From Acidimicrobiia bacterium (GTDB taxonomy: Bacteria > Actinomycetota > Acidimicrobiia > Spongiisociales > ZC4RG35): a stretch of 56,973 nucleotides of DNA. Below the pieces are notes generated by a model. The model worked only from the letters and a program-made list of their open reading frames with translations, had not been told where the DNA came from and made no database searches. The DNA is taken from positions 1 to 56,973 of the forward strand of contig WFOA01000086.1 of assembly GCA_015488325.1 (NCBI GenBank), in the 5' to 3' direction. Below, one piece after another: positions 1 to 56,973 of the stretch (position 1 is the first letter of the stretch; each line of letters starts with the position of its first letter). Both the position numbers and the translations under genes were made by a program.

Positions 1-243
1 CAAGACCCCTTGGACGAGCTGGGCGCCGAACCCTGGTTCGCGGTGGGACCCGACGACGTCTTCCCCGAAGAGTTCGCCTCCTTCCTCGGCGTCCAGGGGG
101 AGCTTCGGGACGCCTTCTGTTCCCGACATCGGGACCTGTTCGACCCCGACACCTGGCGGGACTGGCAGCGGCGGGTCGCCTCGGGGGAGATCATCGAGAT
201 CTACCCGTATCGCCACGACGCACGGCTCCGGGGTGGGTCGTGA
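1..243 (+). CDS. aceK: Isocitrate dehydrogenase kinase/phosphatase AceK, C-terminal fragment (5' end outside window)
   Basis: The reading frame is open from the first base and gives about 80 residues ending in TGA at 241-243. The segments DELGAEPWFAVGPDDVFPEE, LFDPDTWRDWQ and EIIEIYPYR match what I recall of the AceK C-terminus, where a DE-x3-EPW motif, a DVFPEEF motif and a closing YxYR sequence are typical. AceK phosphorylates and dephosphorylates isocitrate dehydrogenase and so switches flux between the TCA cycle and the glyoxylate shunt. Only the tail is present, so catalytic residues cannot be checked. The stop overlaps the GTG start of the following MoxR gene (GTGA), which suggests co-transcription. 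Confidence 0.72.
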   Translation, partial: QDPLDELGAEPWFAVGPDDVFPEEFASFLGVQGELRDAFCSRHRDLFDPDTWRDWQRRVASGEIIEIYPYRHDARLRGGS

Positions 244-1184
244 TCGCCCCGGCGGTCGCCGACCGCATCGTCGACAACGTCGAACGGGTGATCGTCGGCA
301 AGCGACGCCAGATCGAACGTCTCGTCGTCGCCCTCCTGGCCGGCGGCCATGTGCTGTTGGAGGACGTCCCCGGCACCGGCAAGACGATGCTCGCCCGGAG
401 CCTCGCCGTCTCCGCCGGCCTCGAGTTCCGTCGACTCCAATGCACCCCCGACCTGCTGCCCAACGACGTCACCGGGGTCAACGTGTTCGACCCCCGCACC
501 GCCGATTTCGTGTTTCGGCCGGGACCGGTCTTCTCCCGGATCCTCTTGGCCGACGAGGTGAACCGGGCGACCCCTCGAACCCAGGCCGCCCTGTTGGAGG
601 CCATGCAGGAACGTCAGGTCACCATCGATGGGGAGACCCGACGTCTCGGCGAGCCGTTCATGGTGATCGCCACCCAGAACCCGATCGAGTTCGAAGGCAC
701 GTTCCCCCTGCCCGAAGCCCAACTCGACCGGTTCCTCCTCACCGTCGCCCTCGGGTATCCGGCTCCGGACGACGAAGCCCACCTGGTGCGGACCATCTCG
801 GGACGGCACCCCGTCGACGCCCTCGGAGCGGTCACCGACGCCGACGAGCTCATCCGGGCGATCGGCGAGGTCGCCACGGTCGAAGTGGTCCCCGACGTCG
901 CCCGGTACATCGTCGACGTGTTGGAGGCGACCCGACGCCACGCCCAGGTCGCTCTCGGTGCCAGCCCGCGGGCCGGCATCGCGCTGGCCGGGGCCTGTCG
1001 GTCCTACGCGGCGATCCGGGGTCGGGAGTTCGTCACCCCCGACGACGTCAAAGGACTCGCCGTCGACGTGCTCGCCCACCGGCTCGTCCTCCAACCCGAA
1101 GCCCAGCTCCGAGGCGTCACCGCGGCGACGGTGGTCGCCGACATCCTCGAAAGCATCCCCCTCGACCTCACCGGTACCGTGTGA
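240..1184 (+). CDS. MoxR-family AAA+ ATPase
   Basis: 314 residues, about the usual MoxR length. Walker A is DVPGTGKT (near residues 42-49). Walker B is ILLADEVNRA (near 100-109), followed by the family-typical TPRTQAALLEAMQE and the sensor segment ATQNPIE. MoxR ATPases act as chaperones that remodel or activate partner proteins, which are normally encoded next door. Here the gene overlaps the next one by one base (TGATG) and is followed by DUF58 and a DUF4129-type membrane protein, the classic MoxR-DUF58-transglutaminase/DUF4129 set. The GTG start overlaps the previous stop. The partner and process are not shown by the sequence. Confidence 0.93.
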   Translation: MIAPAVADRIVDNVERVIVGKRRQIERLVVALLAGGHVLLEDVPGTGKTMLARSLAVSAGLEFRRLQCTPDLLPNDVTGVNVFDPRTADFVFRPGPVFSRILLADEVNRATPRTQAALLEAMQERQVTIDGETRRLGEPFMVIATQNPIEFEGTFPLPEAQLDRFLLTVALGYPAPDDEAHLVRTISGRHPVDALGAVTDADELIRAIGEVATVEVVPDVARYIVDVLEATRRHAQVALGASPRAGIALAGACRSYAAIRGREFVTPDDVKGLAVDVLAHRLVLQPEAQLRGVTAATVVADILESIPLDLTGTV

Positions 1185-2353
1185 TGCGGTTCCTCGGGCG
1201 GCTGGCGATCCTCACCGTCCTCGCCGGAGCAGCCCTGCGGATCGACTTCGTGGTGGGGGTCGGCGTCATGATGGCCGTCGTCCTCGTCTCCGTCCGGTGG
1301 ATCCCCGCCCTGGTAGCCCGTCGCCTCGAAGTCACCCGGGAGGCGCCCCGGAGGGTCATGTGGGGCGAGACGATCGACCTCACCGTGACCGCCCGCAATC
1401 TCGGATGGCTTCCGGCGTCGTGGGTGTCGGTGGTCGACCCGGTTCCCTTCGACCTCGGCACCGTCACCACCCGCTGGGTGACGTCGCTGCGCAGGTATAC
1501 GACGAAGACGATGGAACGGGCGCTTCGCGCACGGCGCCGTGGTCTGTACCGGTTGGGACCCGGGGTGGTCGCCACCGGGGACGTGTTCGGTCTCCGCCGG
1601 GTCAGGGCGGCCGACATCCCGGCGGCGGTCACCGTCGTCTACCCGAAGATCGTGGCGGTCGGCAAGATGCGGCTGCCGGCGTCCGGGCCCAACGCCGTGC
1701 TGGCGGTCCCGATGGCGTTGGTCGACGACCCGACACGGACGGTCGGGGTGCGGGACTACGTCGCCGGGGATCCCCTCCGCCGGGTCCACTGGACGGCTTC
1801 GGCCCGGATGGGACGGATCCAGGTCAAAGAGTTCCAGCCGGGTATCGAGCGGACCACGGTGATCTGTCTCGACCTCTCCCGAGGGTCGTTTCCGATGGCG
1901 TCGCGGCGCACCGGATCGGAGCTGGCGGTCACCGCCGCCGCGTCGCTCTGCTTCCACGTCGTCACGGTGGAGCGTCTCCCCGTCGGGCTGCGGGTCACCG
2001 GGTGGGATCCGAGTGTCGGAGCCGACATCGAACAGCGGATCCCGGCTCGCTCCGACCCGGCCGGTCTGGTCCCGATCCTGGAGAGCCTCGCCCGGGTGAG
2101 GCCGGCCCGGGAGGCGAGACTGGGCGGATTGTTGGACCCGTCGGAGCTCGGCTTCGGCACCACCGTGGTGTTCATCACCGGCACACTCGACGAGGACCGG
2201 GTGGTGGCGCTGGCCCGGCTGCGTCGATCTGGGGCGCGGCCGTCGGTGTTGGAGATCGTCCCGCCCGGCGGAGAATCCCGGTGGTCGGCAGCTCTGCACC
2301 GGTTCCAGATCCCGGTCCGTGCCGTGTACAGGGAGGCCGATCTGGCATGGTGA
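1184..2353 (+). CDS. DUF58 domain-containing membrane protein
   Basis: 389 residues. The first ~45 residues contain two hydrophobic segments. A beta-rich extracellular-type stretch follows, and then the DUF58 signature YVAGDPLRRVHW, followed by TASARMG and a vWA-like fold (VICLDLSRGS) in the C-terminal half. DUF58 proteins are regular partners of MoxR ATPases. The ATG at 1184 is coupled to the MoxR stop, and the gene overlaps the next start at 2347. Function is unknown beyond the MoxR association. Confidence 0.88.
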   Translation: MRFLGRLAILTVLAGAALRIDFVVGVGVMMAVVLVSVRWIPALVARRLEVTREAPRRVMWGETIDLTVTARNLGWLPASWVSVVDPVPFDLGTVTTRWVTSLRRYTTKTMERALRARRRGLYRLGPGVVATGDVFGLRRVRAADIPAAVTVVYPKIVAVGKMRLPASGPNAVLAVPMALVDDPTRTVGVRDYVAGDPLRRVHWTASARMGRIQVKEFQPGIERTTVICLDLSRGSFPMASRRTGSELAVTAAASLCFHVVTVERLPVGLRVTGWDPSVGADIEQRIPARSDPAGLVPILESLARVRPAREARLGGLLDPSELGFGTTVVFITGTLDEDRVVALARLRRSGARPSVLEIVPPGGESRWSAALHRFQIPVRAVYREADLAW

Positions 2354-3804
2354 ATCCCGGAGCGACCGTACTGCTCGGGCTGCTGGCCGGGACGGTCGGC
2401 TGGACCGTGGGGGCAGCGATCCCGGCGGTCCGGGCCCCCTTCCTCGCCCTCGTCGGAGCCCTCGTCGTCGTCGAGGTCACGGCCGTACGTGGCGCCCTCG
2501 CCACCGGAGACCCCCACGCCGGTCGGGGATGGCTGTGGGGAGAAGCCGTCGTCCTCGCCGTGGCGGTGAAAGCCGTGCATCTCTTCACCCTGGGAACGGC
2601 GGCGATGGCCGAGATCGCTCGCTACCCCCAGGGTTTCGTCGAGGTCGAGACGGTCACCGGCTGGGTCGTCGCCGGAATCCTGTGGGGACTCGCACACACC
2701 ACCTGGCGCGACGTCGAGCTCCTCGGATACCCGGGCGACGGTCCGGGAGACCCCGCCCCCCTCCAGCTCCTGACCCGCCGGTTCTTCCGGGTCGGGTTCC
2801 TCCTGGCCCTCACCGGGGCGGTGGCGACGGTGGGTGTGGAAGGCGTCGTCGATCTCCACCGGGAGCCGGCGACGGGTCCGTTCCTTCCGGTCGTCGGGTA
2901 TTTCCTGTTCGGGCTGGCCGGGTTGGGATGTGCAGCCCTCCGCCACGGACAACGCCAATGGGAGAGAGACGGTGCCCGTGTCGACCGGGACGTGGGCACC
3001 CGATGGCGTGTGACGGTGGCGGTCGTCGCGTCGTTCGTCGTCGTCGCCGGTCTGGCCACCCCGGCCCGGGTCTCGGCTGTGGGTGGCCTCACCCCCGCCG
3101 TCACCGAGCTCGCCGCCGCCTTCGGACGGACCGCCGTCGACTGGTTCTCCGGCTTCGAACGTGACGGGTCGGACCGCGACGTCCCCTCCCGGGGGGCACC
3201 ACCGGCCGTGGCCGGCGGCTCGGGGAGGGTGGGCGACCCGGTCGGAGACCGGATCCGGGACGTGTCGCTGCTGGCGGTCCTCGCCGCCGCCGCCGGACTC
3301 GCCTTCGTCCGCTTCGGTATTCGACGGCGCCGAGACGTCCCCGGTCGGGCCGGGTCGGTGACCGCCGCGGTGGGACGTCTCGTCCGTGACGGTTTGGCCG
3401 CCCTGTGGCGGATGCTGGTGTCGCTGGTGAAGGCGGCGAAGAGCCTGGCCAGGCCCCGGGCCGAGCCAGGAGCGGCCCCCGACCGCCGCCAGACCCACGG
3501 CCCGCCGGGCCGTTGGACGCCGACCGACGAGACGCGGCGACGGGTCGTCGCCGAGTATCGCCGGTTCCTCACCGACACCGGAGTGGTCGCCGGGCCGCGT
3601 CGGCCGTCGGAGACGAGCGGCGAATACGCACAGAGGGTGGCGGCCGTCATCGCCGATGCCGGTCCGGTACGACGCCTCACCGGCCTCTTCGACCTGGCCC
3701 GGTACACGGGACGGAGGCTGTCGGAGTCGGTCGCCTTCGACGCGGCGGCGGCGTACCGTCAGGTGCAGAGCCAGCTCGGCGGAGCGGACCGGGATCTTCG
3801 GTAG
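2347..3804 (+). CDS. Multi-pass membrane protein with C-terminal DUF4129-like domain
   Basis: 485 residues starting with ATG at 2347, overlapping the DUF58 stop by 7 bases. The N-terminal half has about six hydrophobic segments (residues ~5-45, 60-90, 100-120, 145-170, 180-200, 220-240). A further segment near 305-325 is followed by a basic linker. The cytosolic C-terminus (from about residue 395) contains YRRFLTDTGV, PSETSGEYAQRV and a YTGRRLSES-like end, typical of DUF4129 tails. In many actinobacteria this position is held by a transglutaminase/DUF4129 protein; I see no transglutaminase Cys-His-Asp core here. It closes the MoxR operon. Confidence 0.75.
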   Translation: MVNPGATVLLGLLAGTVGWTVGAAIPAVRAPFLALVGALVVVEVTAVRGALATGDPHAGRGWLWGEAVVLAVAVKAVHLFTLGTAAMAEIARYPQGFVEVETVTGWVVAGILWGLAHTTWRDVELLGYPGDGPGDPAPLQLLTRRFFRVGFLLALTGAVATVGVEGVVDLHREPATGPFLPVVGYFLFGLAGLGCAALRHGQRQWERDGARVDRDVGTRWRVTVAVVASFVVVAGLATPARVSAVGGLTPAVTELAAAFGRTAVDWFSGFERDGSDRDVPSRGAPPAVAGGSGRVGDPVGDRIRDVSLLAVLAAAAGLAFVRFGIRRRRDVPGRAGSVTAAVGRLVRDGLAALWRMLVSLVKAAKSLARPRAEPGAAPDRRQTHGPPGRWTPTDETRRRVVAEYRRFLTDTGVVAGPRRPSETSGEYAQRVAAVIADAGPVRRLTGLFDLARYTGRRLSESVAFDAAAAYRQVQSQLGGADRDLR

Positions 3805-3833
3805 CCTGGCAGGGACGAGACCAGGAAGGGAAC

Positions 3834-6563
3834 ATGGCCGCCTACCCGTCCGAGTTCGAACTGGACGTCGTTCTCCGAGACGGCGAGGTGGTCCACGTCC
3901 GGCCCATCACCCCCGACGACGGGGACCGCCTGGTCCGGTTCTTCGAACGGTTGGGACCCGAAAGCCGGTACTACCGGTTCTTCCGGGTGAAGAAGAACCT
4001 CGACCCCGACGAGGTCGAATACTTCACCCACGTCGACTACGACCGGCGGATGGCTCTCATCGTCCTCGACGGCGACGAGATGGTGGGGGTGGCCCGGTTC
4101 GACCGGATGGACGACGACCCTCGGGTCGCCGAAGTCGCCTTCGCCGTCGCCGACGACTACCAGGGCAGGGGGATCGGCACCGAGCTGCTGCAGCTCCTCA
4201 CCGCCTACGCCCGTCTGCACGGCGTCGACAAGTTCCGGGCGTTCGTCCTCCCCGAGAACGTCCAGATGATGCGCCTGTTCCGGAACTCCGGCTACGAGCT
4301 GACCCGCACCCTCGACGACGGCATCTTCGAGGTGGACTTCCCCGTCGCCTACACCGACGACGCCCGGGCGGCGGCCGAGGAACGGGAGAAACGGGCGGTG
4401 GCCGCCTCCATCCTGCCGTTGTTCTTCCCGCGTTCCATCGCGGTCATCGGTGCCTCCAACCGGCCCGACTCCCTCGGTGGCCGCCTCTTCGTCAACCTGC
4501 TGCGGGAAGGGTTCACCGGCCCCTTGTATCCGGTGAACCCGAACAGCCAGGTGGTGAATTCGGTTCGCGCCTACCCGTCGGTGCTGGACATCCCCGACCC
4601 GGTCGACCTCGCCTTCGTCGTCGTCCCCGCCCCGGCGGTCCTCGACGTCGTCACCGAATGTGCCGACAAGGGGGTGCGCGGGGTGGTGGTCATCACCGCC
4701 GGGTTCTCCGAGACGGGTCCCGACGGCGTCGAGATGGAACGGAAACTGCTGGATCTGGTCCGTTCCAACGGGATGCGGATGGTCGGTCCGAACTGCATGG
4801 GTCTGGTCAACACCTCCCCGGCGGTGCGGATGAACGGCACCTTCGCTCCCTACTACCCGCCGGCCGGCAACGTCGCCATGTCGTCGCAGTCCGGCGCCCT
4901 CGGCGTCGCCATCTTGGAGTACGCCTGCAACACGGGGCTGGGGATCTCTCAGTTCATCTCGGTGGGCAACAAGGCCGACGTCTCCGGCAACGACCTGCTG
5001 CTGGCCTGGGAAGACGACCCCCAGACCGACGTGATCCTGCTCTACCTGGAGTCCTTCGGGAATCCCCGCAAGTTCGCCCGGATCGCCCGGCGGATCGCCC
5101 GGAAGAAACCCATCGCGGCGGTGAAGGCCGGTCGCACCGGCGCCGGACGGCGGGCGGCGTCGTCGCATACGGGTGCGCTGGCGTCGATGGACGTCGCCGT
5201 CGACGCCCTCTTCCACCAGTCCGGTGTGATCCGCACCGACACCTTGGAGGAGCTGTTCGCCGTCGCCACCCTGTTGGCGAACCAACCGATCCCGAAGGGT
5301 CGTCGGGTGGGGATCATCACCAATTCGGGAGGCCCGGGGATCCTCGCCGCCGACGCCTTGGAGTCCCGGGGTCTCGAACTCCCCGAACCGTCCCCTGGGC
5401 TGCAGGCACGGCTGAGGCAGCGTCTGGCGGAGGAGGCGTCGGTCCGGAACCCGGTCGACATGATCGCCTCGGGCGGCCCCGAACACTACCGGCACGTCCT
5501 CGCCGAGATGATCGCGTCGGACGAGTTCGACGCCGTCATGGTGATCTACGTCCCGGTCAGTCCTGGCGGCGGCCGCCAGGTGGCCGAAGCGATCTGTGAC
5601 GTGTGCGCCGACGACGGCCACGACGTCACCGTCATGGCCGTGTTCATGGAGTCGGAGACGGGACGGGATCTGCTCCGCACCGAACACGGTGCCATCCCTT
5701 CGTTCACCTTCCCGGAACGGGCCGCCGAAGCGCTCGCCCGGGTGGTCAGATACGGCGAGTGGCTTCGCCGGGATCCGGGGCGGGTCCCGGCCTTCGACGA
5801 CATCGATCCGGACCGGGCCCGGACGGTGGTGGAGTCGGCCTTGGAGCGGATGGGGGATGACGGAGGCTGGCTGGAGCCGGACGAGGTGGCGGCGGTGCTC
5901 GAAGCGTTCGGCTTGCGGCTTCCCGCCTCCGAGGTCGCCCGCGACCCCGACGAAGCCGCCGAGATCGCCCGGCAGATCGGGGGGCCGGTCGTCGTGAAGG
6001 TGGTCTCCGCCTCTGCCGTCCACAAGAGTGACGTCGGCGGGGTCGTGTTGGGGGTGGAAGGGGACGAGGCGGTGCGCCGGGCGTTCGCCACGGTGACGGC
6101 GGCGGTTCCCGACGCCGACGGGGCCCTGATCCAGGAGATGGTGCCGGGCGGCCAGGAGGTGATCGTCGGGATGACCGAAGACCCGAACTTCGGTCCGCTG
6201 GTCGGATTCGGGCTGGGAGGCGTGTTCGTCGAAGTGTTGGAGGACATCGCGTTCCGTCTCACCCCCCTCACCGACGTCGACGCCGCCGAGATGGTGCGCT
6301 CGATCAAGGGATACCGCCTGTTGGAGGGGTACCGGACGACGCCCCCCTGCGACGTCGACGCCGCCGAAGAGGTCCTGTTGCGGATCTCGGCGATGGCGGA
6401 GGAGCTGGTGGAGATCGAAGAGATGGACCTGAATCCGGTGAAGCTGCTGGCGCCCGGGGAGGGAGCGCGGGTGGTGGACGCCCGGATCAAGGTGCGACCG
6501 GTCGAACCGGCGTGGGTTCCCGAGATCCGTGACCTCCCCGGGGTCACCAACCCGCGGAAGTAG
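3834..6563 (+). CDS. GNAT acetyltransferase fused to ADP-forming acyl-CoA synthetase (PatA-like)
   Basis: 909 residues. ATG at 3834 is preceded by AGGAAGG. Residues ~1-170 are a GNAT domain with the acetyl-CoA loop YQGRGIGTELL. From ~195 comes a CoA-binding Rossmann domain (SIAVIGASNRPDSLGG), then succinyl-CoA-ligase-like domains with the phospho-His motif SSHTGAL near residue 444. An ATP-grasp part follows from ~680 (HKSDVGGVVLG). Known relatives with this domain order include Streptomyces lividans PatA, a protein lysine acetyltransferase. Others are ADP-forming acetate:CoA ligases. Because the phospho-His is kept, acyl-CoA synthetase activity is possible here, so the role is either protein acylation or acyl-CoA synthesis. 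TAGCCT at 3802-3807 could be its -10 box. Confidence 0.88.
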   Translation: MAAYPSEFELDVVLRDGEVVHVRPITPDDGDRLVRFFERLGPESRYYRFFRVKKNLDPDEVEYFTHVDYDRRMALIVLDGDEMVGVARFDRMDDDPRVAEVAFAVADDYQGRGIGTELLQLLTAYARLHGVDKFRAFVLPENVQMMRLFRNSGYELTRTLDDGIFEVDFPVAYTDDARAAAEEREKRAVAASILPLFFPRSIAVIGASNRPDSLGGRLFVNLLREGFTGPLYPVNPNSQVVNSVRAYPSVLDIPDPVDLAFVVVPAPAVLDVVTECADKGVRGVVVITAGFSETGPDGVEMERKLLDLVRSNGMRMVGPNCMGLVNTSPAVRMNGTFAPYYPPAGNVAMSSQSGALGVAILEYACNTGLGISQFISVGNKADVSGNDLLLAWEDDPQTDVILLYLESFGNPRKFARIARRIARKKPIAAVKAGRTGAGRRAASSHTGALASMDVAVDALFHQSGVIRTDTLEELFAVATLLANQPIPKGRRVGIITNSGGPGILAADALESRGLELPEPSPGLQARLRQRLAEEASVRNPVDMIASGGPEHYRHVLAEMIASDEFDAVMVIYVPVSPGGGRQVAEAICDVCADDGHDVTVMAVFMESETGRDLLRTEHGAIPSFTFPERAAEALARVVRYGEWLRRDPGRVPAFDDIDPDRARTVVESALERMGDDGGWLEPDEVAAVLEAFGLRLPASEVARDPDEAAEIARQIGGPVVVKVVSASAVHKSDVGGVVLGVEGDEAVRRAFATVTAAVPDADGALIQEMVPGGQEVIVGMTEDPNFGPLVGFGLGGVFVEVLEDIAFRLTPLTDVDAAEMVRSIKGYRLLEGYRTTPPCDVDAAEEVLLRISAMAEELVEIEEMDLNPVKLLAPGEGARVVDARIKVRPVEPAWVPEIRDLPGVTNPRK

Positions 6564-6620
6564 CCCGGCCCTCCGGGGTCCGTCTACCCTCGGCGGGTTG
6601 GACGATCCGTGAGGTGTGAG

Positions 6621-7388
6621 ATGTCGTTGGTCGAATACACGGTGGACGGAGCCGTCGCCCTGGTGGAGCTGAAACGTCCCCCGGTGAACGCCCTGTCCGA
6701 AGAGCTGTCCCGGGACCTGAAAGCCGCCTTCGAGAAGTGCCAGGACCCGAACATCCGAGCGGTGGTGGTGACGGGACGGCCCCATTTCGCCGCCGGCGCC
6801 GACATCAAAGGGTTCCTCGCCACCTACGAGTCGGGGGAGGGTGGTGACATCGCCGGCACCCTGGTGGACGCCATCTGGACCCTCGAAGGCCTGGCGAAAC
6901 CGACTATCGCCGCCGTCCACGGCTATGCCCTCGGCGGTGGGCTGGAGCTGGCGATGGGTGCCGACTTCCGCTACCTGGCCGACGACGCCCAGGTCGGCCA
7001 GCCAGAGATCAAACTGGGGATCATCCCCGGGGCAGGCGGCACCCAACGGCTGCCGAGGATCGTCGGCTACCAGAAGGCGAAGGAGATCGTCTACACCGGC
7101 CGGTTCGTCTCGGCCGAGGAGGCGAAGGAGATCGGCCTGGCCGACGAGGTGGTTCCTGCCGACCAGTTGCTGGACCGGGCGCTCGCCGATGCCGGCCGCT
7201 GGGCGCAAGGCCCGACCTTGGGGATCGCCGCCGCCAAGAAGGCGATCAACGACGGCTGGGGTCTGCCGATGCGCGAGGCCATGGAGGTGGAACGCCAGGC
7301 CTTCGGTGAGTGCTTCTGGACCGAAGACGCCAAAGAGGGCGTCAAAGCCTTCGTCGAGAAACGGGAAGCCCACTTCCGGGGGCAGTGA
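6621..7388 (+). CDS. Enoyl-CoA hydratase/isomerase (crotonase family)
   Basis: 255 residues from ATG 6621, with GAGGTG just upstream; an in-frame GTG at 6609 is less likely because it would overlap that site. The crotonase oxyanion-hole segment AAGADIKGF, the ALGGGLELAMGAD motif and PEIKLGIIPGAGGTQR are all present. The last contains the acidic residue expected for hydration. The enzyme should hydrate 2-enoyl-CoA to 3-hydroxyacyl-CoA in fatty acid or amino acid breakdown. The gene stands alone between the acyl-CoA synthetase fusion and the minus-strand hut cluster. Substrate chain length cannot be read from the sequence. Confidence 0.92.
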   Translation: MSLVEYTVDGAVALVELKRPPVNALSEELSRDLKAAFEKCQDPNIRAVVVTGRPHFAAGADIKGFLATYESGEGGDIAGTLVDAIWTLEGLAKPTIAAVHGYALGGGLELAMGADFRYLADDAQVGQPEIKLGIIPGAGGTQRLPRIVGYQKAKEIVYTGRFVSAEEAKEIGLADEVVPADQLLDRALADAGRWAQGPTLGIAAAKKAINDGWGLPMREAMEVERQAFGECFWTEDAKEGVKAFVEKREAHFRGQ

Positions 7389-7454
7389 GCGCCTCGACGG
7401 TGCGGAGCGGCTGCTCGAGTGTGCGAACCGTCGGCCACGGACCCCACCGTTCCA

Positions 7455-7829
7455 TCACGACAGCATCGTGGCGGCGGCGAGCACGACGATGACGACTGTT
7501 AGGCGCCACGGGCCGCCCGAGCGTACCGTCGCATCCTCGAAGGAGATGGCGAGGGTTCGGTCGGGGACGACGGTCACCGAGAAGAACGTGTCCCAGGCCC
7601 CCTTCTCGGCCACGTCGACGACCTCGAGGGGCTGGCTCACGGGCGGTGTAGGGAAGACCCATCTGAACCCCTTCACCTCTTCGATGCCCGAGACCCGGCT
7701 GCTGCCGTCGGGCGGTTCGGCGCGGAATCGGTAGGTCACCGCCGGACGGTCCGAGAATCGCCGGAGGACGCGGCGCCTCTCCTCGGCCTCGACGGTGACC
7801 GTCCGTCGGCGCGCCGACGCCCGCGTCAT
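7455..7829 (-). CDS. Small protein with C-terminal membrane anchor, unknown function
   Basis: 124 residues, ATG at 7829. The N-terminus is strongly basic (ARRRTVTVEAEERRRVLRRF). A soluble part of about 75 residues follows, and the last ~20 residues are hydrophobic (LTVVIVVLAAATML), so the protein is predicted to be tail-anchored. I do not recognise a family. It lies 45 bases downstream of the SRPBCC gene on the same strand and probably ends the hutU-hutI transcript. Codon use resembles the neighbours, and competing frames on the other strand lack any recognisable protein. Confidence 0.55.
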   Translation of the reverse strand: MTRASARRRTVTVEAEERRRVLRRFSDRPAVTYRFRAEPPDGSSRVSGIEEVKGFRWVFPTPPVSQPLEVVDVAEKGAWDTFFSVTVVPDRTLAISFEDATVRSGGPWRLTVVIVVLAAATMLS

Positions 7830-7874
7830 GTCCGACGTCCTTCTCCGCTCGAGTCGACCCGAACCTACCGACGG

Positions 7875-8312
7875 TCACACCGACGCCACGCGGCGACGGA
7901 ACCGTTCGAGGTTCTTGTTCCAGAGGCGGCGCAGCACCGGCCGGGCGAAGCATCCGGTGACCGGTCCCCCCAGGTACCAGGGGAACGACAGGTCTTCGGT
8001 CCAGGTGACGACGGTCCCGCCGCCGGTGGCGGTCAGCTCGAACCGGCCGTGACCCCGCACCACTCCTCGGTGGCTGACGGCGAGGCGGTGTGGCTCGTCC
8101 CATTCGACCACCTCCATCACATCGACGGTGTGCAGGGGGCCGACCCGGGTGCCGACCCGCATCCGGGTGCCGACACCTTCGGTGCGGCTGCCGACGAACT
8201 CGACACCTTCGGCGTCGGACATCCACTCGGGGTGGGATGCGAGGTCGGCCAGGCATGCCCACACCTGCCTGGGTGGCACGGGGATCTGCACCGAGACGGT
8301 GATCCGGGTCAT
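7875..8312 (-). CDS. SRPBCC/START-like ligand-binding protein (polyketide cyclase/dehydrase type)
   Basis: 145 residues from ATG 8312, which overlaps the hutI stop (ATGA). The start MTRITVSVQIPVPPRQVW, followed by ASHPEWMSDAE and later GGTVVTWTEDLSF, is typical of the SRPBCC fold (small hydrophobic-ligand pocket, ~145 residues). Its tight coupling to hutI suggests co-expression with histidine breakdown, but no histidine-pathway step is known to need an SRPBCC protein, so the partnership may be incidental. Confidence 0.85.
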   Translation of the reverse strand: MTRITVSVQIPVPPRQVWACLADLASHPEWMSDAEGVEFVGSRTEGVGTRMRVGTRVGPLHTVDVMEVVEWDEPHRLAVSHRGVVRGHGRFELTATGGGTVVTWTEDLSFPWYLGGPVTGCFARPVLRRLWNKNLERFRRRVASV

Positions 8313-9526
8313 CTGCCGGCCACGACCCGCCCGGCTTTCACCACGGTACGTACCAGGGGCGAGTCGGGCCGGTAGGCGAGGTGGGCGGGATGGTCGGCGT
8401 CGAGGACGACCAGGTCGCCGATGTCTCCGGGGGTGAGCCGTCCCCGATCTCCGAGGGCGAGGGCCAGGGCACCGCCCCGGGTGGCCGACCACACGGCCTC
8501 CTCCACCGACATCCCGAAGTTGAGGACGGCGAGGGCGATCATCGCCGGCATCGTCTCCCAATACGACGTCCCCGGGTTGCAGTCGGTGGCGAGGGCGATC
8601 GTGACTCCGGCGTCCCGGAGCAGGCCCACCGGTGGGGGAGGGGTCCGCATCGACAGCGCGGCGCCGGGGAGGAGCACGGCGACGGTGCGGGCGGCGGCGA
8701 GCCGTCGGGCCTGGTCGGCGGTGACGTGGTCGAGATGGTCGGCGGACACGGCGCCGATCTCGGCGGCCAGGTCGGCGGCGCCGGTGGCGGCGAGCTGCTC
8801 GGCATGGAGTTTGGGACGGAGACCGTGGCGGGTGGCGGCGGCGACGATCCGGCGGGCCTCGACGACGGTGAAGGCGCCGTCGTCGCAGAACACGTCACAG
8901 AACCGGGCGAGGGGAGCGCAGGCAGGCAGCATCTCGGTCTCGATGAGCCGCAGGTAGCCGTCGCGGTCGTCGGCGTATTCGGGGGGCACCACGTGGGCGC
9001 CGAGGAAGGTGGGGACGACGTCCCAGGGAAGGTCGTCGTCGAGGCGGCGGACCACCTCCAGCATGCGCCGTTCGGTGGCGACGTCGAGGCCGTACCCGGA
9101 TTTGATCTCGACGGTGGTGGTGCCGGCGGCGATCATCCGTTCCGCCCGGGCCCGGGACTGGCGGTAGAGGTCGTCGGTGGTGGCGGCCCGGGTGGCTCGC
9201 ACCGTCGACATGATCCCGCCGCCCGCCGCCATGATCTCGGTGTACGAGGCCCCTGCCATCCGTCGGGCGAACTCTTCGGCCCGATCCCCGGCGAAGACGA
9301 GGTGGGTGTGGGGGTCGACGAATCCGGGGAGGACGGCGGCGCCTCCGGCGTCGATGGTCTCGACGGACTCCTTCACGCCCAGCGAGACGTCGGAGCTGGG
9401 ACCCACCCATGCCACCCGACCGTCGGCGATGTGGACGGCCCCGTCGGGGATCACCCCCCACGGGCCCTCTCCTCGGGAGGGGTCGTTGGTGACGAGGAAG
9501 GCGTCGGTGACGAGGAGGTCGGACAT
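8309..9526 (-). CDS. hutI: Imidazolonepropionase
   Basis: 405 residues, the usual HutI length, from ATG 9526 (an upstream in-frame start at 9556 adds only ten unlike residues). It belongs to the amidohydrolase superfamily: the metal site DPHTHLVFAGDR, the segment GTTTVEIKSGYGL, HAEQLA and ATDCNPG are all visible. It hydrolyses 4-imidazolone-5-propanoate to N-formimino-L-glutamate, the third step of histidine degradation, in the cytosol. It lies 82 bases downstream of hutU on the same strand and overlaps the SRPBCC gene. Confidence 0.95.
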   Translation of the reverse strand: MSDLLVTDAFLVTNDPSRGEGPWGVIPDGAVHIADGRVAWVGPSSDVSLGVKESVETIDAGGAAVLPGFVDPHTHLVFAGDRAEEFARRMAGASYTEIMAAGGGIMSTVRATRAATTDDLYRQSRARAERMIAAGTTTVEIKSGYGLDVATERRMLEVVRRLDDDLPWDVVPTFLGAHVVPPEYADDRDGYLRLIETEMLPACAPLARFCDVFCDDGAFTVVEARRIVAAATRHGLRPKLHAEQLAATGAADLAAEIGAVSADHLDHVTADQARRLAAARTVAVLLPGAALSMRTPPPPVGLLRDAGVTIALATDCNPGTSYWETMPAMIALAVLNFGMSVEEAVWSATRGGALALALGDRGRLTPGDIGDLVVLDADHPAHLAYRPDSPLVRTVVKAGRVVAGR

Positions 9527-9608
9527 CACACCCCATGGTGGCACCGCCGCGCGCACGAGCCGGCGGTTTCCGCGAGTTCCTGTACACGACGCCTGGTGCG
9601 TCCCGACG

Positions 9609-11264
9609 TCACCCCTCCATCGGGATCCGCACCCCCCGTTCCCGGGCCACCTGGCGGGCCCGGTCGTAGCCGGCGTCGGCGTGGCGCAACACCCCGGTGG
9701 CCGGGTCGTTGGTGAGGACCGTCTCCACCCGCTCCGCCCCGACGTCGGTGCCGTCGGCCACCACCTGGGCCCCGGCGTGGATCGACTTGCCGATCCCGAC
9801 CCCGCCGCCGTGGTGGACCGCCACCCACGCCGCCCCCGACGAGGCGGCGACGAGGGCGTTGAGGATCGGCCAGTCGGCGATGGCGTCGGACCCGTCGGCC
9901 ATCCCCTCGGTCTCCCGGTACGGGGAGGCGACCGAACCCGAGTCGAGATGGTCCCGCCCGATCACGATCGGAGCCTGCACCGCCCCTCGGCGGACCAGGT
10001 CGTTGAACGCCAACCCTGCCCGGTGCCGCTCCCCGTAGCCGAGCCAGCAGATCCGGGCGGGCAAACCCTGGAAATGGACTTTCTTCTCGGCCATCTCCAG
10101 CCAGCGGTGGAGGGCCCGGTCGTCGGGGAACAGCTCCAGAAGCGCCCGGTCGGTGACGGCGATGTCCGCCGGATCGCCCGAGAGCGCCACCCAGCGGAAC
10201 GGTCCCATCCCTTCACAGAACAGGGGACGGATGTAGGCGGGTACGAACCCCGGGTAGGCGAAGGCGTCGCCGAAGCCGGCCTCCTTCGCCTCGCCCCGCA
10301 GGTTGTTGCCGTAGTCGAACACCTCGGCCCCGGCCCGGAGGAAACCGACCATCGCCGAACAGTGCTCGGCCATCGCCCGGCGGGCCTCCGCCACGTACCG
10401 TTCCGGGTCGGCCTCCCGCAGCTCGGCGGCCGCTTCCAAGGTCATCCCGTTGGGGACGTATCCCCACAGTGGGTCGTGGGCGGAGGTCTGGTCGGTGACG
10501 ATGTCCACCTCCACGCCGCGGCGCAGCACCTCTGCGAAGACGTCGGCGGCGTTGCCGACGAACCCTACCGACAGGGCTCGACGCTCCGTCTTCGCCGCCG
10601 TCGCCAGTTCGATCGCCTCGTCGAGGGAGGAGGCGAAGACGTCGAGGTACCCGGTCTCGACCCGCCGTTCGATCCGGTACGGGTCGACATCGCAGATGAG
10701 ACACACCCCGTCGTTCATGGTGACGGCCAACGGCTGCGCTCCGCCCATCCCGCCCAGCCCGGCGGTGAGGGTGAGGGTCCCGGTGAGGGTTCCACCGAAC
10801 CGCTGCTCGGCGATGGCGGCGAAGGTCTGGAACGTCCCCTGGAGGATCCCCTGGGTGCCGATGTAGATCCACGACCCGGCGGTCATCTGCCCGTACATGA
10901 TCAACCCGGCCGCCTCCAGCTCCCAGAACGTCTCCCAGTCGGCCCAGTCGGGGACGAGGAGGGAGTTGGCGATCAGCACCCGGGGAGCGCGGGGATGGGT
11001 GGTGAGGATCCCCACCGGTTTGCCGGACTGGACGAGGAGGGTCTCGTCGTTGCCCAGCTCGAGGAGGGAGGCCACGATGGCGTCGAAGGCCTCCCAGGAG
11101 CGGGCAGCCCGCCCGGTCCCGCCGTAGACGACCAGGTCGTCGGGCCGTTCCGCCACCTCCGGGTCGAGGTTGTTCTCCAGACACCGCAGGGCCGCCTCCT
11201 GCAGCCATCCTTTCGCCCGCAGGCTCGTCCCCCGGGCCGCTCGTACCGGACGGGGACCGGACAT
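9609..11264 (-). CDS. hutU: Urocanate hydratase
   Basis: 551 residues. I chose ATG 11264 because GAGGGAGG lies eight bases upstream; the in-frame GTG at 11273 overlaps that site. Clear HutU features include [45 protein letters not shown] and a [10 protein letters not shown] Rossmann loop for the tightly bound NAD+. The catalytic-region segment [13 protein letters not shown] is also present. It converts urocanate to imidazolonepropionate. The gene leads the minus-strand hutU-hutI cluster and is divergent from the methyltransferase gene; a possible -10 box TACCGT sits at 11300-11295. Confidence 0.96.
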
Positions 11265-11353
11265 CTCCGACACCTCCCTCGTGGTCTCCTCCGCACGGTA
11301 CCGATGTCGAATACCGCTCGCAGCGTCCGACCCGATGTGGAATGATCTCGGTG

Positions 11354-12097
11354 ATGGAAGGGTACGACGCGTCCACCTACGGCGAGCGGATCGCCGACGT
11401 CTATGACGACCAACCCGAGCATCTCGCCCTCGACACCGAGCGGACCGTCGAGGTCCTCGCCGACCTGGCCGGTGACGGTCCCGTCCTCGAGCTGGGGATC
11501 GGCACCGGAAGGGTGGCCCTGCCCCTCGCCGAACGGGGCATCGACGTCCACGGCATCGACGCCTCCCCGGCCATGGTGGAGCGGCTCCGGGCGAAGCCCG
11601 GCGGCGACCGGATCGCGGTCACCGTCGGAGACATGGCCGACGTTGTCGCCCCCGGTGATGGCTACAGCTTCGTCTATGTGGTGTTCAACACCTTCTTCGG
11701 GATCCTCACCCAGGACGACCAGGTCCGGTGCTTCCAAGGTGTTGCCTCCCGTCTCCGTCCCGGCGGCCGGTTCCTGATCGAAGCCTTCGTTCCCGACGTC
11801 ACCCGCTTCGATCGCGGCCAGCGGGTGGAGGTGAAGGACCTGTCCCTCGACGACGTTCTCCTCCACGTCGCCCGCCACGATCCCGTCGCCCAGCGGATCG
11901 ACACCGCCAACGTGTCCCTCGGCACCGGCGGGATCGGGGTGATGCCGATCGTCATCCGCTACGCCTACCCGACCGAGCTGGACCTCATGGCCCGCATCGC
12001 CGGTTTGGGGCGTGAGGCCCGGTGGGGCGGATGGGACCGGAGCACCTTCACCGCGGCTTCGCGATCCCACGTCACCGTCTACCGGGCACCTGTGTGA
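11354..12097 (+). CDS. Class I SAM-dependent methyltransferase
   Basis: 247 residues from ATG 11354; an in-frame ATG at 11342 would add four residues, and neither has a strong ribosome-binding site. Motif I is [16 protein letters not shown] (SAM binding), followed by [14 protein letters not shown] (acidic loop) and, later, [13 protein letters not shown]. It matches small-molecule methyltransferases of the Methyltransf_25 kind. The 3' end overlaps the convergent PIG-L gene by 19 bases. The substrate is unknown. Confidence 0.85.
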
Positions 12098-12744
12098 GCG
12101 GTGCCGGTCCCCGGGGGCCGCAGCCAGACCAGCCATTCTTCGTCGCCCAGCAGCTCCAGGCGGCGCCACAGCACCGGGTTGAGCTGGCTGGTATGGCGGC
12201 GACAGGCGCGGATGTGGCGTTCCCGGTCGACTTCGACTACCACGTCGGCGTGGGTCACCCCCTGAAACGTCGTCCCGAGCTCGTCGTTCAGGGCCGAGGC
12301 GACGTGGTGGGGGATGACCCATCCGAGGACGGCAGCTCCGGTGCGGCCGGCGGCGATGAGAGCTGCCTGGGTGGCCCGGATGTGGTCGGGGTGACCGGTG
12401 ACGCCTCCGGGACCGAAGACCAGAAGGCCGTCGGTTCGGTCGAGACGCGATTCGACGAGTTGGGCGATCCGTTCCAGCGGCACGGTGGAGAGGTTTCCGT
12501 CGGGCAGGTCGAGGATGTCCACCGAGTCGGCTCCGAGGTCCGTCGCCGCCATTCGCAGCTCTTCGGAACGGATACGGCGGAGTTCGCCTTCACCCAGGGT
12601 CGACGCTTCGCCGTGGGTGAGACAGAGGATGGAGACGTCGGTTCCGGCGTCGGTGAACCGGGCGACGACACCGCCGAGTCCGAAGGTCTCGTCGTCAGGA
12701 TGGGCGACGACGACCAGCATCGAGTCCCAGTCCGGCAGAGGCAC
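12079..12744 (-). CDS. PIG-L family LmbE-like deacetylase
   Basis: 221 residues from GTG 12744; an ATG eight codons further in (12720) is the alternative. The zinc motif AHPDDETFGLGG stands at the N-terminus and the second metal motif GHPDHIRA in the middle, as in MshB/LmbE/PIG-L enzymes. These remove acetyl groups from N-acetylglucosaminyl compounds, for example in mycothiol or bacillithiol synthesis. At 221 residues it is shorter than MshB (~300), so it is more like the generic LmbE group. It is divergent from the endonuclease V-like gene, with about 130 bases between. Confidence 0.88.
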   Translation of the reverse strand: MPLPDWDSMLVVVAHPDDETFGLGGVVARFTDAGTDVSILCLTHGEASTLGEGELRRIRSEELRMAATDLGADSVDILDLPDGNLSTVPLERIAQLVESRLDRTDGLLVFGPGGVTGHPDHIRATQAALIAAGRTGAAVLGWVIPHHVASALNDELGTTFQGVTHADVVVEVDRERHIRACRRHTSQLNPVLWRRLELLGDEEWLVWLRPPGTGTAHTGAR

Positions 12745-12874
12745 CCGGCCATGGTGGCCGACCTTCGCCGTCGCCGCCAGTCGACGACGCCGCGGTGGCG
12801 GGTATCCGGCCGGCGAGCCCGATCCGGGACCGACGACCCGGGCGGTAGCGCCGGCGGCCGGGCATGCTGAAGGG

Positions 12875-13537
12875 GTGTGGCCCATCGATGTCGACGAGCT
12901 GGTGGCGCTCCAGGAGCGGATCGCCCGGCTGGAGCCCGAACGTTGGGTCCCTCCACCGGACCCGGAGGTCGGGGGATGTTTCGTCTGTTTCGGGCGCGGC
13001 GGCGAAGGTCCGGGCTCGGAGGGTGACCAGGGATGGGCTGGGGCGGTGGCCGGTGATTCCGAGGCCGTGGTCGGAGGGGCCGCCGGGGCGCCGTACCGTC
13101 CCGGCTTGCTCGCCGCCCGGGAGGGGGCGCTCTTGGAGCGAGCCCTCCGGGCCCTGGGTCGCTTCCCCGACGTGCTCCTCGTCAACGCGGTGGGTCGCGA
13201 CCATCCCCGCCGGGCCGGGTTGGCGCTGCATCTCGGGTGGGTGCTGGACGTGCCCACCGTCGGAGTCACCCACCGCCCCCTGGTGGCGGAGGGGCCCTGG
13301 CCGGAGGACCAGCCTGGAGCGTCCGCCCCGCTGGAGATCGACGGCGACCAGGTCGGTGCCTGGGTTCGGACCAGGGTCGGTGCCCGCCCCCTGGCGGTGT
13401 CGGCGGGATGGCGGACCGACGTGGATGTGGCGGTGGGAGCCGTGTTGACGGCGGTGGGGCGGGCCCGGACGCCCGAGCCGATTCGGCGGGCCCGGGAACT
13501 GGCCCGTCGTGCCCGCAGCGGCTTTACGAGAGCTTGA
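12875..13537 (+). CDS. Endonuclease V-like protein with altered catalytic residues
   Basis: 220 residues from GTG 12875, with GAAGGG just upstream. Family features are clear: APYRPGLLAAREGALL, DHPRRAGLALHLG and PTVGVTH. Compared by memory with Thermotoga EndoV, the first catalytic Asp (in AGVDLSF) is replaced in GGCFVCF. Glu83 is kept, but the later Asp (FDGQG) is Asn104 in VNAVGRDHP, and the AKSRL lysine is His. Classical endonuclease V nicks DNA or RNA one base after deoxyinosine/inosine. With two metal ligands changed, this protein may bind without cutting or use another chemistry. I believe similar variant sequences exist in actinobacteria, but I cannot verify it here. Confidence 0.8.
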   Translation: MWPIDVDELVALQERIARLEPERWVPPPDPEVGGCFVCFGRGGEGPGSEGDQGWAGAVAGDSEAVVGGAAGAPYRPGLLAAREGALLERALRALGRFPDVLLVNAVGRDHPRRAGLALHLGWVLDVPTVGVTHRPLVAEGPWPEDQPGASAPLEIDGDQVGAWVRTRVGARPLAVSAGWRTDVDVAVGAVLTAVGRARTPEPIRRARELARRARSGFTRA

Positions 13538-13603
13538 CGGACGCGACCCTATGAGCTTCAACGAGGCATGGTTCGATAGGGATGGAACGAAAGGAGGTAC
13601 GAG

Positions 13604-13828
13604 ATGATGTGGTACGGAGCAGGTGGCTGGTGGATGTTCTTCTCGATGCTGCTGTTCTGGGGTGGTCTGATCGCCCTGATCGTCTGGGCGGTTCGGGCGG
13701 CGTCCGACCGTCCCAGCCGGGATCGGGACCGGAACCGGGCTTTGGAGATCCTGGAGGAACGGTACGCCCGCGGGGAGATCGACCACGAAGAGTTCGAGCA
13801 GCGGCGCCGGATCCTCGAAGGGAGGTGA
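13604..13828 (+). CDS. Small SHOCT-domain membrane protein
   Basis: 74 residues, ATG at 13604 with AAAGGAGG seven bases upstream. One transmembrane helix (residues ~10-31, MFFSMLLFWGGLIALIVWAV) is followed by a charged linker and a C-terminal SHOCT motif, LEERYARGEIDHEEFEQRR. SHOCT domains are short helical modules thought to mediate oligomerisation or membrane-associated interactions. It is the first gene of a three-gene operon with a cupredoxin and a DUF302 protein; SHOCT proteins often lie near copper- or metal-handling genes. Confidence 0.9.
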   Translation: MMWYGAGGWWMFFSMLLFWGGLIALIVWAVRAASDRPSRDRDRNRALEILEERYARGEIDHEEFEQRRRILEGR

Positions 13829-13834
13829 CCGGCG

Positions 13835-14299
13835 ATGCGGAACCGGACGTTGCTGATCGTCGCCGTCGCCGCGCTGGTACTCGGCCTGGCCGGTCTCGCC
13901 ACCGGCCCGACCGAGGGATGGCGGTGGCCCGGTGACGGGTTTTGGGGTCCCCACGCCTGGATGATGGGTGCACCCGCCCAGGGCCACGACGAGCCGGCCC
14001 CCGAACCGGTCGCCGGTGCCGAGACGATCGAGGTGAGGGCGTTCGACTTCGGTTTCGAACCCGCCCGGATCGTGGTGCCGGCGGGGGAGGCGGTGAACAT
14101 CCGCCTGACGAACGAAGGGTTCTTCTTCCACGACCTCACCATCCCCGAGTTGGACTTCCACATCAACGCCCGTTCCGGCGAGTCGGTCGTCGGAGGGTTG
14201 GCCGAACTCCCGCCCGGGGAATACCGTGTGGAATGTACGGTTCCGGGACATGCGGAGATGGGGATGGTCGGAGTGCTCGTGGTGGAAGCCACGAACTGA
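13835..14299 (+). CDS. Secreted cupredoxin-domain protein
   Basis: 154 residues. The first ~24 residues form a signal peptide or N-terminal anchor (TLLIVAVAALVLGLAGLA). A His/Met-rich linker (GPHAWMMGAPAQGHDE) follows, then one cupredoxin domain. Type-1 copper ligands are visible as His99 (FFFHDLTI), Cys134, His139 and a following Met (ECTVPGHAEMGM). It is expected to act outside the membrane in electron transfer or copper binding. The gene starts six bases after the SHOCT gene, with GGAGG in the upstream overlap. Confidence 0.9.
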   Translation: MRNRTLLIVAVAALVLGLAGLATGPTEGWRWPGDGFWGPHAWMMGAPAQGHDEPAPEPVAGAETIEVRAFDFGFEPARIVVPAGEAVNIRLTNEGFFFHDLTIPELDFHINARSGESVVGGLAELPPGEYRVECTVPGHAEMGMVGVLVVEATN

Positions 14300-14329
14300 G
14301 AACGAACGACGACACGAGGAGATGACATC

Positions 14330-14722
14330 ATGCGGGAATTCGGATACGGCTTCGCCGTCGAGACGGAGCTCGGCATCGACGAAGCGGAGGAGAAGGTGAG
14401 GGAGGCGCTGGGCGCCGAAGGGTTCGGCATCCTCACCGAGATCGACGTGGCCGCCACGCTGGAGAAGAAACTCGGGGTGACCCGGCCGCCCTACAAGATC
14501 CTGGGTGCCTGCAACCCCAACCTCGCCAACCAGGCCCTCGAAGCGGACGAGGACATCGGGTTGCTCCTTCCCTGCAACGTGGTGCTGTACTCGACCGACG
14601 GCGGGACGGTCGTCGAGGCGCTCGAACCTCGGGTGATGTCCCAGCTCACCGGCAACGAGACGGTGAAGACCGTCGCCGAGGAGGCGCGGGAGCGGCTCGT
14701 CCGGGCTCTGTCGGCACTCTGA
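14330..14722 (+). CDS. DUF302 domain-containing protein
   Basis: 130 residues, ATG at 14330 preceded by GAGGAG. The pattern YGFAVETELGIDEAEEKVRE, followed by GFGILTEIDV, YKILGACNP and LLLPCNVVLY, is characteristic of DUF302. The function of these small cytosolic proteins is not established; many lie next to metal- or sulfur-handling genes. The two conserved Cys (GAC, LPC) could bind metal or thiol. It ends the SHOCT-cupredoxin operon and is followed at once by a strong hairpin. Confidence 0.88.
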   Translation: MREFGYGFAVETELGIDEAEEKVREALGAEGFGILTEIDVAATLEKKLGVTRPPYKILGACNPNLANQALEADEDIGLLLPCNVVLYSTDGGTVVEALEPRVMSQLTGNETVKTVAEEARERLVRALSAL

Positions 14723-14730
14723 GTGGTGGG

Positions 14731-14758
14731 GTCCCCGTCCCGGTTTCGGGACGGGGAC
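14731..14758. terminator. Hairpin terminator between convergent genes
   Basis: A perfect 12-bp inverted repeat, GTCCCCGTCCCG / CGGGACGGGGAC, is separated by a four-base GTTT loop. It sits between the DUF302 stop (14722) and the stop of the convergent lipoprotein gene (14759), so it could serve both strands. There is no following T-run, as is common for actinobacterial terminators. Confidence 0.75.
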
Positions 14759-15550
14759 TCACCGTTCTCCGAAGATCTCGATCTCGACCGCGCCGGTGTT
14801 GCCGCCGGTGGAGGTCTCGACGTCGAAGCGGAGGACCCGGCCGGTGAACGCCACGTCGATCAGCGGCGGGTCGAGTCCGGCGTCGAAGGGTCCGAGCACC
14901 TCACCGTCGTCGACCGTGACCGTGTAGGTGGTGGTGATGGACGAACCGTCGCTCATCTCCCGGGTGACGAAACGCAGGCCGGTGACGGTTCGTTCGGCGC
15001 CGAGGTCGATCGTGATGTAGGCGTCGTCGCCGTCACCCCGGGTCGACCATTCCGTGGCCAGGTCGCCGTCGATGGCGTTGGCGGCGGCGAAGGCGTCGGA
15101 GAACTCGCTGCTGACGTCGACGACCGTCGCCTCCAGGGCCAGGTTGGTGCCGGAGGTGGCTTCCGACGCCGTCGGGGTGGTGAACGTCATCAGTTCGCTC
15201 TGGTAGAGGGTGCCGTCGGGGCCGACCCCTTGGAGCCGGTAGTAGTAGGTCGTCTCCGGTTTCAGCCCGGTGAGCACCGGTCCGTGCTGGGCATGGCCGG
15301 CGGCGTCCATGTCCTGGTCGGTGGCGAGGCTGCCGAGGGACGGCGACTCGCCGTAGGCCACCGCACACACCGCTCGGATCGTCGTGTCGACCCGCAGCGT
15401 GGCCGTCGTCGCCGACGGGTCGAAGGTGAACGTGGGGTCGCCGACGGCGATCTCGGAGAAGTCGGCCACCGTCGACGTCGCCGTCCCCGTACCGCCGCAG
15501 GCGGCGGCGACGAGTGCGACGGCGGTCGTGAGCAGGGCGATGCGGCGCAC
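14759..15550 (-). CDS. Lipoprotein with fibronectin-III-like and discoidin-like regions
   Basis: 263 residues from GTG 15550, preceded by GGGAGA at good spacing. The signal peptide ends in a lipobox, ALVAAACGG, with Cys18 as the lipidated residue. The middle part (GPVLTGLKPETTYYYRLQGV) is the recurrent end of a fibronectin type III-like domain. The C-terminal ~130 residues (NAIDGDLATEWSTRGDGDDA, then ITIDLGAERTVTGLRF) resemble a discoidin/F5-8-type-C carbohydrate-binding domain. It is predicted to be surface-anchored and to bind a glycan or other ligand. No catalytic motif is seen. Confidence 0.82.
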   Translation of the reverse strand: MRRIALLTTAVALVAAACGGTGTATSTVADFSEIAVGDPTFTFDPSATTATLRVDTTIRAVCAVAYGESPSLGSLATDQDMDAAGHAQHGPVLTGLKPETTYYYRLQGVGPDGTLYQSELMTFTTPTASEATSGTNLALEATVVDVSSEFSDAFAAANAIDGDLATEWSTRGDGDDAYITIDLGAERTVTGLRFVTREMSDGSSITTTYTVTVDDGEVLGPFDAGLDPPLIDVAFTGRVLRFDVETSTGGNTGAVEIEIFGER

Positions 15551-15620
15551 AGGATCTCCCGGGTCGGTGTGGCTTGGACATGGTACGGACCGCCGGGCGT
15601 TAGCGGACACCGGAAGGCCG

Positions 15621-15626
15621 TAGGCT
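15621..15626 (+). promoter_or_regulatory. -10 box of a leaderless promoter (DUF72 gene)
   Basis: TAGGCT ends six bases before the GTG at 15633, the spacing expected when transcription begins at the start codon. The GGGAGG between them is too close to the GTG to act as a Shine-Dalgarno site. Confidence 0.5.
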
Positions 15627-15632
15627 GGGAGG

Positions 15633-16559
15633 GTGAGCGGGCCGCGTGACCTGGCTCTCCGGGGTCTCTACCTGGGGACGGCTTCGTGGACCGACCCGAC
15701 CCTCGTCGAGTCGGGGAGGTTCTACCCGTCCAAGGACATGACCGCCGAGGAGCGGCTCCGCTTCTACGCCGAGCGGTTCCCTCTGGTCGAAGTCGACTCG
15801 ACCTACTACGCGCCCCCGTCGGAGCGTCTCGCCGGCCTGTGGGTGACCCGCACCCCGGCCGACTTCGTCTTCGACGTCAAGGCTTTCCGGCTCCTCACCC
15901 AGCATCCCACCCCGCCTTCGAGTCTGTGGAAGGACCTGCGGGACGAGGTCCCGACGGAGCTCGTGACCAAACGCCACCTCTACGTTCGGGATCTCCCCTC
16001 CGAGCTGGTCGACGAAGCGTTCGCGCGGTTTGCGTCGGCGCTGACGCCGCTACGTTCGGCCGGCAAGCTCGGGGTGATCCTCTTCCAGCTCCCGCCCTAC
16101 CTGTATCCCACCAGGGCCTCGTTCCGGTATCTGGCCGAAGTCGCCACCCGGTTGGAAGGGTTCACGGTGGCGGTCGAGTTCCGCAACGGCAGGTGGCTGG
16201 ACGAAGAGCATCGTGACGTGACCTTCGAGTTCCTCGCCGAACACCGCCTCGTCTACGTCGCCGTCGACGAACCCCAAGGGTTCCGGAGCTCGGTACCGCC
16301 GGTGGTGGAGGTGACCAACCGGGGGATCGCCGTCGTCAGGTTCCATGGACGCAACGCCGAGACCTGGGAGGCGAAGGGGATCTCGGCGGCGGAACGGTTC
16401 CGCTACGAGTACCGGCCCGAGGAGCTGGCGGAATGGGTTCCTCGGATCCGTCGCCTCCGCGAGGACGCCGACCGGGTCCACTTGGTGTTCAACAACTGCT
16501 ACGCCGACTACGGGGTCCGTGCCGCCCTGCTCTTCGCCGAGCTGCTGGCGTCGACGTGA
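15633..16559 (+). CDS. DUF72 family protein (YecE-like)
   Basis: 308 residues, GTG start. It shows the DUF72 pattern: LYLGTASWTD at the N-terminus, FYPSKDM, EVDSTYYAPP, FDVKAFRLLT, GVILFQLPPYL, AVEFRNGRWL and a closing HLVFNNCYADYGV. The fold is a TIM barrel related to AP endonuclease families; the biochemical role is not settled. Its last 71 bases overlap the convergent fahA gene. Confidence 0.9.
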   Translation: MSGPRDLALRGLYLGTASWTDPTLVESGRFYPSKDMTAEERLRFYAERFPLVEVDSTYYAPPSERLAGLWVTRTPADFVFDVKAFRLLTQHPTPPSSLWKDLRDEVPTELVTKRHLYVRDLPSELVDEAFARFASALTPLRSAGKLGVILFQLPPYLYPTRASFRYLAEVATRLEGFTVAVEFRNGRWLDEEHRDVTFEFLAEHRLVYVAVDEPQGFRSSVPPVVEVTNRGIAVVRFHGRNAETWEAKGISAAERFRYEYRPEELAEWVPRIRRLREDADRVHLVFNNCYADYGVRAALLFAELLAST

Positions 16560-17742
16560 CCGTTCCTCGGGCCTCGCCCAGCCGGACGGTCCCTCCCTGC
16601 CCTTCGAGGATCACTTCGTCGCCGGGCTGGAGGAAGGTGCGGGTCTCGTCGCCGGGGAGCGGGAGGGGTTCGACCCCACCTCGGGTCGCCTCCAGGAGGC
16701 TTCCCATCTGGCCGGGGCCGGGCCCCGACACGGTTCCCGAGGCGACCAGGTCGCCGGTGCGCAGGGGCGCTCCGTTGGAGGTGAGATGGGCGAGCTGCTG
16801 CGCCACCGTCCAGTACTGCTCGGCGAAACCGACCCGGCAGATCGTCACCGGGTCGAGACCTCGGGCTCTCATCTGTGCGGAACGCAGTTTCACCGTCAAG
16901 TCGAGGTCGAGGCCCCAGGGATGGTGGCGCCGAAGGTAGGGGAGGGGCTGCGGCGTCTGAGCCGGACCGGGTACCCGTACCGCCCCGAAGGCGTCGAGGG
17001 GCACCACCCACGCCGAGATCGTCGTGGCGAAGGACTTGCCGAGAAACGGGCCGAGGGGCTGATACTCCCAGGCCTGGATATCTCGCGCCGACCAGTCGTT
17101 CACCAGCACCACCCCGAAGACGTGGTCCATCACCTGGTCGATCGGGACCGGTTCCCCGAAGGTGGAGCAGGTTCCGATCACGAACCCCACTTCGAGCTCG
17201 AAGTCGAGACGACGTGACGGTCCGAACGAGACGCCGCCTCCTTCGTCGAGGCGCTGCCCCGACGGCCAGGGGATCTCGGTGCCGGAGACCACCACCGAAC
17301 TCGCTCGGCCGTGATAGCCGGCGGGGAGATGCCGCCAGTTGGGGGGAAGGGGGTCGGCGTCGGGACGGAAGATACGGCCGACGTTGACGGCGTGGTGGAG
17401 CGACGAGTAGAAGTCGACGTAGCCCGCCACCGTGAAGGGAAGATGCATCGTCACCCCGTCGGTGTCGACGACGGCCGACTTCGCCACCGGCCACCGGTCG
17501 ACGACGAGGTGGGTGACGGTGCGACGGGCTTCGTTCCAGACGGCGGGCCCTGCCGCCATGAATGCGTCGAGGGAGGGGGCGGCCAACTGTTCGGGGACCT
17601 GGCCGGCGTCGGCGAGGGTCGCCAGGTCGAGGATCCGAGTCCCGAGGCGGACGCCGATTCGCCGGCGGTGTCCCCCGGGGAGGGTGAAGACCCCGTAGGC
17701 GAGGCCCGCTACCTCCTGGTCGGAGACCTCTCCGGTGTTCAC
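16489..17742 (-). CDS. fahA: Fumarylacetoacetase
   Basis: 417 residues from GTG 17742, overlapping the hmgA stop (GTGA). FAH features are PAGYHGRASSVVVSGT, FELEVGFVIG, FGVVLVNDWSARDIQ and WEYQPLGPFLGKSFATT, with the metal site Asp/Glu residues and the substrate-binding YHGR. It hydrolyses fumarylacetoacetate to fumarate and acetoacetate, the last step of tyrosine degradation. The basic C-terminal ~25 residues run into the 3' end of the DUF72 gene. They are unlike the family, so this stop may lie beyond the ancestral one. Confidence 0.93.
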   Translation of the reverse strand: MNTGEVSDQEVAGLAYGVFTLPGGHRRRIGVRLGTRILDLATLADAGQVPEQLAAPSLDAFMAAGPAVWNEARRTVTHLVVDRWPVAKSAVVDTDGVTMHLPFTVAGYVDFYSSLHHAVNVGRIFRPDADPLPPNWRHLPAGYHGRASSVVVSGTEIPWPSGQRLDEGGGVSFGPSRRLDFELEVGFVIGTCSTFGEPVPIDQVMDHVFGVVLVNDWSARDIQAWEYQPLGPFLGKSFATTISAWVVPLDAFGAVRVPGPAQTPQPLPYLRRHHPWGLDLDLTVKLRSAQMRARGLDPVTICRVGFAEQYWTVAQQLAHLTSNGAPLRTGDLVASGTVSGPGPGQMGSLLEATRGGVEPLPLPGDETRTFLQPGDEVILEGQGGTVRLGEARGTVTSTPAARRRAGRHGPRSRRSSC

Positions 17743-18896
17743 CTGCCTTCCAGCCACGTCCAGGCGTATCGGTCGTCTTCGCAGTCCCGGGCGCCGGGGC
17801 CGAGGTCCAGGGGTCGGAAGGTGTCGATCATCACGGCCAGCTCCTCGGTACCTTTCGCTCCGATCGATGCCTCCACGCTGCCGGGCTGGGGCCCATGGGT
17901 GTGTCCCCCGGGATGCAGCGAAATCGAGCCGGCTTCGATGCCCGACCCTCTCCGGGACATGAAGTTTCCTTCGACGTAGAAGATCACCTCGTCCGAGTCG
18001 ACGTTGGAGTGATGGTAGGGGGCCGGGATCGCGTCGGGGTGGTAGTCGAAGAGGCGGGGCACGAACGAGCAGATCACCAGGTTGGGGCCTTCGAAGGTCT
18101 GGTGGACGGGCGGCGGCTGATGGATCCTTCCGGTGATCGGTTCGAAGTCGTGGATGGAGAGGGTGTAGGGGTAGAGGCATCCGTCCCAGCCGACCACGTC
18201 GAAGGGGTGGTGTCGGAACACGTACCGGGACATCCCGGCCCGGTGTTTCACCATCACCTCCACGTCGCTCCCCTCCTCCAGGATCGGTTCCGACGGCCCG
18301 TGGATGTCCCGTTCGCAGTACGGGCTGTGTTCGAGGAACTGTCCGTTGCGGGAGAGGTAACGGCGGGGAGGGCCGACGTGACCGCGTACCTCGGTCACCA
18401 GGGCCCGCAACGGGGCAGCCAGGCGCCAGCGGTGGATGGTGGAGGCGGGGATCACCACGTAGTCGCCGCTTCGGAACGGAAGCGTCCCGAACACCGACTC
18501 CAAGACCCCCGACCCCTCTTCCACGTACACCACCTCGTCGCCGGTGGCGTTGCGGAACAAGGGTCCGTCCTGGTCACAGGCGACGTAGGAGATCGCCACG
18601 TCGTCGTTGGCGAGGAGCAGGTGCCGCCCGGTCACCGGGTCCCCGCCTTCCTTCAACGAGTGGGTGCGGAAGTGGCGGGGCCGCAACGGGTGGTTGGGGG
18701 TCAGGTCCTGGGGTTCGGTCTCGATCGCCTCGATGGCGCGGAGGGCGGTCGGTGGGTGGATGTGGTAGAGGAGGGCCGAGTCGTAGGTGAACCCTTCTTC
18801 CCCCATCAGCTCTTCGGTGTACAGGGTTCCGTCGGGTTTGCGGAACTGGGTGTGGCGTTTCCGGGGGACTTCCCCGAGGCGGCGGTAGTAGGGCAT
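17739..18896 (-). CDS. hmgA: Homogentisate 1,2-dioxygenase (short form)
   Basis: 385 residues from ATG 18896. The cupin core includes YVEEGSGVLESVFG, YVVIPASTIHRW, the iron site region HHSNVDSDEVIFYVEG and HPGGHTHGPQPG. The His residues and Glu expected as Fe(II) ligands are present. Proteobacterial and animal enzymes are ~430-445 residues, so this belongs to a shorter group lacking part of the N-terminal domain. It cleaves the homogentisate ring to maleylacetoacetate with O2. The gene sits between hpd (14 bases upstream) and fahA (4-base overlap), which fits the role. Confidence 0.9.
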   Translation of the reverse strand: MPYYRRLGEVPRKRHTQFRKPDGTLYTEELMGEEGFTYDSALLYHIHPPTALRAIEAIETEPQDLTPNHPLRPRHFRTHSLKEGGDPVTGRHLLLANDDVAISYVACDQDGPLFRNATGDEVVYVEEGSGVLESVFGTLPFRSGDYVVIPASTIHRWRLAAPLRALVTEVRGHVGPPRRYLSRNGQFLEHSPYCERDIHGPSEPILEEGSDVEVMVKHRAGMSRYVFRHHPFDVVGWDGCLYPYTLSIHDFEPITGRIHQPPPVHQTFEGPNLVICSFVPRLFDYHPDAIPAPYHHSNVDSDEVIFYVEGNFMSRRGSGIEAGSISLHPGGHTHGPQPGSVEASIGAKGTEELAVMIDTFRPLDLGPGARDCEDDRYAWTWLEGR

Positions 18897-18910
18897 GGGG
18901 TCCCCCGATG

Positions 18911-20002
18911 CTAGAGGTTCCCTCGCAGGGCCTGCTCCCGCTCGATCGCCTCGAACAGCGCCTTGAAGTTGCCGACTCCGAACCCTCGGGAGCCGTGCCG
19001 TTCGATCACCTCGTAGAAGACCGTGGGGCGGTCCTGGACGTTCTTCGTGAAGATCTGGAGCAGATAGCCTTCGTCGTCCTGGTCGGCGAGGATCCCGAGC
19101 TCGGCGAGCCGGTCGATCTCGGCGTCCATCCGGGACCAGTCGAGGCGTTCCCGGAGGTCTTCGTAGTAGGTGCCGGGAACGTACAGGAACTGGATCCCTT
19201 GCGCTTTCAGGGTCTCGACCGTGGAGACGATGTCTCCGGTGGCGAGGGCGATGTGTTGGACCCCGGGTCCGCGGTAGAAGTCGAGGTACTCCTCGATCTG
19301 GGATCTCTTCCGTCCTTCGGCGGGCTCGTTGATCGGCAGTTTGATCCGTCCTTCCCCGTCCCAGAGCACCTTCGACATCAGCGCCGTGTATTCGGTGGAG
19401 ATCTGCTCGTCGTCGAAGTGGTGGAGCTGGGTGAAACCCATCACGTCGGCGTAGAACCGGGCCCACTCGTCCATGTGTTCGACGTTGCACACCACGTGGT
19501 CGATGTGGGTGAACCCGGCGGGGCGAGGGGCGGGGAGGTGATGCGGCTGGTAGCCGGGGAGGAACACCCCTCCGTAGCGGGAGCGATCCACGAAGGTGTG
19601 GATCGTGTCTCCGTAGGCTCGGATCGCCGAGAGGACGAGGGTTCCGTCGTCGGATTCGATCGTCTCTGGCTTCCGGTAGGGATCCGCCCCTCGCTCCAGA
19701 GCCACCTCGTAGGCCTCGACGGCGTCGGGCACGGCGAAGGCGACGTCTTTGACGCCGTCGCCGTGGAGGTGGTGGTGCCGGGTGATCTCGTGGTCGGGAT
19801 GGAGTCCCGCCGTGACCACGAAACGGAGCTCCCCTTGCTCCAACACGTAGGAGGACCGGTCACGGACCCCGGTCTCCGGCCCGGCGTAGGCGGTGACGTC
19901 GAAGCCGAAGGCGGTCCGGTAGTAGTAGGCGGCCTGGCGGGCGTTGCCGACGTAGAACTCGATGTAGTCGTAGCCCAGCAGCGGCATCGGGTCGTTCGTC
20001 AT
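18911..20002 (-). CDS. hpd: 4-Hydroxyphenylpyruvate dioxygenase
   Basis: 363 residues. ATG 20002 is preceded by GGAGACGGAG. Two vicinal-oxygen-chelate halves are visible, with the Fe(II) ligands at His169 (FTHIDHVV), His250 (GVQHIALAT) and Glu331 (PTVFYEVIER). The C-terminal GSRGFGVGNFKALFEAIE is diagnostic for HPPD. It turns 4-hydroxyphenylpyruvate into homogentisate. It is first in the hpd-hmgA-fahA operon, with a TTGCAC/TAGGGT promoter facing an Lrp-type regulator. No maleylacetoacetate isomerase gene is seen nearby. Confidence 0.95.
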   Translation of the reverse strand: MTNDPMPLLGYDYIEFYVGNARQAAYYYRTAFGFDVTAYAGPETGVRDRSSYVLEQGELRFVVTAGLHPDHEITRHHHLHGDGVKDVAFAVPDAVEAYEVALERGADPYRKPETIESDDGTLVLSAIRAYGDTIHTFVDRSRYGGVFLPGYQPHHLPAPRPAGFTHIDHVVCNVEHMDEWARFYADVMGFTQLHHFDDEQISTEYTALMSKVLWDGEGRIKLPINEPAEGRKRSQIEEYLDFYRGPGVQHIALATGDIVSTVETLKAQGIQFLYVPGTYYEDLRERLDWSRMDAEIDRLAELGILADQDDEGYLLQIFTKNVQDRPTVFYEVIERHGSRGFGVGNFKALFEAIEREQALRGNL

Positions 20003-20027
20003 CTCCGTCTCCTCGTCGCGCCTGCGC

Positions 20028-20056
20028 ACCCTATGGACTGTGGACTACCTGTGCAA
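20028..20056 (-). promoter_or_regulatory. Predicted hpd promoter
   Basis: On the minus strand, TTGCAC (20056-20051) and TAGGGT (20033-20028) are separated by exactly 17 bases. The -10 ends 25 bases upstream of the hpd ATG. A TGTGCA half-site (20050-20055) overlaps the -35 box and repeats the half-site of the dyad centred at 20080, 23 bases away. Confidence 0.62.
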
Positions 20057-20072
20057 GAGATCGCTGACTCGC

Positions 20073-20087
20073 TGTGCAGTTTGTACA
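20073..20087. promoter_or_regulatory. Dyad operator candidate for the Lrp/AsnC regulator
   Basis: TGTGCAGTTTGTACA reads as TGTnCAnnnTGnACA, a 15-base dyad with five matching pairs. It overlaps the leaderless -10 (TACAGT, 20084-20089) of the regulator gene and lies about 17 bases upstream of the hpd -35. This placement would allow autorepression together with control of hpd. Confidence 0.5.
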
Positions 20088-20089
20088 GT
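20084..20089 (+). promoter_or_regulatory. -10 box of a leaderless promoter (Lrp/AsnC gene)
   Basis: TACAGT ends six bases before GTG 20096. This spacing supports the GTG rather than the in-frame ATG at 20111 as the start codon. Confidence 0.55.
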
Positions 20090-20095
20090 GTGGGG

Positions 20096-20635
20096 GTGCC
20101 GGATACGCCGATGAGGGAGCAGACTGCCATCGATGGCCTCGACCGCAGGATCCTCTTGGAGCTCGCCGCCAGTCCCCGGATCGGCCATCTGGAGCTGTCG
20201 CGCCGGCTCGGCGTCGCCCGGGGGACGGTGACGGCCCGCCTCGACAAGCTCCGTCGGCGAGGGGTGATCACCGGGTTCGGACCCGACCTGGACCTCGAAG
20301 CCCTCGGATATCCCGTCCAGGCGTTCTCCACCGTCACGGTCACCCAGGGACGACTCCACGAGGTGATCGGCCCCCTCGAAGAGGTCCCAGAGGTGCTGGA
20401 GGTGAACGTCACGACGGGCGACGCCGACCTCTTGGTGCGGATCGCCGCCCGGTCGAACCGGCACCTCCTCGAAGTGTTGGAGGGAATCCTCGCCCTCGAC
20501 TACGTCGATCGGGCGTCGAGCGCCATCGTCTTGGCGACTCCGGTCGAATACCGGACCCGGCAGCTCCTCGAAGCTCAGGAAGGGGAGCCGCGGTCCCGGG
20601 ACGGGCGACCCCGACCGTCTTCGGGTGCCCGGTAG
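20096..20635 (+). CDS. Lrp/AsnC family transcriptional regulator
   Basis: 179 residues from GTG 20096. It has an N-terminal winged helix-turn-helix (LDRRILLELAASPRIGHLEL and RLGVARGTVTARLDKLRRRG). A RAM-type ligand-binding domain follows from about residue 70 (VEVNV-like strand EVLEVNVTTGDADLLVRIA). Lrp/AsnC proteins sense amino acids or related small molecules and bind as dimers to dyads. Its divergence from hpd, with a dyad in the shared 93-base gap, makes it the likely regulator of tyrosine degradation. The 3' end overlaps the convergent protease gene by 61 bases. Confidence 0.92.
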   Translation: MPDTPMREQTAIDGLDRRILLELAASPRIGHLELSRRLGVARGTVTARLDKLRRRGVITGFGPDLDLEALGYPVQAFSTVTVTQGRLHEVIGPLEEVPEVLEVNVTTGDADLLVRIAARSNRHLLEVLEGILALDYVDRASSAIVLATPVEYRTRQLLEAQEGEPRSRDGRPRPSSGAR

Positions 20636-21528
20636 GGCATCGGGATGTACTCCACCGAGGGGCGGCGTCCCCGCGGCTGGGGATACAGCTGCATGATCTC
20701 CCGCACCTCGTTGGGGAGCTCGGTGGAGATGGGCAGCCCCAGAGCCTTCGCCTCGGCAGCGAGCAGCGGGTAGTCGTGGGTCCAATGACCCTGGGAGAGG
20801 GTGTCGGCCACCTCGGCGGCCCGTTCCGCCCCCAGCTTCGGCTCCAAGAGGTCTTGGACGAAGGCCTGGACCTGTTTGAGGGCTTTGCGGGCCAGGTCGG
20901 CGAGGATGAGGGTCTCGTCGTCCACCTTGTTGACGTCGCTCTTCGCTTCGACCGCTTCGACGATCGACCGGGCGGCGTATTGGCCGAGCTGAGGGTCGAC
21001 GGGGCCGAGCACGGCCGAAGGGGACATCACGATCTCGTCGGCTGCCAGGGCGATCAGCGTGCCACCCGACATGGCGTAGTGGGGGATGAAGGCGGTCACC
21101 TTGGCGGGATGCTCCTTCAGGGCATGGGCGATCTGTTCGGCCGCGAGGACCAGTCCGCCCGGCGTGTGGAGGATCAGATCGATGGCGACGTCGTCGTCGG
21201 TCAGCTCGATGGCCCGTAGCAACTGTTCGGAGTCGTCGATGTCGATGTAGCGGGCGAAGGGGATCCCGAACAGCGCCAGACCTTCTTGGCGGTGGATCAA
21301 GGTGATGACCCGGCTGTTCCGTTTCCGCTCGAGGGCGCGGATCGCCCGCACCCGCTGTGCCATCAGCATTCGCTGTTGGAGCAGCGGCTGCAACGACGAG
21401 ATGATGAACAGCAGCCAGATGATGTCCAGCAGGCCGAACCCGCCGACGTTGCCTCCTGGAGCCGTCTCGGCGGGCACGCAGGCGGTGAGGGCCAGGGTCA
21501 TGCCGACGAGGATGAGAAGCCGCCGCAT
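20575..21528 (-). CDS. SDH-type (ClpP-fold) membrane serine protease, lipoprotein-like
   Basis: 317 residues. The N-terminus has a lipobox-like LALTACVPA (Cys17) and a second hydrophobic helix (LLDIIWLLFIISSL). The catalytic domain has HTPGGLVLAAEQIAHAL and HYAMSGGTLIALAADEIVM, where Ser of SGG is the predicted nucleophile. This matches the SDH_sah / serine dehydrogenase proteinase group of the ClpP/crotonase fold, usually membrane-bound and with poorly known substrates. It lies ten bases downstream of the membrane protein gene on the same strand, so it may end the hutG-hutH transcript. Confidence 0.86.
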   Translation of the reverse strand: MRRLLILVGMTLALTACVPAETAPGGNVGGFGLLDIIWLLFIISSLQPLLQQRMLMAQRVRAIRALERKRNSRVITLIHRQEGLALFGIPFARYIDIDDSEQLLRAIELTDDDVAIDLILHTPGGLVLAAEQIAHALKEHPAKVTAFIPHYAMSGGTLIALAADEIVMSPSAVLGPVDPQLGQYAARSIVEAVEAKSDVNKVDDETLILADLARKALKQVQAFVQDLLEPKLGAERAAEVADTLSQGHWTHDYPLLAAEAKALGLPISTELPNEVREIMQLYPQPRGRRPSVEYIPMPYRAPEDGRGRPSRDRGSPS

Positions 21529-21538
21529 CGGACGCAGG

Positions 21539-22606
21539 CTAGTGGCTGTCGTCTTGCGGCGTCATTTCCTTCCAGCCGCTCGGCCGGGTCCCGTAGGCGG
21601 CCGCCTTGATCTCCTCGTCGGATTCGAACCCGGCCCCGATCGCACCGCCGAAGGTCGCCAGGGAGGCGATGAACCAGGCGAGCCACAGGTAGTCGGAGGG
21701 GTCGACTGGTCGGCCCAGGGCGAGGGCGAGGACGGAGCGGTCTACGAGGGCGAAGGCGACGCCGGCGGCGACCGCCAGCAACGCCGCGTAGAAGGCGGCG
21801 AACCCCAACAGCACGGTGATGGCGGTCACCAGGTTGAAGAGGAACACCTGGTCGTGGGCGGCCGGCGTTCTCGCCCTCTCCCACAGCCCGTGCTGGACGA
21901 TGAGCCCCACCGTGGCGAAGGTGATCGCCCCGACCATGAGGAGGGTCTGACGGGGCCAGCGGGAGGCGTCGGCCAACACCCAGATGTCGCTCGTCACCAG
22001 CGCGAAGGCGACGGTGGCGAGCCCGGCGGCGATCCCCCGGGTGAGGGTGGCCGCCAAGCTGAGGGGCTGGTTGGCGACGATCATCCCGGTGAGGAGGCGG
22101 AGGTATCCGGAGAGCTCACGGTGGGCGGGCTCGTCGCCGTGGGTGAGGCTGGCCCGTCCGGCGAGGCGGCCGCGGATCCGGCTCCGTTCCCGGCGGTCCC
22201 GGGCAGTGGTCCCCACCAGGGCGTCGAGGGCGCGGTGGAGGGACCGGGCGGCGGTTTCCGGGGTCTGTCTCGCCCCCAACGCCGGCCAACTCAACACGCC
22301 GACACCGTGGGTCATCGACGCCACGCTGGTGAGGGGCCGACGACCCGACCGGATGGGGAGGTCGGTGAGCACGATGCACAGGTCCCATCCCCGGTCCAGG
22401 AGCCGGGTTCGGGCGGCGTCGATGATGTCCTCCACGGGGGCCGGAGGACGGACGAGCCCGTCCACTTCGACGACGGCATCCCACGTCGCTTCCGGATACC
22501 GGTCGGCCAGCCAGTCGACGAGATGGTCGGCGACCCGTCGGGCGGCGGCAGCGGGCGCTCCGGGGCTGGCCACGACACCGACGGTGAGGGAAGGACGGTC
22601 GTTCAC
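21539..22606 (-). CDS. Multi-pass membrane protein of unknown function coupled to hutH
   Basis: 355 residues from GTG 22606, overlapping the hutH stop (GTGA). The N-terminal ~190 residues are soluble (SLTVGVVASPGAPAAAARRV, DLCIVLTDLPIRSGRRPL). They contain a possible nucleotide- or metal-binding segment, SMTHGVGVLSWPALG, of no clear family. About five hydrophobic helices follow (residues ~195-320). Translational coupling to histidine ammonia-lyase might hint at transport or sensing, but no transporter family is recognisable. Confidence 0.72.
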   Translation of the reverse strand: MNDRPSLTVGVVASPGAPAAAARRVADHLVDWLADRYPEATWDAVVEVDGLVRPPAPVEDIIDAARTRLLDRGWDLCIVLTDLPIRSGRRPLTSVASMTHGVGVLSWPALGARQTPETAARSLHRALDALVGTTARDRRERSRIRGRLAGRASLTHGDEPAHRELSGYLRLLTGMIVANQPLSLAATLTRGIAAGLATVAFALVTSDIWVLADASRWPRQTLLMVGAITFATVGLIVQHGLWERARTPAAHDQVFLFNLVTAITVLLGFAAFYAALLAVAAGVAFALVDRSVLALALGRPVDPSDYLWLAWFIASLATFGGAIGAGFESDEEIKAAAYGTRPSGWKEMTPQDDSH

Positions 22607-24120
22607 GTGTTCGCGAGTTCGGTGATCCGGCCCTCGGTGATGAGGGATGCGACCTGTTCGATCTCGGTCGACGGCGGACGGTCGTCGTCGAGGGGCGGAA
22701 CGACCGCCCGGATCAGGTCGAGGACGGACGCCGTCCCCGGCGCCGGGCGGAGCGGGCGGCGATACTCGATCCCCTGGGCTGCACACAGCAACTCGACGGC
22801 GAGGATGCGGGCGGTGTTGTCGAGGACCTCGTCGAGCTTGCGGGCGGCGCCCCAGCCCATCGAGACGTGATCTTCTTGGCTTCCCGACGTGGGGATCGAC
22901 TCCACCGATGCGGGATGGGAGAGCACACGATTGTGGGCAACCAGGGCGGCGGCGGTGTACTGGGTGAGCATGTAGCCCGAGTTGAGCCCCGGGGCCGGAG
23001 ACAGAAACGCGGGGAGACCCGCGGAATGTTGGGGATCGAGCATCCGGTCGGTGCGCCGCTCCGAGATCGAACCGAGTTCGGTGACGGCGATCGCGGCGAA
23101 GTCGAGGACGAAGGCCAGGGGCTGTCCGTGGAAGTTGCCGCCCGAGACCACCTCCCCCGTCTCGGGGAACACCACCGGGTTGTCGACCACCGAGCCGAGT
23201 TCGATCTCCAGGACGGAGCGGACGTGGGCGAGGGTGTCCCGGACCGCCCCGTGTACCTGGGGTGCGCAGCGGAGGCTGTACGCGTCCTGGACGGCATGGA
23301 CGAAGTCGTCGGCGTGGCTGGCGCCGATCTCGGAGCCTTCGATGAGCCGGGCGATGGTGGCCGCCGACGCCGCCTGGCCCGGATGGGGGCGGAGACGGTG
23401 CAGGTCGGCCCGGAACGGGCGGGCCGACCCCATCAGGGCCTCCACCGACATGGCGCAGGCCACGTCGGCGGCGACGGCGAGGATTTCTGCCCGGTGCAGG
23501 GCGAGGCACCCTTGGGCGGCCATGCCTTCGGTGCCGTTGAGGAGACTCAACCCCTCTTTGGCGGACAGCCGGAGGGGTTCGAGGCCGTGTTCGGCGAGGA
23601 CCTCGGCGGCGGGCCGGGCGGTTCCGTCCACCTGGAGGAGACCTTCACCGATGAGGGGGAGCGCCAGATGGGCGAAGGGCGCCAAGTCCCCGGAGGCTCC
23701 CACCGAACCCTGGGAGGGGACGACCGGCAGCAGGTCCCGGTTGAGGAGCTCGACGAGGCGCTCCACCACGACGGGGCGGACACCCGAATGACCCTGGGCG
23801 AGGGTGCGTGCCCGGAGCAGGAGCATCGCCCGCACCACGTCGGTAGGCAGCGGATCCCCCACCCCCGCCGCGTGGCTTCGCAGCAGACGGACCTGGAGGT
23901 GCTCCGCCTCGGACGGATCGACCCGGGTGGAGGCGAGGGCGCCGAAGCCGGTGGTGACCCCGTACACGACGTCGCCGCCCTCCACGGCCCGTTCGACGAC
24001 CTCACGGGCCGGCGCCATCCGCCGGGGAACCGAAGGGTCGACGGCCACCGTGGCCCGTCGGGTGGCCACCGCCACGACGTCGTCGATTGCCAGGGGTCCG
24101 CCGTCGATCGTCACCTGCAT
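22603..24120 (-). CDS. hutH: Histidine ammonia-lyase
   Basis: 505 residues from ATG 24120. The MIO prosthetic group triad Ala142-Ser143-Gly144 lies in GSVGASGDLAP, at the same positions as in the classic enzyme. YGVTTGFGALA, LSAKEGLSLLNGTEGM, GNFHGQPLAFVLD and SGSQEDHVSMGW complete the signature. It deaminates L-histidine to urocanate. It lies 25 bases downstream of hutG on the same strand and overlaps the membrane protein gene that follows. Confidence 0.97.
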   Translation of the reverse strand: MQVTIDGGPLAIDDVVAVATRRATVAVDPSVPRRMAPAREVVERAVEGGDVVYGVTTGFGALASTRVDPSEAEHLQVRLLRSHAAGVGDPLPTDVVRAMLLLRARTLAQGHSGVRPVVVERLVELLNRDLLPVVPSQGSVGASGDLAPFAHLALPLIGEGLLQVDGTARPAAEVLAEHGLEPLRLSAKEGLSLLNGTEGMAAQGCLALHRAEILAVAADVACAMSVEALMGSARPFRADLHRLRPHPGQAASAATIARLIEGSEIGASHADDFVHAVQDAYSLRCAPQVHGAVRDTLAHVRSVLEIELGSVVDNPVVFPETGEVVSGGNFHGQPLAFVLDFAAIAVTELGSISERRTDRMLDPQHSAGLPAFLSPAPGLNSGYMLTQYTAAALVAHNRVLSHPASVESIPTSGSQEDHVSMGWGAARKLDEVLDNTARILAVELLCAAQGIEYRRPLRPAPGTASVLDLIRAVVPPLDDDRPPSTEIEQVASLITEGRITELANT

Positions 24121-24145
24121 GACGGCGAGGATAGGAGGAGGGGTC

Positions 24146-25060
24146 TCAGGCGTCGTGCCGCCGTCGGGCGAAACCCGCCACGGCCGCCAGGAAGACGGTG
24201 GCCAGCGCGTCGAGGGTGAGGCCGTCACGGTCCCTGGTCGGATCGACCTCGACGAAGTCGATCGCCGCCACCTTCGGGTGGGCGCCGCACATCTTCACCC
24301 CGGTGGCGAGATCCCGTACCCGCATCCCGCCTGGACGGGCGCCCGGACATCCCGGCGCGACGGCACGGTCCAGGACGTCGACGTCGACGTCGACGTAGAC
24401 GACGTCGCATTCCCGGGCGAGGGCGTCGAGGGCGGTGCCGACGACGTCTTCGACCCCCCAGGATTCGACCACCTCCATCGGGTAGACGGTGACGCCTCGT
24501 TCCTCACACCAGCGCCGGTAGGGGAGGGAGTTGGCGAACGAGTGGATGCCGACCTGGACGATGTTGGTCCCCGGCAGCCCGTCCTCTTCGACGAGCCCGC
24601 GGATCGGCGTGCCGTTGGTCGGGCCGAAGTCGAGGGTCCGGACGTCGTGGTGGGCGTCGAAGGTGAGCACTCCGACCCGGTCGAGGTGCCCGCCGGAGAC
24701 GACCTTCACGAGGGGTCGGGTGATGGCGTTGTCGCCACCGACATACAGGGTCAGAGGGACGGCGGGGAAGGAGGAGGCGAGCTCTTCGACCGCTCCGGGC
24801 ATGGTGTGCATGTCGAGGTCGTGGACGGCGAGGTCACCCCGGTCGTCCACCTTCACGTCCCCGACGTCGATGTCCCATTCGCCGTGGTAGGTGGAGAAGC
24901 GGGCGAGGGTCCGGCGGAGCTCGGCCGGGGTCCGGTCGGCATCAGACGGCGACAGTGACGCCGACGACGTCGGGACTCCCACCACGGCGAGTTCTGGCTG
25001 CTCGCACTCGGCGGCCAGCCATAGGTCGGCACGGGGCCAGGACGGGTCGACGATCGCCAT
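24146..25060 (-). CDS. hutG: Arginase-family formimidoylglutamase (HutG-like)
   Basis: 304 residues from ATG 25060. The binuclear Mn signature is present as LTFDAHHDVR and VYVDVDVDVLDRAVAPG. The first motif, usually GGDH or GGGH, reads YVGGDNAITRP, with Asn in place of the His ligand. The position directly upstream of hutH supports formimidoylglutamase: hydrolysis of N-formimino-L-glutamate to glutamate and formamide. Agmatinase or another ureohydrolase remains possible. A TACCCT -10 candidate lies at 25074-25069, eight bases before the start. Confidence 0.85.
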   Translation of the reverse strand: MAIVDPSWPRADLWLAAECEQPELAVVGVPTSSASLSPSDADRTPAELRRTLARFSTYHGEWDIDVGDVKVDDRGDLAVHDLDMHTMPGAVEELASSFPAVPLTLYVGGDNAITRPLVKVVSGGHLDRVGVLTFDAHHDVRTLDFGPTNGTPIRGLVEEDGLPGTNIVQVGIHSFANSLPYRRWCEERGVTVYPMEVVESWGVEDVVGTALDALARECDVVYVDVDVDVLDRAVAPGCPGARPGGMRVRDLATGVKMCGAHPKVAAIDFVEVDPTRDRDGLTLDALATVFLAAVAGFARRRHDA

Positions 25061-25129
25061 CGGTCGGCAGGGTACCGGTCGCGGCGCCGCCGGGACGTAT
25101 CCTCGGGCCGTCGTCGAAGAGGAGCTTGG

Positions 25130-26569
25130 ATGGAGATCAGGACCGTATCCGCCGACGCCACCTGCCCGGTGCTGGTAGCCCCCGTGTTCGCCGAACGGAC
25201 ACCGGGACCGGGTGCCGACGAAGTGTTCGCCGAGCTGACGTGGGTGGACGCCCACCTGGAGGCAGTCGGCTTCGACGGCACCCGAGGGTCGGTGGCGGTG
25301 GTACCCACCGCAGGGACGTTCCGTCACGACACGGTGCTCTTCGTCGGCCTCGGTGACGAAGCCGACCACGAGACCGTCCGCCAGGCCGCCGCGTCGGCAC
25401 GCCGGGCCCTTCCCAAGGTGGGCCGGGTCGGAACGACGCTGCACCGGGTGGACCTGGACGGCGCCGTTCGGGCCTGCGTCGAGGGGTTCCTGCTCGGCGG
25501 CTACGCCTTCGACACCTATCGCAGCGATCCGCCGGAACGGACCCATCCGGACCTGGAGTTGGTCGGGGACGTGGACGGATGGGAAGCAGACGTGGAGATC
25601 GCCCGGGTGGTCGCCGAGGCGGTGATGGCGGCCCGGGATCTGGTGAACACGCCGGCCCGGGACAAAGGCCCTGCCGACCTGGCCGACCGGATGGCGGCGG
25701 CGGCCGCCGAACACGGGGTGACGGCGGAGATCTGGGACGAGGAACGCCTCGCCGCCGAGCGGATGGGTGGCATCCTCGGGGTGGGGGCCGGGTCCCATCG
25801 CCCACCACGTCTGGCCCACCTGTCGTACCGACCGGAGGGCGCCGTCGCTTCGCTTGCCTTCGTCGGCAAGGGGATCGTCTTCGATTCGGGGGGGCTGTCG
25901 CTCAAGCCTGCCAAGTCGATGGAGACGATGAAGACCGACATGTCGGGGGCGGCCGCCGTCGCCGCCGCCGTGGTGGCCGTCGCCCGGCTCGGTGTGCCGG
26001 TGGCGGTGGACGCCTACGCCGCCCTCGCCGAGAACATGCCCGGTGGAGGTGCCACCCGTCCGGGCGACGTCCTCACCGCCCGCAACGGCAAGACGATCGA
26101 GGTCCTCAACACCGACGCCGAAGGCCGGCTGGTCCTCGCCGACGCCCTCGCCCTCGCCGCCGAGGGGGAACCGGACCTGATCGTCGACGTGGCCACGTTG
26201 ACGGGGGCCTGCATGGTGGCCCTGGGTGAGCACATCGGCGGGCTGTTCGCGTCCGACGACGACGTCGCCGCCCGGGTCGGGGCGGCCGCCGTGGCGGCGG
26301 GGGAGCGGCTGTGGCATCTTCCCCTGCCTCGGGACTACCGCCCGAACATCGACTCGGAGGTCGCCGACATGAAGAACACCGGGGAGCGGTGGGGCGGTGC
26401 GATCAACGCGGCGTTGCTGCTCGCCGAGTTCACCGACGGCCGTCCCTGGGCCCACCTCGACATCGCCGGTCCGGCCCGGTCGTCGAAGGAGCAGCACTAC
26501 CTGTCGAAGGGTGGCACCGGGTTCGGGGTGCGGACCCTGGTGGAGTTGGCGAGGTCGATGGCGGAGTGA
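25130..26569 (+). CDS. pepA: Leucyl aminopeptidase (M17 family)
   Basis: 479 residues from ATG 25130 with GAGGAG upstream and TATCCT (25098-25103) as a -10 candidate. An N-terminal macro-like domain is followed by the catalytic domain from about residue 160. The zinc and bicarbonate sites are intact: VGKGIVFDSGGLSLKP, MKTDMSGAAAV, and NTDAEGRLVLADAL with its conserved Arg. It removes N-terminal residues from peptides as a cytosolic hexamer. It is divergent from hutG with 69 bases between. Confidence 0.95.
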   Translation: MEIRTVSADATCPVLVAPVFAERTPGPGADEVFAELTWVDAHLEAVGFDGTRGSVAVVPTAGTFRHDTVLFVGLGDEADHETVRQAAASARRALPKVGRVGTTLHRVDLDGAVRACVEGFLLGGYAFDTYRSDPPERTHPDLELVGDVDGWEADVEIARVVAEAVMAARDLVNTPARDKGPADLADRMAAAAAEHGVTAEIWDEERLAAERMGGILGVGAGSHRPPRLAHLSYRPEGAVASLAFVGKGIVFDSGGLSLKPAKSMETMKTDMSGAAAVAAAVVAVARLGVPVAVDAYAALAENMPGGGATRPGDVLTARNGKTIEVLNTDAEGRLVLADALALAAEGEPDLIVDVATLTGACMVALGEHIGGLFASDDDVAARVGAAAVAAGERLWHLPLPRDYRPNIDSEVADMKNTGERWGGAINAALLLAEFTDGRPWAHLDIAGPARSSKEQHYLSKGGTGFGVRTLVELARSMAE

Positions 26570-26650
26570 CGAACCGGCCGTCTGCACGGGCCGGCGGGGT
26601 CCGCGTGCTCGTGCACACGACCCGTCTTCTCCGGTCGGACGGGCCGGGCG

Positions 26651-26656
26651 TACGAT
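26651..26656 (+). promoter_or_regulatory. -10 box of a leaderless promoter
   Basis: TACGAT ends six bases before the ATG at 26663, and no ribosome-binding site lies between. This is a typical leaderless arrangement. Confidence 0.5.
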
Positions 26657-26662
26657 CGGCTC

Positions 26663-27205
26663 ATGGTCGAAGAGGTCCCGGTCCCCGAACTCGTCGGACG
26701 CTGCGGCGCGGTCGAGGCCGCCGCCGTCGCCCGACGGCTGGCCGCCCGACTCGACCCGGCGGCCGGGCTGTACCGGCTCGTCGCCGCCGAAGGCATCGAC
26801 GGCGACGGCACCGCCACCCGGTGGGAGGCACACTTCGATCTTCCTGCCCGCCAGGCCAACTTGGAGGTCGTCGTGGCATTCCGTTGGATGGAGGGCCCGG
26901 AAAGGTACGGTCCCGGCTTGGCGGTCCTCCACGAGCTGGCCTTCCCTCCGCCGGGCAGCGAACTGGCCCGGATGGGGGAGCGGCGGGACCTGTCCCGTCG
27001 GCGGATCCGGGGGATCTGGCGTCAGCAGCTCCGCGAACGCCGATACCTGCCCGAGACGATCCCGCCCCTGGGCCGGGCCCTCGCGGCCGTCGGGCAGCCG
27101 GGTCCGTGGTACCGGGCGGAGGCGACGGTGCCCCGCACGGGAGGTCCCGCCTGGAGGCTCCGCGGCCAGACCCGACACCAGGTCCGGTTCGCCGAGATCG
27201 GCTGA
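26663..27205 (+). CDS. Conserved-looking protein of unknown function
   Basis: 180 residues, ATG 26663. It is rich in Arg and Trp and has no signal peptide or membrane segment. Notable segments are WEAHFDLPARQANLEVVVAF, LAVLHELAFPPPGSELARM and a basic helix, RRRIRGIWRQQLRERRYL. I do not recognise a family. It is flanked by pepA and the cysteine desulfurase gene. Reading-frame length, GC-rich third positions and a leaderless promoter support a real gene. Confidence 0.7.
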   Translation: MVEEVPVPELVGRCGAVEAAAVARRLAARLDPAAGLYRLVAAEGIDGDGTATRWEAHFDLPARQANLEVVVAFRWMEGPERYGPGLAVLHELAFPPPGSELARMGERRDLSRRRIRGIWRQQLRERRYLPETIPPLGRALAAVGQPGPWYRAEATVPRTGGPAWRLRGQTRHQVRFAEIG

Positions 27206-27249
27206 AGTCCACACCGATGTCTTCGCCGCCGTGGGATCATCGGGGCGGA

Positions 27250-28368
27250 ATGCTGTATCTGGACCACGCGGCGACGACACCGATGCGGCCCGGGGTGTGG
27301 GAGGCGATGGCCCCCTACGCCGCCGACGCCTTCGGGAACCCGTCGGGAAGCCACGGGGTGTCTCGGCGCGCCAAGAACGCTCTCGAGGAGGCCCGGGAAC
27401 GGGTCGCCGCCCATCTCGGGTGCGCCCCGGCAGAGGTCGTCTTCTGCGGCGGCGGGACCGAAGCCGACAACCTGGCGGTGAAAGGGCCCGCTGTCGCCGC
27501 CGGCCGCGGTGGGGTGGTGACCGTCGCCACCGAACACGAAGCGGTGCTGGAATCCGCCCGGTTCCTCCGCCGTCTCGGCCATCCGGTCACCATCGTCGGG
27601 GTGGACCGGTTCGGACGGGTCGACCCCGACGAGGTGGCCGCCGCCGTCGGTCCGGACACGGCGGTGGTGTCGGTGATGGCCGCCAACAACGAGACCGGCA
27701 CGCTCCAGCCGGTCGCCGAGGTGGCGGCGGCGGTCAAGGCCGCCAACCCGAAGACGGTGGTGCACACCGACGCCGTTCAGGCCTTCATGGCGGGCGTCGA
27801 CGTCGACGAACTCGGTGTGGACCTCCTCACCCTCGCCGCCCACAAGTTCGGCGGCCCCAAGGGAGTGGGCGTCCTCTACGTCCGACGGGGGGTGCAGATC
27901 GAGCCGGTGCTGCACGGCGGCGGACAGGAGATGGGACGGCGTTCGGGGACGGTGAACGTCGCCGGGGCGGTGGGGATGGCCGCCGCCATGGACGCGGCCG
28001 CCGCCGACCGGGAACGGTTCGCCGCCGACGTCGCCGAGGCCCGCCGCCGGTTCGAGGTGGCGCTGGTCGGAAAGGCCGAACGGACCGTCCCCGTCGACCA
28101 CACCCTCGTCCAGCATTCCCATCTTCGTTTCACCGGTGTCCGCAACGACACCCTGCTGATCCGCCTCGACCGCCGCGGTGTGGCCGCCGCCGCCGGTTCG
28201 GCCTGCCAGTCGGGGGCGACCACCCCCAGCCACGTCCTCGTCGCCATGGGGTACGGCCCCGACGAGGCCCGGGAATGTGTGCGTTTCACCTTCGGGTGGA
28301 CCACCCGTCCCGAAGACGGCGACGTCGCCGCCGGGATCGTCCTCGACGCCTTGGAGGCCAACCGATGA
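27250..28368 (+). CDS. Cysteine desulfurase (NifS/IscS-type, class V aminotransferase fold)
   Basis: 372 residues from ATG 27250; an in-frame ATG at 27217 is the alternative. MLYLDHAATTPMRPGVWEAM is the standard N-terminus. The PLP lysine is in LAAHKFGGPKGVG (near residue 199). The persulfide-carrying Cys is in AGSACQSGATTPSHV (near 319). It moves sulfur from L-cysteine to acceptor proteins. The stop overlaps the mnmA start (ATGA), so the main job is probably sulfur supply for tRNA 2-thiouridine. No IscU or SUF genes are nearby. Confidence 0.95.
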   Translation: MLYLDHAATTPMRPGVWEAMAPYAADAFGNPSGSHGVSRRAKNALEEARERVAAHLGCAPAEVVFCGGGTEADNLAVKGPAVAAGRGGVVTVATEHEAVLESARFLRRLGHPVTIVGVDRFGRVDPDEVAAAVGPDTAVVSVMAANNETGTLQPVAEVAAAVKAANPKTVVHTDAVQAFMAGVDVDELGVDLLTLAAHKFGGPKGVGVLYVRRGVQIEPVLHGGGQEMGRRSGTVNVAGAVGMAAAMDAAAADRERFAADVAEARRRFEVALVGKAERTVPVDHTLVQHSHLRFTGVRNDTLLIRLDRRGVAAAAGSACQSGATTPSHVLVAMGYGPDEARECVRFTFGWTTRPEDGDVAAGIVLDALEANR

Positions 28369-29414
28369 GGGTGCTGGCCGCCATGTCGGGCGGGGTCGAC
28401 TCGTCGGTCGCCGCCGCCTCGATGCTCGAGGAGGGCCATGACGTGGTGGGGGTGACGTTGAAGCTGTGGTCGGGTCCCAACGGGGAGGCGCCGACGGCGG
28501 GATGCTGCACCGTCTCCGACGCCGAGGACGCCCGCCGGGTCGCCGCCCAGCTCGACATCCCCTACTACGTCCTCGACTACTCGGACGTGTTCATGGATGG
28601 GGTGGTGGAACGGTTCGTCGCCGACTACGCCTCGGGCCGGACCCCCAACCCCTGCATCGAATGCAACCGGACCGTCAAGTTCTCCCGGCTCCTCGACCAC
28701 GCCGCCGAACTGGAATGCGACCTGGTGGTCACCGGCCACTACGCCCGCACCCGCCTGGAGGGGGGACGGTGGAGGCTGCTTCGGGGCGTCGACGCCGCCA
28801 AAGACCAGTCCTACGTCCTGTCGATGCTCGACCAGGACACCCTGGCCCGGGTGCGGTTCCCGGTGGGGGAGTTCACCAAGGACGAGACCCGGCGGCGGGC
28901 CGCAGAGCTGGGTCTGCGTACGGCGTCGAAGCCGGAGAGCCAGGACATCTGTTTCGTCGGCAACGGCGACTACCGGGACTTCCTCCGCCGGGTCGCCCCC
29001 GAGACGGAACGGCCCGGACCGATCGTGGATGTCGACGGGCGGAAGGTCGGGGCGCACCGGGGGGTCGCCACCGTCACGATCGGTCAGCGGCGCGGCCTCG
29101 GGGTGGCGGTGGGCGAACCCCGCTACGTCGTCGAGGTCCGGCCCGACACCGCCACCGTGGTGGTGGGCCGCCGGGAGGATCTCGCGGTCCGGGAACTCGT
29201 GGTGGAGGAGATCTCCTGGGTGGCGGGGGAACCTCCCGCCGACCGGGACGTGGAGGTCCAGTACCGGGCCCACGGGGAGACCGTCGCCGGTGTGGTTTCC
29301 GGGTCGGTGGTCACCCTCGCCGAACCGGCCTTCGGGGTGGCGCCCGGCCAGACCGCCACCTTCTACCGGGGCGACGAAGTCCTCGGCGGCGGGATCGTGG
29401 TCGCGACCCGATGA
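28365..29414 (+). CDS. mnmA: tRNA-specific 2-thiouridylase MnmA
   Basis: 349 residues. The PP-loop SGGVDSSVAA (residues 8-17) binds ATP. Catalytic cysteines are in TPNPCIECNRTVKF (Cys100, equivalent to E. coli Cys102) and ESQDICFVG. VTGHYAR and the C-terminal TFYRGDEVLGGGIV are typical. It thiolates U34 of Lys, Glu and Gln tRNAs using sulfur from the upstream desulfurase. The 3' end is special: bases 29353-29396 recur exactly at 30957-31000, and an accessory region follows immediately. Confidence 0.97.
   Translation: MRVLAAMSGGVDSSVAAASMLEEGHDVVGVTLKLWSGPNGEAPTAGCCTVSDAEDARRVAAQLDIPYYVLDYSDVFMDGVVERFVADYASGRTPNPCIECNRTVKFSRLLDHAAELECDLVVTGHYARTRLEGGRWRLLRGVDAAKDQSYVLSMLDQDTLARVRFPVGEFTKDETRRRAAELGLRTASKPESQDICFVGNGDYRDFLRRVAPETERPGPIVDVDGRKVGAHRGVATVTIGQRRGLGVAVGEPRYVVEVRPDTATVVVGRREDLAVRELVVEEISWVAGEPPADRDVEVQYRAHGETVAGVVSGSVVTLAEPAFGVAPGQTATFYRGDEVLGGGIVVATR
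29353..29396. repeat. 44-base direct repeat, copy 1 (inside mnmA 3' end)
   Basis: This 44-base segment encodes TATFYRGDEVLGGGI near the MnmA C-terminus. It is identical to 30957-31000. Sequence on both sides is still homologous for about 15 bases but differs mostly at synonymous positions. Confidence 0.9.
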
Positions 29415-29433
29415 GCGGTGCCGCTGCCGGGCC

Positions 29434-30015
29434 TTAGGGCTCGACGCCGTTGATCCGATCGACGCAGGCGTCGAAGGCGATCTTGGCGTCGAGGCCAGGC
29501 GTCTGATCGACTGTCTCGACGATCTCCTTCGCTGCGGCGTCGGCCGGTACGTCGATCCCTGCCTCGCGCAGGCACGCAACGAGCTCGGCGTTCCTCGCTT
29601 CAGGGTCGGCGTCTCTCACGGTGAGCCCGAATCCGGCGGCGATCTGGTCGAGGAACCGAGATCGGCACTCGTTCAGCAGGGCCTCATCGGAGATACCCGC
29701 TCCGGCGTCGACGGAGAAGGTGAACGAGTAGTAGGCCCGCGTGTCCGAGACTTTGATGTCCTCCACCGTGGCGCCTCCCTGTTCCAGGCATTCCGCGGTC
29801 CTGGCGACCGCCTGGTGGAACTCCTCGACGGTCACAACGCCGTCGGCGAACGCGGCCTGTTGTTCAGGCGTGGCCCGGGCAGCGAGATCTTCGACCGAGG
29901 GTCCGCCAAGGGACAGTGCGATCCCGCCCCCTACCAGGGCGAGGATTCCTGCCGCGACGACGATGAGGAGTGCGCGACTCGGGCGACGGTTCGTCTGTGA
30001 ATCTTCCTGGTGCAT
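29434..30015 (-). CDS. Membrane-anchored or secreted protein of unknown function (module 1)
   Basis: 193 residues from ATG 30015 (a GTG at 30018 is equally placed behind GAGGGGG). One hydrophobic segment, ALLIVVAAGILALVGGGIAL (residues ~15-34), directs the rest outside. The outer part is acidic and mostly helical, with four Cys (AECLEQ, NECRSR, ACLREAG, DACVDR), which could form two disulfides. I recognise no family; the periodic Cys pattern resembles small actinobacterial stress or inhibitor-like proteins. It lies 14 bases downstream of the secreted protein gene and shares its promoter. Confidence 0.75.
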   Translation of the reverse strand: MHQEDSQTNRRPSRALLIVVAAGILALVGGGIALSLGGPSVEDLAARATPEQQAAFADGVVTVEEFHQAVARTAECLEQGGATVEDIKVSDTRAYYSFTFSVDAGAGISDEALLNECRSRFLDQIAAGFGLTVRDADPEARNAELVACLREAGIDVPADAAAKEIVETVDQTPGLDAKIAFDACVDRINGVEP

Positions 30016-30029
30016 CACGGTTCACCCCC

Positions 30030-30464
30030 TCATGCGTCCGTGCAGTAGCAGAACAGTCTGAAGCCTCGTCTCGTGCCGAGGTTGCTGGTCGCGTTGTGGT
30101 CGCTGTAGTCGAGTCGGTCGTAGTAGATGGTGGCTCCTGTGTTGATGTTGAGCCAGAAACCGCCCCGCCATGAGCTGTCGGAGTCGACCTCGGTGTAGAT
30201 CTTCAGACCGCGGAGCCAGCGCAGCCGGCCGTCCACCCCGGAACAGAACGTGTATCCGGTGGTCACCGCCCAGCCGTATTTCTCACCATTCGTGTCGTAC
30301 GCCGAGCTGAGCCATCCTTCGTAATCGCAGTAGTCCACCCGGCTGGAGCCGTAGGCACGCTGGCGACCCAAGGCAGGCAAAGCAGCGGCGAGCATCAAGC
30401 TGACGACCAGGGCGACGACGATCACCACCCGCCGACGGATCTCCGACCTGTTGTCCGTCGTCAT
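30030..30464 (-). CDS. Small secreted cysteine-containing protein (module 1)
   Basis: 144 residues from ATG 30464, with GGGGAGG six bases upstream. An RRR-headed signal peptide (VVIVVALVVSLMLAAALPALG) is followed by a mature part of ~110 residues rich in Tyr, Trp, Ser and Gly. It has four Cys: DYCDYEG, YTFCSGVDG and a C-terminal FCYCTDA. The family is unknown. The promoter, 5' leader, ribosome site and first codons (ATGACGAC) closely match those of the secreted protein gene ending at 35862, though the mature parts differ. Confidence 0.78.
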   Translation of the reverse strand: MTTDNRSEIRRRVVIVVALVVSLMLAAALPALGRQRAYGSSRVDYCDYEGWLSSAYDTNGEKYGWAVTTGYTFCSGVDGRLRWLRGLKIYTEVDSDSSWRGGFWLNINTGATIYYDRLDYSDHNATSNLGTRRGFRLFCYCTDA

Positions 30465-30510
30465 GACGGACCTCCCCATCTGCGCGTGCCCCCAGCCCGC
30501 GCCAGGGGCG

Positions 30511-30539
30511 AATATACCGCGACCCGAGGGGGGTGTCCT
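30511..30539 (-). promoter_or_regulatory. Predicted promoter of module 1 operon
   Basis: On the minus strand AGGACA (30539-30534) and TATATT (30516-30511) are separated by 17 bases that include a run of six C. The -10 ends 46 bases before the ATG at 30464. The leader that follows is shared with the promoter at 36341-36313. Confidence 0.6.
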
Positions 30540-30649
30540 GTGTTGTTGTCAAGGGGTGTTGGGGTGGTTGGTGGTGGAGAGGGCGTTGGTTCTGAGCATG
30601 GTGAAGATGATGTCGTCCGTCGCCCCTGATGGTCGCGCAGTGCCCTCAT
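30540..30649 (-). other. Remnant coding start behind a duplicated regulatory element
   Basis: On the minus strand, GGAGGTGACCGAC precedes an ATG at 30649. The first ~35 bases resemble the start of the metalloprotease gene at 32581 (same ribosome site, ATGAGGGC versus TTGAGGGC, then CCATCAG). The similarity then ends, and the frame gives Pro/Thr-rich nonsense-like sequence. A second frame ends in MLRTNALSTTNHPNTP and a TGA, which could be the tail of a lost gene. I take it as debris, not a functional gene. Confidence 0.45.
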
Positions 30650-30922
30650 GTCGGTCACCTCCTTGTGCCGGGAGCTCAGCTCAACCTACGCTCGACCTCG
30701 GGTGTTCGTCTAGACCAAAACCGGGATTTGGCAGTGCCTCTGCCAGATTTGGCAGTGTCCGTACCACTCTGCGGACCCACCATCCGACCCCGATCTCTAT
30801 GGCGACATCTTTTGTGCGTGTTTCCGGTCCGCAGGCGTAGCGAACCTATCGCCGCCGGGCGGATGTCAACCCTTTGTGGTCACCGTCTGCCCGAGTTCGC
30901 GTATGCACTGCCCGGATGCTTC
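30623..30922. repeat. ~300-base direct repeat, copy A (regulatory element)
   Basis: It matches 32553-32852 at roughly 88% by eye. It contains a ribosome site and start codon for a minus-strand gene, two exact copies of GATTTGGCAGTG (30725-30736 and 30746-30757, 21 bases apart), and the upstream region of popT up to its first codons (ATGCTTCG at 30916). Most of the 553-base gap between 30480 and 31032 is this repeat. Confidence 0.88.
30725..30757. promoter_or_regulatory. Phased direct repeats, copy A
   Basis: GATTTGGCAGTG occurs twice with start points 21 bases apart, two helical turns. TGGCAG and CTGCCA between them add a 6-bp inverted repeat. The arrangement suggests an activator or repressor site. 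It is conserved in copy B. Confidence 0.5.
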
Positions 30923-30941
30923 GTGTCAGAGGCCCTCTCGG

Positions 30942-31018
30942 TGGCACCTGGACCGTCCGCCACCTTCTACCGGGGCGACGAAGTCCTCGGCGGCGGGATC
31001 ATTACCGCGACGAGGTGA
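30942..31018 (+). pseudogene. Duplicated 3' end of mnmA, fused behind a popT-like start
   Basis: The frame encodes VAPGPSATFYRGDEVLGGGI followed by ITATR and a stop, against VAPGQTATFYRGDEVLGGGI and VVATR in real MnmA. Bases 30957-31000 are identical to 29353-29396; the rest differs mainly at synonymous positions. Directly before it (30866-30924) lies a copy of the popT upstream region with the start codons ATGCTTCG. The order popT start, then mnmA end, is the reverse of the chromosome order. That is what the junction of a tandem duplication or of a circle would look like. Confidence 0.85.
30957..31000. repeat. 44-base direct repeat, copy 2
   Basis: This copy is identical to 29353-29396 in mnmA; the two copies lie 1604 bases apart and bracket module 1. 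Confidence 0.9.
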
Positions 31019-31032
31019 CGGCACCGGGGACG

Positions 31033-31809
31033 TCAGGGGCCGTTGCGGACGAGGACGACCATCTCGTTCAGGTCCGCGGCGACGGCGCTCTGGGCGTCCC
31101 GGAGGGGTGCCTGCGGCTTCCAGCCGTCGGGAGAACGCTCCCACACGTCGGCGGGATGACCGAGCCGCCATGCCCGTTTCGAACCCGCCCCCGTGTAGGA
31201 GGGGAGGTCACGTTCGGCGAGGAACACGACGTAGGTGTCACCTTCGACGAGTACGACACTCGGTGCCTGGCCCCAGGTGATGTCGACCGGTCCGGTGACG
31301 GGCACTTCGGGTTGGGGGCGGTCCAGGTCTTCGGCTTCGTCCACCGTCGAGATTCCGAGGAGTCGGGCCTGGGTCTCGTCCAGGGTGGCCGCGATGGCTC
31401 CACCTGCGACGTAGATCACCATCTCGTCGTCGGTGGGGAAGGTGACTCGGGGTGCGACAGACAGCACCTCGAGGACACGGACCTCGACCGGTGTCGTGAC
31501 GGTGAGACCTGCCAGGGGGTGCCCTTTCTCCGCTTTTGCCGTGAGCTGGGCGGCGTCGGGGAATCCTCCGTCGGCGGTGTTGGTGATCGAGGGTTTGACG
31601 TCGATCACTTCGACTTCGGCGATCACCTCGGCGCGCTCTGCCAGGTCGGTGGGGGAGAGCGGGGGGTAGCTGGCGCCTCCGGCGACGGCGAGGTCGGCGG
31701 TGGAGGTCGGGTCGGGGACGCTCGGGGAGGGCGCCTCCGAACAGGCGGCGAGGGCGACGAGGAGGGCGGCACCGAGAATGATCTTGGTACGGACTCGAGA
31801 TTCATGCAT
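31033..31809 (-). CDS. Lipoprotein of unknown function (module 2)
   Basis: 258 residues from ATG 31809, with GGGGAGGG upstream. The signal peptide ends in a lipobox, LVALAACSEA. The mature part starts with a Pro/Ser/Thr-rich linker. It continues with PPLSPTDLAERAEVIAEVEV and a beta-rich region (VEVRVLEVLSV, GDTYVVFLAERD), reminiscent of small actinobacterial exported proteins that shield or inhibit enzymes. I recognise no family. Its start overlaps the metalloprotease stop by eight bases, so the two are co-expressed and may act together at the surface. Confidence 0.78.
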   Translation of the reverse strand: MHESRVRTKIILGAALLVALAACSEAPSPSVPDPTSTADLAVAGGASYPPLSPTDLAERAEVIAEVEVIDVKPSITNTADGGFPDAAQLTAKAEKGHPLAGLTVTTPVEVRVLEVLSVAPRVTFPTDDEMVIYVAGGAIAATLDETQARLLGISTVDEAEDLDRPQPEVPVTGPVDITWGQAPSVVLVEGDTYVVFLAERDLPSYTGAGSKRAWRLGHPADVWERSPDGWKPQAPLRDAQSAVAADLNEMVVLVRNGP

Positions 31810-32581
31810 GGACGCACCCTCCCCACCAACCGTGTGCATGGCCGTACACCATGCACCTGCCGACCCGGTCCTCGTAGGCGAGGGTGACGCCGCCCGCCGG
31901 AGCTCCGGGATTCATCGTCGTATACGACTCTACGGAATGACCGAGCCCGAGGTAGTGGCCGAACTCATGGGCGGCGAGGTCGTCGAGTCGACTGGCCGGT
32001 ACATCGTCGGTGAATTCGATGAGGGCGGAGCCTTCGCTGATATGGGAACCCGAGAAGGTATATCCCGTGCACCCGTCGGCAGCCGGGTCACCGCAGATGA
32101 TCGTCGATGCTGGGACGACTCTTACGTTGGCGTTTGTTGATGTGTCGCTCAGCTGACGAATGAAGTCGAACTGATGCCCATTGGTCCGGTCCCAGGCCGA
32201 GTATCCCAAGGTGATACCAGACGTGAATCCGTTCTGCCACACTGAATCTTCAAAGAAAAAGCGCGCATTGGCGTAGGAGTGGTGCTTGAAACAATGGCCC
32301 ACGCTCGGCGACTCCCCGTGGGCGCAGGTGAATGAGTACGGGCCCCAACCGTCACCGCCAACCGAGGGGTCGTGAGCCATGGCGATCGATGGAGATACCG
32401 TCGAGAGGGCGACGATCAGGGTCAGGACCAGCAATGGGCGGTCCCTGCCCTGCAGCCTCCGCCGGGACCGAAGGACCGTTGTGGCCCCTTGTTCCAAAGC
32501 GGTGTCAGGTGGCTTCCTCCCTTGAGCGTCAAGACGGGAGCTAGCGTCCATTGCCCTCTGATGGCCGCATAGAGCCCTCAA
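31802..32581 (-). CDS. Secreted matrixin-like zinc metalloprotease (module 2)
   Basis: 259 residues if the TTG at 32581 is the start, chosen because GGAGGT lies seven bases upstream and is conserved in the duplicate element; ATG 32551 is possible. A signal sequence (PLLVLTLIVALSTVSPSIAMA) ends near residue 69. The zinc motif AAHEFGHYLGLGH (HExxHxxGxxH) and a Met-turn-like TTMNPGAPAG identify a metzincin of the M10/M12 type. Two Cys pairs are visible. The middle (about 32140-32300) is clearly less GC-rich than the window and contains rare A-runs, a sign of transfer. Confidence 0.85.
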   Translation of the reverse strand: MRALCGHQRAMDASSRLDAQGRKPPDTALEQGATTVLRSRRRLQGRDRPLLVLTLIVALSTVSPSIAMAHDPSVGGDGWGPYSFTCAHGESPSVGHCFKHHSYANARFFFEDSVWQNGFTSGITLGYSAWDRTNGHQFDFIRQLSDTSTNANVRVVPASTIICGDPAADGCTGYTFSGSHISEGSALIEFTDDVPASRLDDLAAHEFGHYLGLGHSVESYTTMNPGAPAGGVTLAYEDRVGRCMVYGHAHGWWGGCVHA

Positions 32582-32852
32582 CTCGGTCACCTCCTCGTAC
32601 CGGGAGCTCAGCTCAACCTACGCTCAACCTCGGGTGTTCGTCTAGACCAAGACCGGGATTTGGCAGTGCCTCTGCCAGATTTGGCAGTGTCCGTACCACT
32701 CTGCGGACCCACCATCCGACCCCGATCTCCATGGCGATATCTCTGTTCGTGTTTCCAGTCCGCAGGTATGGCGAACCTATCGCTGCCGGGCGGATGTCAA
32801 CCGTTCGTAGCCGTCGTGGGCCCGGTTCGCGCATGCCCTGCCCGGATGCTTC
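32553..32852. repeat. ~300-base direct repeat, copy B (regulatory element)
   Basis: This is the counterpart of 30623-30922. In this copy the element lies in front of an intact minus-strand gene (the metalloprotease), and its far end is a copy of the popT upstream region and start. It fills nearly all of the 304-base gap between 32582 and 32885. Confidence 0.88.
32657..32689. promoter_or_regulatory. Phased direct repeats, copy B
   Basis: GATTTGGCAGTG is found at 32657-32668 and 32678-32689, again 21 bases apart. The pair lies about 75-110 bases upstream of the metalloprotease start, where an upstream regulator site would be expected. Confidence 0.5.
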
Positions 32853-32928
32853 CCGAAACCCCACGGACCGTCGAGCGCGGCTTCCTCATCGGTGCCGACG
32901 TCGGTGTGCTCGGCGTGGCGGGGGGACA
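32846..32928 (+). pseudogene. Degenerate copy of the popT 5' end
   Basis: The ATG at 32846 opens MLPETPRTVERGFLIGAD and continues VGVLGVAGG. The real popT product begins MLREVLWTVVRGFLMGAADV and continues VPGVSGG. Nucleotide similarity is roughly 75% by eye, with a three-base gap. After GGGGGGAC (ending near 32928) the sequence is the 3' end of the minus-strand permease gene. The -10 box TACACT of real popT is TGCCCT here, so the copy is probably silent. Confidence 0.85.
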
Positions 32929-33566
32929 AGAGGGCCCCTGCCCGAGCCGATCACCAGCGAGCCGACGAGACACACGCCGATCCAGGATCCCAGGAACTTC
33001 CCTGCAGCTTCCCACCGCGTCGACCCAGGGGCCTGAAAGGGGGTCCACTCGGGCGGCGCTGCCGCCGCGACCACGAACAGGAGCGCCACGATGGCGGCCA
33101 TGACCATGCGGAGGTCCTCTTCCCACCATCGGGCGCTGAACGCCGCTCCCAGAGCGCCTGCAGCAGCGAGGGCCCCGGCTTCCAGCAGGAGGCGGCCCAC
33201 CGGGAAGGCGGCAGGATCGGTGCCGGCGACGAACGTCCAGGGGGTGTTCCTCGACGCGAGGAGGAGGGCGGCCACCACCGCCGCCAGCCATGCCACCCCG
33301 ACCGTGGCGAGGCGAACCAGGTTTCGGATGAGGGGGCTGGTGGGCAGTGCCGCGGTGAGTTCACCCGCTCGGTCGTCCAACACGTAGGGAAGGACGACGG
33401 CCGGGAAGGCGACCGACAGCCGGGTGAGGAGCGCACGGTCGATGAACGACGGTGCCTGGCCGCCTGCCAACCCCGCCGCGACGAGGAGCGGCACGGCGGA
33501 TGCCACGAGGGGCACCCATCCGACCGTCTGGAGCTCCACCCGGAGCGTCAGCCAGCCCCGTCTCAC
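32886..33566 (-). CDS. ABC-2 type transporter permease subunit 2 (module 3)
   Basis: 226 residues from GTG 33566, which overlaps the upstream permease stop (GTGA); an in-frame ATG at 33632 would overlap far more. About six hydrophobic segments (residues ~12-35, 55-72, 90-110, 125-150, 160-180, 205-222) and a basic tail. It pairs with the larger permease and ATPase. The last ~15 codons lie in the degenerate popT copy, so the natural C-terminus may have been altered when the module was inserted. Confidence 0.75.
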   Translation of the reverse strand: MRRGWLTLRVELQTVGWVPLVASAVPLLVAAGLAGGQAPSFIDRALLTRLSVAFPAVVLPYVLDDRAGELTAALPTSPLIRNLVRLATVGVAWLAAVVAALLLASRNTPWTFVAGTDPAAFPVGRLLLEAGALAAAGALGAAFSARWWEEDLRMVMAAIVALLFVVAAAAPPEWTPFQAPGSTRWEAAGKFLGSWIGVCLVGSLVIGSGRGPLVPPPRRAHRRRHR

Positions 33567-34996
33567 CGGCAGGTACCCGACAGGCCGGTTCCAGCGGTGT
33601 CGGAGGGCGACGGCGCCTCCATGTCGAACCATGCCGCCACGTCGCCGGTCGAAGCGTCGGGATTCCGGAGCTTTCCGGCATGGAGCCTGAACACGTCGGC
33701 GACTTCGTCGGCGTCCCTGGAGGTGAGGGAGGCTGCGAGGCCGATCGATGCCTCGTCGGGCCGCCAGAAGCCGAGGAGCTCACGGACCAGGTTCGGGTCG
33801 CCGACGACGCTGCCCCCGTCGTGGGACGCCACCGAGGCCGCCCACAGCACGAAGACCAGCCGAGCCTGCCCCGCGGCCGAGCACGGTTGTGGGTCGAGTC
33901 CGACGGCGGTTCCGGCGATCGCCGCCGCCAGGGTGAACCGATGTCGGGGTGGCTGTCCCCGCCGATCCCATCTGATCGGCGCGGCGACCACGCCGGTGCG
34001 TCCGGCGTAGGGTCCGGCGAAGACTTCGTTTCCCGGTTGCTGCACGACGGCGGTGAGGTCGATCGGAGCCACAGCGGCGACGGCCCGGACCGTGTCTGCC
34101 CAGTCGTCCACCCAGGGACGGTACAGGGGATAGAAGCAGTAGGTGACGTCTTCACGTTCTTCGCAGGGTTGCGCGCGGGTCACCTCCTCCCAGTTCCACA
34201 GCGGTGTGGGTGCGGCGACGAGACGCCTGGCGGTGAGGACCGTGAGGGTGAGCACCACCGCCATGGCCGCCAGCGCCCAGAGGCGCCGTTCGTGTCGGAG
34301 GAGGAACCAGACCGCCGCGCCGACCGTGATGAGGATCAGAAAGGTGGTGTGCAGCGCCGAGGGGCGAAGCAGGGTCTGTTCGGCAGGCTCGAACAGACTC
34401 GGCGGGATCCACGGAGCGAGGGCGGCGAGCCCCAGACGACCTGTTTCCGCCGTGGCACCGATCTCGATGTCGGGTGAGGCGACGAGGGTCCAGTGGGCGA
34501 GCACCGGGAAGGTGAGGACCGACAGCAACGACGAGAAACGGCCGAGGACGAACCCTCCCACCCAGGCGAAGGCGACCATCACCGGACCACCGGCCAGCTC
34601 CCACCACGCCGGTGTACCGACGGCGTCGGGAGCCACGAACACGGCTCCCATCAGGAGGATCGCCACGGCTACGGTGAAGGGGCCGACACCCGCTAGCAGG
34701 AACGCTGCCTCCCGTACTCGCTCGGAGGTGGGGAGAGCCTCGACGATGTCCCGGGTCGCGTTCCTCCGGTCACGGGCGGCCAGCCACGAGGCGGCGAACC
34801 AGGAGGCAGCACCGAGCGGCAGGAGCGCTCCCGCCAGCCACGCCGACGTCTCCGGCCAGACGGGCGCCCAGCGGGACGTCCATCTCCAGACGAGGTACAC
34901 CGATGCAGCCGCCCCGGCGACGATGGAGGGACTGCGCAGCAGTCGCCGGACCTCCACGGCGGCGAGGGCGAACAGCACACGCCGTTCAGGTGTCAT
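33563..34996 (-). CDS. ABC-2 type transporter permease with extracytoplasmic domain (module 3)
   Basis: 477 residues from ATG 34996, overlapping the ATPase stop by 11 bases. Residues ~1-280 contain about seven hydrophobic segments (for example LAGALLPLGAASWFAASWLA). The C-terminal ~190 residues are soluble, with two Cys in RAQPCEEREDVTYCFY. They are predicted to face outside or to cap the channel. A large extra domain on an ABC-2 permease is unusual and may hold or recognise a protein substrate such as the small secreted protein encoded first in this operon. Confidence 0.78.
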   Translation of the reverse strand: MTPERRVLFALAAVEVRRLLRSPSIVAGAAASVYLVWRWTSRWAPVWPETSAWLAGALLPLGAASWFAASWLAARDRRNATRDIVEALPTSERVREAAFLLAGVGPFTVAVAILLMGAVFVAPDAVGTPAWWELAGGPVMVAFAWVGGFVLGRFSSLLSVLTFPVLAHWTLVASPDIEIGATAETGRLGLAALAPWIPPSLFEPAEQTLLRPSALHTTFLILITVGAAVWFLLRHERRLWALAAMAVVLTLTVLTARRLVAAPTPLWNWEEVTRAQPCEEREDVTYCFYPLYRPWVDDWADTVRAVAAVAPIDLTAVVQQPGNEVFAGPYAGRTGVVAAPIRWDRRGQPPRHRFTLAAAIAGTAVGLDPQPCSAAGQARLVFVLWAASVASHDGGSVVGDPNLVRELLGFWRPDEASIGLAASLTSRDADEVADVFRLHAGKLRNPDASTGDVAAWFDMEAPSPSDTAGTGLSGTCR

Positions 34997-35837
34997 TGGT
35001 GTCGGCGTTGGAGACGAGGGCCAGGTATCCGTCTTCGAGGGTCGGTGGTACCGGACTGGCGCCCGGCGGAGGAGATCCGACCGCACGGAAGGTCCCCGCT
35101 CCGGTCTGCCAGAAGGCGATGGCGTCGGCCGGTGGGGTGTCCGACTGCCACACTTTCCCGTCGGCGACCCGAATCAGCGATTCGGGAGTCCCCGAGAACC
35201 TGACTCTGCCGGCGACCAGGACCACGACATGGTCGGCGACGGCAGCCACGTCTTCGACCTGGTGGGTCGAGAGGAGGACCGTCGTGTCGGGCGTCCTCGC
35301 CGCGGTGAGCAGGTGGCGGAACCGGATCCGCTGTTCCGGGTCGAGTCCGACGGTCGGCTCGTCGAGAACGACGAGGTCGGGGCGACCCAGCATGGCCTGG
35401 GCCAGACCCACCCGGCGTCGCATCCCACCTGAGAGCCGGCGGGTCTTTACGTCGGCGACGTCTCCGAGCTCCACGGTTTCGATGACCCTCGTCACCTCTG
35501 TCGCCCGCAGCTCCGGATCGTGGATCTCTTTCAGGATCGCGATGTGGTCGAGGAACCTGCGGACGGTGAAGCCCGGGTAGAGCCCGAAGGTCTGCGGCAT
35601 GTAGCCGAGGCGCCGTCGGATCCGGCGAAGATCGCTGGCCCGGACCGGGGCGACGCCGACGACCTCGATGCGACCGGCGTCGGGACGAAGCACGGTCGCC
35701 ACACACCGCAGCAGCGTCGTCTTCCCCGCACCGTTGGGACCCAACAGTGCGGTCACCCCGGGAGCCGCCGTCAACGACACGCGGTCGAGGGCGAGGCGGC
35801 TCCCGTAGGCCTTGCTGACATCGGTGACTCGGAGCAT
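34986..35837 (-). CDS. ABC transporter ATP-binding protein (module 3)
   Basis: 283 residues, ATG 35837. Walker A is LLGPNGAGKTTLLR, the Q-loop is MPQTFGLYPGFTV, the signature is RRLSGGMRRRVGLAQAML, Walker B is LVVLDEPTVGLDPEQR, and the H-loop is LLSTHQVEDV. The ~60-residue C-terminal extension is typical of ABC-2 ATPases of the drug, bacteriocin-immunity or copper (NosF-like) groups. It lies 24 bases downstream of the secreted protein gene and energises the two permeases that follow. Confidence 0.93.
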   Translation of the reverse strand: MLRVTDVSKAYGSRLALDRVSLTAAPGVTALLGPNGAGKTTLLRCVATVLRPDAGRIEVVGVAPVRASDLRRIRRRLGYMPQTFGLYPGFTVRRFLDHIAILKEIHDPELRATEVTRVIETVELGDVADVKTRRLSGGMRRRVGLAQAMLGRPDLVVLDEPTVGLDPEQRIRFRHLLTAARTPDTTVLLSTHQVEDVAAVADHVVVLVAGRVRFSGTPESLIRVADGKVWQSDTPPADAIAFWQTGAGTFRAVGSPPPGASPVPPTLEDGYLALVSNADTNDT

Positions 35838-35861
35838 TCGCTCGCTATTGGCCGCGGGTGC

Positions 35862-36266
35862 TCAGCAATTGTGCCACCCGCCCGACGAGCTGGGCGCGTA
35901 CTTGGTGCCGCTGCCACCCAACGAATCCTGGTAGTAGCCCTTGCTTCGCCACAGGTCTCTGCCGCGGCCTTCACAGCTCGCGCCGGCAAAGCGCTGATCG
36001 GCCGCCTTGTTGGGCCACGCACTCTCGGTCGCACGCGTCCACCAGTAGAAGCCAACCTTCTCCTGCACCTTCACGTAGTGGTAGGTGACGTTCATGCCGG
36101 TGCATGAGACCGAGCTCAGCCCTTCGATCCAGTTCCCGATTCTGCCCTGTTCGACACCGTGGGAGCAGAACGCCGCCTCTGTACCCGACGGAACGAAGAC
36201 GATGCTGAAGGCGGCGACCACCGCCAGGACCCCCAGCCGGACAGCCGGCCTGTTGGTCGTCGTCAT
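35862..36266 (-). CDS. Small secreted cysteine-containing protein (module 3)
   Basis: 134 residues from ATG 36266, with GGGGAGG upstream. The signal peptide (LGVLAVVAAFSIVFVPSGTEA) releases a mature protein of ~104 residues. It has four Cys (AFCSHG, SVSCTGMNV, GASCEGRG and the final HNC) and many aromatic residues (YHYVKVQEKVGFYWWTRA). The first codons and untranslated leader match the module 1 secreted gene. It leads the ABC transporter operon, so it could be the transported product, a toxin-like effector or a ligand. I recognise no family. Confidence 0.8.
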   Translation of the reverse strand: MTTTNRPAVRLGVLAVVAAFSIVFVPSGTEAAFCSHGVEQGRIGNWIEGLSSVSCTGMNVTYHYVKVQEKVGFYWWTRATESAWPNKAADQRFAGASCEGRGRDLWRSKGYYQDSLGGSGTKYAPSSSGGWHNC

Positions 36267-36312
36267 GACGAACCTCCCCTTCCGTGCGTGCCCCCAGCCC
36301 GCACCTGCGGCG

Positions 36313-36341
36313 AACATACCGTAGGCGGGGGGGGGTGTCAA
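36313..36341 (-). promoter_or_regulatory. Promoter of module 3 with a homopolymeric spacer
   Basis: On the minus strand, TTGACA (36341-36336) and TATGTT (36318-36313) are exactly 17 bases apart. The spacer contains nine consecutive C (G at 36327-36335 on the plus strand). Loss or gain of one base would change the spacing to 16 or 18. The -10 ends 46 bases before the ATG at 36266, the same distance as in module 1. Confidence 0.7.
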
Positions 36342-36374
36342 CCCCCGGTCACCGTCGTCGGCCGGGTTCGCGCA

Positions 36375-36380
36375 TACACT
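36375..36380 (+). promoter_or_regulatory. -10 box of a leaderless promoter (popT)
   Basis: TACACT ends six bases before the popT ATG at 36387. The same position reads TGCACT in the copy at 30.9 kb and TGCCCT in the copy at 32.8 kb. Only this one looks active. Confidence 0.55.
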
Positions 36381-36386
36381 GCCCCG

Positions 36387-37313
36387 ATGCTCCGTGAAGT
36401 TCTGTGGACGGTGGTGCGCGGGTTCCTCATGGGTGCCGCCGACGTCGTCCCCGGCGTGTCGGGGGGGACCATCGCCCTGGTCCTCGGCATCTACGAACGG
36501 CTGGTGGCGGCGATCCGGGCCGGCAGCTCCGCCCTCGGACACCTCCTGAAAGGTGACCTCCCCGGTGTTGGCCGGTGGCTCCGGCGGGTCGAATGGAGTT
36601 TCCTGCTCCCCCTGCTCGCGGGGATCGGCATCGCCGTCGGTGGTCTCGCCCGGGTGATCGAAGCCGGGCTTTCGGACTTCCCCGTCGAGATGGCCGCCCT
36701 CTTCCTCGGACTCGTCGCCGGGTCGATCGTCATCGCCTGGCGGATGCTCGGTCGACGGGACCTCGTCCGGATGGCGATCCTCGTCGTGGTGGCGGTCGTC
36801 GTCTTCGTCCTGTTGGGCCTGCGGGAATCCACCACCCCCGAAGCGGTCGCCCAGGCGGCGACGCCGGCGGTCTGGGCCTTCTTCGGCGCCGGCGCCCTGG
36901 CGATCTGCGCCATGATCCTGCCGGGGATCAGCGGGTCGTTCATCCTCGTCCTGTTGGGGATGTACGCGCCGGTGCTGGCGGCGGTGAACGACCGGGACGT
37001 CGTCGCGGTGGCGGTCTTCGGCTTGGGGGCGGTGGTGGGCCTCGCCCTGTTCTCGCAGCTCCTCCATTGGGCCCTCGCCCACCATCACGACACGGTGATG
37101 GCCGCCCTCATCGGACTCATGGGCGGGTCGCTGCGGGTGCTGTGGCCCTGGCCGGCCGGGCTGGAGACCACCGCCTTGGGCGTGCCGTCCGGACCCGTTC
37201 TCGTCCCCGTCGTGTTGGGGGCGGTCGGAGCGGCGACGGTGGTGGCCGTCCACCTCGTCGCCGAACGGATGAACGGCCGGATCGTCCACACCGCCGCAGA
37301 CGGCACGCCGTAG
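36387..37313 (+). CDS. popT: DUF368 family undecaprenyl phosphate translocase (PopT)
   Basis: 308 residues with about eight transmembrane segments. The two family motifs ADVVPGVSGGTIALVLGIYE (residues ~18-37) and ICAMILPGISGSFILVLLGM (~174-193) form the inverted-repeat re-entrant elements of DUF368. Members of this family (PopT) were recently shown to recycle undecaprenyl phosphate across the membrane for cell-wall synthesis. The gene starts right after the accessory region; its 5' end and upstream sequence exist in two further, degraded copies within that region. Confidence 0.92.
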   Translation: MLREVLWTVVRGFLMGAADVVPGVSGGTIALVLGIYERLVAAIRAGSSALGHLLKGDLPGVGRWLRRVEWSFLLPLLAGIGIAVGGLARVIEAGLSDFPVEMAALFLGLVAGSIVIAWRMLGRRDLVRMAILVVVAVVVFVLLGLRESTTPEAVAQAATPAVWAFFGAGALAICAMILPGISGSFILVLLGMYAPVLAAVNDRDVVAVAVFGLGAVVGLALFSQLLHWALAHHHDTVMAALIGLMGGSLRVLWPWPAGLETTALGVPSGPVLVPVVLGAVGAATVVAVHLVAERMNGRIVHTAADGTP

Positions 37314-37324
37314 CATCGACGACG

Positions 37325-40014
<2,690 letters not shown>

Positions 40015-40045
40015 CAGGCCGGGGCGGGGTGTCCGGTGGCTCCGG

Positions 40046-41410
40046 TCACCGCTCCGCCGGGACGGTGGTCGCAGGCAACGCCACCACGGCGTCGACCCCG
40101 CCGGTCTCCGCCGCTCGCAACTCCGCTCGTCCTCCCCCGAGCTCGGCGAGCTGACGGACGATCGCCAACCCCAGCCCGGCTCCTCTCCCGCCGTCGCCAC
40201 TCCAGAAACGGTCGAAGGCGCGGAGACGGTCCTCGGGATCCATCCCCGGCCCTTCGTCCACCACATGGACCTCGTGGAGCGACGTGCCCGGCACCACCGA
40301 GATGACGATCCGCCCACCTGGCGGGCTCACCCGGAGCGCGTTCGCCAGGTAGTTGTCGAGGATCTGTTCCACCGATCCGGGGAACACTTCGGCCCAGACG
40401 GGACGGTCCGGGACGTCGGTCTCGATGGAGACACCCTGTTCCCGGGCGACCGCCTCCCAGACGTCCCGACGTTCTTCGGCCGCGGCGGCCAGATCGACCG
40501 GTTCGGTCCCGGCTGCGTCGCCCAGCCGAGCCAGCTCGAGGAGCTGGTCGACCATCGTGCCGAGGCGGGTCGTCTCGTCGATCGCCGCCTGCAGGTCGGC
40601 GTCGGCTCCCGGTTCGGTCTCCAGGTTCTCGAGGCGGAGACGTAGCGCGGTGAGGGGGGTCCGGAGCTGATGTGAGGCGTTGCCGATGAAGGCCCGTTGA
40701 CGGTCCAGCGTGTCCCGGACCCGGTCGGCCATGTGGTTGAAGGCTTCCACGACGGCTCGAAGCTCCGGCGGGGCGTCGCCCGGTGCGATCCGCACGTCGA
40801 GGTCGCCGGCGGCGATGCGGGACGCCGCCCGTTCCAGCTCGGCGAGGGGGCGGGTGACCGAACCCGCCACCACCCATCCGATTCCGGCCATCGCCCCCAA
40901 CACGACGAGGCCGACACCGCCGAGACCCCACCAGAACCTCCGGATGCGGGCGTTGACCTCTTCGGTGGGGAGGGTGAGGCGGACCGCCCCCAACACCCGC
41001 CCCCCCGAAGCCACCGGTACGGCCACGTAGAGGATGTCGTGTCCGAGGGTCACCGACGACCGCGTCCCCACGGAGCGCCGCCCGGCGAGGGCCTCTTGGA
41101 ACTCGATACGGGAGGAGAAGTCCCGGTTCGGGGGGCCGGCGGTGTCGACGAAGGAGAGGCCGAAGGAGTCGACCACCACCACCCGCGCTCCGGTGGACTC
41201 CGCATAGTCGATGGCCGGTTGGGCGGTGAACGGGAGGCCCCGGTCGAGGGTGTCCTCGTACAGGGTGGCGAGGACCATGGCGTCCCGCTCGGCGGCGGCG
41301 GTGAGGCGCTCCAGCTCACGATGCGAGAACGTGAGGGCGAGGGGGATCTCGAGCATCAGGAGCACGATGAACGTGACGGTGAGATAGCTGAGGAGGAGGC
41401 GGCGTCTCAT
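40046..41410 (-). CDS. Two-component sensor histidine kinase
   Basis: 454 residues from ATG 41410, overlapping the response-regulator stop (ATGA). One helix at residues ~5-28, an extracytoplasmic sensor of ~130 residues, a second helix (~158-184) and a HAMP domain precede the H-box NASHQLRTPLTAL (His247). The ATPase domain has DNYLANALRVS, VVDEGPGMDP and GAGLGLAIVRQL. The sensed signal is unknown. Convergent with ligA across a 31-base gap. Confidence 0.93.
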   Translation of the reverse strand: MRRRLLLSYLTVTFIVLLMLEIPLALTFSHRELERLTAAAERDAMVLATLYEDTLDRGLPFTAQPAIDYAESTGARVVVVDSFGLSFVDTAGPPNRDFSSRIEFQEALAGRRSVGTRSSVTLGHDILYVAVPVASGGRVLGAVRLTLPTEEVNARIRRFWWGLGGVGLVVLGAMAGIGWVVAGSVTRPLAELERAASRIAAGDLDVRIAPGDAPPELRAVVEAFNHMADRVRDTLDRQRAFIGNASHQLRTPLTALRLRLENLETEPGADADLQAAIDETTRLGTMVDQLLELARLGDAAGTEPVDLAAAAEERRDVWEAVAREQGVSIETDVPDRPVWAEVFPGSVEQILDNYLANALRVSPPGGRIVISVVPGTSLHEVHVVDEGPGMDPEDRLRAFDRFWSGDGGRGAGLGLAIVRQLAELGGGRAELRAAETGGVDAVVALPATTVPAER

Positions 41411-42078
41411 CGCGTACCGTCGACGAGCCGGTAGCCGACACCCCGCACCGTCTCGATCAGGTCGGGATCGCCCAGCTTCTTGCGCAGCGACGCGATGTGG
41501 ACGTCCAGGGTCTTGGTCGATCCCCACCAGTTGGCATCCCACACGGCCCGCAGGATCTGATCTCGTGTCCGGACCGCGCCGGCGTCTTCGGCCAGGTAGG
41601 CGAGGAGGTCGAACTCTTTGGGGGTCAGCTCCACTTCGGCGTCGTCCACGGTGACCCGGCGGGTCCGCAGGTCGACGGTGATGGGGCCGGCCGCCAGTAC
41701 CGGCCGAGGTTGGGCGGCGTCGCCGGCGGGCGACGCCCGGCGTGTCACCGCCCGGATCCGGGCGGCGAGCTCCCGGAACCCGAACGGTTTGACGATGTAG
41801 TCGTCGGCTCCGAGGTCGAGGAGCGTCACCCGGTCGATCTCGTCCGAGCGGGCGGTGACGACGATGATGGGGACGTTCGACCGTTCCCGCAGCCGCCGGC
41901 ACACCACCTGTCCGTCCAGGTCGGGAAGCCCGAGATCCAAGAGGACCAGGTCGGCTTCGGGCGCGTTGAGGGCGTCCGCCCCCGTGGCCACCCAATGGAC
42001 CGTGTACCCCTGGCGCTCCAGGCCGCTCGTGAGGGGCTCGGCGATGGAGACGTCGTCTTCGACGACCAGAACTCGCAT
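41407..42078 (-). CDS. OmpR-family response regulator
   Basis: 223 residues from ATG 42078 (the in-frame GTG 42084 adds two residues). The receiver domain has the acidic pair VEDD, the phosphoacceptor Asp48 in LLDLGLPD, TARSDE and VKPFGF. The winged-helix domain (residues ~130-223) has ELTPKEFDLLAYL and RGVGYRLVDG. It partners with the kinase downstream and is divergent from a PepSY-like/ApbE/ferric-reductase-like operon, the probable target. Confidence 0.95.
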   Translation of the reverse strand: MRVLVVEDDVSIAEPLTSGLERQGYTVHWVATGADALNAPEADLVLLDLGLPDLDGQVVCRRLRERSNVPIIVVTARSDEIDRVTLLDLGADDYIVKPFGFRELAARIRAVTRRASPAGDAAQPRPVLAAGPITVDLRTRRVTVDDAEVELTPKEFDLLAYLAEDAGAVRTRDQILRAVWDANWWGSTKTLDVHIASLRKKLGDPDLIETVRGVGYRLVDGTR

Positions 42079-42110
42079 ACCCACAGGATCGCACGACCGA
42101 GTGCCTTCCC

Positions 42111-42156
42111 GAAAGGTCCTTTACCGAACTCTTGCCTGACGCTGGTGCGACCTTTC
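42111..42156. promoter_or_regulatory. Inverted repeat in the divergent regulator/redox-operon promoter region
   Basis: GAAAGGTC (42111-42118) and GACCTTTC (42149-42156) form a perfect 8-bp inverted repeat with centres 38 bases apart. The right arm overlaps the expected -35 position of a promoter whose -10 may be TACGTT (42169-42174). It may be the binding site of the neighbouring OmpR-type regulator, although such regulators more often use direct repeats. Confidence 0.42.
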
Positions 42157-42200
42157 CGCTCGATTCCATACGTTGTCGCCGTGGAGACCAGGAGGAAACC

Positions 42201-42806
42201 ATGAACCACAAGACCGCACTCGCAACGGCTGCTTCGGTGGCAGGCGTCCTCCTCGCCGGGGTCGTCGCCGTCGGAGCGAACATCGGCATCCTCGCCAGCA
42301 CCGACGTCGGAGAGCTCGACAGCCAGGACCCGACCGTCGTCGCCGCGTCGTCGGAGACGCGCCAACCCGAGGTCGTCACCGTCGTCGTCGACGATCTCCT
42401 CGGGGCGACCTCCGAGTCGAGCGCCGTCTCGACCCCTTCGACGACCCTTCCGCCGGCTCCCCAGACCGAGCTCTTGGCCTTCGAGGTCCCGGGGGTGGGG
42501 ATCATCACCCTGGCACGTCAGGACGGGATCATCGCCGTCGACGAGATCCAGGCCGCCGGTTGGGACTGGACCATCCAGGAGGAGGGCCGTGAGGTGAAGA
42601 TCGTCTTCGTGTCGGGTAACCGCCAGATCGAGTTCGAAGCGAAGGTCCAGAACGGCGAAGTCGTGCCCAAGGTGGAGGAGCGGCAGACCCGCCGCGGGTA
42701 CGACGACGATGACGACGACTCCTACGAGCACGACGACGACGACGGTCGTCGCGGGAGCTACGACGACGATGACGACCACGACCGCTACGAGGACGAGGAT
42801 GACTGA
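42201..42806 (+). CDS. Exported PepSY-like protein with Asp-rich tail
   Basis: 201 residues, ATG 42201 with AGGAGG upstream. A signal peptide or anchor (residues ~7-32) is followed by a Ser/Thr/Pro linker. A PepSY-like segment comes next (residues ~97-155, pattern IIAVDEIQAAGWDWTIQEEG and EVKIVFVSGNRQIEFEAK). The last ~35 residues are almost all Asp, His, Glu, Tyr and Arg (YDDDDDDSYEHDDDDG), a likely divalent-cation-binding or disordered tail. It is first in an operon with a small membrane protein, ApbE and a heme membrane protein. Confidence 0.8.
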   Translation: MNHKTALATAASVAGVLLAGVVAVGANIGILASTDVGELDSQDPTVVAASSETRQPEVVTVVVDDLLGATSESSAVSTPSTTLPPAPQTELLAFEVPGVGIITLARQDGIIAVDEIQAAGWDWTIQEEGREVKIVFVSGNRQIEFEAKVQNGEVVPKVEERQTRRGYDDDDDDSYEHDDDDGRRGSYDDDDDHDRYEDEDD

Positions 42807-43179
42807 CGGCGCCGTCTCCCGTTCCGAGATCTCGCCCGGTGGGTCGGCGAGACGCCGACCCACCCGGCGCCCCAAACACCCGGCCCTCGCCTCCCGCATC
42901 CTCGCCGCCGGGGTCAGCGCCTCCCTCACGCTGGGGCTGGTCGGCGCCATGCAGAACTCGGAGGCCGAGGCCGCTTCGGTCCCGTCCCAACCCGAGCCGG
43001 TCGCCGCCCCGACGAAGGTGGTGATCGTCATCACCCGGCCGTCGAACCCGGCGCCGGTGGCGGCGACACCGGCATCGGGCAGCGAGAGCGCCTCGGCGAC
43101 GGCGAAGGTGACGCCACCGAAACCGACCAAGGTCGTGCCGACGAGGGTCCCGATCTCGAAGAGCAATGGCAGCCGTTGA
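42799..43179 (+). CDS. Small protein with one hydrophobic segment, unknown function
   Basis: 126 residues from ATG 42799, overlapping the previous stop by eight bases and the apbE start by 14. A basic N-terminus (RRRPTRRPKH) precedes one hydrophobic stretch (LAAGVSASLTLGLVGAM, ~residues 35-51), and the rest is Pro/Ala/Val/Ser-rich and disordered. No Cys and no family. The overlaps suggest translational coupling within the redox operon; it could be a scaffold or partner of the heme protein. Confidence 0.65.
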   Translation: MTDGAVSRSEISPGGSARRRPTRRPKHPALASRILAAGVSASLTLGLVGAMQNSEAEAASVPSQPEPVAAPTKVVIVITRPSNPAPVAATPASGSESASATAKVTPPKPTKVVPTRVPISKSNGSR

Positions 43180-44077
43180 ATCCCGGTTCCGGGTGATGGG
43201 CTGTGAAGCCCACGTCGTCGTGGTCGGCGGTGGGCGCTCCCACCTTCGACAGGCGGAAGCCGAGCTGCGACGCCTGGAGGAGCGATGGAGTCGTTTCCTC
43301 CCGGACTCGGACGTCGCCCGGCTCAACCGGGGGGCGGGTTCCCCGACCCGGGTCGATGCCGACACCCTCACGTTGGTCGCCGCCGCCGTCGAACTGCATC
43401 GTGTGACGGCGGGTTGGTTCGATCCGACCGTGCTGCCGGCGGTGGTCGCGGCCGGGTTCGGGGCCAGCAGGCACGACCCCGAGGCGGTGACCCGGATGGC
43501 GACATCGGCCGTCGAGGCGCCCGCACCGGGATGTGGCGGCGTCGACATCGACGTGACGGCGCAGACGGTGAGGCTGGCGTCCGGCATCGCCTTCGACCCG
43601 GGGGGGATCGGGAAGGGTCTGGCAGCCGACCTCGTCGCCGAGAAGCTGGTCGACTCCGGTGCGGCGGGCGCGCTCGTCAACGTCGGAGGCGACCTGCGGG
43701 TGATCGGGTCCGGACCGGAGGGCGAAGGCTGGTACCTGGAGGTGGAGGACCCCTTCCAACCCGACGGCTTCGTCGTTCGCCTCTTCCTCGGAGACGGCGG
43801 CCTGGCCACGTCCAGCCGCCTAAGGATCCGGCGTCGAGGCGACGATGTCCGTCATCACCTGATCGACCCCCGGACCGGGCGACCTTCGGGCTCGCCGGTG
43901 GTGGCGGCGTCGGTCGTGGCCGGTACCGCCTGGTTGGCGGAGGGCTACGCCAAGGCGGCGCTCCTGGCCGGGCCCGAGGAGGGGATCGACCTGATCGAAG
44001 ACGGAGGGGTCGCCGGGCTCGTCGTCCTCGAGGACGGAAGCGTTCGGATCTCGACCCGACTGGGGGTGTTCCTGTGA
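43166..44077 (+). CDS. apbE: FAD:protein FMN transferase ApbE
   Basis: 303 residues, ATG 43166. ApbE motifs are present: MGCEAHVVVVGGG, SRFLPDSDVARLN, FDPGGIGKGLAADLV, ALVNVGGDLRV and HHLIDPRTGRPS with the Mg-binding Asp. No signal peptide is evident. ApbE attaches FMN from FAD covalently to Thr in flavoprotein targets, usually outside the membrane. No FMN-binding target domain was found next to it; the adjacent proteins are the PepSY-like protein and the heme membrane protein. Confidence 0.93.
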   Translation: MAAVESRFRVMGCEAHVVVVGGGRSHLRQAEAELRRLEERWSRFLPDSDVARLNRGAGSPTRVDADTLTLVAAAVELHRVTAGWFDPTVLPAVVAAGFGASRHDPEAVTRMATSAVEAPAPGCGGVDIDVTAQTVRLASGIAFDPGGIGKGLAADLVAEKLVDSGAAGALVNVGGDLRVIGSGPEGEGWYLEVEDPFQPDGFVVRLFLGDGGLATSSRLRIRRRGDDVRHHLIDPRTGRPSGSPVVAASVVAGTAWLAEGYAKAALLAGPEEGIDLIEDGGVAGLVVLEDGSVRISTRLGVFL

Positions 44078-44760
44078 GCGACAAGATCTGGTGGTACCTT
44101 GCCCGTTCGTCGGGCATCGTCGCCTGGCTGCTGCTGGCCGCGGCCGTGATCTGGGGGTTGTTGCTGTCGACACGCATCCTTCAGGATCGGAGGCGGCCCG
44201 CCTGGCTGTCCGACCTGCACCGGTGGCTGGGCGGACTCGCGGTGACGTTCACCACCCTGCATCTCGTCGGTCTCTGGGCCGACGACTACGTGGAGTTCGG
44301 TCCGGCGGAGATGCTGATCCCGGGACGGTCGGAGTGGCGACCGGTCGCCGTGACCTGGGGCGTGCTCGCCCTGTACCTGCTGGTGGCGGTCCAGCTCACC
44401 TCCCTCGGGATGCGACGGCTGCCCCGCCGGATGTGGAAGGCGGTGCACTACGCGTCGTATCCGCTGTTCTGGATGGCGACGGTCCATGGCGGCGCGGCCG
44501 GGTCCGACACGGGTTCGCGCCTGTACCGTTGGACGGTGGTGGTCACGGTGGTGGCGGTGGTGTTCGTCGTCACCTACCGGGTGGTGGCCCCGTCCCGGGC
44601 GCGGCGCAGGTCGCGTCTCCGGCCGGTGGAGGCGGCCGTTCCGGGATCCGAAGAGGTCAATGCACCCGAAAGACCCATTCGAACGAGCCCGCGTCGGGGA
44701 GGCCGTACAGTCGGATCCATTCGATCCGTACCCGATGCTCCCCCGGCGTCCACTCGGTGA
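44074..44760 (+). CDS. Ferric-reductase-like transmembrane (heme) protein
   Basis: 228 residues from GTG 44074 (GTGA overlap with apbE). Five or six membrane helices carry paired His residues suited to b-type heme: LHRWLGGLAVTFTTLHLVGL and KAVHYASYPLFWMATVHGG. This matches the ferric reductase-like / YedZ (MsrQ) membrane domain without the cytosolic flavin domain. It likely passes electrons across the membrane to an exported flavoprotein. Its basic C-terminus runs about 100 bases into the convergent gene. Confidence 0.85.
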   Translation: MSDKIWWYLARSSGIVAWLLLAAAVIWGLLLSTRILQDRRRPAWLSDLHRWLGGLAVTFTTLHLVGLWADDYVEFGPAEMLIPGRSEWRPVAVTWGVLALYLLVAVQLTSLGMRRLPRRMWKAVHYASYPLFWMATVHGGAAGSDTGSRLYRWTVVVTVVAVVFVVTYRVVAPSRARRRSRLRPVEAAVPGSEEVNAPERPIRTSPRRGGRTVGSIRSVPDAPPASTR

Positions 44761-45052
44761 GGTAGGCGCCGCCGGGCCGTGGCGCCCACCGGTAGACGCC
44801 GGTCCCTTCCACGAACGCCACTTCGTCTTCGGGGACGAGGAACCCGTCCACGTAGATCTTCACCCCGTAGCCGACTTCGAGGTCCACTTCGATGTACGCC
44901 TGACGGAGGACGGCGTCACCGGGAGCGGGGGACACCTTCTCGAGGGGGGGCGGCAGCTCGATCGGTTCGCCTTCCGGCGCCAGCGCCACGCCCAGGGCGA
45001 TGACCGCCACGAGGGCGAGCCCGAGACCCGCGTAGATCCATCGATACTGCAC
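44657..45052 (-). CDS. Small membrane-anchored protein, beta-rich
   Basis: 131 residues from GTG 45052. An N-terminal hydrophobic segment (YAGLGLALVAVIALGVALA) anchors an outer beta-rich domain (SPAPGDAVLRQAYIEVDLEV, VDGFLVPEDEVAFVEG, EHRVRIEWI) that resembles a single Ig-like fold. The function is unknown. It is convergent with the heme protein and divergent from dapC. Confidence 0.7.
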   Translation of the reverse strand: MQYRWIYAGLGLALVAVIALGVALAPEGEPIELPPPLEKVSPAPGDAVLRQAYIEVDLEVGYGVKIYVDGFLVPEDEVAFVEGTGVYRWAPRPGGAYLTEWTPGEHRVRIEWIRLYGLPDAGSFEWVFRVH

Positions 45053-45120
45053 GAGTCGAGTGTATGGAGGATCGGCGGCTGTCGGAAAACCGGCGCGCAG
45101 GCGGTACCGTTGCGGTCCCC

Positions 45121-46260
45121 ATGAAGATCAACCCCGTACTCGCCGGTCTCGGGACCTACCCGATCGCCCTCGTCCAGGAACGGGCGCGGGCGATGCGGGA
45201 AGCCGGGGAGAGGCTCGTCGATTTCTCCATCGGCGATCCCCGGGAACCGACCCCGGCGTTCATCCGGGAGGCGCTGCGAGAGGCGGTCCCCGAGATCAGC
45301 CAGTACCCGACCACACGGGGTCTCCTGCGGCTCCGCCAGGCCGTCGCCGACTACGTTCGCCGCCGCTTCGGGGTCGAAGTCGACCCGCAACGGCAGGTGT
45401 TGGCGACCACCGGGTCGAAGGAGGCCATCTTCTCCACGCCCTTGGCGTTCGTGGAGGCGGGGGACGTCGTCGTCTGTCCCAGTCCCGGGTACCCGATCTA
45501 CGCCCGTGGGGGAGCCCTCGCCGGGGGCCGGATCCATCAGGTCGTCCTCGCCGGCGACTTCGTGTTCCGCGTCGATTCCGTCCCCGACGACGTCTGGGAC
45601 GACGCCGCCCTCGTGTGGACCTGCTCTCCCCACAACCCGACCGGCTCGGTGATGTCCCGAGAGGACATCGCCACCATGTACGAACGGTGCCGGGCGACCG
45701 ACACGCTGCTGTGCGCCGACGAGTGTTACGTGGATCTGTACGAGGGGGAGCCGCCGCCGTCGCTGCTCCAGGTGGCGGGGCCCGACCTGGAAGGAGCCCT
45801 CGTCTATCTCAGCTTGTCGAAACGGTCCGGGATGACCGGCTATCGGTCGGCGGCCGTGGTGGGCGACCCCGAGGCGATCGACGTGTTGGCGTCGCTGCGG
45901 TCGTCCACCGGGACCGCGCCCCCCGAGTTCACCCAGGCGGCGGCGGTCGCCGCCTGGTCGGACGACGAACACGTCGAAGAGCGGCGACGGGTCTTCGCCG
46001 CCAAACGTGCGGTGCTCCGCCGGGTCTTCGAAGACCTGGGGATGGAGGTGGTCGCCTCCCATGCCGGGCTGTACCTGTGGGTGCGGGTAGGCGACGACCT
46101 CGCCGTCACCGAGACGCTGCTGACGGCGGGGGTGGTCGTCTCACCCGGCCGGGCGTTCGGGCCGGGAGGTGAAGGGTTCATCCGGCTGGCGCTGGTGCCC
46201 ACCGTCGAAGAATGTGTCGAAGCGGCCGAGGTGGTGAGGAGATGTCTGCGAAGGAGCTGA
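45121..46260 (+). CDS. dapC: N-succinyl-LL-diaminopimelate aminotransferase
   Basis: 379 residues, class I/II aminotransferase. ATG 45121 is preceded by TACCGT (45105-45110) as a -10. The PLP lysine is in YLSLSKRSGMTGYR, with TTGSKEAIF, CSPHNPTGS and DECYVDLYEG around the cofactor site. Specificity is inferred from the overlap with dapD (19 bases) and dapE: together they form the succinylase branch of lysine/DAP synthesis. Confidence 0.9.
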   Translation: MKINPVLAGLGTYPIALVQERARAMREAGERLVDFSIGDPREPTPAFIREALREAVPEISQYPTTRGLLRLRQAVADYVRRRFGVEVDPQRQVLATTGSKEAIFSTPLAFVEAGDVVVCPSPGYPIYARGGALAGGRIHQVVLAGDFVFRVDSVPDDVWDDAALVWTCSPHNPTGSVMSREDIATMYERCRATDTLLCADECYVDLYEGEPPPSLLQVAGPDLEGALVYLSLSKRSGMTGYRSAAVVGDPEAIDVLASLRSSTGTAPPEFTQAAAVAAWSDDEHVEERRRVFAAKRAVLRRVFEDLGMEVVASHAGLYLWVRVGDDLAVTETLLTAGVVVSPGRAFGPGGEGFIRLALVPTVEECVEAAEVVRRCLRRS

Positions 46261-47048
46261 TCGAACGGGCCTATCGGGGCGAGGTGGATCTGGCGGCGGC
46301 GAAGGACGCGGTCGAGTCCACCGTCGCCGCCCTCGACCGGGGCGAGCTGCGTGTGGCGGAGAAAGTCGGGGGGGAATGGGTCGTCCACGGGTGGGTGAAG
46401 GAGGCCATCCTCTTGTATTTCCGGCTCACCGGCCTCGAGACCACCCATGCGGGACCGGTCGAGTGGCACGACAAGATCCCGCCCAAACGGGGCCTGGCCG
46501 AGGCGGGGATTCGCGTCGTCCCTCCAGGGGTGGTCCGATACGGTGCCTTCTGTGAGCCCGGGGTCGTCGTGATGCCCGGGTACGTCAACATCGGGGCGTG
46601 GGTGGGGACCGGCACGATGGTGGACACCTGGGCCACCGTCGGGTCGTGCGCCCAGATCGGGCGAAACGTGCATCTCAGCGGTGGGGTGGGTATCGGCGGG
46701 GTGCTGGAGCCACCCGGTGCCCGTCCGGTCATCGTCGAGGACGGTGCGTTCATCGGCAGCCGGTCGATCGTGGTGGAAGGGGTGTTGATCGAAGAGGGCG
46801 CCGTCCTCGGGGCCAACACGACGATCACCGCGTCGACTCCCATCATCGACGTGACCGGGCCCGAACCGGTCGAGTATCGACGTCGGGTCCCCGCCCGGGC
46901 GGTCGTCATTCCCGGTACCCGACCGAAGGAGTTCCCCGCCGGTACCTACGACCTCCAATGTGCGTTGATCATCGGCCGCCGGTCGGCTTCGACCGACGAG
47001 AAGACGTCGCTGGAGGACGCCCTGCGAACCTTCGAGGTGCCGGTGTGA
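46242..47048 (+). CDS. dapD: 2,3,4,5-tetrahydropyridine-2,6-dicarboxylate N-succinyltransferase
   Basis: 268 residues, ATG 46242. The protein has a left-handed beta-helix of hexapeptide repeats (IGAWVGTGTMVDTWATVGSC, then IGRNVHLSGGVGIGGVLEP) and the ending YDLQCALIIGRR. Length and motifs match the E. coli-type DapD (~274 residues) rather than the longer mycobacterial type. It acylates tetrahydrodipicolinate with succinyl-CoA. Its start lies inside dapC and its stop overlaps dapE (GTGA). Confidence 0.95.
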   Translation: MSAKELIERAYRGEVDLAAAKDAVESTVAALDRGELRVAEKVGGEWVVHGWVKEAILLYFRLTGLETTHAGPVEWHDKIPPKRGLAEAGIRVVPPGVVRYGAFCEPGVVVMPGYVNIGAWVGTGTMVDTWATVGSCAQIGRNVHLSGGVGIGGVLEPPGARPVIVEDGAFIGSRSIVVEGVLIEEGAVLGANTTITASTPIIDVTGPEPVEYRRRVPARAVVIPGTRPKEFPAGTYDLQCALIIGRRSASTDEKTSLEDALRTFEVPV

Positions 47049-48109
47049 CCCTGGTCGAGACGCTGCGATGGCTCGTCGACATCCCGTCGGTGACGGGTGA
47101 CGAGGCGCAGATCGCCACGGCCGTGGCCGAACGGCTCTCCGCCGGCCCCCGGACGGTCCGTCGTCGGGACAACACGGTGGTGGTCGGCGACCCCGACGAC
47201 CGTCCGATGTTGCTCCTCGCCGGGCATCTCGACACGGTGCCGTCCCAAGGGCAGGGTCCTGCCCGGGTGGAGGACGGCCGGCTGTGGGGTCTGGGCGCAG
47301 CGGACATGAAGGGGGGGTTGGCGGTGATGATCCACCTGCTGGAGGACCGATCGCTGGTCGACGCCGACCTGGGGCTGGTCGGCGTCTTCTACGAGGGGGA
47401 GGAGGGCCCGGCGGCCGCCAACAGCCTCGGGCCGACCTTGGACGCCTTCCCCTGGCTGACCGAGGCCTGGTTCGGCGTGGTGCTCGAGCCGTCGGACGGG
47501 GAGATCCAGGTGGGCTGCAACGGGGCCTTGAACGCCAAGGTGGTCTTCCGGGGTGTTCCCGCCCACAGCGCCCGGCCGTGGCTGGGGGAGAACGCCATCA
47601 CCAAGGCGGGGGAGTGGCTGGCTCGGATGCACCGCTTCCCGGTGCGGGAGGTGGACATCGGGGGTCTCGTCTACCGGGAGGTGATGGCCGTCACCCGGGC
47701 CGAAGGGGGGGTCGCCACCAACATCATCCCCGGGACGTTCACCCTCAACCTCAACTACAGGTTCACTCCGGATCGTTCGATCTCCGAGGCGGAGGCGAAG
47801 GTGCGAGAGGTGTGCGCCGACGCCGACGAGGTCGAGATCTTCGACGTCGCCCCGTCGGGCCCCGTGACGGTGGACCATCCCTTCGTCGAGACCCTCGCCG
47901 GGGTGTCGGGCGCCCGTCTCGGCGCCAAACAGGGATGGACCGACGTGGCCCGCCTCGGTGAACGGGGGGTGCCTGCCGTCAACTACGGCCCCGGCGAAAC
48001 CGCCCAGGCCCACCAGGTGTCCGAGAGCGTCGACCTCGCGTCGGTCGAAGAGAGTTTCAGGGCGCTACGGGCGGCGGTTCACGGGGCGAAGTCCACCGCC
48101 AGCTCGTAG
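47045..48109 (+). CDS. dapE: Succinyl-diaminopimelate desuccinylase
   Basis: 354 residues from GTG 47045. M20-type metallopeptidase: LLLAGHLDTVP (His61), WGLGAADMKGG, YEGEEGP with the catalytic Glu, and GATNI-like GVATNIIPG. It removes succinate from N-succinyl-LL-DAP. Order and overlaps with dapC and dapD support this role over other M20 peptidases. The last 31 bases overlap the convergent gene. Confidence 0.93.
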   Translation: MTLVETLRWLVDIPSVTGDEAQIATAVAERLSAGPRTVRRRDNTVVVGDPDDRPMLLLAGHLDTVPSQGQGPARVEDGRLWGLGAADMKGGLAVMIHLLEDRSLVDADLGLVGVFYEGEEGPAAANSLGPTLDAFPWLTEAWFGVVLEPSDGEIQVGCNGALNAKVVFRGVPAHSARPWLGENAITKAGEWLARMHRFPVREVDIGGLVYREVMAVTRAEGGVATNIIPGTFTLNLNYRFTPDRSISEAEAKVREVCADADEVEIFDVAPSGPVTVDHPFVETLAGVSGARLGAKQGWTDVARLGERGVPAVNYGPGETAQAHQVSESVDLASVEESFRALRAAVHGAKSTASS

Positions 48110-49551
48110 TCGCCGGAGCCCCCCGTCGGCCAGTGGGCCCAGACCACGATCCCGAAGGGGTCGAGCGGCCGGGCGAAGCAGTCACCCGGTACCGGCATCA
48201 CCATGAGCACCTGGCGTTCCCCGTCGGAGAAGCGGAACCGATGACCGGAGGCGGCCACAGCGGTGTCGACCGGCCGCCACTCGCCGCCGTCCACCCGCAT
48301 CCGGGTCGCCTCCAACCCCAGGGGCATCTCCGGACCGATGCGCATCTCCCCGACCCCCGCCAGATGGTACGACAGGGTGAGCCGAGAATCTTCGGTGACG
48401 ACCACGACCCCGAGGTCGCCGTCGACGGTGGCGAGGCGTACGGTGGCGCCTCCTCGACGTTGTTCGACGGCGTCGACGACGGGGAGGGAGACGACGTGGG
48501 GTTCGGCGTCGGGGGCGAGCACCCGGGCGAGGACCAGACCCGGATCGCCGTCGTCGGGCACCGCCGTCACCGGCCAGTCGGCGGTCTTGTCGTCCAGGTA
48601 CACGATCCGTCCGGCGGTCGGGTCCAATACCAGGGAGAGGGTCGCCGATTCGATCTCGATCTCCTCGGACCCGTCGGCGTCCCAGTCGAGACGTTCGATG
48701 GTCGTCCAGGACTCCCCCCGTCGCCGACGGTCCAGCAGATGACGGGCCCGGAGGAGGGACCGGTGGGCTTCCTGGCGGAGACGAGGCTCGATCGGTGCCG
48801 GGTAGAGGGCCCGATGCTGCGTCTCCATCACGTGGGCGACGGCGTCGGACGGTGCCCGTTCCCCCAGATGCGTCGCGATTCTCAGCATGCGCCGGTACAG
48901 GACCTCCGACGAGGCGTCGGCCGTCTCGGATGCGAAGGCGGGCGACACCGGGGGTGGGCGCAAGCGTCCCGTGGGCGGGTGCTCGGCCAGGTACCGACCC
49001 GGCGTGTCGAGGCGGAATCCCCGGGCGTCGAGGTCGGCGGCGGTGTCTTCGGGATGTGGGCTGACGACCACCCAGAGGCCGTCGCCGGGCGGTGGCGTGT
49101 CCGTCCCTTCGGTCGCCGGGATCACGGTGAGGACCCGGTCGAACCGGTCGGCGACCCCGGGAGCCGGTGCGTCCGTCGGCACGACCGCGTACTCGATCCC
49201 GTGGTCGAGGAGGGTGGGTACCAGCGTCGGGTCCCAGGTCCGGGTGAACAAGCCCGACGGCTCCACGGAGAGGCCCCCCAGAGCTTCGCTCTCCCGTTCG
49301 AGCTGGAGGGAGCGGGCGTGTTCGGGGAGGACGGTCAGGTCGGGTTCGTTCCATCCTGCCCGGAGCCATTCGACGGGGCCTGGGGGGACCTCCCAGTCGG
49401 AGAGGTGCTGCCACACCCGTCCGGGAACCACCACCGCCAGCGGCAGGTTGGATCCGGCGAGGCTGCGGACACGTTCAGCGGCACCTTCGAGAGCGTCGGC
49501 GGTGGGGAAGGGGGGGAGCGTCACGACGGTGACGACGGCCACGGCCCTCAT
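48079..49551 (-). CDS. GH57-like protein, probably catalytically degenerate
   Basis: 490 residues from ATG 49551 (ATGA overlap with the upstream gene). The N-terminal half has the GH57 layout: PSGLFTRTWDPTLVPTLLDH then GIEYAVVPTD resembles the block that in 4-alpha-glucanotransferases reads LTERVW-P. Here the nucleophile Glu position is Thr. A helical middle (AHVMETQHRALYPAPIEPRL, residues ~245-290) and a C-terminal beta domain (~300-490, DUF1926-like) follow. It may bind glucans without cleaving them. Family assignment is moderate. Confidence 0.58.
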   Translation of the reverse strand: MRAVAVVTVVTLPPFPTADALEGAAERVRSLAGSNLPLAVVVPGRVWQHLSDWEVPPGPVEWLRAGWNEPDLTVLPEHARSLQLERESEALGGLSVEPSGLFTRTWDPTLVPTLLDHGIEYAVVPTDAPAPGVADRFDRVLTVIPATEGTDTPPPGDGLWVVVSPHPEDTAADLDARGFRLDTPGRYLAEHPPTGRLRPPPVSPAFASETADASSEVLYRRMLRIATHLGERAPSDAVAHVMETQHRALYPAPIEPRLRQEAHRSLLRARHLLDRRRRGESWTTIERLDWDADGSEEIEIESATLSLVLDPTAGRIVYLDDKTADWPVTAVPDDGDPGLVLARVLAPDAEPHVVSLPVVDAVEQRRGGATVRLATVDGDLGVVVVTEDSRLTLSYHLAGVGEMRIGPEMPLGLEATRMRVDGGEWRPVDTAVAASGHRFRFSDGERQVLMVMPVPGDCFARPLDPFGIVVWAHWPTGGSGDYELAVDFAP

Positions 49552-49880
49552 GTCCGTCCTCGTTGTGATCGTCGCTTCGACATCGACAGCACCGCGGCGG
49601 CGACCACGGCGACGACCCACCCGCTGCGAGGCCGGTAGGCGAAGACGGCGAGGACACCGAGGCCGGCGACGACCGACTGCCAACGCAGCTCGGCCAGCAC
49701 CGGGAACGCGACCCACAGGGCGCCGAGCACGGCGGCGGAACGGGCGAGCACCCCGGCTCCGCCGGGTGCATCGGCCATCCAGAAGCCGACGGCGGCGACG
49801 GCCAGCCCCACCGCGCCGACCCCCAGCAGGATCCGTGTGGAGCGGACGGAGGAGGCTTCTGCGACCCTGGGTTCCGGCAT
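49548..49880 (-). CDS. Small four-helix membrane protein, unknown function
   Basis: 110 residues from ATG 49880 (in-frame starts further up would reach into the gatC upstream region). Four hydrophobic segments ([64 protein letters not shown]) and a basic end. Overlaps the GH57-like gene (ATGA), so both are probably co-expressed. No family recognised. Confidence 0.7.
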
Positions 49881-49941
49881 GTCCCCGAACCGTACACCGT
49901 GGGGAGGGCATCGACGTCCAGCTCCTACACTCCGTTCCCTC

Positions 49942-50232
49942 ATGCCCATCGACATCGACATCTCCCACGTAGCGCGGCTGGCCCGGCTCGCCCTCGACGA
50001 CGAGCAGCTCGAGCGGTACCGGCGTCAGCTCGGAGTGATCCTGGAACACGCTGCCCGGGTACAGGCCCTCGACACCGAAGGCGTCGAGCCGACCGGCCAT
50101 CCCCTCGGGTTCACCAACGCGTTCCGGGACGATCAGGTGCGTCCTTCCCTCGAACGCGACGTCGTGTTGGCCGAGGCACCCGACCACCGGGACGGATACT
50201 TCGTCGTGCCCCCGGCCCTCGAGGGACCATGA
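49942..50232 (+). CDS. gatC: Asp-tRNA(Asn)/Glu-tRNA(Gln) amidotransferase subunit C
   Basis: 96 residues, ATG 49942, with TACACT (49926-49931) as a probable -10. [18 protein letters not shown] and the C-terminal DGYFVVP are standard GatC. It holds GatA and GatB together. The stop overlaps the gatA start (ATGA). Confidence 0.95.
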
Positions 50233-51692
50233 GCCTGGCCGACCTCACCATCGCCGAGGCGGCGAAGGGCCTCCGTCGGGGCGCGTTCGGCGCCCGTGAG
50301 CTCGTCGACGCCGTGCTGGAACGGGCCGCCAAGACCGAAGCCGAGCTCCACGCCTACCTGACGATCGACCACGAAGGTGCCAGGGAGGCCGCCGCTCGGG
50401 CCGACGAGGAGCTGGCATCCGGCGTCGACCGCGGGCCCCTCCATGGGATCCCCGTCGCCTTGAAGGACAATCTGTGTACGGAGGGGCTGGAGACGACCTG
50501 CGCATCCCAGATCCTGGCCGGATACCACCCTCCCTACGACGCCACCGCGGTCCGGAAACTGCGCGAGGCGGGGGCCGTTCCGGTCGGCAAGACGAACCTC
50601 GACGAGTTCGCCATGGGATCGTCCACCGAGAACTCCGCGTACGGGCCGACCCGGAACCCGTGGGACACCGACCGCGTCCCCGGAGGGTCGTCGGGTGGTT
50701 CGGCGGCGGCGGTGGCCGCCGGCTCGGCCCTCGGGGCCCTCGGCTCCGACACCGGAGGTTCGATCCGCCAGCCTGCCGCCCTGTGCGGCCTGGTCGGGAT
50801 GAAACCGACCTACGGTCTGGTGAGCAGGTACGGACTGGTGGCCTTCGCCTCGTCCCTCGACCAGATCGGTCCGATCACCCGCACCGTCGAAGACGCCATC
50901 CTCCTCCTCGAAGCGATCGCCGGTCACGACCCTGCCGACGCCACATCGTGGGCGGGGGATCTCCCCGACTTCCGTTCCGAGCTGGGTCGGGGCGTCGAGG
51001 GCCTGCGGATCGGGATCGTGGAGGAGCTGTCGGGTGACGGCTACGAGCCGGCGGTGTCGGCCGCCGTCGACGCCATGGTGTCGTCCTTGGAGGCCGAGGG
51101 AGCCCGGGTGCAGGAGGTCTCCCTCCCCACCTTCGACGTCGCGCTCTCCGCCTACTACCTGATCGCCCCCGCCGAGGCGTCGGCCAACCTCGCCCGGTTC
51201 GACGGGGTCCGGTACGGCCTGCGGGTTCCGGGTGCCACCACCGAGGAGATGATGGCCCGCACCCGGGCCGAAGGGTTCGGCCCCGAGGTGATCAGACGGA
51301 TCCTGCTGGGGACCTACGCCCTGTCGGCGGGCTACTACGACGCCTTTTACGGCCAGGCCCATCGGGTCAGGACCCTCATCACCCGGGACTTCGCCCGTGC
51401 CTACGAACAGGTCGACGTGCTGGTGTCGCCGACCAGCCCGACGGTGGCGTTTCCCGTCGGGGCCCGCACCGAAGATCCGCTGGCGATGTACCTCTCCGAC
51501 ATCTGCACCATCCCCTCCAACCTGGCCGGACACCCGGCGATCTCGATCCCGATCGGGCTCGACCCGGCGGGGCTGCCCATCGGGTTCCAGGTGATGGCCC
51601 CCGCCCTCTCGGAACCCCTGCTGTTCCGGGTGGCAGCCGAGGTCGAACGGCTGGCCCGCTTCGACGCTCGTCCGGAGGTGGTGACGCCATGA
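50229..51692 (+). CDS. gatA: Asp-tRNA(Asn)/Glu-tRNA(Gln) amidotransferase subunit A
   Basis: 487 residues. The amidase-signature triad is visible: Lys79 (PVALKDN), Ser154 (GGSSGGSAA) and Ser178 ([12 protein letters not shown]). It frees ammonia from glutamine for transamidation of misacylated tRNA. ATGA overlaps on both sides (gatC, gatB) show a tight operon. Confidence 0.97.
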
Positions 51693-53140
51693 CGTGGGAA
51701 CCGGTCATCGGCATCGAAGTGCACGTGGAACTCCGCACCGACTCCAAGATGTTCTGTGGGTGCGCGGTGTCCTTCGGGGAGGAGCCCAACGTCAACGTCT
51801 GCCCGGTCTGCCTCGGCCTCCCCGGTTCGCTGCCGGTGCCGAACCGCCGGGCGATCGAATGGATCACGGAGATCGGGTTGGCCCTCAACTGCCAGATCTC
51901 GCCGGTGTCGGTGTTCCACCGCAAGAACTACTTCTACGCCGACCTCCCCAAGAACTACCAGATCTCCCAGTACGACGTCCCCGTCGCCCACGACGGCTGG
52001 CTGGAGATCACCGTGGACGGCGAGACCCGTCGGATCGGGATCGAGCGGGCCCACATGGAAGAAGACACCGGCAAGAGCATCCACCTCGGAGGGGGAGGCC
52101 GGATCCACTCGGCCGAGGCGACGCTGCTCGACTTCAACCGGGCCGGGGTTCCCCTCGTCGAGGTGGTGAGCCGTCCCGATCTGCGCAGCGCCGTCGAGGC
52201 GAGGGTCTACGCCCAAGAGCTCCGGGCGTTGGTGGCCGAACTGGGGGTGTCCGACGCCCGGCTGGAGGAAGGGTCGATCCGTTTCGACGCCAACGTGTCG
52301 GTCCGCCGCCGGGGAACGGACGAGTTCGGCACCAAGGTGGAGATCAAGAACATGAACTCGTTCCGGTCCCTGGAGCGGGCGATCGACTTCGAGATCCGGC
52401 GTCAGGTCGACGTGCTGGACGGGGGAGGAGAACTCGTCCAGGAGACCCGGCACTGGGACGAAGAAGCCGGGGTCACCCGGGGAATGCGTACGAAGGAAGG
52501 GTCGTCCGACTACCGCTACTTCACCGAGCCCGACCTGGTCCCGATGGTCATCGACGAGGCTTGGCAGGCGGAGATCCGCGCGGCGATGCCGGAGCTCCCC
52601 GCCGACCGCCGGGCACGATATTTGAGCCTCGGGGTCGACCCACAGACCGCCGGAGCGCTGGTCGGCGCCCCGCCTGCGTTCCGCCGGCTCTTCGACGAGG
52701 CGGTCGACGCCGGGGCGGACGCGAAAGCGGCCGCAAACTGGATCACCGGGGAGCTGGTGGCCTGGGCCCGGCGGGAGGAGGTCGACCCGGCCGAGGTGGC
52801 GGTGACCGGTGCCGGCCTCGCCGAACTGGTGGCGATGGTCGCCGCCGCCGAGCTGTCCGCGTCGGCGGCCAAGGACGTCCTCGACGGGATGGCCCGGGGC
52901 GAAGGATCGGCCCGGGAGGTGGCGGAGCGGAGGGACCTCCTTCAGATCACCGATCGGGGAGCGCTGGAAGCCGTCGTCGACGAGGTCCTCGCCGAACATC
53001 CCGACGCCGTGGAGCGCTACCGCTCCGGGGAGGCCAAGGTCGTCGGGTTCCTCGTCGGCCAGGTCATGCGGGCGAGCGGCGGCAAAGCCGACCCCAGGGT
53101 GGTCAACGAGCTGATCCGCTCGAAACTCGACGAGACGTGA
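51689..53140 (+). CDS. gatB: Asp-tRNA(Asn)/Glu-tRNA(Gln) amidotransferase subunit B
   Basis: 483 residues. [31 protein letters not shown] and the PETRR-like [19 protein letters not shown] are typical, and the GatB/YqeY tail domain is present (residues ~335-483). It activates the glutamyl or aspartyl group on tRNA with ATP and accepts ammonia from GatA. The stop overlaps the GTG of the HAD gene. Confidence 0.97.
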
Positions 53141-53763
53141 TCTCCCTGTTCGGGTTCCGGGTCGCCGCGGTCTGCCTCGACTGCGACGGGGTGCTCGTCG
53201 ACTCCGAACCTGCCTCCGAGGCCGCCTGGTTGGGGGCGCTGGAGGGTTTCGGGGTGGATGTCGAAGGGTTCGAACGCTGGGTGGGTCGGACCGACGCGGA
53301 GATCGCTCGCCACTACGCCCGGGAGCTCGGCGTGCCGACGGAGGAGGTGGCATGTGCGGCCGCCGCCGCCTTCGAAGCCGAGCTGGCGGGCGGGATCCGG
53401 GCGTTCCCGGACGCCCTGGCCCTCGTCGACCGGCTGTCCGCCCAGGGGGTTTCGATGGCCGTCGTCTCCAACAGCAGCCGGGAACGGCTCGAACTGGTGC
53501 TGTCGGCGGCGGGGATCGCCGACCGGTTCCCGGTTCGAGTGTCGTCGTCGGACGTCCGTGTCCCCAAGCCGGCACCCGACGTCTATCAGGTGGCGACGGC
53601 CCTGCTCGAGACGGAACGGTGCCTCGCCTTCGAGGACAGCCCTCCGGGGATCGCCGCCGCCCGCGCCGCCGGCATGCCGGTGGTGGCGGTCCACCGGGGT
53701 GTCTTCTCCCCGGAGGAGTTGGCCGCCGCCGACCGGGTGGTGACAGATCTGGGTGACGGGTAA
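53137..53763 (+). CDS. HAD-superfamily phosphatase (subfamily IA)
   Basis: 208 residues from GTG 53137 (GTGA overlap with gatB). HAD motif I is CLDCDGVLVDSE with the nucleophile Asp, motif II VSNSSRER, motif III lysine KPAPDVYQ, and motif IV FEDSPPGIAAARAAGM. A helical cap lies between residues ~20 and 85. Beta-phosphoglucomutase-like or phosphoglycolate-phosphatase-like activity is possible; the substrate is not readable. Co-transcribed with gatCAB. Confidence 0.92.
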   Translation: MISLFGFRVAAVCLDCDGVLVDSEPASEAAWLGALEGFGVDVEGFERWVGRTDAEIARHYARELGVPTEEVACAAAAAFEAELAGGIRAFPDALALVDRLSAQGVSMAVVSNSSRERLELVLSAAGIADRFPVRVSSSDVRVPKPAPDVYQVATALLETERCLAFEDSPPGIAAARAAGMPVVAVHRGVFSPEELAAADRVVTDLGDG

Positions 53764-53773
53764 CCTGCGGCCG

Positions 53774-53896
53774 GTGACGACCTGGTTCGCCATCGTGTTG
53801 GTCTGGGTGCTGCCCGTGGTGGTGGTGGGCTCGTTGGTGATCCTGTCGTACCGCCGCCGGAACCCCGACCCGGAAACCGGATCCGACGCGAGCTGA
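53774..53896 (+). CDS. Mini membrane protein (40 residues)
   Basis: GTG at 53774 opens a 40-residue frame with one transmembrane helix (WFAIVLVWVLPVVVVGSLVI) and a short basic-acidic tail (YRRRNPDPETGSDAS). It starts ten bases after the HAD gene and is followed 13 bases later by a second mini protein. Small size leaves it uncertain, but the clean helix and tail look protein-like. Confidence 0.5.
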   Translation: MTTWFAIVLVWVLPVVVVGSLVILSYRRRNPDPETGSDAS

Positions 53897-53909
53897 AGGG
53901 AGCGAACCC

Positions 53910-54053
53910 ATGGAGAACCTGCCCCTCGTACTCGGCATCGGCGCCGCGGTCCTCGTCGTCTTCTGGATCGTGAAGAAGCTGGTGAAGCTGGCCTTCTTCG
54001 CGGCCATCGTCGGTGCCGCTGCCTGGTTCTGGTACTTCAACGTGCGCGGCTAG
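53910..54053 (+). CDS. Mini membrane protein (47 residues)
   Basis: ATG 53910 follows GAAGGGAGCG. 47 residues with two hydrophobic stretches (LPLVLGIGAAVLVVFWIV and LAFFAAIVGAAAWFWYF) divided by KKLVK, and the end NVRG. It lies 13 bases upstream of the pyruvate kinase start region and downstream of the first mini protein, so the three may be co-transcribed. No family recognised. Confidence 0.6.
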   Translation: MENLPLVLGIGAAVLVVFWIVKKLVKLAFFAAIVGAAAWFWYFNVRG

Positions 54054-54066
54054 CGCCGCGGCGCCG

Positions 54067-55530
54067 ATGGAGCGGTTCACGAAGATCGTCGCCACCCTCG
54101 GGCCGGCGGTGGCGTCCCTCGAAGGGGTCAGATCCCTCGTCCGGGCGGGGATGGACGTGGCCCGCCTCAACTTCTCCCATGGCGACCACGCCCTCCATGC
54201 CCGCTTCGCCGGATGGGTTCGGGAGGCATCGGAGCTGGAAGGCCGGGTCGTCGCCATCCTCCAGGACATCCAGGGACCGAAGCTTCGGGTGGGGTCGTTT
54301 CCCGGCGGCAGCGTCGACCTCGTTTCGGGAGACGAGGTCCGGGTGTACCCGGGGTCGGGCCAGGCAGAGAGCGGGTCGATCCTCGTCGACTACGACCATC
54401 TCATCGACGACGTCGCCACCGGCGAGGAGATCCTCCTCGCCGACGGGCTCATCCGTCTCGAGGTGGTGGCGAGACGGGCCGACCATCTGGTGGCGCGAGT
54501 GGTACGGGGCGGCCGCCTGGGGGACGGCAAGGGTGTCGCCTTCCCCCACACCGAGCTGCGGGTGCCGGCGATCACCGAGAAAGACCGGGCCGACCTGGCC
54601 TTCGGTGCCGAGCTGGGTGTCGACTACGTGGCCGCGTCCTTCGTACGCACCGGGGACGACGTCCGCCAAGTCGCCAAACTCGCCGGTGACGTCCCCGTCA
54701 TCGCCAAGATCGAGCTCGCGGTCGCCTACGAGAACCTCGACGACATCCTCACCGTCGCCGACGGGGCGATGGTGGCCCGAGGCGACCTGGGGGTGCAACT
54801 CCCGTTGGAGCGGATCCCGATCGTCCAGGACGACATCCTGCGGCGCACCAACCGAGCCGGACGGGTCTCGATCACCGCCACCGAGATGCTCGAGTCGATG
54901 ACCCACTCTCCACGACCCACCCGGGCGGAGGTGACCGACGTCGCCAACGCCGTGATGGAAGGCACCGACGCGGTGATGCTGTCGGCGGAGACCGCCACCG
55001 GGCAGTACCCGGAGGAGGCGGTGAGGACGATGGCGCGGATCTGCGAGGTGGCCGAGACCGTGGCCGAGCCGGACTCCCAGGTCGAGTTCCTCACCTCCCA
55101 ACCCATGTTCGCGTCGGCGGTGGCCCGGGCCGCCGTGGAAGCCGCCGCCGATCTGTCCATCGACACCGTCGTCGCCTTCACCGAGACGGGAAGCACCGCC
55201 CTCATCCTCTCGAAATACCGTCCCCGTGCCCGCATCTTCGCCTTCACGCCGGATCCGACGACGCTGCGTCGCATGGCGCTGTACCGCGGTGTGCAGGGGC
55301 GTCTGTTCGGCCGCCGGGACTACACCGACCTGATGATCGCCGCCGCCGAGAAACATCTCGAGAAGGAGGGCATCTGTCGGAGGGGAGAGGCGGTGGTGAT
55401 GGTCGCCGGTGTCCCGCCCAACGTGCGGGCCTCCACCAACCTGATGAAGATCCACGTGATCGGCGAACGAGACCGTGGTGTGCTCTCGGCCAAGGGAAGG
55501 CGGACGGCACCGGAGGTGGGCGGTCGCTGA
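54067..55530 (+). CDS. pyk: Pyruvate kinase
   Basis: 487 residues, ATG 54067. FTKIVATLGPAV, VARLNFSHG, ILQDIQGPKLRVG, the catalytic Lys in VIAKIEL, GDLGVQLPLERIP, and TATEMLESM are all present, with an A/B/C domain layout and a C-terminal allosteric domain (~345-487). It makes pyruvate and ATP from PEP and ADP. Confidence 0.96.
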   Translation: MERFTKIVATLGPAVASLEGVRSLVRAGMDVARLNFSHGDHALHARFAGWVREASELEGRVVAILQDIQGPKLRVGSFPGGSVDLVSGDEVRVYPGSGQAESGSILVDYDHLIDDVATGEEILLADGLIRLEVVARRADHLVARVVRGGRLGDGKGVAFPHTELRVPAITEKDRADLAFGAELGVDYVAASFVRTGDDVRQVAKLAGDVPVIAKIELAVAYENLDDILTVADGAMVARGDLGVQLPLERIPIVQDDILRRTNRAGRVSITATEMLESMTHSPRPTRAEVTDVANAVMEGTDAVMLSAETATGQYPEEAVRTMARICEVAETVAEPDSQVEFLTSQPMFASAVARAAVEAAADLSIDTVVAFTETGSTALILSKYRPRARIFAFTPDPTTLRRMALYRGVQGRLFGRRDYTDLMIAAAEKHLEKEGICRRGEAVVMVAGVPPNVRASTNLMKIHVIGERDRGVLSAKGRRTAPEVGGR

Positions 55531-55564
55531 CGGGGTACCATCCTCCGCCGCAGAGGAGGACTTC

Positions 55565-55861
55565 GTGGGACAGACCATCCAGATCAACAGAACCGATGTG
55601 ATCGGCGACGTGGTGATCGTCGACACCGACCGCACCCTGACCGGCCAGGACGGCGAGGTCTTCGACGGTGCCGACCAGTCGGCCCGTGACGGGTTCGCCG
55701 CCGAACTCGCCGCCCGGATCTTCGAGGAGATCCCCGGGGTCGACCACGTCTACGTCATGTCCAACACGGTGACCGTTCGCCGTCCGGGCGGATGGGGGGA
55801 CGGCGACCTCGCCCGCCTCTCGGAGCTCGTCACCGGCTTCTTCCGCTTCTACCCCGACTGA
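55565..55861 (+). CDS. Small Nfu_N/scaffold-like protein
   Basis: 98 residues from GTG 55565, behind GAGGAGG; TACCAT (55536-55541) is a good -10. The pattern SARDGFAAELAARIFEEIPG followed by VDHVYVMSNTVTVRRPGGW resembles the N-terminal domain of Nfu/NifU scaffold proteins (small beta-alpha domain with a VTV strand and a following Trp). No C-terminal CxxC iron-sulfur domain is attached, so it may be a stand-alone domain of unknown role. Confidence 0.6.
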   Translation: MGQTIQINRTDVIGDVVIVDTDRTLTGQDGEVFDGADQSARDGFAAELAARIFEEIPGVDHVYVMSNTVTVRRPGGWGDGDLARLSELVTGFFRFYPD

Positions 55862-55868
55862 CCCCGGT

Positions 55869-56973
55869 TCAGGGGGTGCTCGACGTGGTCGTCGCCCCGT
55901 CGGTGGTGGTCGTCGACGACTCGTCGACCGGGCATTCCACTTCCGAGTCGGGGACCATGCACGGGTGGACTTCGATGATCTCCCGTTTCGGCCGGTAGCG
56001 GACGATCCATTCCTGGGTGGTGGTCTCGTCTCGCCAGACGATGGTGCGGGTCACCTTCACGCTCCATCCCCGGGCAGGTCGCTGGATGACGTGCTGCTCG
56101 TCGACGTCGAGGTCGGGGTTGGGCCGATACTCCGTCTCGGGAGGGTCGGTGTAGGCGTAGCGACCGGAGACGGTGGCGCTCACCCGGCGGGCATCGGGTC
56201 CGCCCTCCTCGACGACCTCGACGATGGTCTTGCCGTTGCGCTGTTCCCCGACGACGATCCGTCCGTCGTTGTCGCTGTAGAACTTCACCGTGATCGACGT
56301 CTTCGTGTATTCGGTGACGATGAGGATCGCGTTGTCCGTGTCGTTGCGGAACTCCAGCTTCGGCTCGGGCCATGAGATGGTCGCTTCGATGCCTTCCGGA
56401 TAGCGGGTGAAGTAGAAACTGTGGGGCTTGTGGACGACGTCTTCGTAACCGCCCCAGAAGACCGCGTTGTAGAAGGTGGTGGCGAACTGGCTGACGCCGC
56501 CTCCCACCGTGTCCACCAGCTCCCCACCGATGATCGTGCCGGCGGGGACGAACCCGCGTTCGGCCGTCCGTTCGCCGACGTACTCGTTGAGCTCGAAGGT
56601 TTCGCCGGGCATGACGATGGCACCGTTGACGATGTCGGCGAACAGCTGGATGTTGTTCACCCGCGGCTGGCAGCAGGGGTGATAGGTCGTGAAGGCCGAC
56701 ACCAGATGTTTGATGCCGAGGGCCTCGAGCTCTTCGGTGGTGACCTCGGGTGGAGCACCCTCTTCGAAGGGCAGGACGCCCCGCCGCGACGCGGTCCCGG
56801 CGGCGATCGCCAGGTTGCGAGCGGTCTCTTCGGGGTCGATGGGGGTGCCGGGACGTCCGGCTACCACCACCACGTCGTATCCGACGACCTCGAGGCGGGC
56901 GTCGACCGGCGGGGATTCGATCTCGTCCCGGAGGGCCTCGAGCCGACGGGCGACCTCCTCGGTGTCGAGGGAC
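55869..56973 (-). CDS. VanW-family protein (5' end outside window)
   Basis: The frame runs from the window edge to TGA at 55869 (~368 residues). The VanW domain is clear: VSAFTTYHPCCQPRVNNIQL, IVMPGETFELNEYVGERTAE, GGGVSQFATTFYNAVFWGG and HKPHSFYFTRYPEG. A G5-like beta region and a Thr/Ser/Asp-rich tail follow. VanW proteins are extracytoplasmic and tied to cell-wall peptides; the exact role is unknown. The upstream part (IDPEETARNL and before) is typical of the repeats that precede VanW domains. Confidence 0.9.
   Translation of the reverse strand, partial: SLDTEEVARRLEALRDEIESPPVDARLEVVGYDVVVVAGRPGTPIDPEETARNLAIAAGTASRRGVLPFEEGAPPEVTTEELEALGIKHLVSAFTTYHPCCQPRVNNIQLFADIVNGAIVMPGETFELNEYVGERTAERGFVPAGTIIGGELVDTVGGGVSQFATTFYNAVFWGGYEDVVHKPHSFYFTRYPEGIEATISWPEPKLEFRNDTDNAILIVTEYTKTSITVKFYSDNDGRIVVGEQRNGKTIVEVVEEGGPDARRVSATVSGRYAYTDPPETEYRPNPDLDVDEQHVIQRPARGWSVKVTRTIVWRDETTTQEWIVRYRPKREIIEVHPCMVPDSEVECPVDESSTTTTDGATTTSSTP

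Follow-up and report, generated by a model that had tools for sequence, protein, structure and literature searches.

We identified a gene of the endonuclease V (EndoV) family on the forward strand of the analysed stretch of DNA, which comprises 56,973 nucleotides and is referred to as the window (Table 1). The chosen start codon is consistent with an N-terminal WP that is conserved among aligned relatives. The encoded protein matched Pfam family PF04493 (Endonuclease_5) with 120.9 bits (cut-off 23.4, E = 7e-35) and solved EndoV chains in phmmer searches with E-values down to 1.2e-24, far beyond chance, which confirms the EndoV homology noted in an earlier reading made from the letters of this DNA (the sequence-only reading). 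Profile comparison with canonical EndoV by hhalign gave a probability of 100 and an E-value of 1.5e-41. Scores against the NCBIfam EndoV equivalogs NF008629 (119.6 bits, cut-off 230) and NF041102 (92 bits, cut-off 300) were below threshold. The gene is the sole PF04493 match in the host genome (2.89 Mb, 98.45% complete). Its nearest named relative is L031, from a congeneric Acidimicrobiia MAG, with 79% identity, and the L031 contig matches the window DNA in three blocks around the EndoV-like gene. No Rfam match at the gathering threshold was found within the window. On the opposite strand, the frame of a PIG-L deacetylase extends open into the EndoV-like gene; this frame is open for 396 aa with its domain confined to residues 185–305, and the overlap is an overprinting artefact of high GC that could mislead gene callers.

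Table 1. Positions of the EndoV-like gene, its sequence features and adjoining elements in the window (Tm, T. maritima EndoV).
Feature	Position	Strand	Description	Basis
Possible -10 element CATGCT	12863..12868	+	6 nt before start codon; not exact TANNNT	
EndoV-like gene	12875..13537	+	220 aa, GTG start, stop 13535-13537	reading frame, Pfam match
First beta strand VGGCFVCF, residues 32-39	12968..12991	+	F36 in place of catalytic D43	
Clade-specific glycine-rich beta1-beta2 hairpin, residues 40-54 (GRGGEGPGSEGDQGW)	12992..13036	+		alignment
Wedge PYRP, residues 73-76	13091..13102	+	Tm PYIP	
Pocket G77, L79; R82; E83	13103..13123	+	R82 = Tm R88; E83 = Tm E89	residue alignment
N104 and pocket loop A105-G115	13184..13219	+	N104 = Tm D110; new R108-D109 before H110	residue alignment
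T132-H133-R134-P-L136	13268..13282	+	H133 in place of Tm K139	
S176-A-G-W179 loop	13400..13411	+	Tm S182-P-G-H185	residue alignment
R207	13493..13495	+	replaces Tm H214; R in 85/86 variants	
PIG-L deacetylase frame	12079-13269	-	runs into opposite strand of EndoV-like gene	
DUF72 gene	15633-16559			

Active-site residues were mapped by phmmer alignment to T. maritima (Tm) EndoV (6ozf) with residues counted along it, the first four positions also against E. coli nfi, and conservation was counted over 86 distinct variant proteins (window included) and 41 canonical ones. Four of the five active-site positions are changed in the window protein. F36 stands at the position of Tm D43 (D35 in E. coli), which we take to be equivalent also to D52 of mouse EndoV, and N104, H133 and, by residue counting, R207 stand at those of Tm D110, K139 and H214; E83 keeps the Glu of Tm E89. 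The sequence-only reading had recognised the block GGCFVCF at the first Asp, the Asn at the later Asp and the His in place of Lys, all of which the alignment bears out. Its statement that two catalytic residues are missing is correct for these two and understates the change, because the replacement of H214 by Arg had gone unnoticed. In the EndoV product complex, D43, Q89 and D110 contact the metal, and K139 and H214 lock the phosphate (excerpts of PMC4650699); we read Q89 in this complex as an E89Q protein. The same source gives E. coli D210 as the counterpart of Tm H214, whereas by our count the Asp of the E. coli nfi protein is at 206.

Judged by its sequence, the gene is a member of a separate sister family of EndoV that is scattered over many bacterial phyla. 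An alignment of ten relatives was scanned against GTDB genomes and yielded at least 80 loci, so that the true size of the family may exceed the present count. For the residue counts, 110 loci were pooled, ten of odd length were dropped (L093, L095, L103, L007, L013, L109, L028, L023, L110, and L024), duplicates were merged, and the canonical L022 and L108 were moved to the control set. The fragment L101 and L107, a second, odd copy in one genome, were left out (with both, D109 is found in 87/88), and four Verrucomicrobiota variants were added, one of them the fragment L177 that lacks strand 1, giving a total of 86 proteins with the window. According to record titles, which belong to many MAGs and may include some wrong labels, members derive from Actinomycetota, Armatimonadota, Acidobacteriota, Verrucomicrobiota, Deinococcota (Trueperaceae), Myxococcota, Chloroflexota, Dormiibacterota, Fidelibacterota, Sysuimicrobiota, and Bacillota. 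Quick phylogenetic analysis with IQ-TREE (unrooted, no bootstrap) placed 85 variants and 25 canonical proteins on opposite sides of a single branch (SH-aLRT 100), a split compatible with an origin of the variant either from or beside canonical EndoV. The length of this dividing branch is to be taken with care, as 17 rows have an unusual residue composition (ten of the 12 named are canonical). The clade sharing the active-site changes that the sequence-only reading had envisaged thus exists. The gene is under purifying selection, with a dN/dS of 0.21 between the window and L031 and of 0.16–0.40 in 16 hand-chosen pairs, which speaks against simple decay, as that reading had argued from one well-formed sequence block.

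At position 36, the variants have Phe (n = 71), Trp (n = 5), Tyr (n = 4), Ala (n = 3), Ile (n = 1), Val (n = 1), or, in a fragment, a gap, compared with Asp in 41/41 canonical proteins, and neither Asp nor Glu occurs anywhere in residues 32–39 of the 85 variant rows that hold strand 1. The first metal-binding acid of EndoV has accordingly been lost from the family. Position 83 is occupied by Glu (n = 66), Asp (n = 4), or Ala, Val, Leu, Ile, and Cys in the remainder. The Glu83 that the sequence-only reading reported as kept is thus present in the window, whereas it is no pillar of the variant family. Position 104 has Asp (n = 48) or Asn (n = 36), with Ala and His once each. At position 133, which is Lys in 41/41 canonical proteins, Lys is found in none of the 86 variants (His, n = 46; Asp, n = 24; Arg, n = 10; Asn, n = 3; Gln, Ala, and Thr, n = 1 each). 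Position 207, His (n = 31) or Asp (n = 10) in the canonical set, is Arg in all variants except one with Leu. The positions of Tm D43, E89, D110, and K139 have a conservation rank of just 37–56% among the 86 variants.

The base-reading part of the protein has been kept. The hypoxanthine pocket of Tm EndoV is formed by G83, L85, G111, G113, G121, and L142 and reads the base by backbone contacts (excerpts of PMC4650699, from which our definitions of pocket and wedge were taken). Its counterparts in the window protein are G77, L79, A105, G107, G115, and L136, with the replacement of G111 by A105 as the one change, and the six positions are in the top 11% of the conservation rank. Conserved among the variants are G77 (86/86), L79 (84/86), R82 (86/86), L136 (86/86), and, in the pocket loop, A105 (85/86), G107 (83/86), H110 (84/86), and G115 (86/86). 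The wedge tyrosine Y74 (Tm Y80) is present in 85/86 variants; both wedge prolines are less conserved.

Several other residues have become fixed in the variant family. D109 is found in all 86 variants, at a position that is Ala in 37 of the 41 canonical proteins, and T132 (85/86), R108 (81/86), R134 (80/86), W179 (82/86), and W54 (81/86) are similarly constant. His occupies position 176 in 81/86 variants, with Ser in the window and L031, and the D51 position is acidic in 83/86. D51 lies in the glycine-rich hairpin, and 40 of the 41 canonical rows have gaps at columns 45 and 47 of this hairpin. The Verrucomicrobiota proteins L178, L179, and L180 form a divergent branch in which W179 is replaced by Tyr and pocket residue G107 by Ser, while position 133 is Arg, changes that provide a natural series usable for testing specificity.

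An AlphaFold2 model built with 69 family members (pLDDT 93.5, pTM 0.91) predicts the fold to be that of EndoV. The model superimposed on Tm EndoV D110N with inosine DNA (6ozf) with a Z-score of 27.4 (1.9 Å, 210 residues), and its best 22 matches among solved entries were all EndoV, in agreement with the fold-defining blocks that the sequence-only reading had described as kept. Next after the EndoV entries came 2qh9 (Z = 13.0), followed by Argonautes at about 11. Model confidence is lowest at residues 101–120, which contain the pocket loop (block means 74 and 82).

In comparison with canonical EndoV (T. maritima, E. coli nfi), the variants share the fold, the profile, the wedge Tyr, the positions of Tm R88 and H116, and the hypoxanthine pocket at five of its six positions. 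They differ in the missing D43 equivalent, in Asp or Asn at the D110 position, in a K139 position that is never Lys, in Arg at the H214 position and Ala at pocket G111, in the extra glycine-rich hairpin, and in the new residues R108, D109, T132, R134, H176 (Ser in the window), and W179. Two laboratory mutants resemble the variants in having a changed active-site Asp, and these mutants still bind inosine-containing nucleic acid. Mouse EndoV D52A, a mutant of what is called 'the catalytic aspartate', cut nothing tested and gave stronger shifts with inosine RNA than the wild type (excerpts of PMC4842958), and Tm D110N, the same change as N104 of the window, was crystallised with inosine DNA (entry title of 6ozf). 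These are single point changes and not a natural lineage with fixed residues of its own. Among the listed titles and abstract openings of openly accessible, formally published literature, the only natural EndoV-like family described without the first Asp was Endo_dU (DUF99). Endo_dU has an EndoV-like RNase H fold, lacks a conserved first Asp, and has His, Arg, or Lys at the fourth position, features shared by the variant with F36 and R207, yet it cuts dU-containing DNA; a novel mechanism, itself unresolved, was proposed, and activity was unaffected by D10A alone and affected in the double mutant D10A-H166A (excerpts of PMC11585767). It would thus be a parallel case to the variant, described in one paper. 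By sequence similarity, however, the window protein is on the EndoV side: PF04493 alone was matched, with no match to PF01949 (DUF99) at E ≤ 0.001, and the Z-score of 13.0 was obtained with 2qh9, the DUF99 protein of A. fulgidus (excerpts of PMC11585767), as opposed to 27.4 with EndoV.

Genomic neighbourhoods of the window gene and 77 further loci (78 in total, 53 of them flanked by at least 3 kb in both directions) were compared by clustering reading frames of at least 80 aa. No gene is common to most of the 78 neighbourhoods, which fits a protein that acts alone. The largest cluster (67 loci) consists of the frame antisense to the variant gene itself, and the next two are generic: ABC transporters with 14 loci and short-chain dehydrogenases with 8, as labelled from example sequences. 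The DUF72 gene about 2 kb downstream in the window is the sole DUF72 match in the genome, and a DUF72 gene lies next to the variant gene, in divergent orientation, in 4/77 loci (L042, L045, L055, and L068). These four loci form one subclade and the L031 contig has no DNA match across the DUF72 stretch of the window, so that a partnership was rejected as probably due to chance. A pattern scan of IMG/VR matched 55 stretches, none of which was confirmed as a relative, and PLSDB returned 19 records, none covering 80% of the query and all with less than 60% identity; among ten of the 19 records, three had an annotated feature, nfi. The three members scanned against PADLOC-DB 2.0.0 matched no family at E ≤ 0.01.

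Occurrence of the gene is patchy. Matches were found in 2/34 listed genomes of the same family, in 12/138 genomes of the order, and in 23/395 genomes of the class, the last including the canonical L022 and the weak G164 and G361, which may be of either type. Some matches are fragments and one contains an internal stop (L007). One actinobacterial MAG (G764) has two variant copies, L046 and L107; the latter, with R36 and N109, is possibly decaying. Split by score, 78 of the 79 genomes behind the loci (at least 80) have a match in the variant range (27–148 bits), two of them, both Kribbella, also have a canonical match (241.8 and 230.4 bits), and one has a canonical match only. In these two Kribbella genomes (L043, L050), which hold both canonical EndoV and the variant, the variant is therefore a separate gene, and they would allow genetic separation of the two roles. 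Among 396 Actinomycetota genomes, again split by score, 94 had matches of at least 165 bits, 14 had only matches of at most 133 bits, including some fragments of unchecked type, and none had both. Mutual exclusion of the two forms was discarded; the signal is weak, with about three co-occurrences expected by chance, and is broken by the Kribbella genomes.

Pfam-based pipelines will label the variants as EndoV though residues needed by the known cutting mechanism are missing, and their function is probably other than this automatic name. To our knowledge, no activity has been described for any member. We tentatively favour, with slightly less than even confidence, a self-sufficient, re-tooled enzyme that flips and reads a base and acts by a rebuilt site without classical EndoV metal chemistry. 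The protein would bind DNA or RNA and flip a nucleotide, modified or deaminated, into the kept pocket, where a hypoxanthine-like base may be held. Chemistry would then be performed by the pair D109-H110 together with T132/R134 and R207, in most relatives possibly also H176; the strand-opening and base-holding half of EndoV would be retained, and the metal-cutting half replaced. Judging from the strand order of the fold, D109, T132, H176, and R207 would face the same cleft. The Ser at position 176 in the window and L031 weakens the case for H176 as a candidate catalytic residue, and the rebuilt-site reading is itself weakened by the low model confidence of the pocket loop. D109 could serve in binding or specificity rather than in catalysis. 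A more specific form of this reading, in which EndoV-fold enzymes across phyla perform a metal-independent processing of the flipped nucleotide centred on D109 beside His110, for example glycosylase-like or phosphodiester-cleaving, we consider rather unlikely; the surveyed portions of the literature report no metal-independent chemistry of that kind for EndoV.

The main rival, plausible and somewhat less probable than a re-tooled enzyme, is a reader that would recognise inosine, or some other unusual base, in DNA or RNA by binding and flipping it without cutting, and would mark or shield the site or hand it over to another repair system. It would account for a pocket and wedge Tyr that are kept alongside a first metal Asp that is lost throughout, and is in line with the inosine DNA complex of Tm D110N and with the frequent inactivity of proteins with incomplete RNase H-like active sites (excerpts of PMC3985635). 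As D52A abolishes cutting and strengthens binding in the mouse enzyme, natural loss of that Asp predicts a base-binding protein. A pure binder, however, need not fix new polar residues near the old active site, as seen for D109, T132, and R207, and no common neighbour qualifies as the partner of a reader, though such a partner gene could lie at another locus. We rank a rebuilt enzyme above a pure reader because of the two features shared with Endo_dU, the invariant Asp in the pocket loop, and the lack of shared neighbours. An inosine reader and a new enzyme had both been raised as alternatives in the sequence-only reading, and a pocket kept but for one G-to-A change is compatible with either.

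It is improbable that the variants are ordinary EndoV-type metal nucleases that bind the metal via E83, residue 104 (Asp or Asn), and a new acid, for example D109 or D51. Glu or Asp at position 83 occurs together with D104 in 36/86 rows, which could have an EndoV-like site that is weak or uses a single metal, and D109 is invariant and the D51 position mostly acidic. As to the substitute acids at the metal site that the sequence-only reading had considered, strand 1 offers none, and D109 or D51 remain as candidates. Against such a nuclease, both old acids vary, with no clear association between positions 83 and 104 (Fisher p = 0.10), which agrees with a metal site having ceased to constrain these residues, and 4/86 rows have neither acid; the Lys of the K139 position is gone, Arg is nearly universal at the H214 position, and mutation of the catalytic Asp abolishes cutting by mouse EndoV (excerpts of PMC4842958). 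A decaying or fortuitous reading frame, to which lost catalytic residues, patchy distribution, fragments, and the internal stop of L007 might point, is scarcely credible given a dN/dS of about 0.2 and 86 distinct proteins with fixed residues.

The variant family offers a test case for the re-tooling of a repair nuclease. Its natural replacements are self-consistent and separate base reading from metal cutting within one fold, and a possible use would be as an inosine- or damage-binding reagent.

Upstream of the window gene we noted a possible -10 element. We compared the 40 nt that precede the start codon, chosen by script, in 82 variant genes: TANNNT lies 6 nt from the start in 9/82, and no other spacing occurs in more than 2/82. 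This -10-like hexamer suggests leaderless transcripts.

Follow-up and report, generated by a model that had tools for sequence, protein, structure and literature searches.

The window, the whole stretch of DNA analysed here, is a complete contig (C86) of 56,973 bp from a genome fragmented into 162 contigs; the closest named relatives in the collection of genomes are MAGs of Acidimicrobiia. Housekeeping genes surround the region of interest, among them urocanase, mnmA, popT/DUF368, ligA, gatB, pyruvate kinase and ApbE, together with a cysteine desulfurase identified by eye. The spacer between mnmA and popT, both of which are complete, contains the following features:

28365 to 29414, plus strand: mnmA (tRNA 2-thiouridylase), whole gene at the left edge of the spacer (Pfam PF03054, PF20259 and PF20258)
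29434 to 30018, minus strand: gene A, probably membrane-anchored or secreted, family unassigned (80% amino acid identity to the gene at the same place in the congener G001)
30030 to 30479, minus strand: gene B, small protein with a signal-like N-terminus (same place in G001, 78% amino acid identity)
30511 to 30539, minus strand: predicted promoter of B (promoter scan)
30527 to 30613, minus strand: fragment from the end of an IS110-type insertion sequence, with the C-terminus of the transposase and the element end (72-74% to an element in genome G038)
30614 to 30925, minus strand: copy 1 of the metalloprotease leader and divergent promoter region, with a popT start at its end (89% against 32545-32852)
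30926 to 30930, no strand: join point, about 5 bases fitting neither side (alignments and direct reading)
30931 to 31018, plus strand: truncated mnmA 3' end, 28 codons and stop, with a 44-bp core identical to mnmA
31033 to 31839, minus strand: L, lipoprotein-like secreted protein (paralogue C58:855-1601, 49%)
31802 to 32590, minus strand: M, secreted M10-like metalloprotease (PF00413, 6e-6; paralogue C58:266-883, 71%)
32545 to 32852, minus strand: copy 2 of the leader and divergent promoter region, repeat of copy 1
32849 to 32925, plus strand: another popT start, cut short after about 26 codons (73-75% against popT and G001 popT)
32886 to 35837, minus strand: ABC transporter genes (P2, P1 and ATPase), third cargo block (PF00005 for 34986-35837)
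35862 to 36266, minus strand: B', small secreted protein resembling B in promoter and signal region, with an unrelated body
36387 to 37313, plus strand: popT, whole gene at the right edge of the spacer (DUF368, undecaprenyl phosphate translocase family; PF04018, 3e-72)

Proteins with DUF368 have been put forward as candidates for undecaprenyl phosphate translocases (PMC9876793). Between popT and ligA (37313-37951) lies a gene with a membrane segment and an acetyltransferase-like part, as judged by eye, and this interval is about 480 bp longer in the window than in G001. Among the loci checked, adjacency of mnmA and popT is found only in this genus, apart from a distant Chloroflexi MAG (L136:7450-9824) in which mnmA lies about 450 bp upstream of popT.

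A single congener, G001 (JALSJV010000248), was compared with the window. Its gene order is mnmA, A and B on the minus strand, a divergent promoter of about 100 bp, and popT, and it lacks the junction described below. G001 thus displays the single-copy arrangement of the spacer, but with A and B as cargo rather than L and M. MnmA is 88% and PopT 78% identical between the two genomes at the amino acid level; at four-fold sites, popT diverges by 48% and mnmA by 38%. Replacement of popT by a donor copy was considered on this account and set aside, as 48% is only somewhat above the value for mnmA and is not decisive. The two genomes are collinear at 27227-30537 (84%), at 36250-37267 (77%) and from 37951 onward (82%), position 30537 being the last collinear base to the left. 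This collinearity on both sides indicates that the extra DNA of the window is a discrete insert. It amounts to about 5.8 kb and lies inside the promoter region common to B and popT, which flanks it on both sides (30411-30537 and 36213-36339).

At 30916-31018 the start of popT is followed, after about 5 bases, by the end of mnmA, in direct orientation and in the reverse of the chromosomal order, as the initial annotation had described. The divergent promoter region at 30813-30925 lies upstream of a popT copy and ends in the first codons of that copy (ATG at 30916-30918, about 3 codons kept). The bases at the join itself show no clear homology in the alignments, and the 88-bp mnmA tail that follows is 83% identical to the complete gene (best aligned part 81 bp, 85%, E 1e-20). 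The 44-base core reported earlier was recovered, with 15 differences over the 88 bp and a probability of 6e-5 for such a run. The accompanying statement that the differences are mostly synonymous proved wrong: they fall at codon positions 1, 2 and 3 in the numbers 6, 3 and 6, and 6 of the 11 changed codons alter the amino acid. One of these changes hits the Gln of a GQ pair that is intact in the mnmA of this genome, in that of G001 and in the C-termini of eight other relatives. With so many nonsynonymous changes, the tail looks like a decaying fragment. A fusion protein initiated at the popT ATG was rejected on direct reading, the mnmA tail being out of frame, and the junction itself is most likely without function.

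A feature overlooked in the earlier reading is the recurrence of the leader and popT start at 32545-32925. The segments 30614-30922 and 32545-32852 match over 310 bp (89%, E 6e-112), are spaced 1,931 bp apart and enclose exactly one block of mnmA tail, L and M. The mnmA 3' end is found twice, from 29327 and from 30931, while L and M, in the middle of the unit, are single copy. By these alignment scores, both the mnmA-tail match and the leader and popT-start match are far beyond chance. On the sequence evidence, a partial 1,931-bp tandem repeat has its join point at the junction, and the block of mnmA tail, L, M, leader and popT start is laid out like a whole mnmA-popT spacer that carries other cargo. 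The popT starts are truncated differently in the two copies (about 3 against about 26 codons), which suggests separate illegitimate joins.

L gave no match in a Pfam scan, nor did gene A, which is convergent with mnmA. The true start of M is probably nearer 32490. Outside this genome, relatives of M are weak and confined to G001 (46%, at another locus) and G073; searches with M identified no named relative as the source of L and M, and no genome with an intact mnmA-L-M-popT spacer was found. Treatment of this cargo as a mobile element was abandoned, as M had no match among plasmids and phages and L none among viral contigs. Both leader copies (30644-30798 and 32576-32729) contain a conserved leader in which GGTGTTCGTCTAGACC occurs along with repeated TTTGGCA/TGCCA motifs, and a similar leader is located at L028 (C145:38085-38228) ahead of a different secreted metalloprotease gene. 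A leader common to two different metalloprotease genes is possibly a shared operator or promoter. Rfam found no RNA element in it across 28000-38000, and the idea of a dispersed regulatory repeat was dropped, since only the two window sites, C145 and one weak match were found.

The IS110-type fragment sits at the left edge of the insert, some 300 bp away from the junction. The related element is present in four copies in G038, encodes a similar C-terminus and scores at the Pfam cut-off for Transposase_20; a DNA search found no further copy of the fragment in the genome of the window. At this border the first hexamer of the B promoter is changed, being partly replaced by the fragment, and reads AGGACA as against TTGACA in the B' promoter on the right. 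The promoter and signal regions of B and B' (30411-30537 and 36213-36339) are 77% identical over 127 bp. The mature proteins of B and B' show no relationship, as though a different body had been placed behind a constant start. P1, in the third cargo block, is absent from G001.

The copies diverge by 11% in the leader and by 17% in the mnmA tail, about as much as this genome diverges from G001 in the same region, and the repeat copies are accordingly judged to be old. By the refuting condition set in the initial annotation, a recent simple duplication is excluded, as the tail departs from mnmA beyond the core. Each repeat nevertheless holds one long identical stretch, the 44 bp of the mnmA tail and a 78-bp run in the leader (30720-30797, p 1e-5). 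The simplest account of these patches is gene conversion or crossing-over between the repeats after the array had formed; an integrase site would not be expected in the leader repeat, where one of the patches lies, and gene conversion would explain both. Constraint may also contribute to the 78-bp run, which partly overlaps the leader found at C145 as well.

The best reading is that the spacer gained its roughly 5.8 kb through old recombination that would have stacked alternative versions of the spacer end to end. The ancestral spacer would have consisted of mnmA, divergently transcribed secreted-protein genes, a shared promoter and popT. A second version, running from mnmA tail through L, M and leader to popT start, would then have been added beside the resident copy; an illegitimate join would have attached its mnmA end a short way into a popT start, with homology in the leader and popT region as the other anchor. 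The second version may have arisen by tandem duplication, or a relative's spacer may have been taken up through homology-facilitated illegitimate recombination. Remnants of IS110, additional joins and gene conversion on a local scale would then have shaped the array. We regard an additive or tandem join by recombination that is not site-specific, whether of self or foreign origin, as the probable explanation. In keeping with the initial annotation, an end-to-start junction such as would arise when the mnmA-popT interval is duplicated or inserted additively agrees well with it, given the repeat 1,931 bp downstream.

One form of this explanation dispenses with a foreign donor: the interval from mnmA tail to popT start of a spacer of the L-M type was duplicated in tandem within this lineage, and an IS110-associated deletion in the left copy subsequently removed L together with most of the upstream part, so that leader and popT start came to lie beside the mnmA tail of the second copy. 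In its favour, two leader copies flank exactly one unit, the IS110 fragment sits at the left edge, and the tail is nearer to this genome's own mnmA than to that of G001 (15 against 28 differences of 88). Set against this are the divergence of 11-17%, which would make the event about as old as the species split, and the lack of any trace of duplication in G001; we hold this form to be a serious possibility of somewhat less than even standing, its probability overlapping with that of the broader explanation. The same counts bear on the suggestion that a related strain's mnmA was the source of the tail: the genome's own gene is the closer of the two, but a tail that differs by 17% and carries amino-acid changes suits an old, decaying fragment and a foreign one equally well. 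Integration of a small circle, either the 1.93-kb unit of mnmA tail, L, M, leader and popT start or a 1.6-kb unit of A and B, through one homologous crossover, located either in the leader or in the 44-bp core, would yield the same direct-repeat geometry, as any single-crossover circle insertion does, and could accommodate the long identical patches in both repeats. It is nonetheless improbable, because the proteins scanned and tested include no replicon, recombinase or plasmid or phage relative, the copies are too diverged for a recent event, and formation of the circle would need the same illegitimate join.

An identical core at the 3' end of a gene, within diverged flanks, has the classic look of an attachment site, and a site-specific integration event that used the 44-bp sequence at the mnmA 3' end as its core would account for this identity. 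Pfam scans of the spacer genes and of 19 flanking genes, however, found no recombinase and in particular no integrase gene, the mnmA copy is preceded by a popT start and not by the end of an element, and a similar identical patch occurs in the unrelated leader repeat. Moreover, the two cores flank 1.6 kb that holds A and B, both of which G001 has at the same place without a second core. The initial suggestion of a site-specific crossover core is therefore unsupported, the attachment-site reading was rejected, and integration of this kind is the least probable of the accounts weighed here. An assembly artefact is hardly more credible: the assembly is fragmented and has exact repeats of 44 and 78 bp, but the join point lies outside any repeat, the repeats differ at so many sites that a short-read graph is unlikely to make this join, and both flanks are collinear with G001.

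Homology-facilitated illegitimate recombination is known from natural transformation, for example in Acinetobacter; homology anchors one side, the other is joined with little or none, and the product is an additive insertion with truncated gene ends. The present locus would resemble such products in its additive insertion and truncated gene ends, with the leader and popT region as a putative anchor; no donor molecule was found. A ComEC homologue is encoded, so that DNA uptake is possible; such homologues are common and are no indication of uptake in themselves. In merodiploids of Streptococcus pneumoniae formed by transformation, tandem duplications and one small additive insertion have been documented, and hybrid junctions arising from alternative pairing of repeats have been reported (PMC3784515). 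The end-to-start junction and the direct repeats flanking a unit are like the join points of those merodiploids, whereas the present unit measures only 1.9 kb and has old, diverged copies, and DNA uptake is no more than a possibility. The end fragment at the left insert border is like IS110-family insertion sequences (PMC11208160); unlike an intact element, it retains only about 87 bp and has no other genomic copy in a DNA search, and no active role is claimed for it.

The junction cautions that a long identical core at the end of a gene is by itself no proof of site-specific recombination, since a comparable patch sits here in an unrelated repeat. The mnmA-popT spacer might also be a recurrent acquisition site in the genus, at which new secreted-protein cargo enters just inside popT to form a cassette-like array with no dedicated recombinase; we consider this unlikely, but if true, each entry would bring a fresh divergent promoter and popT start. 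As reconstructed here, the locus would offer a readable case of a spacer between housekeeping genes that gains secreted-protein genes by ordinary recombination, growing without a mobile element of its own while both neighbouring genes are kept intact.
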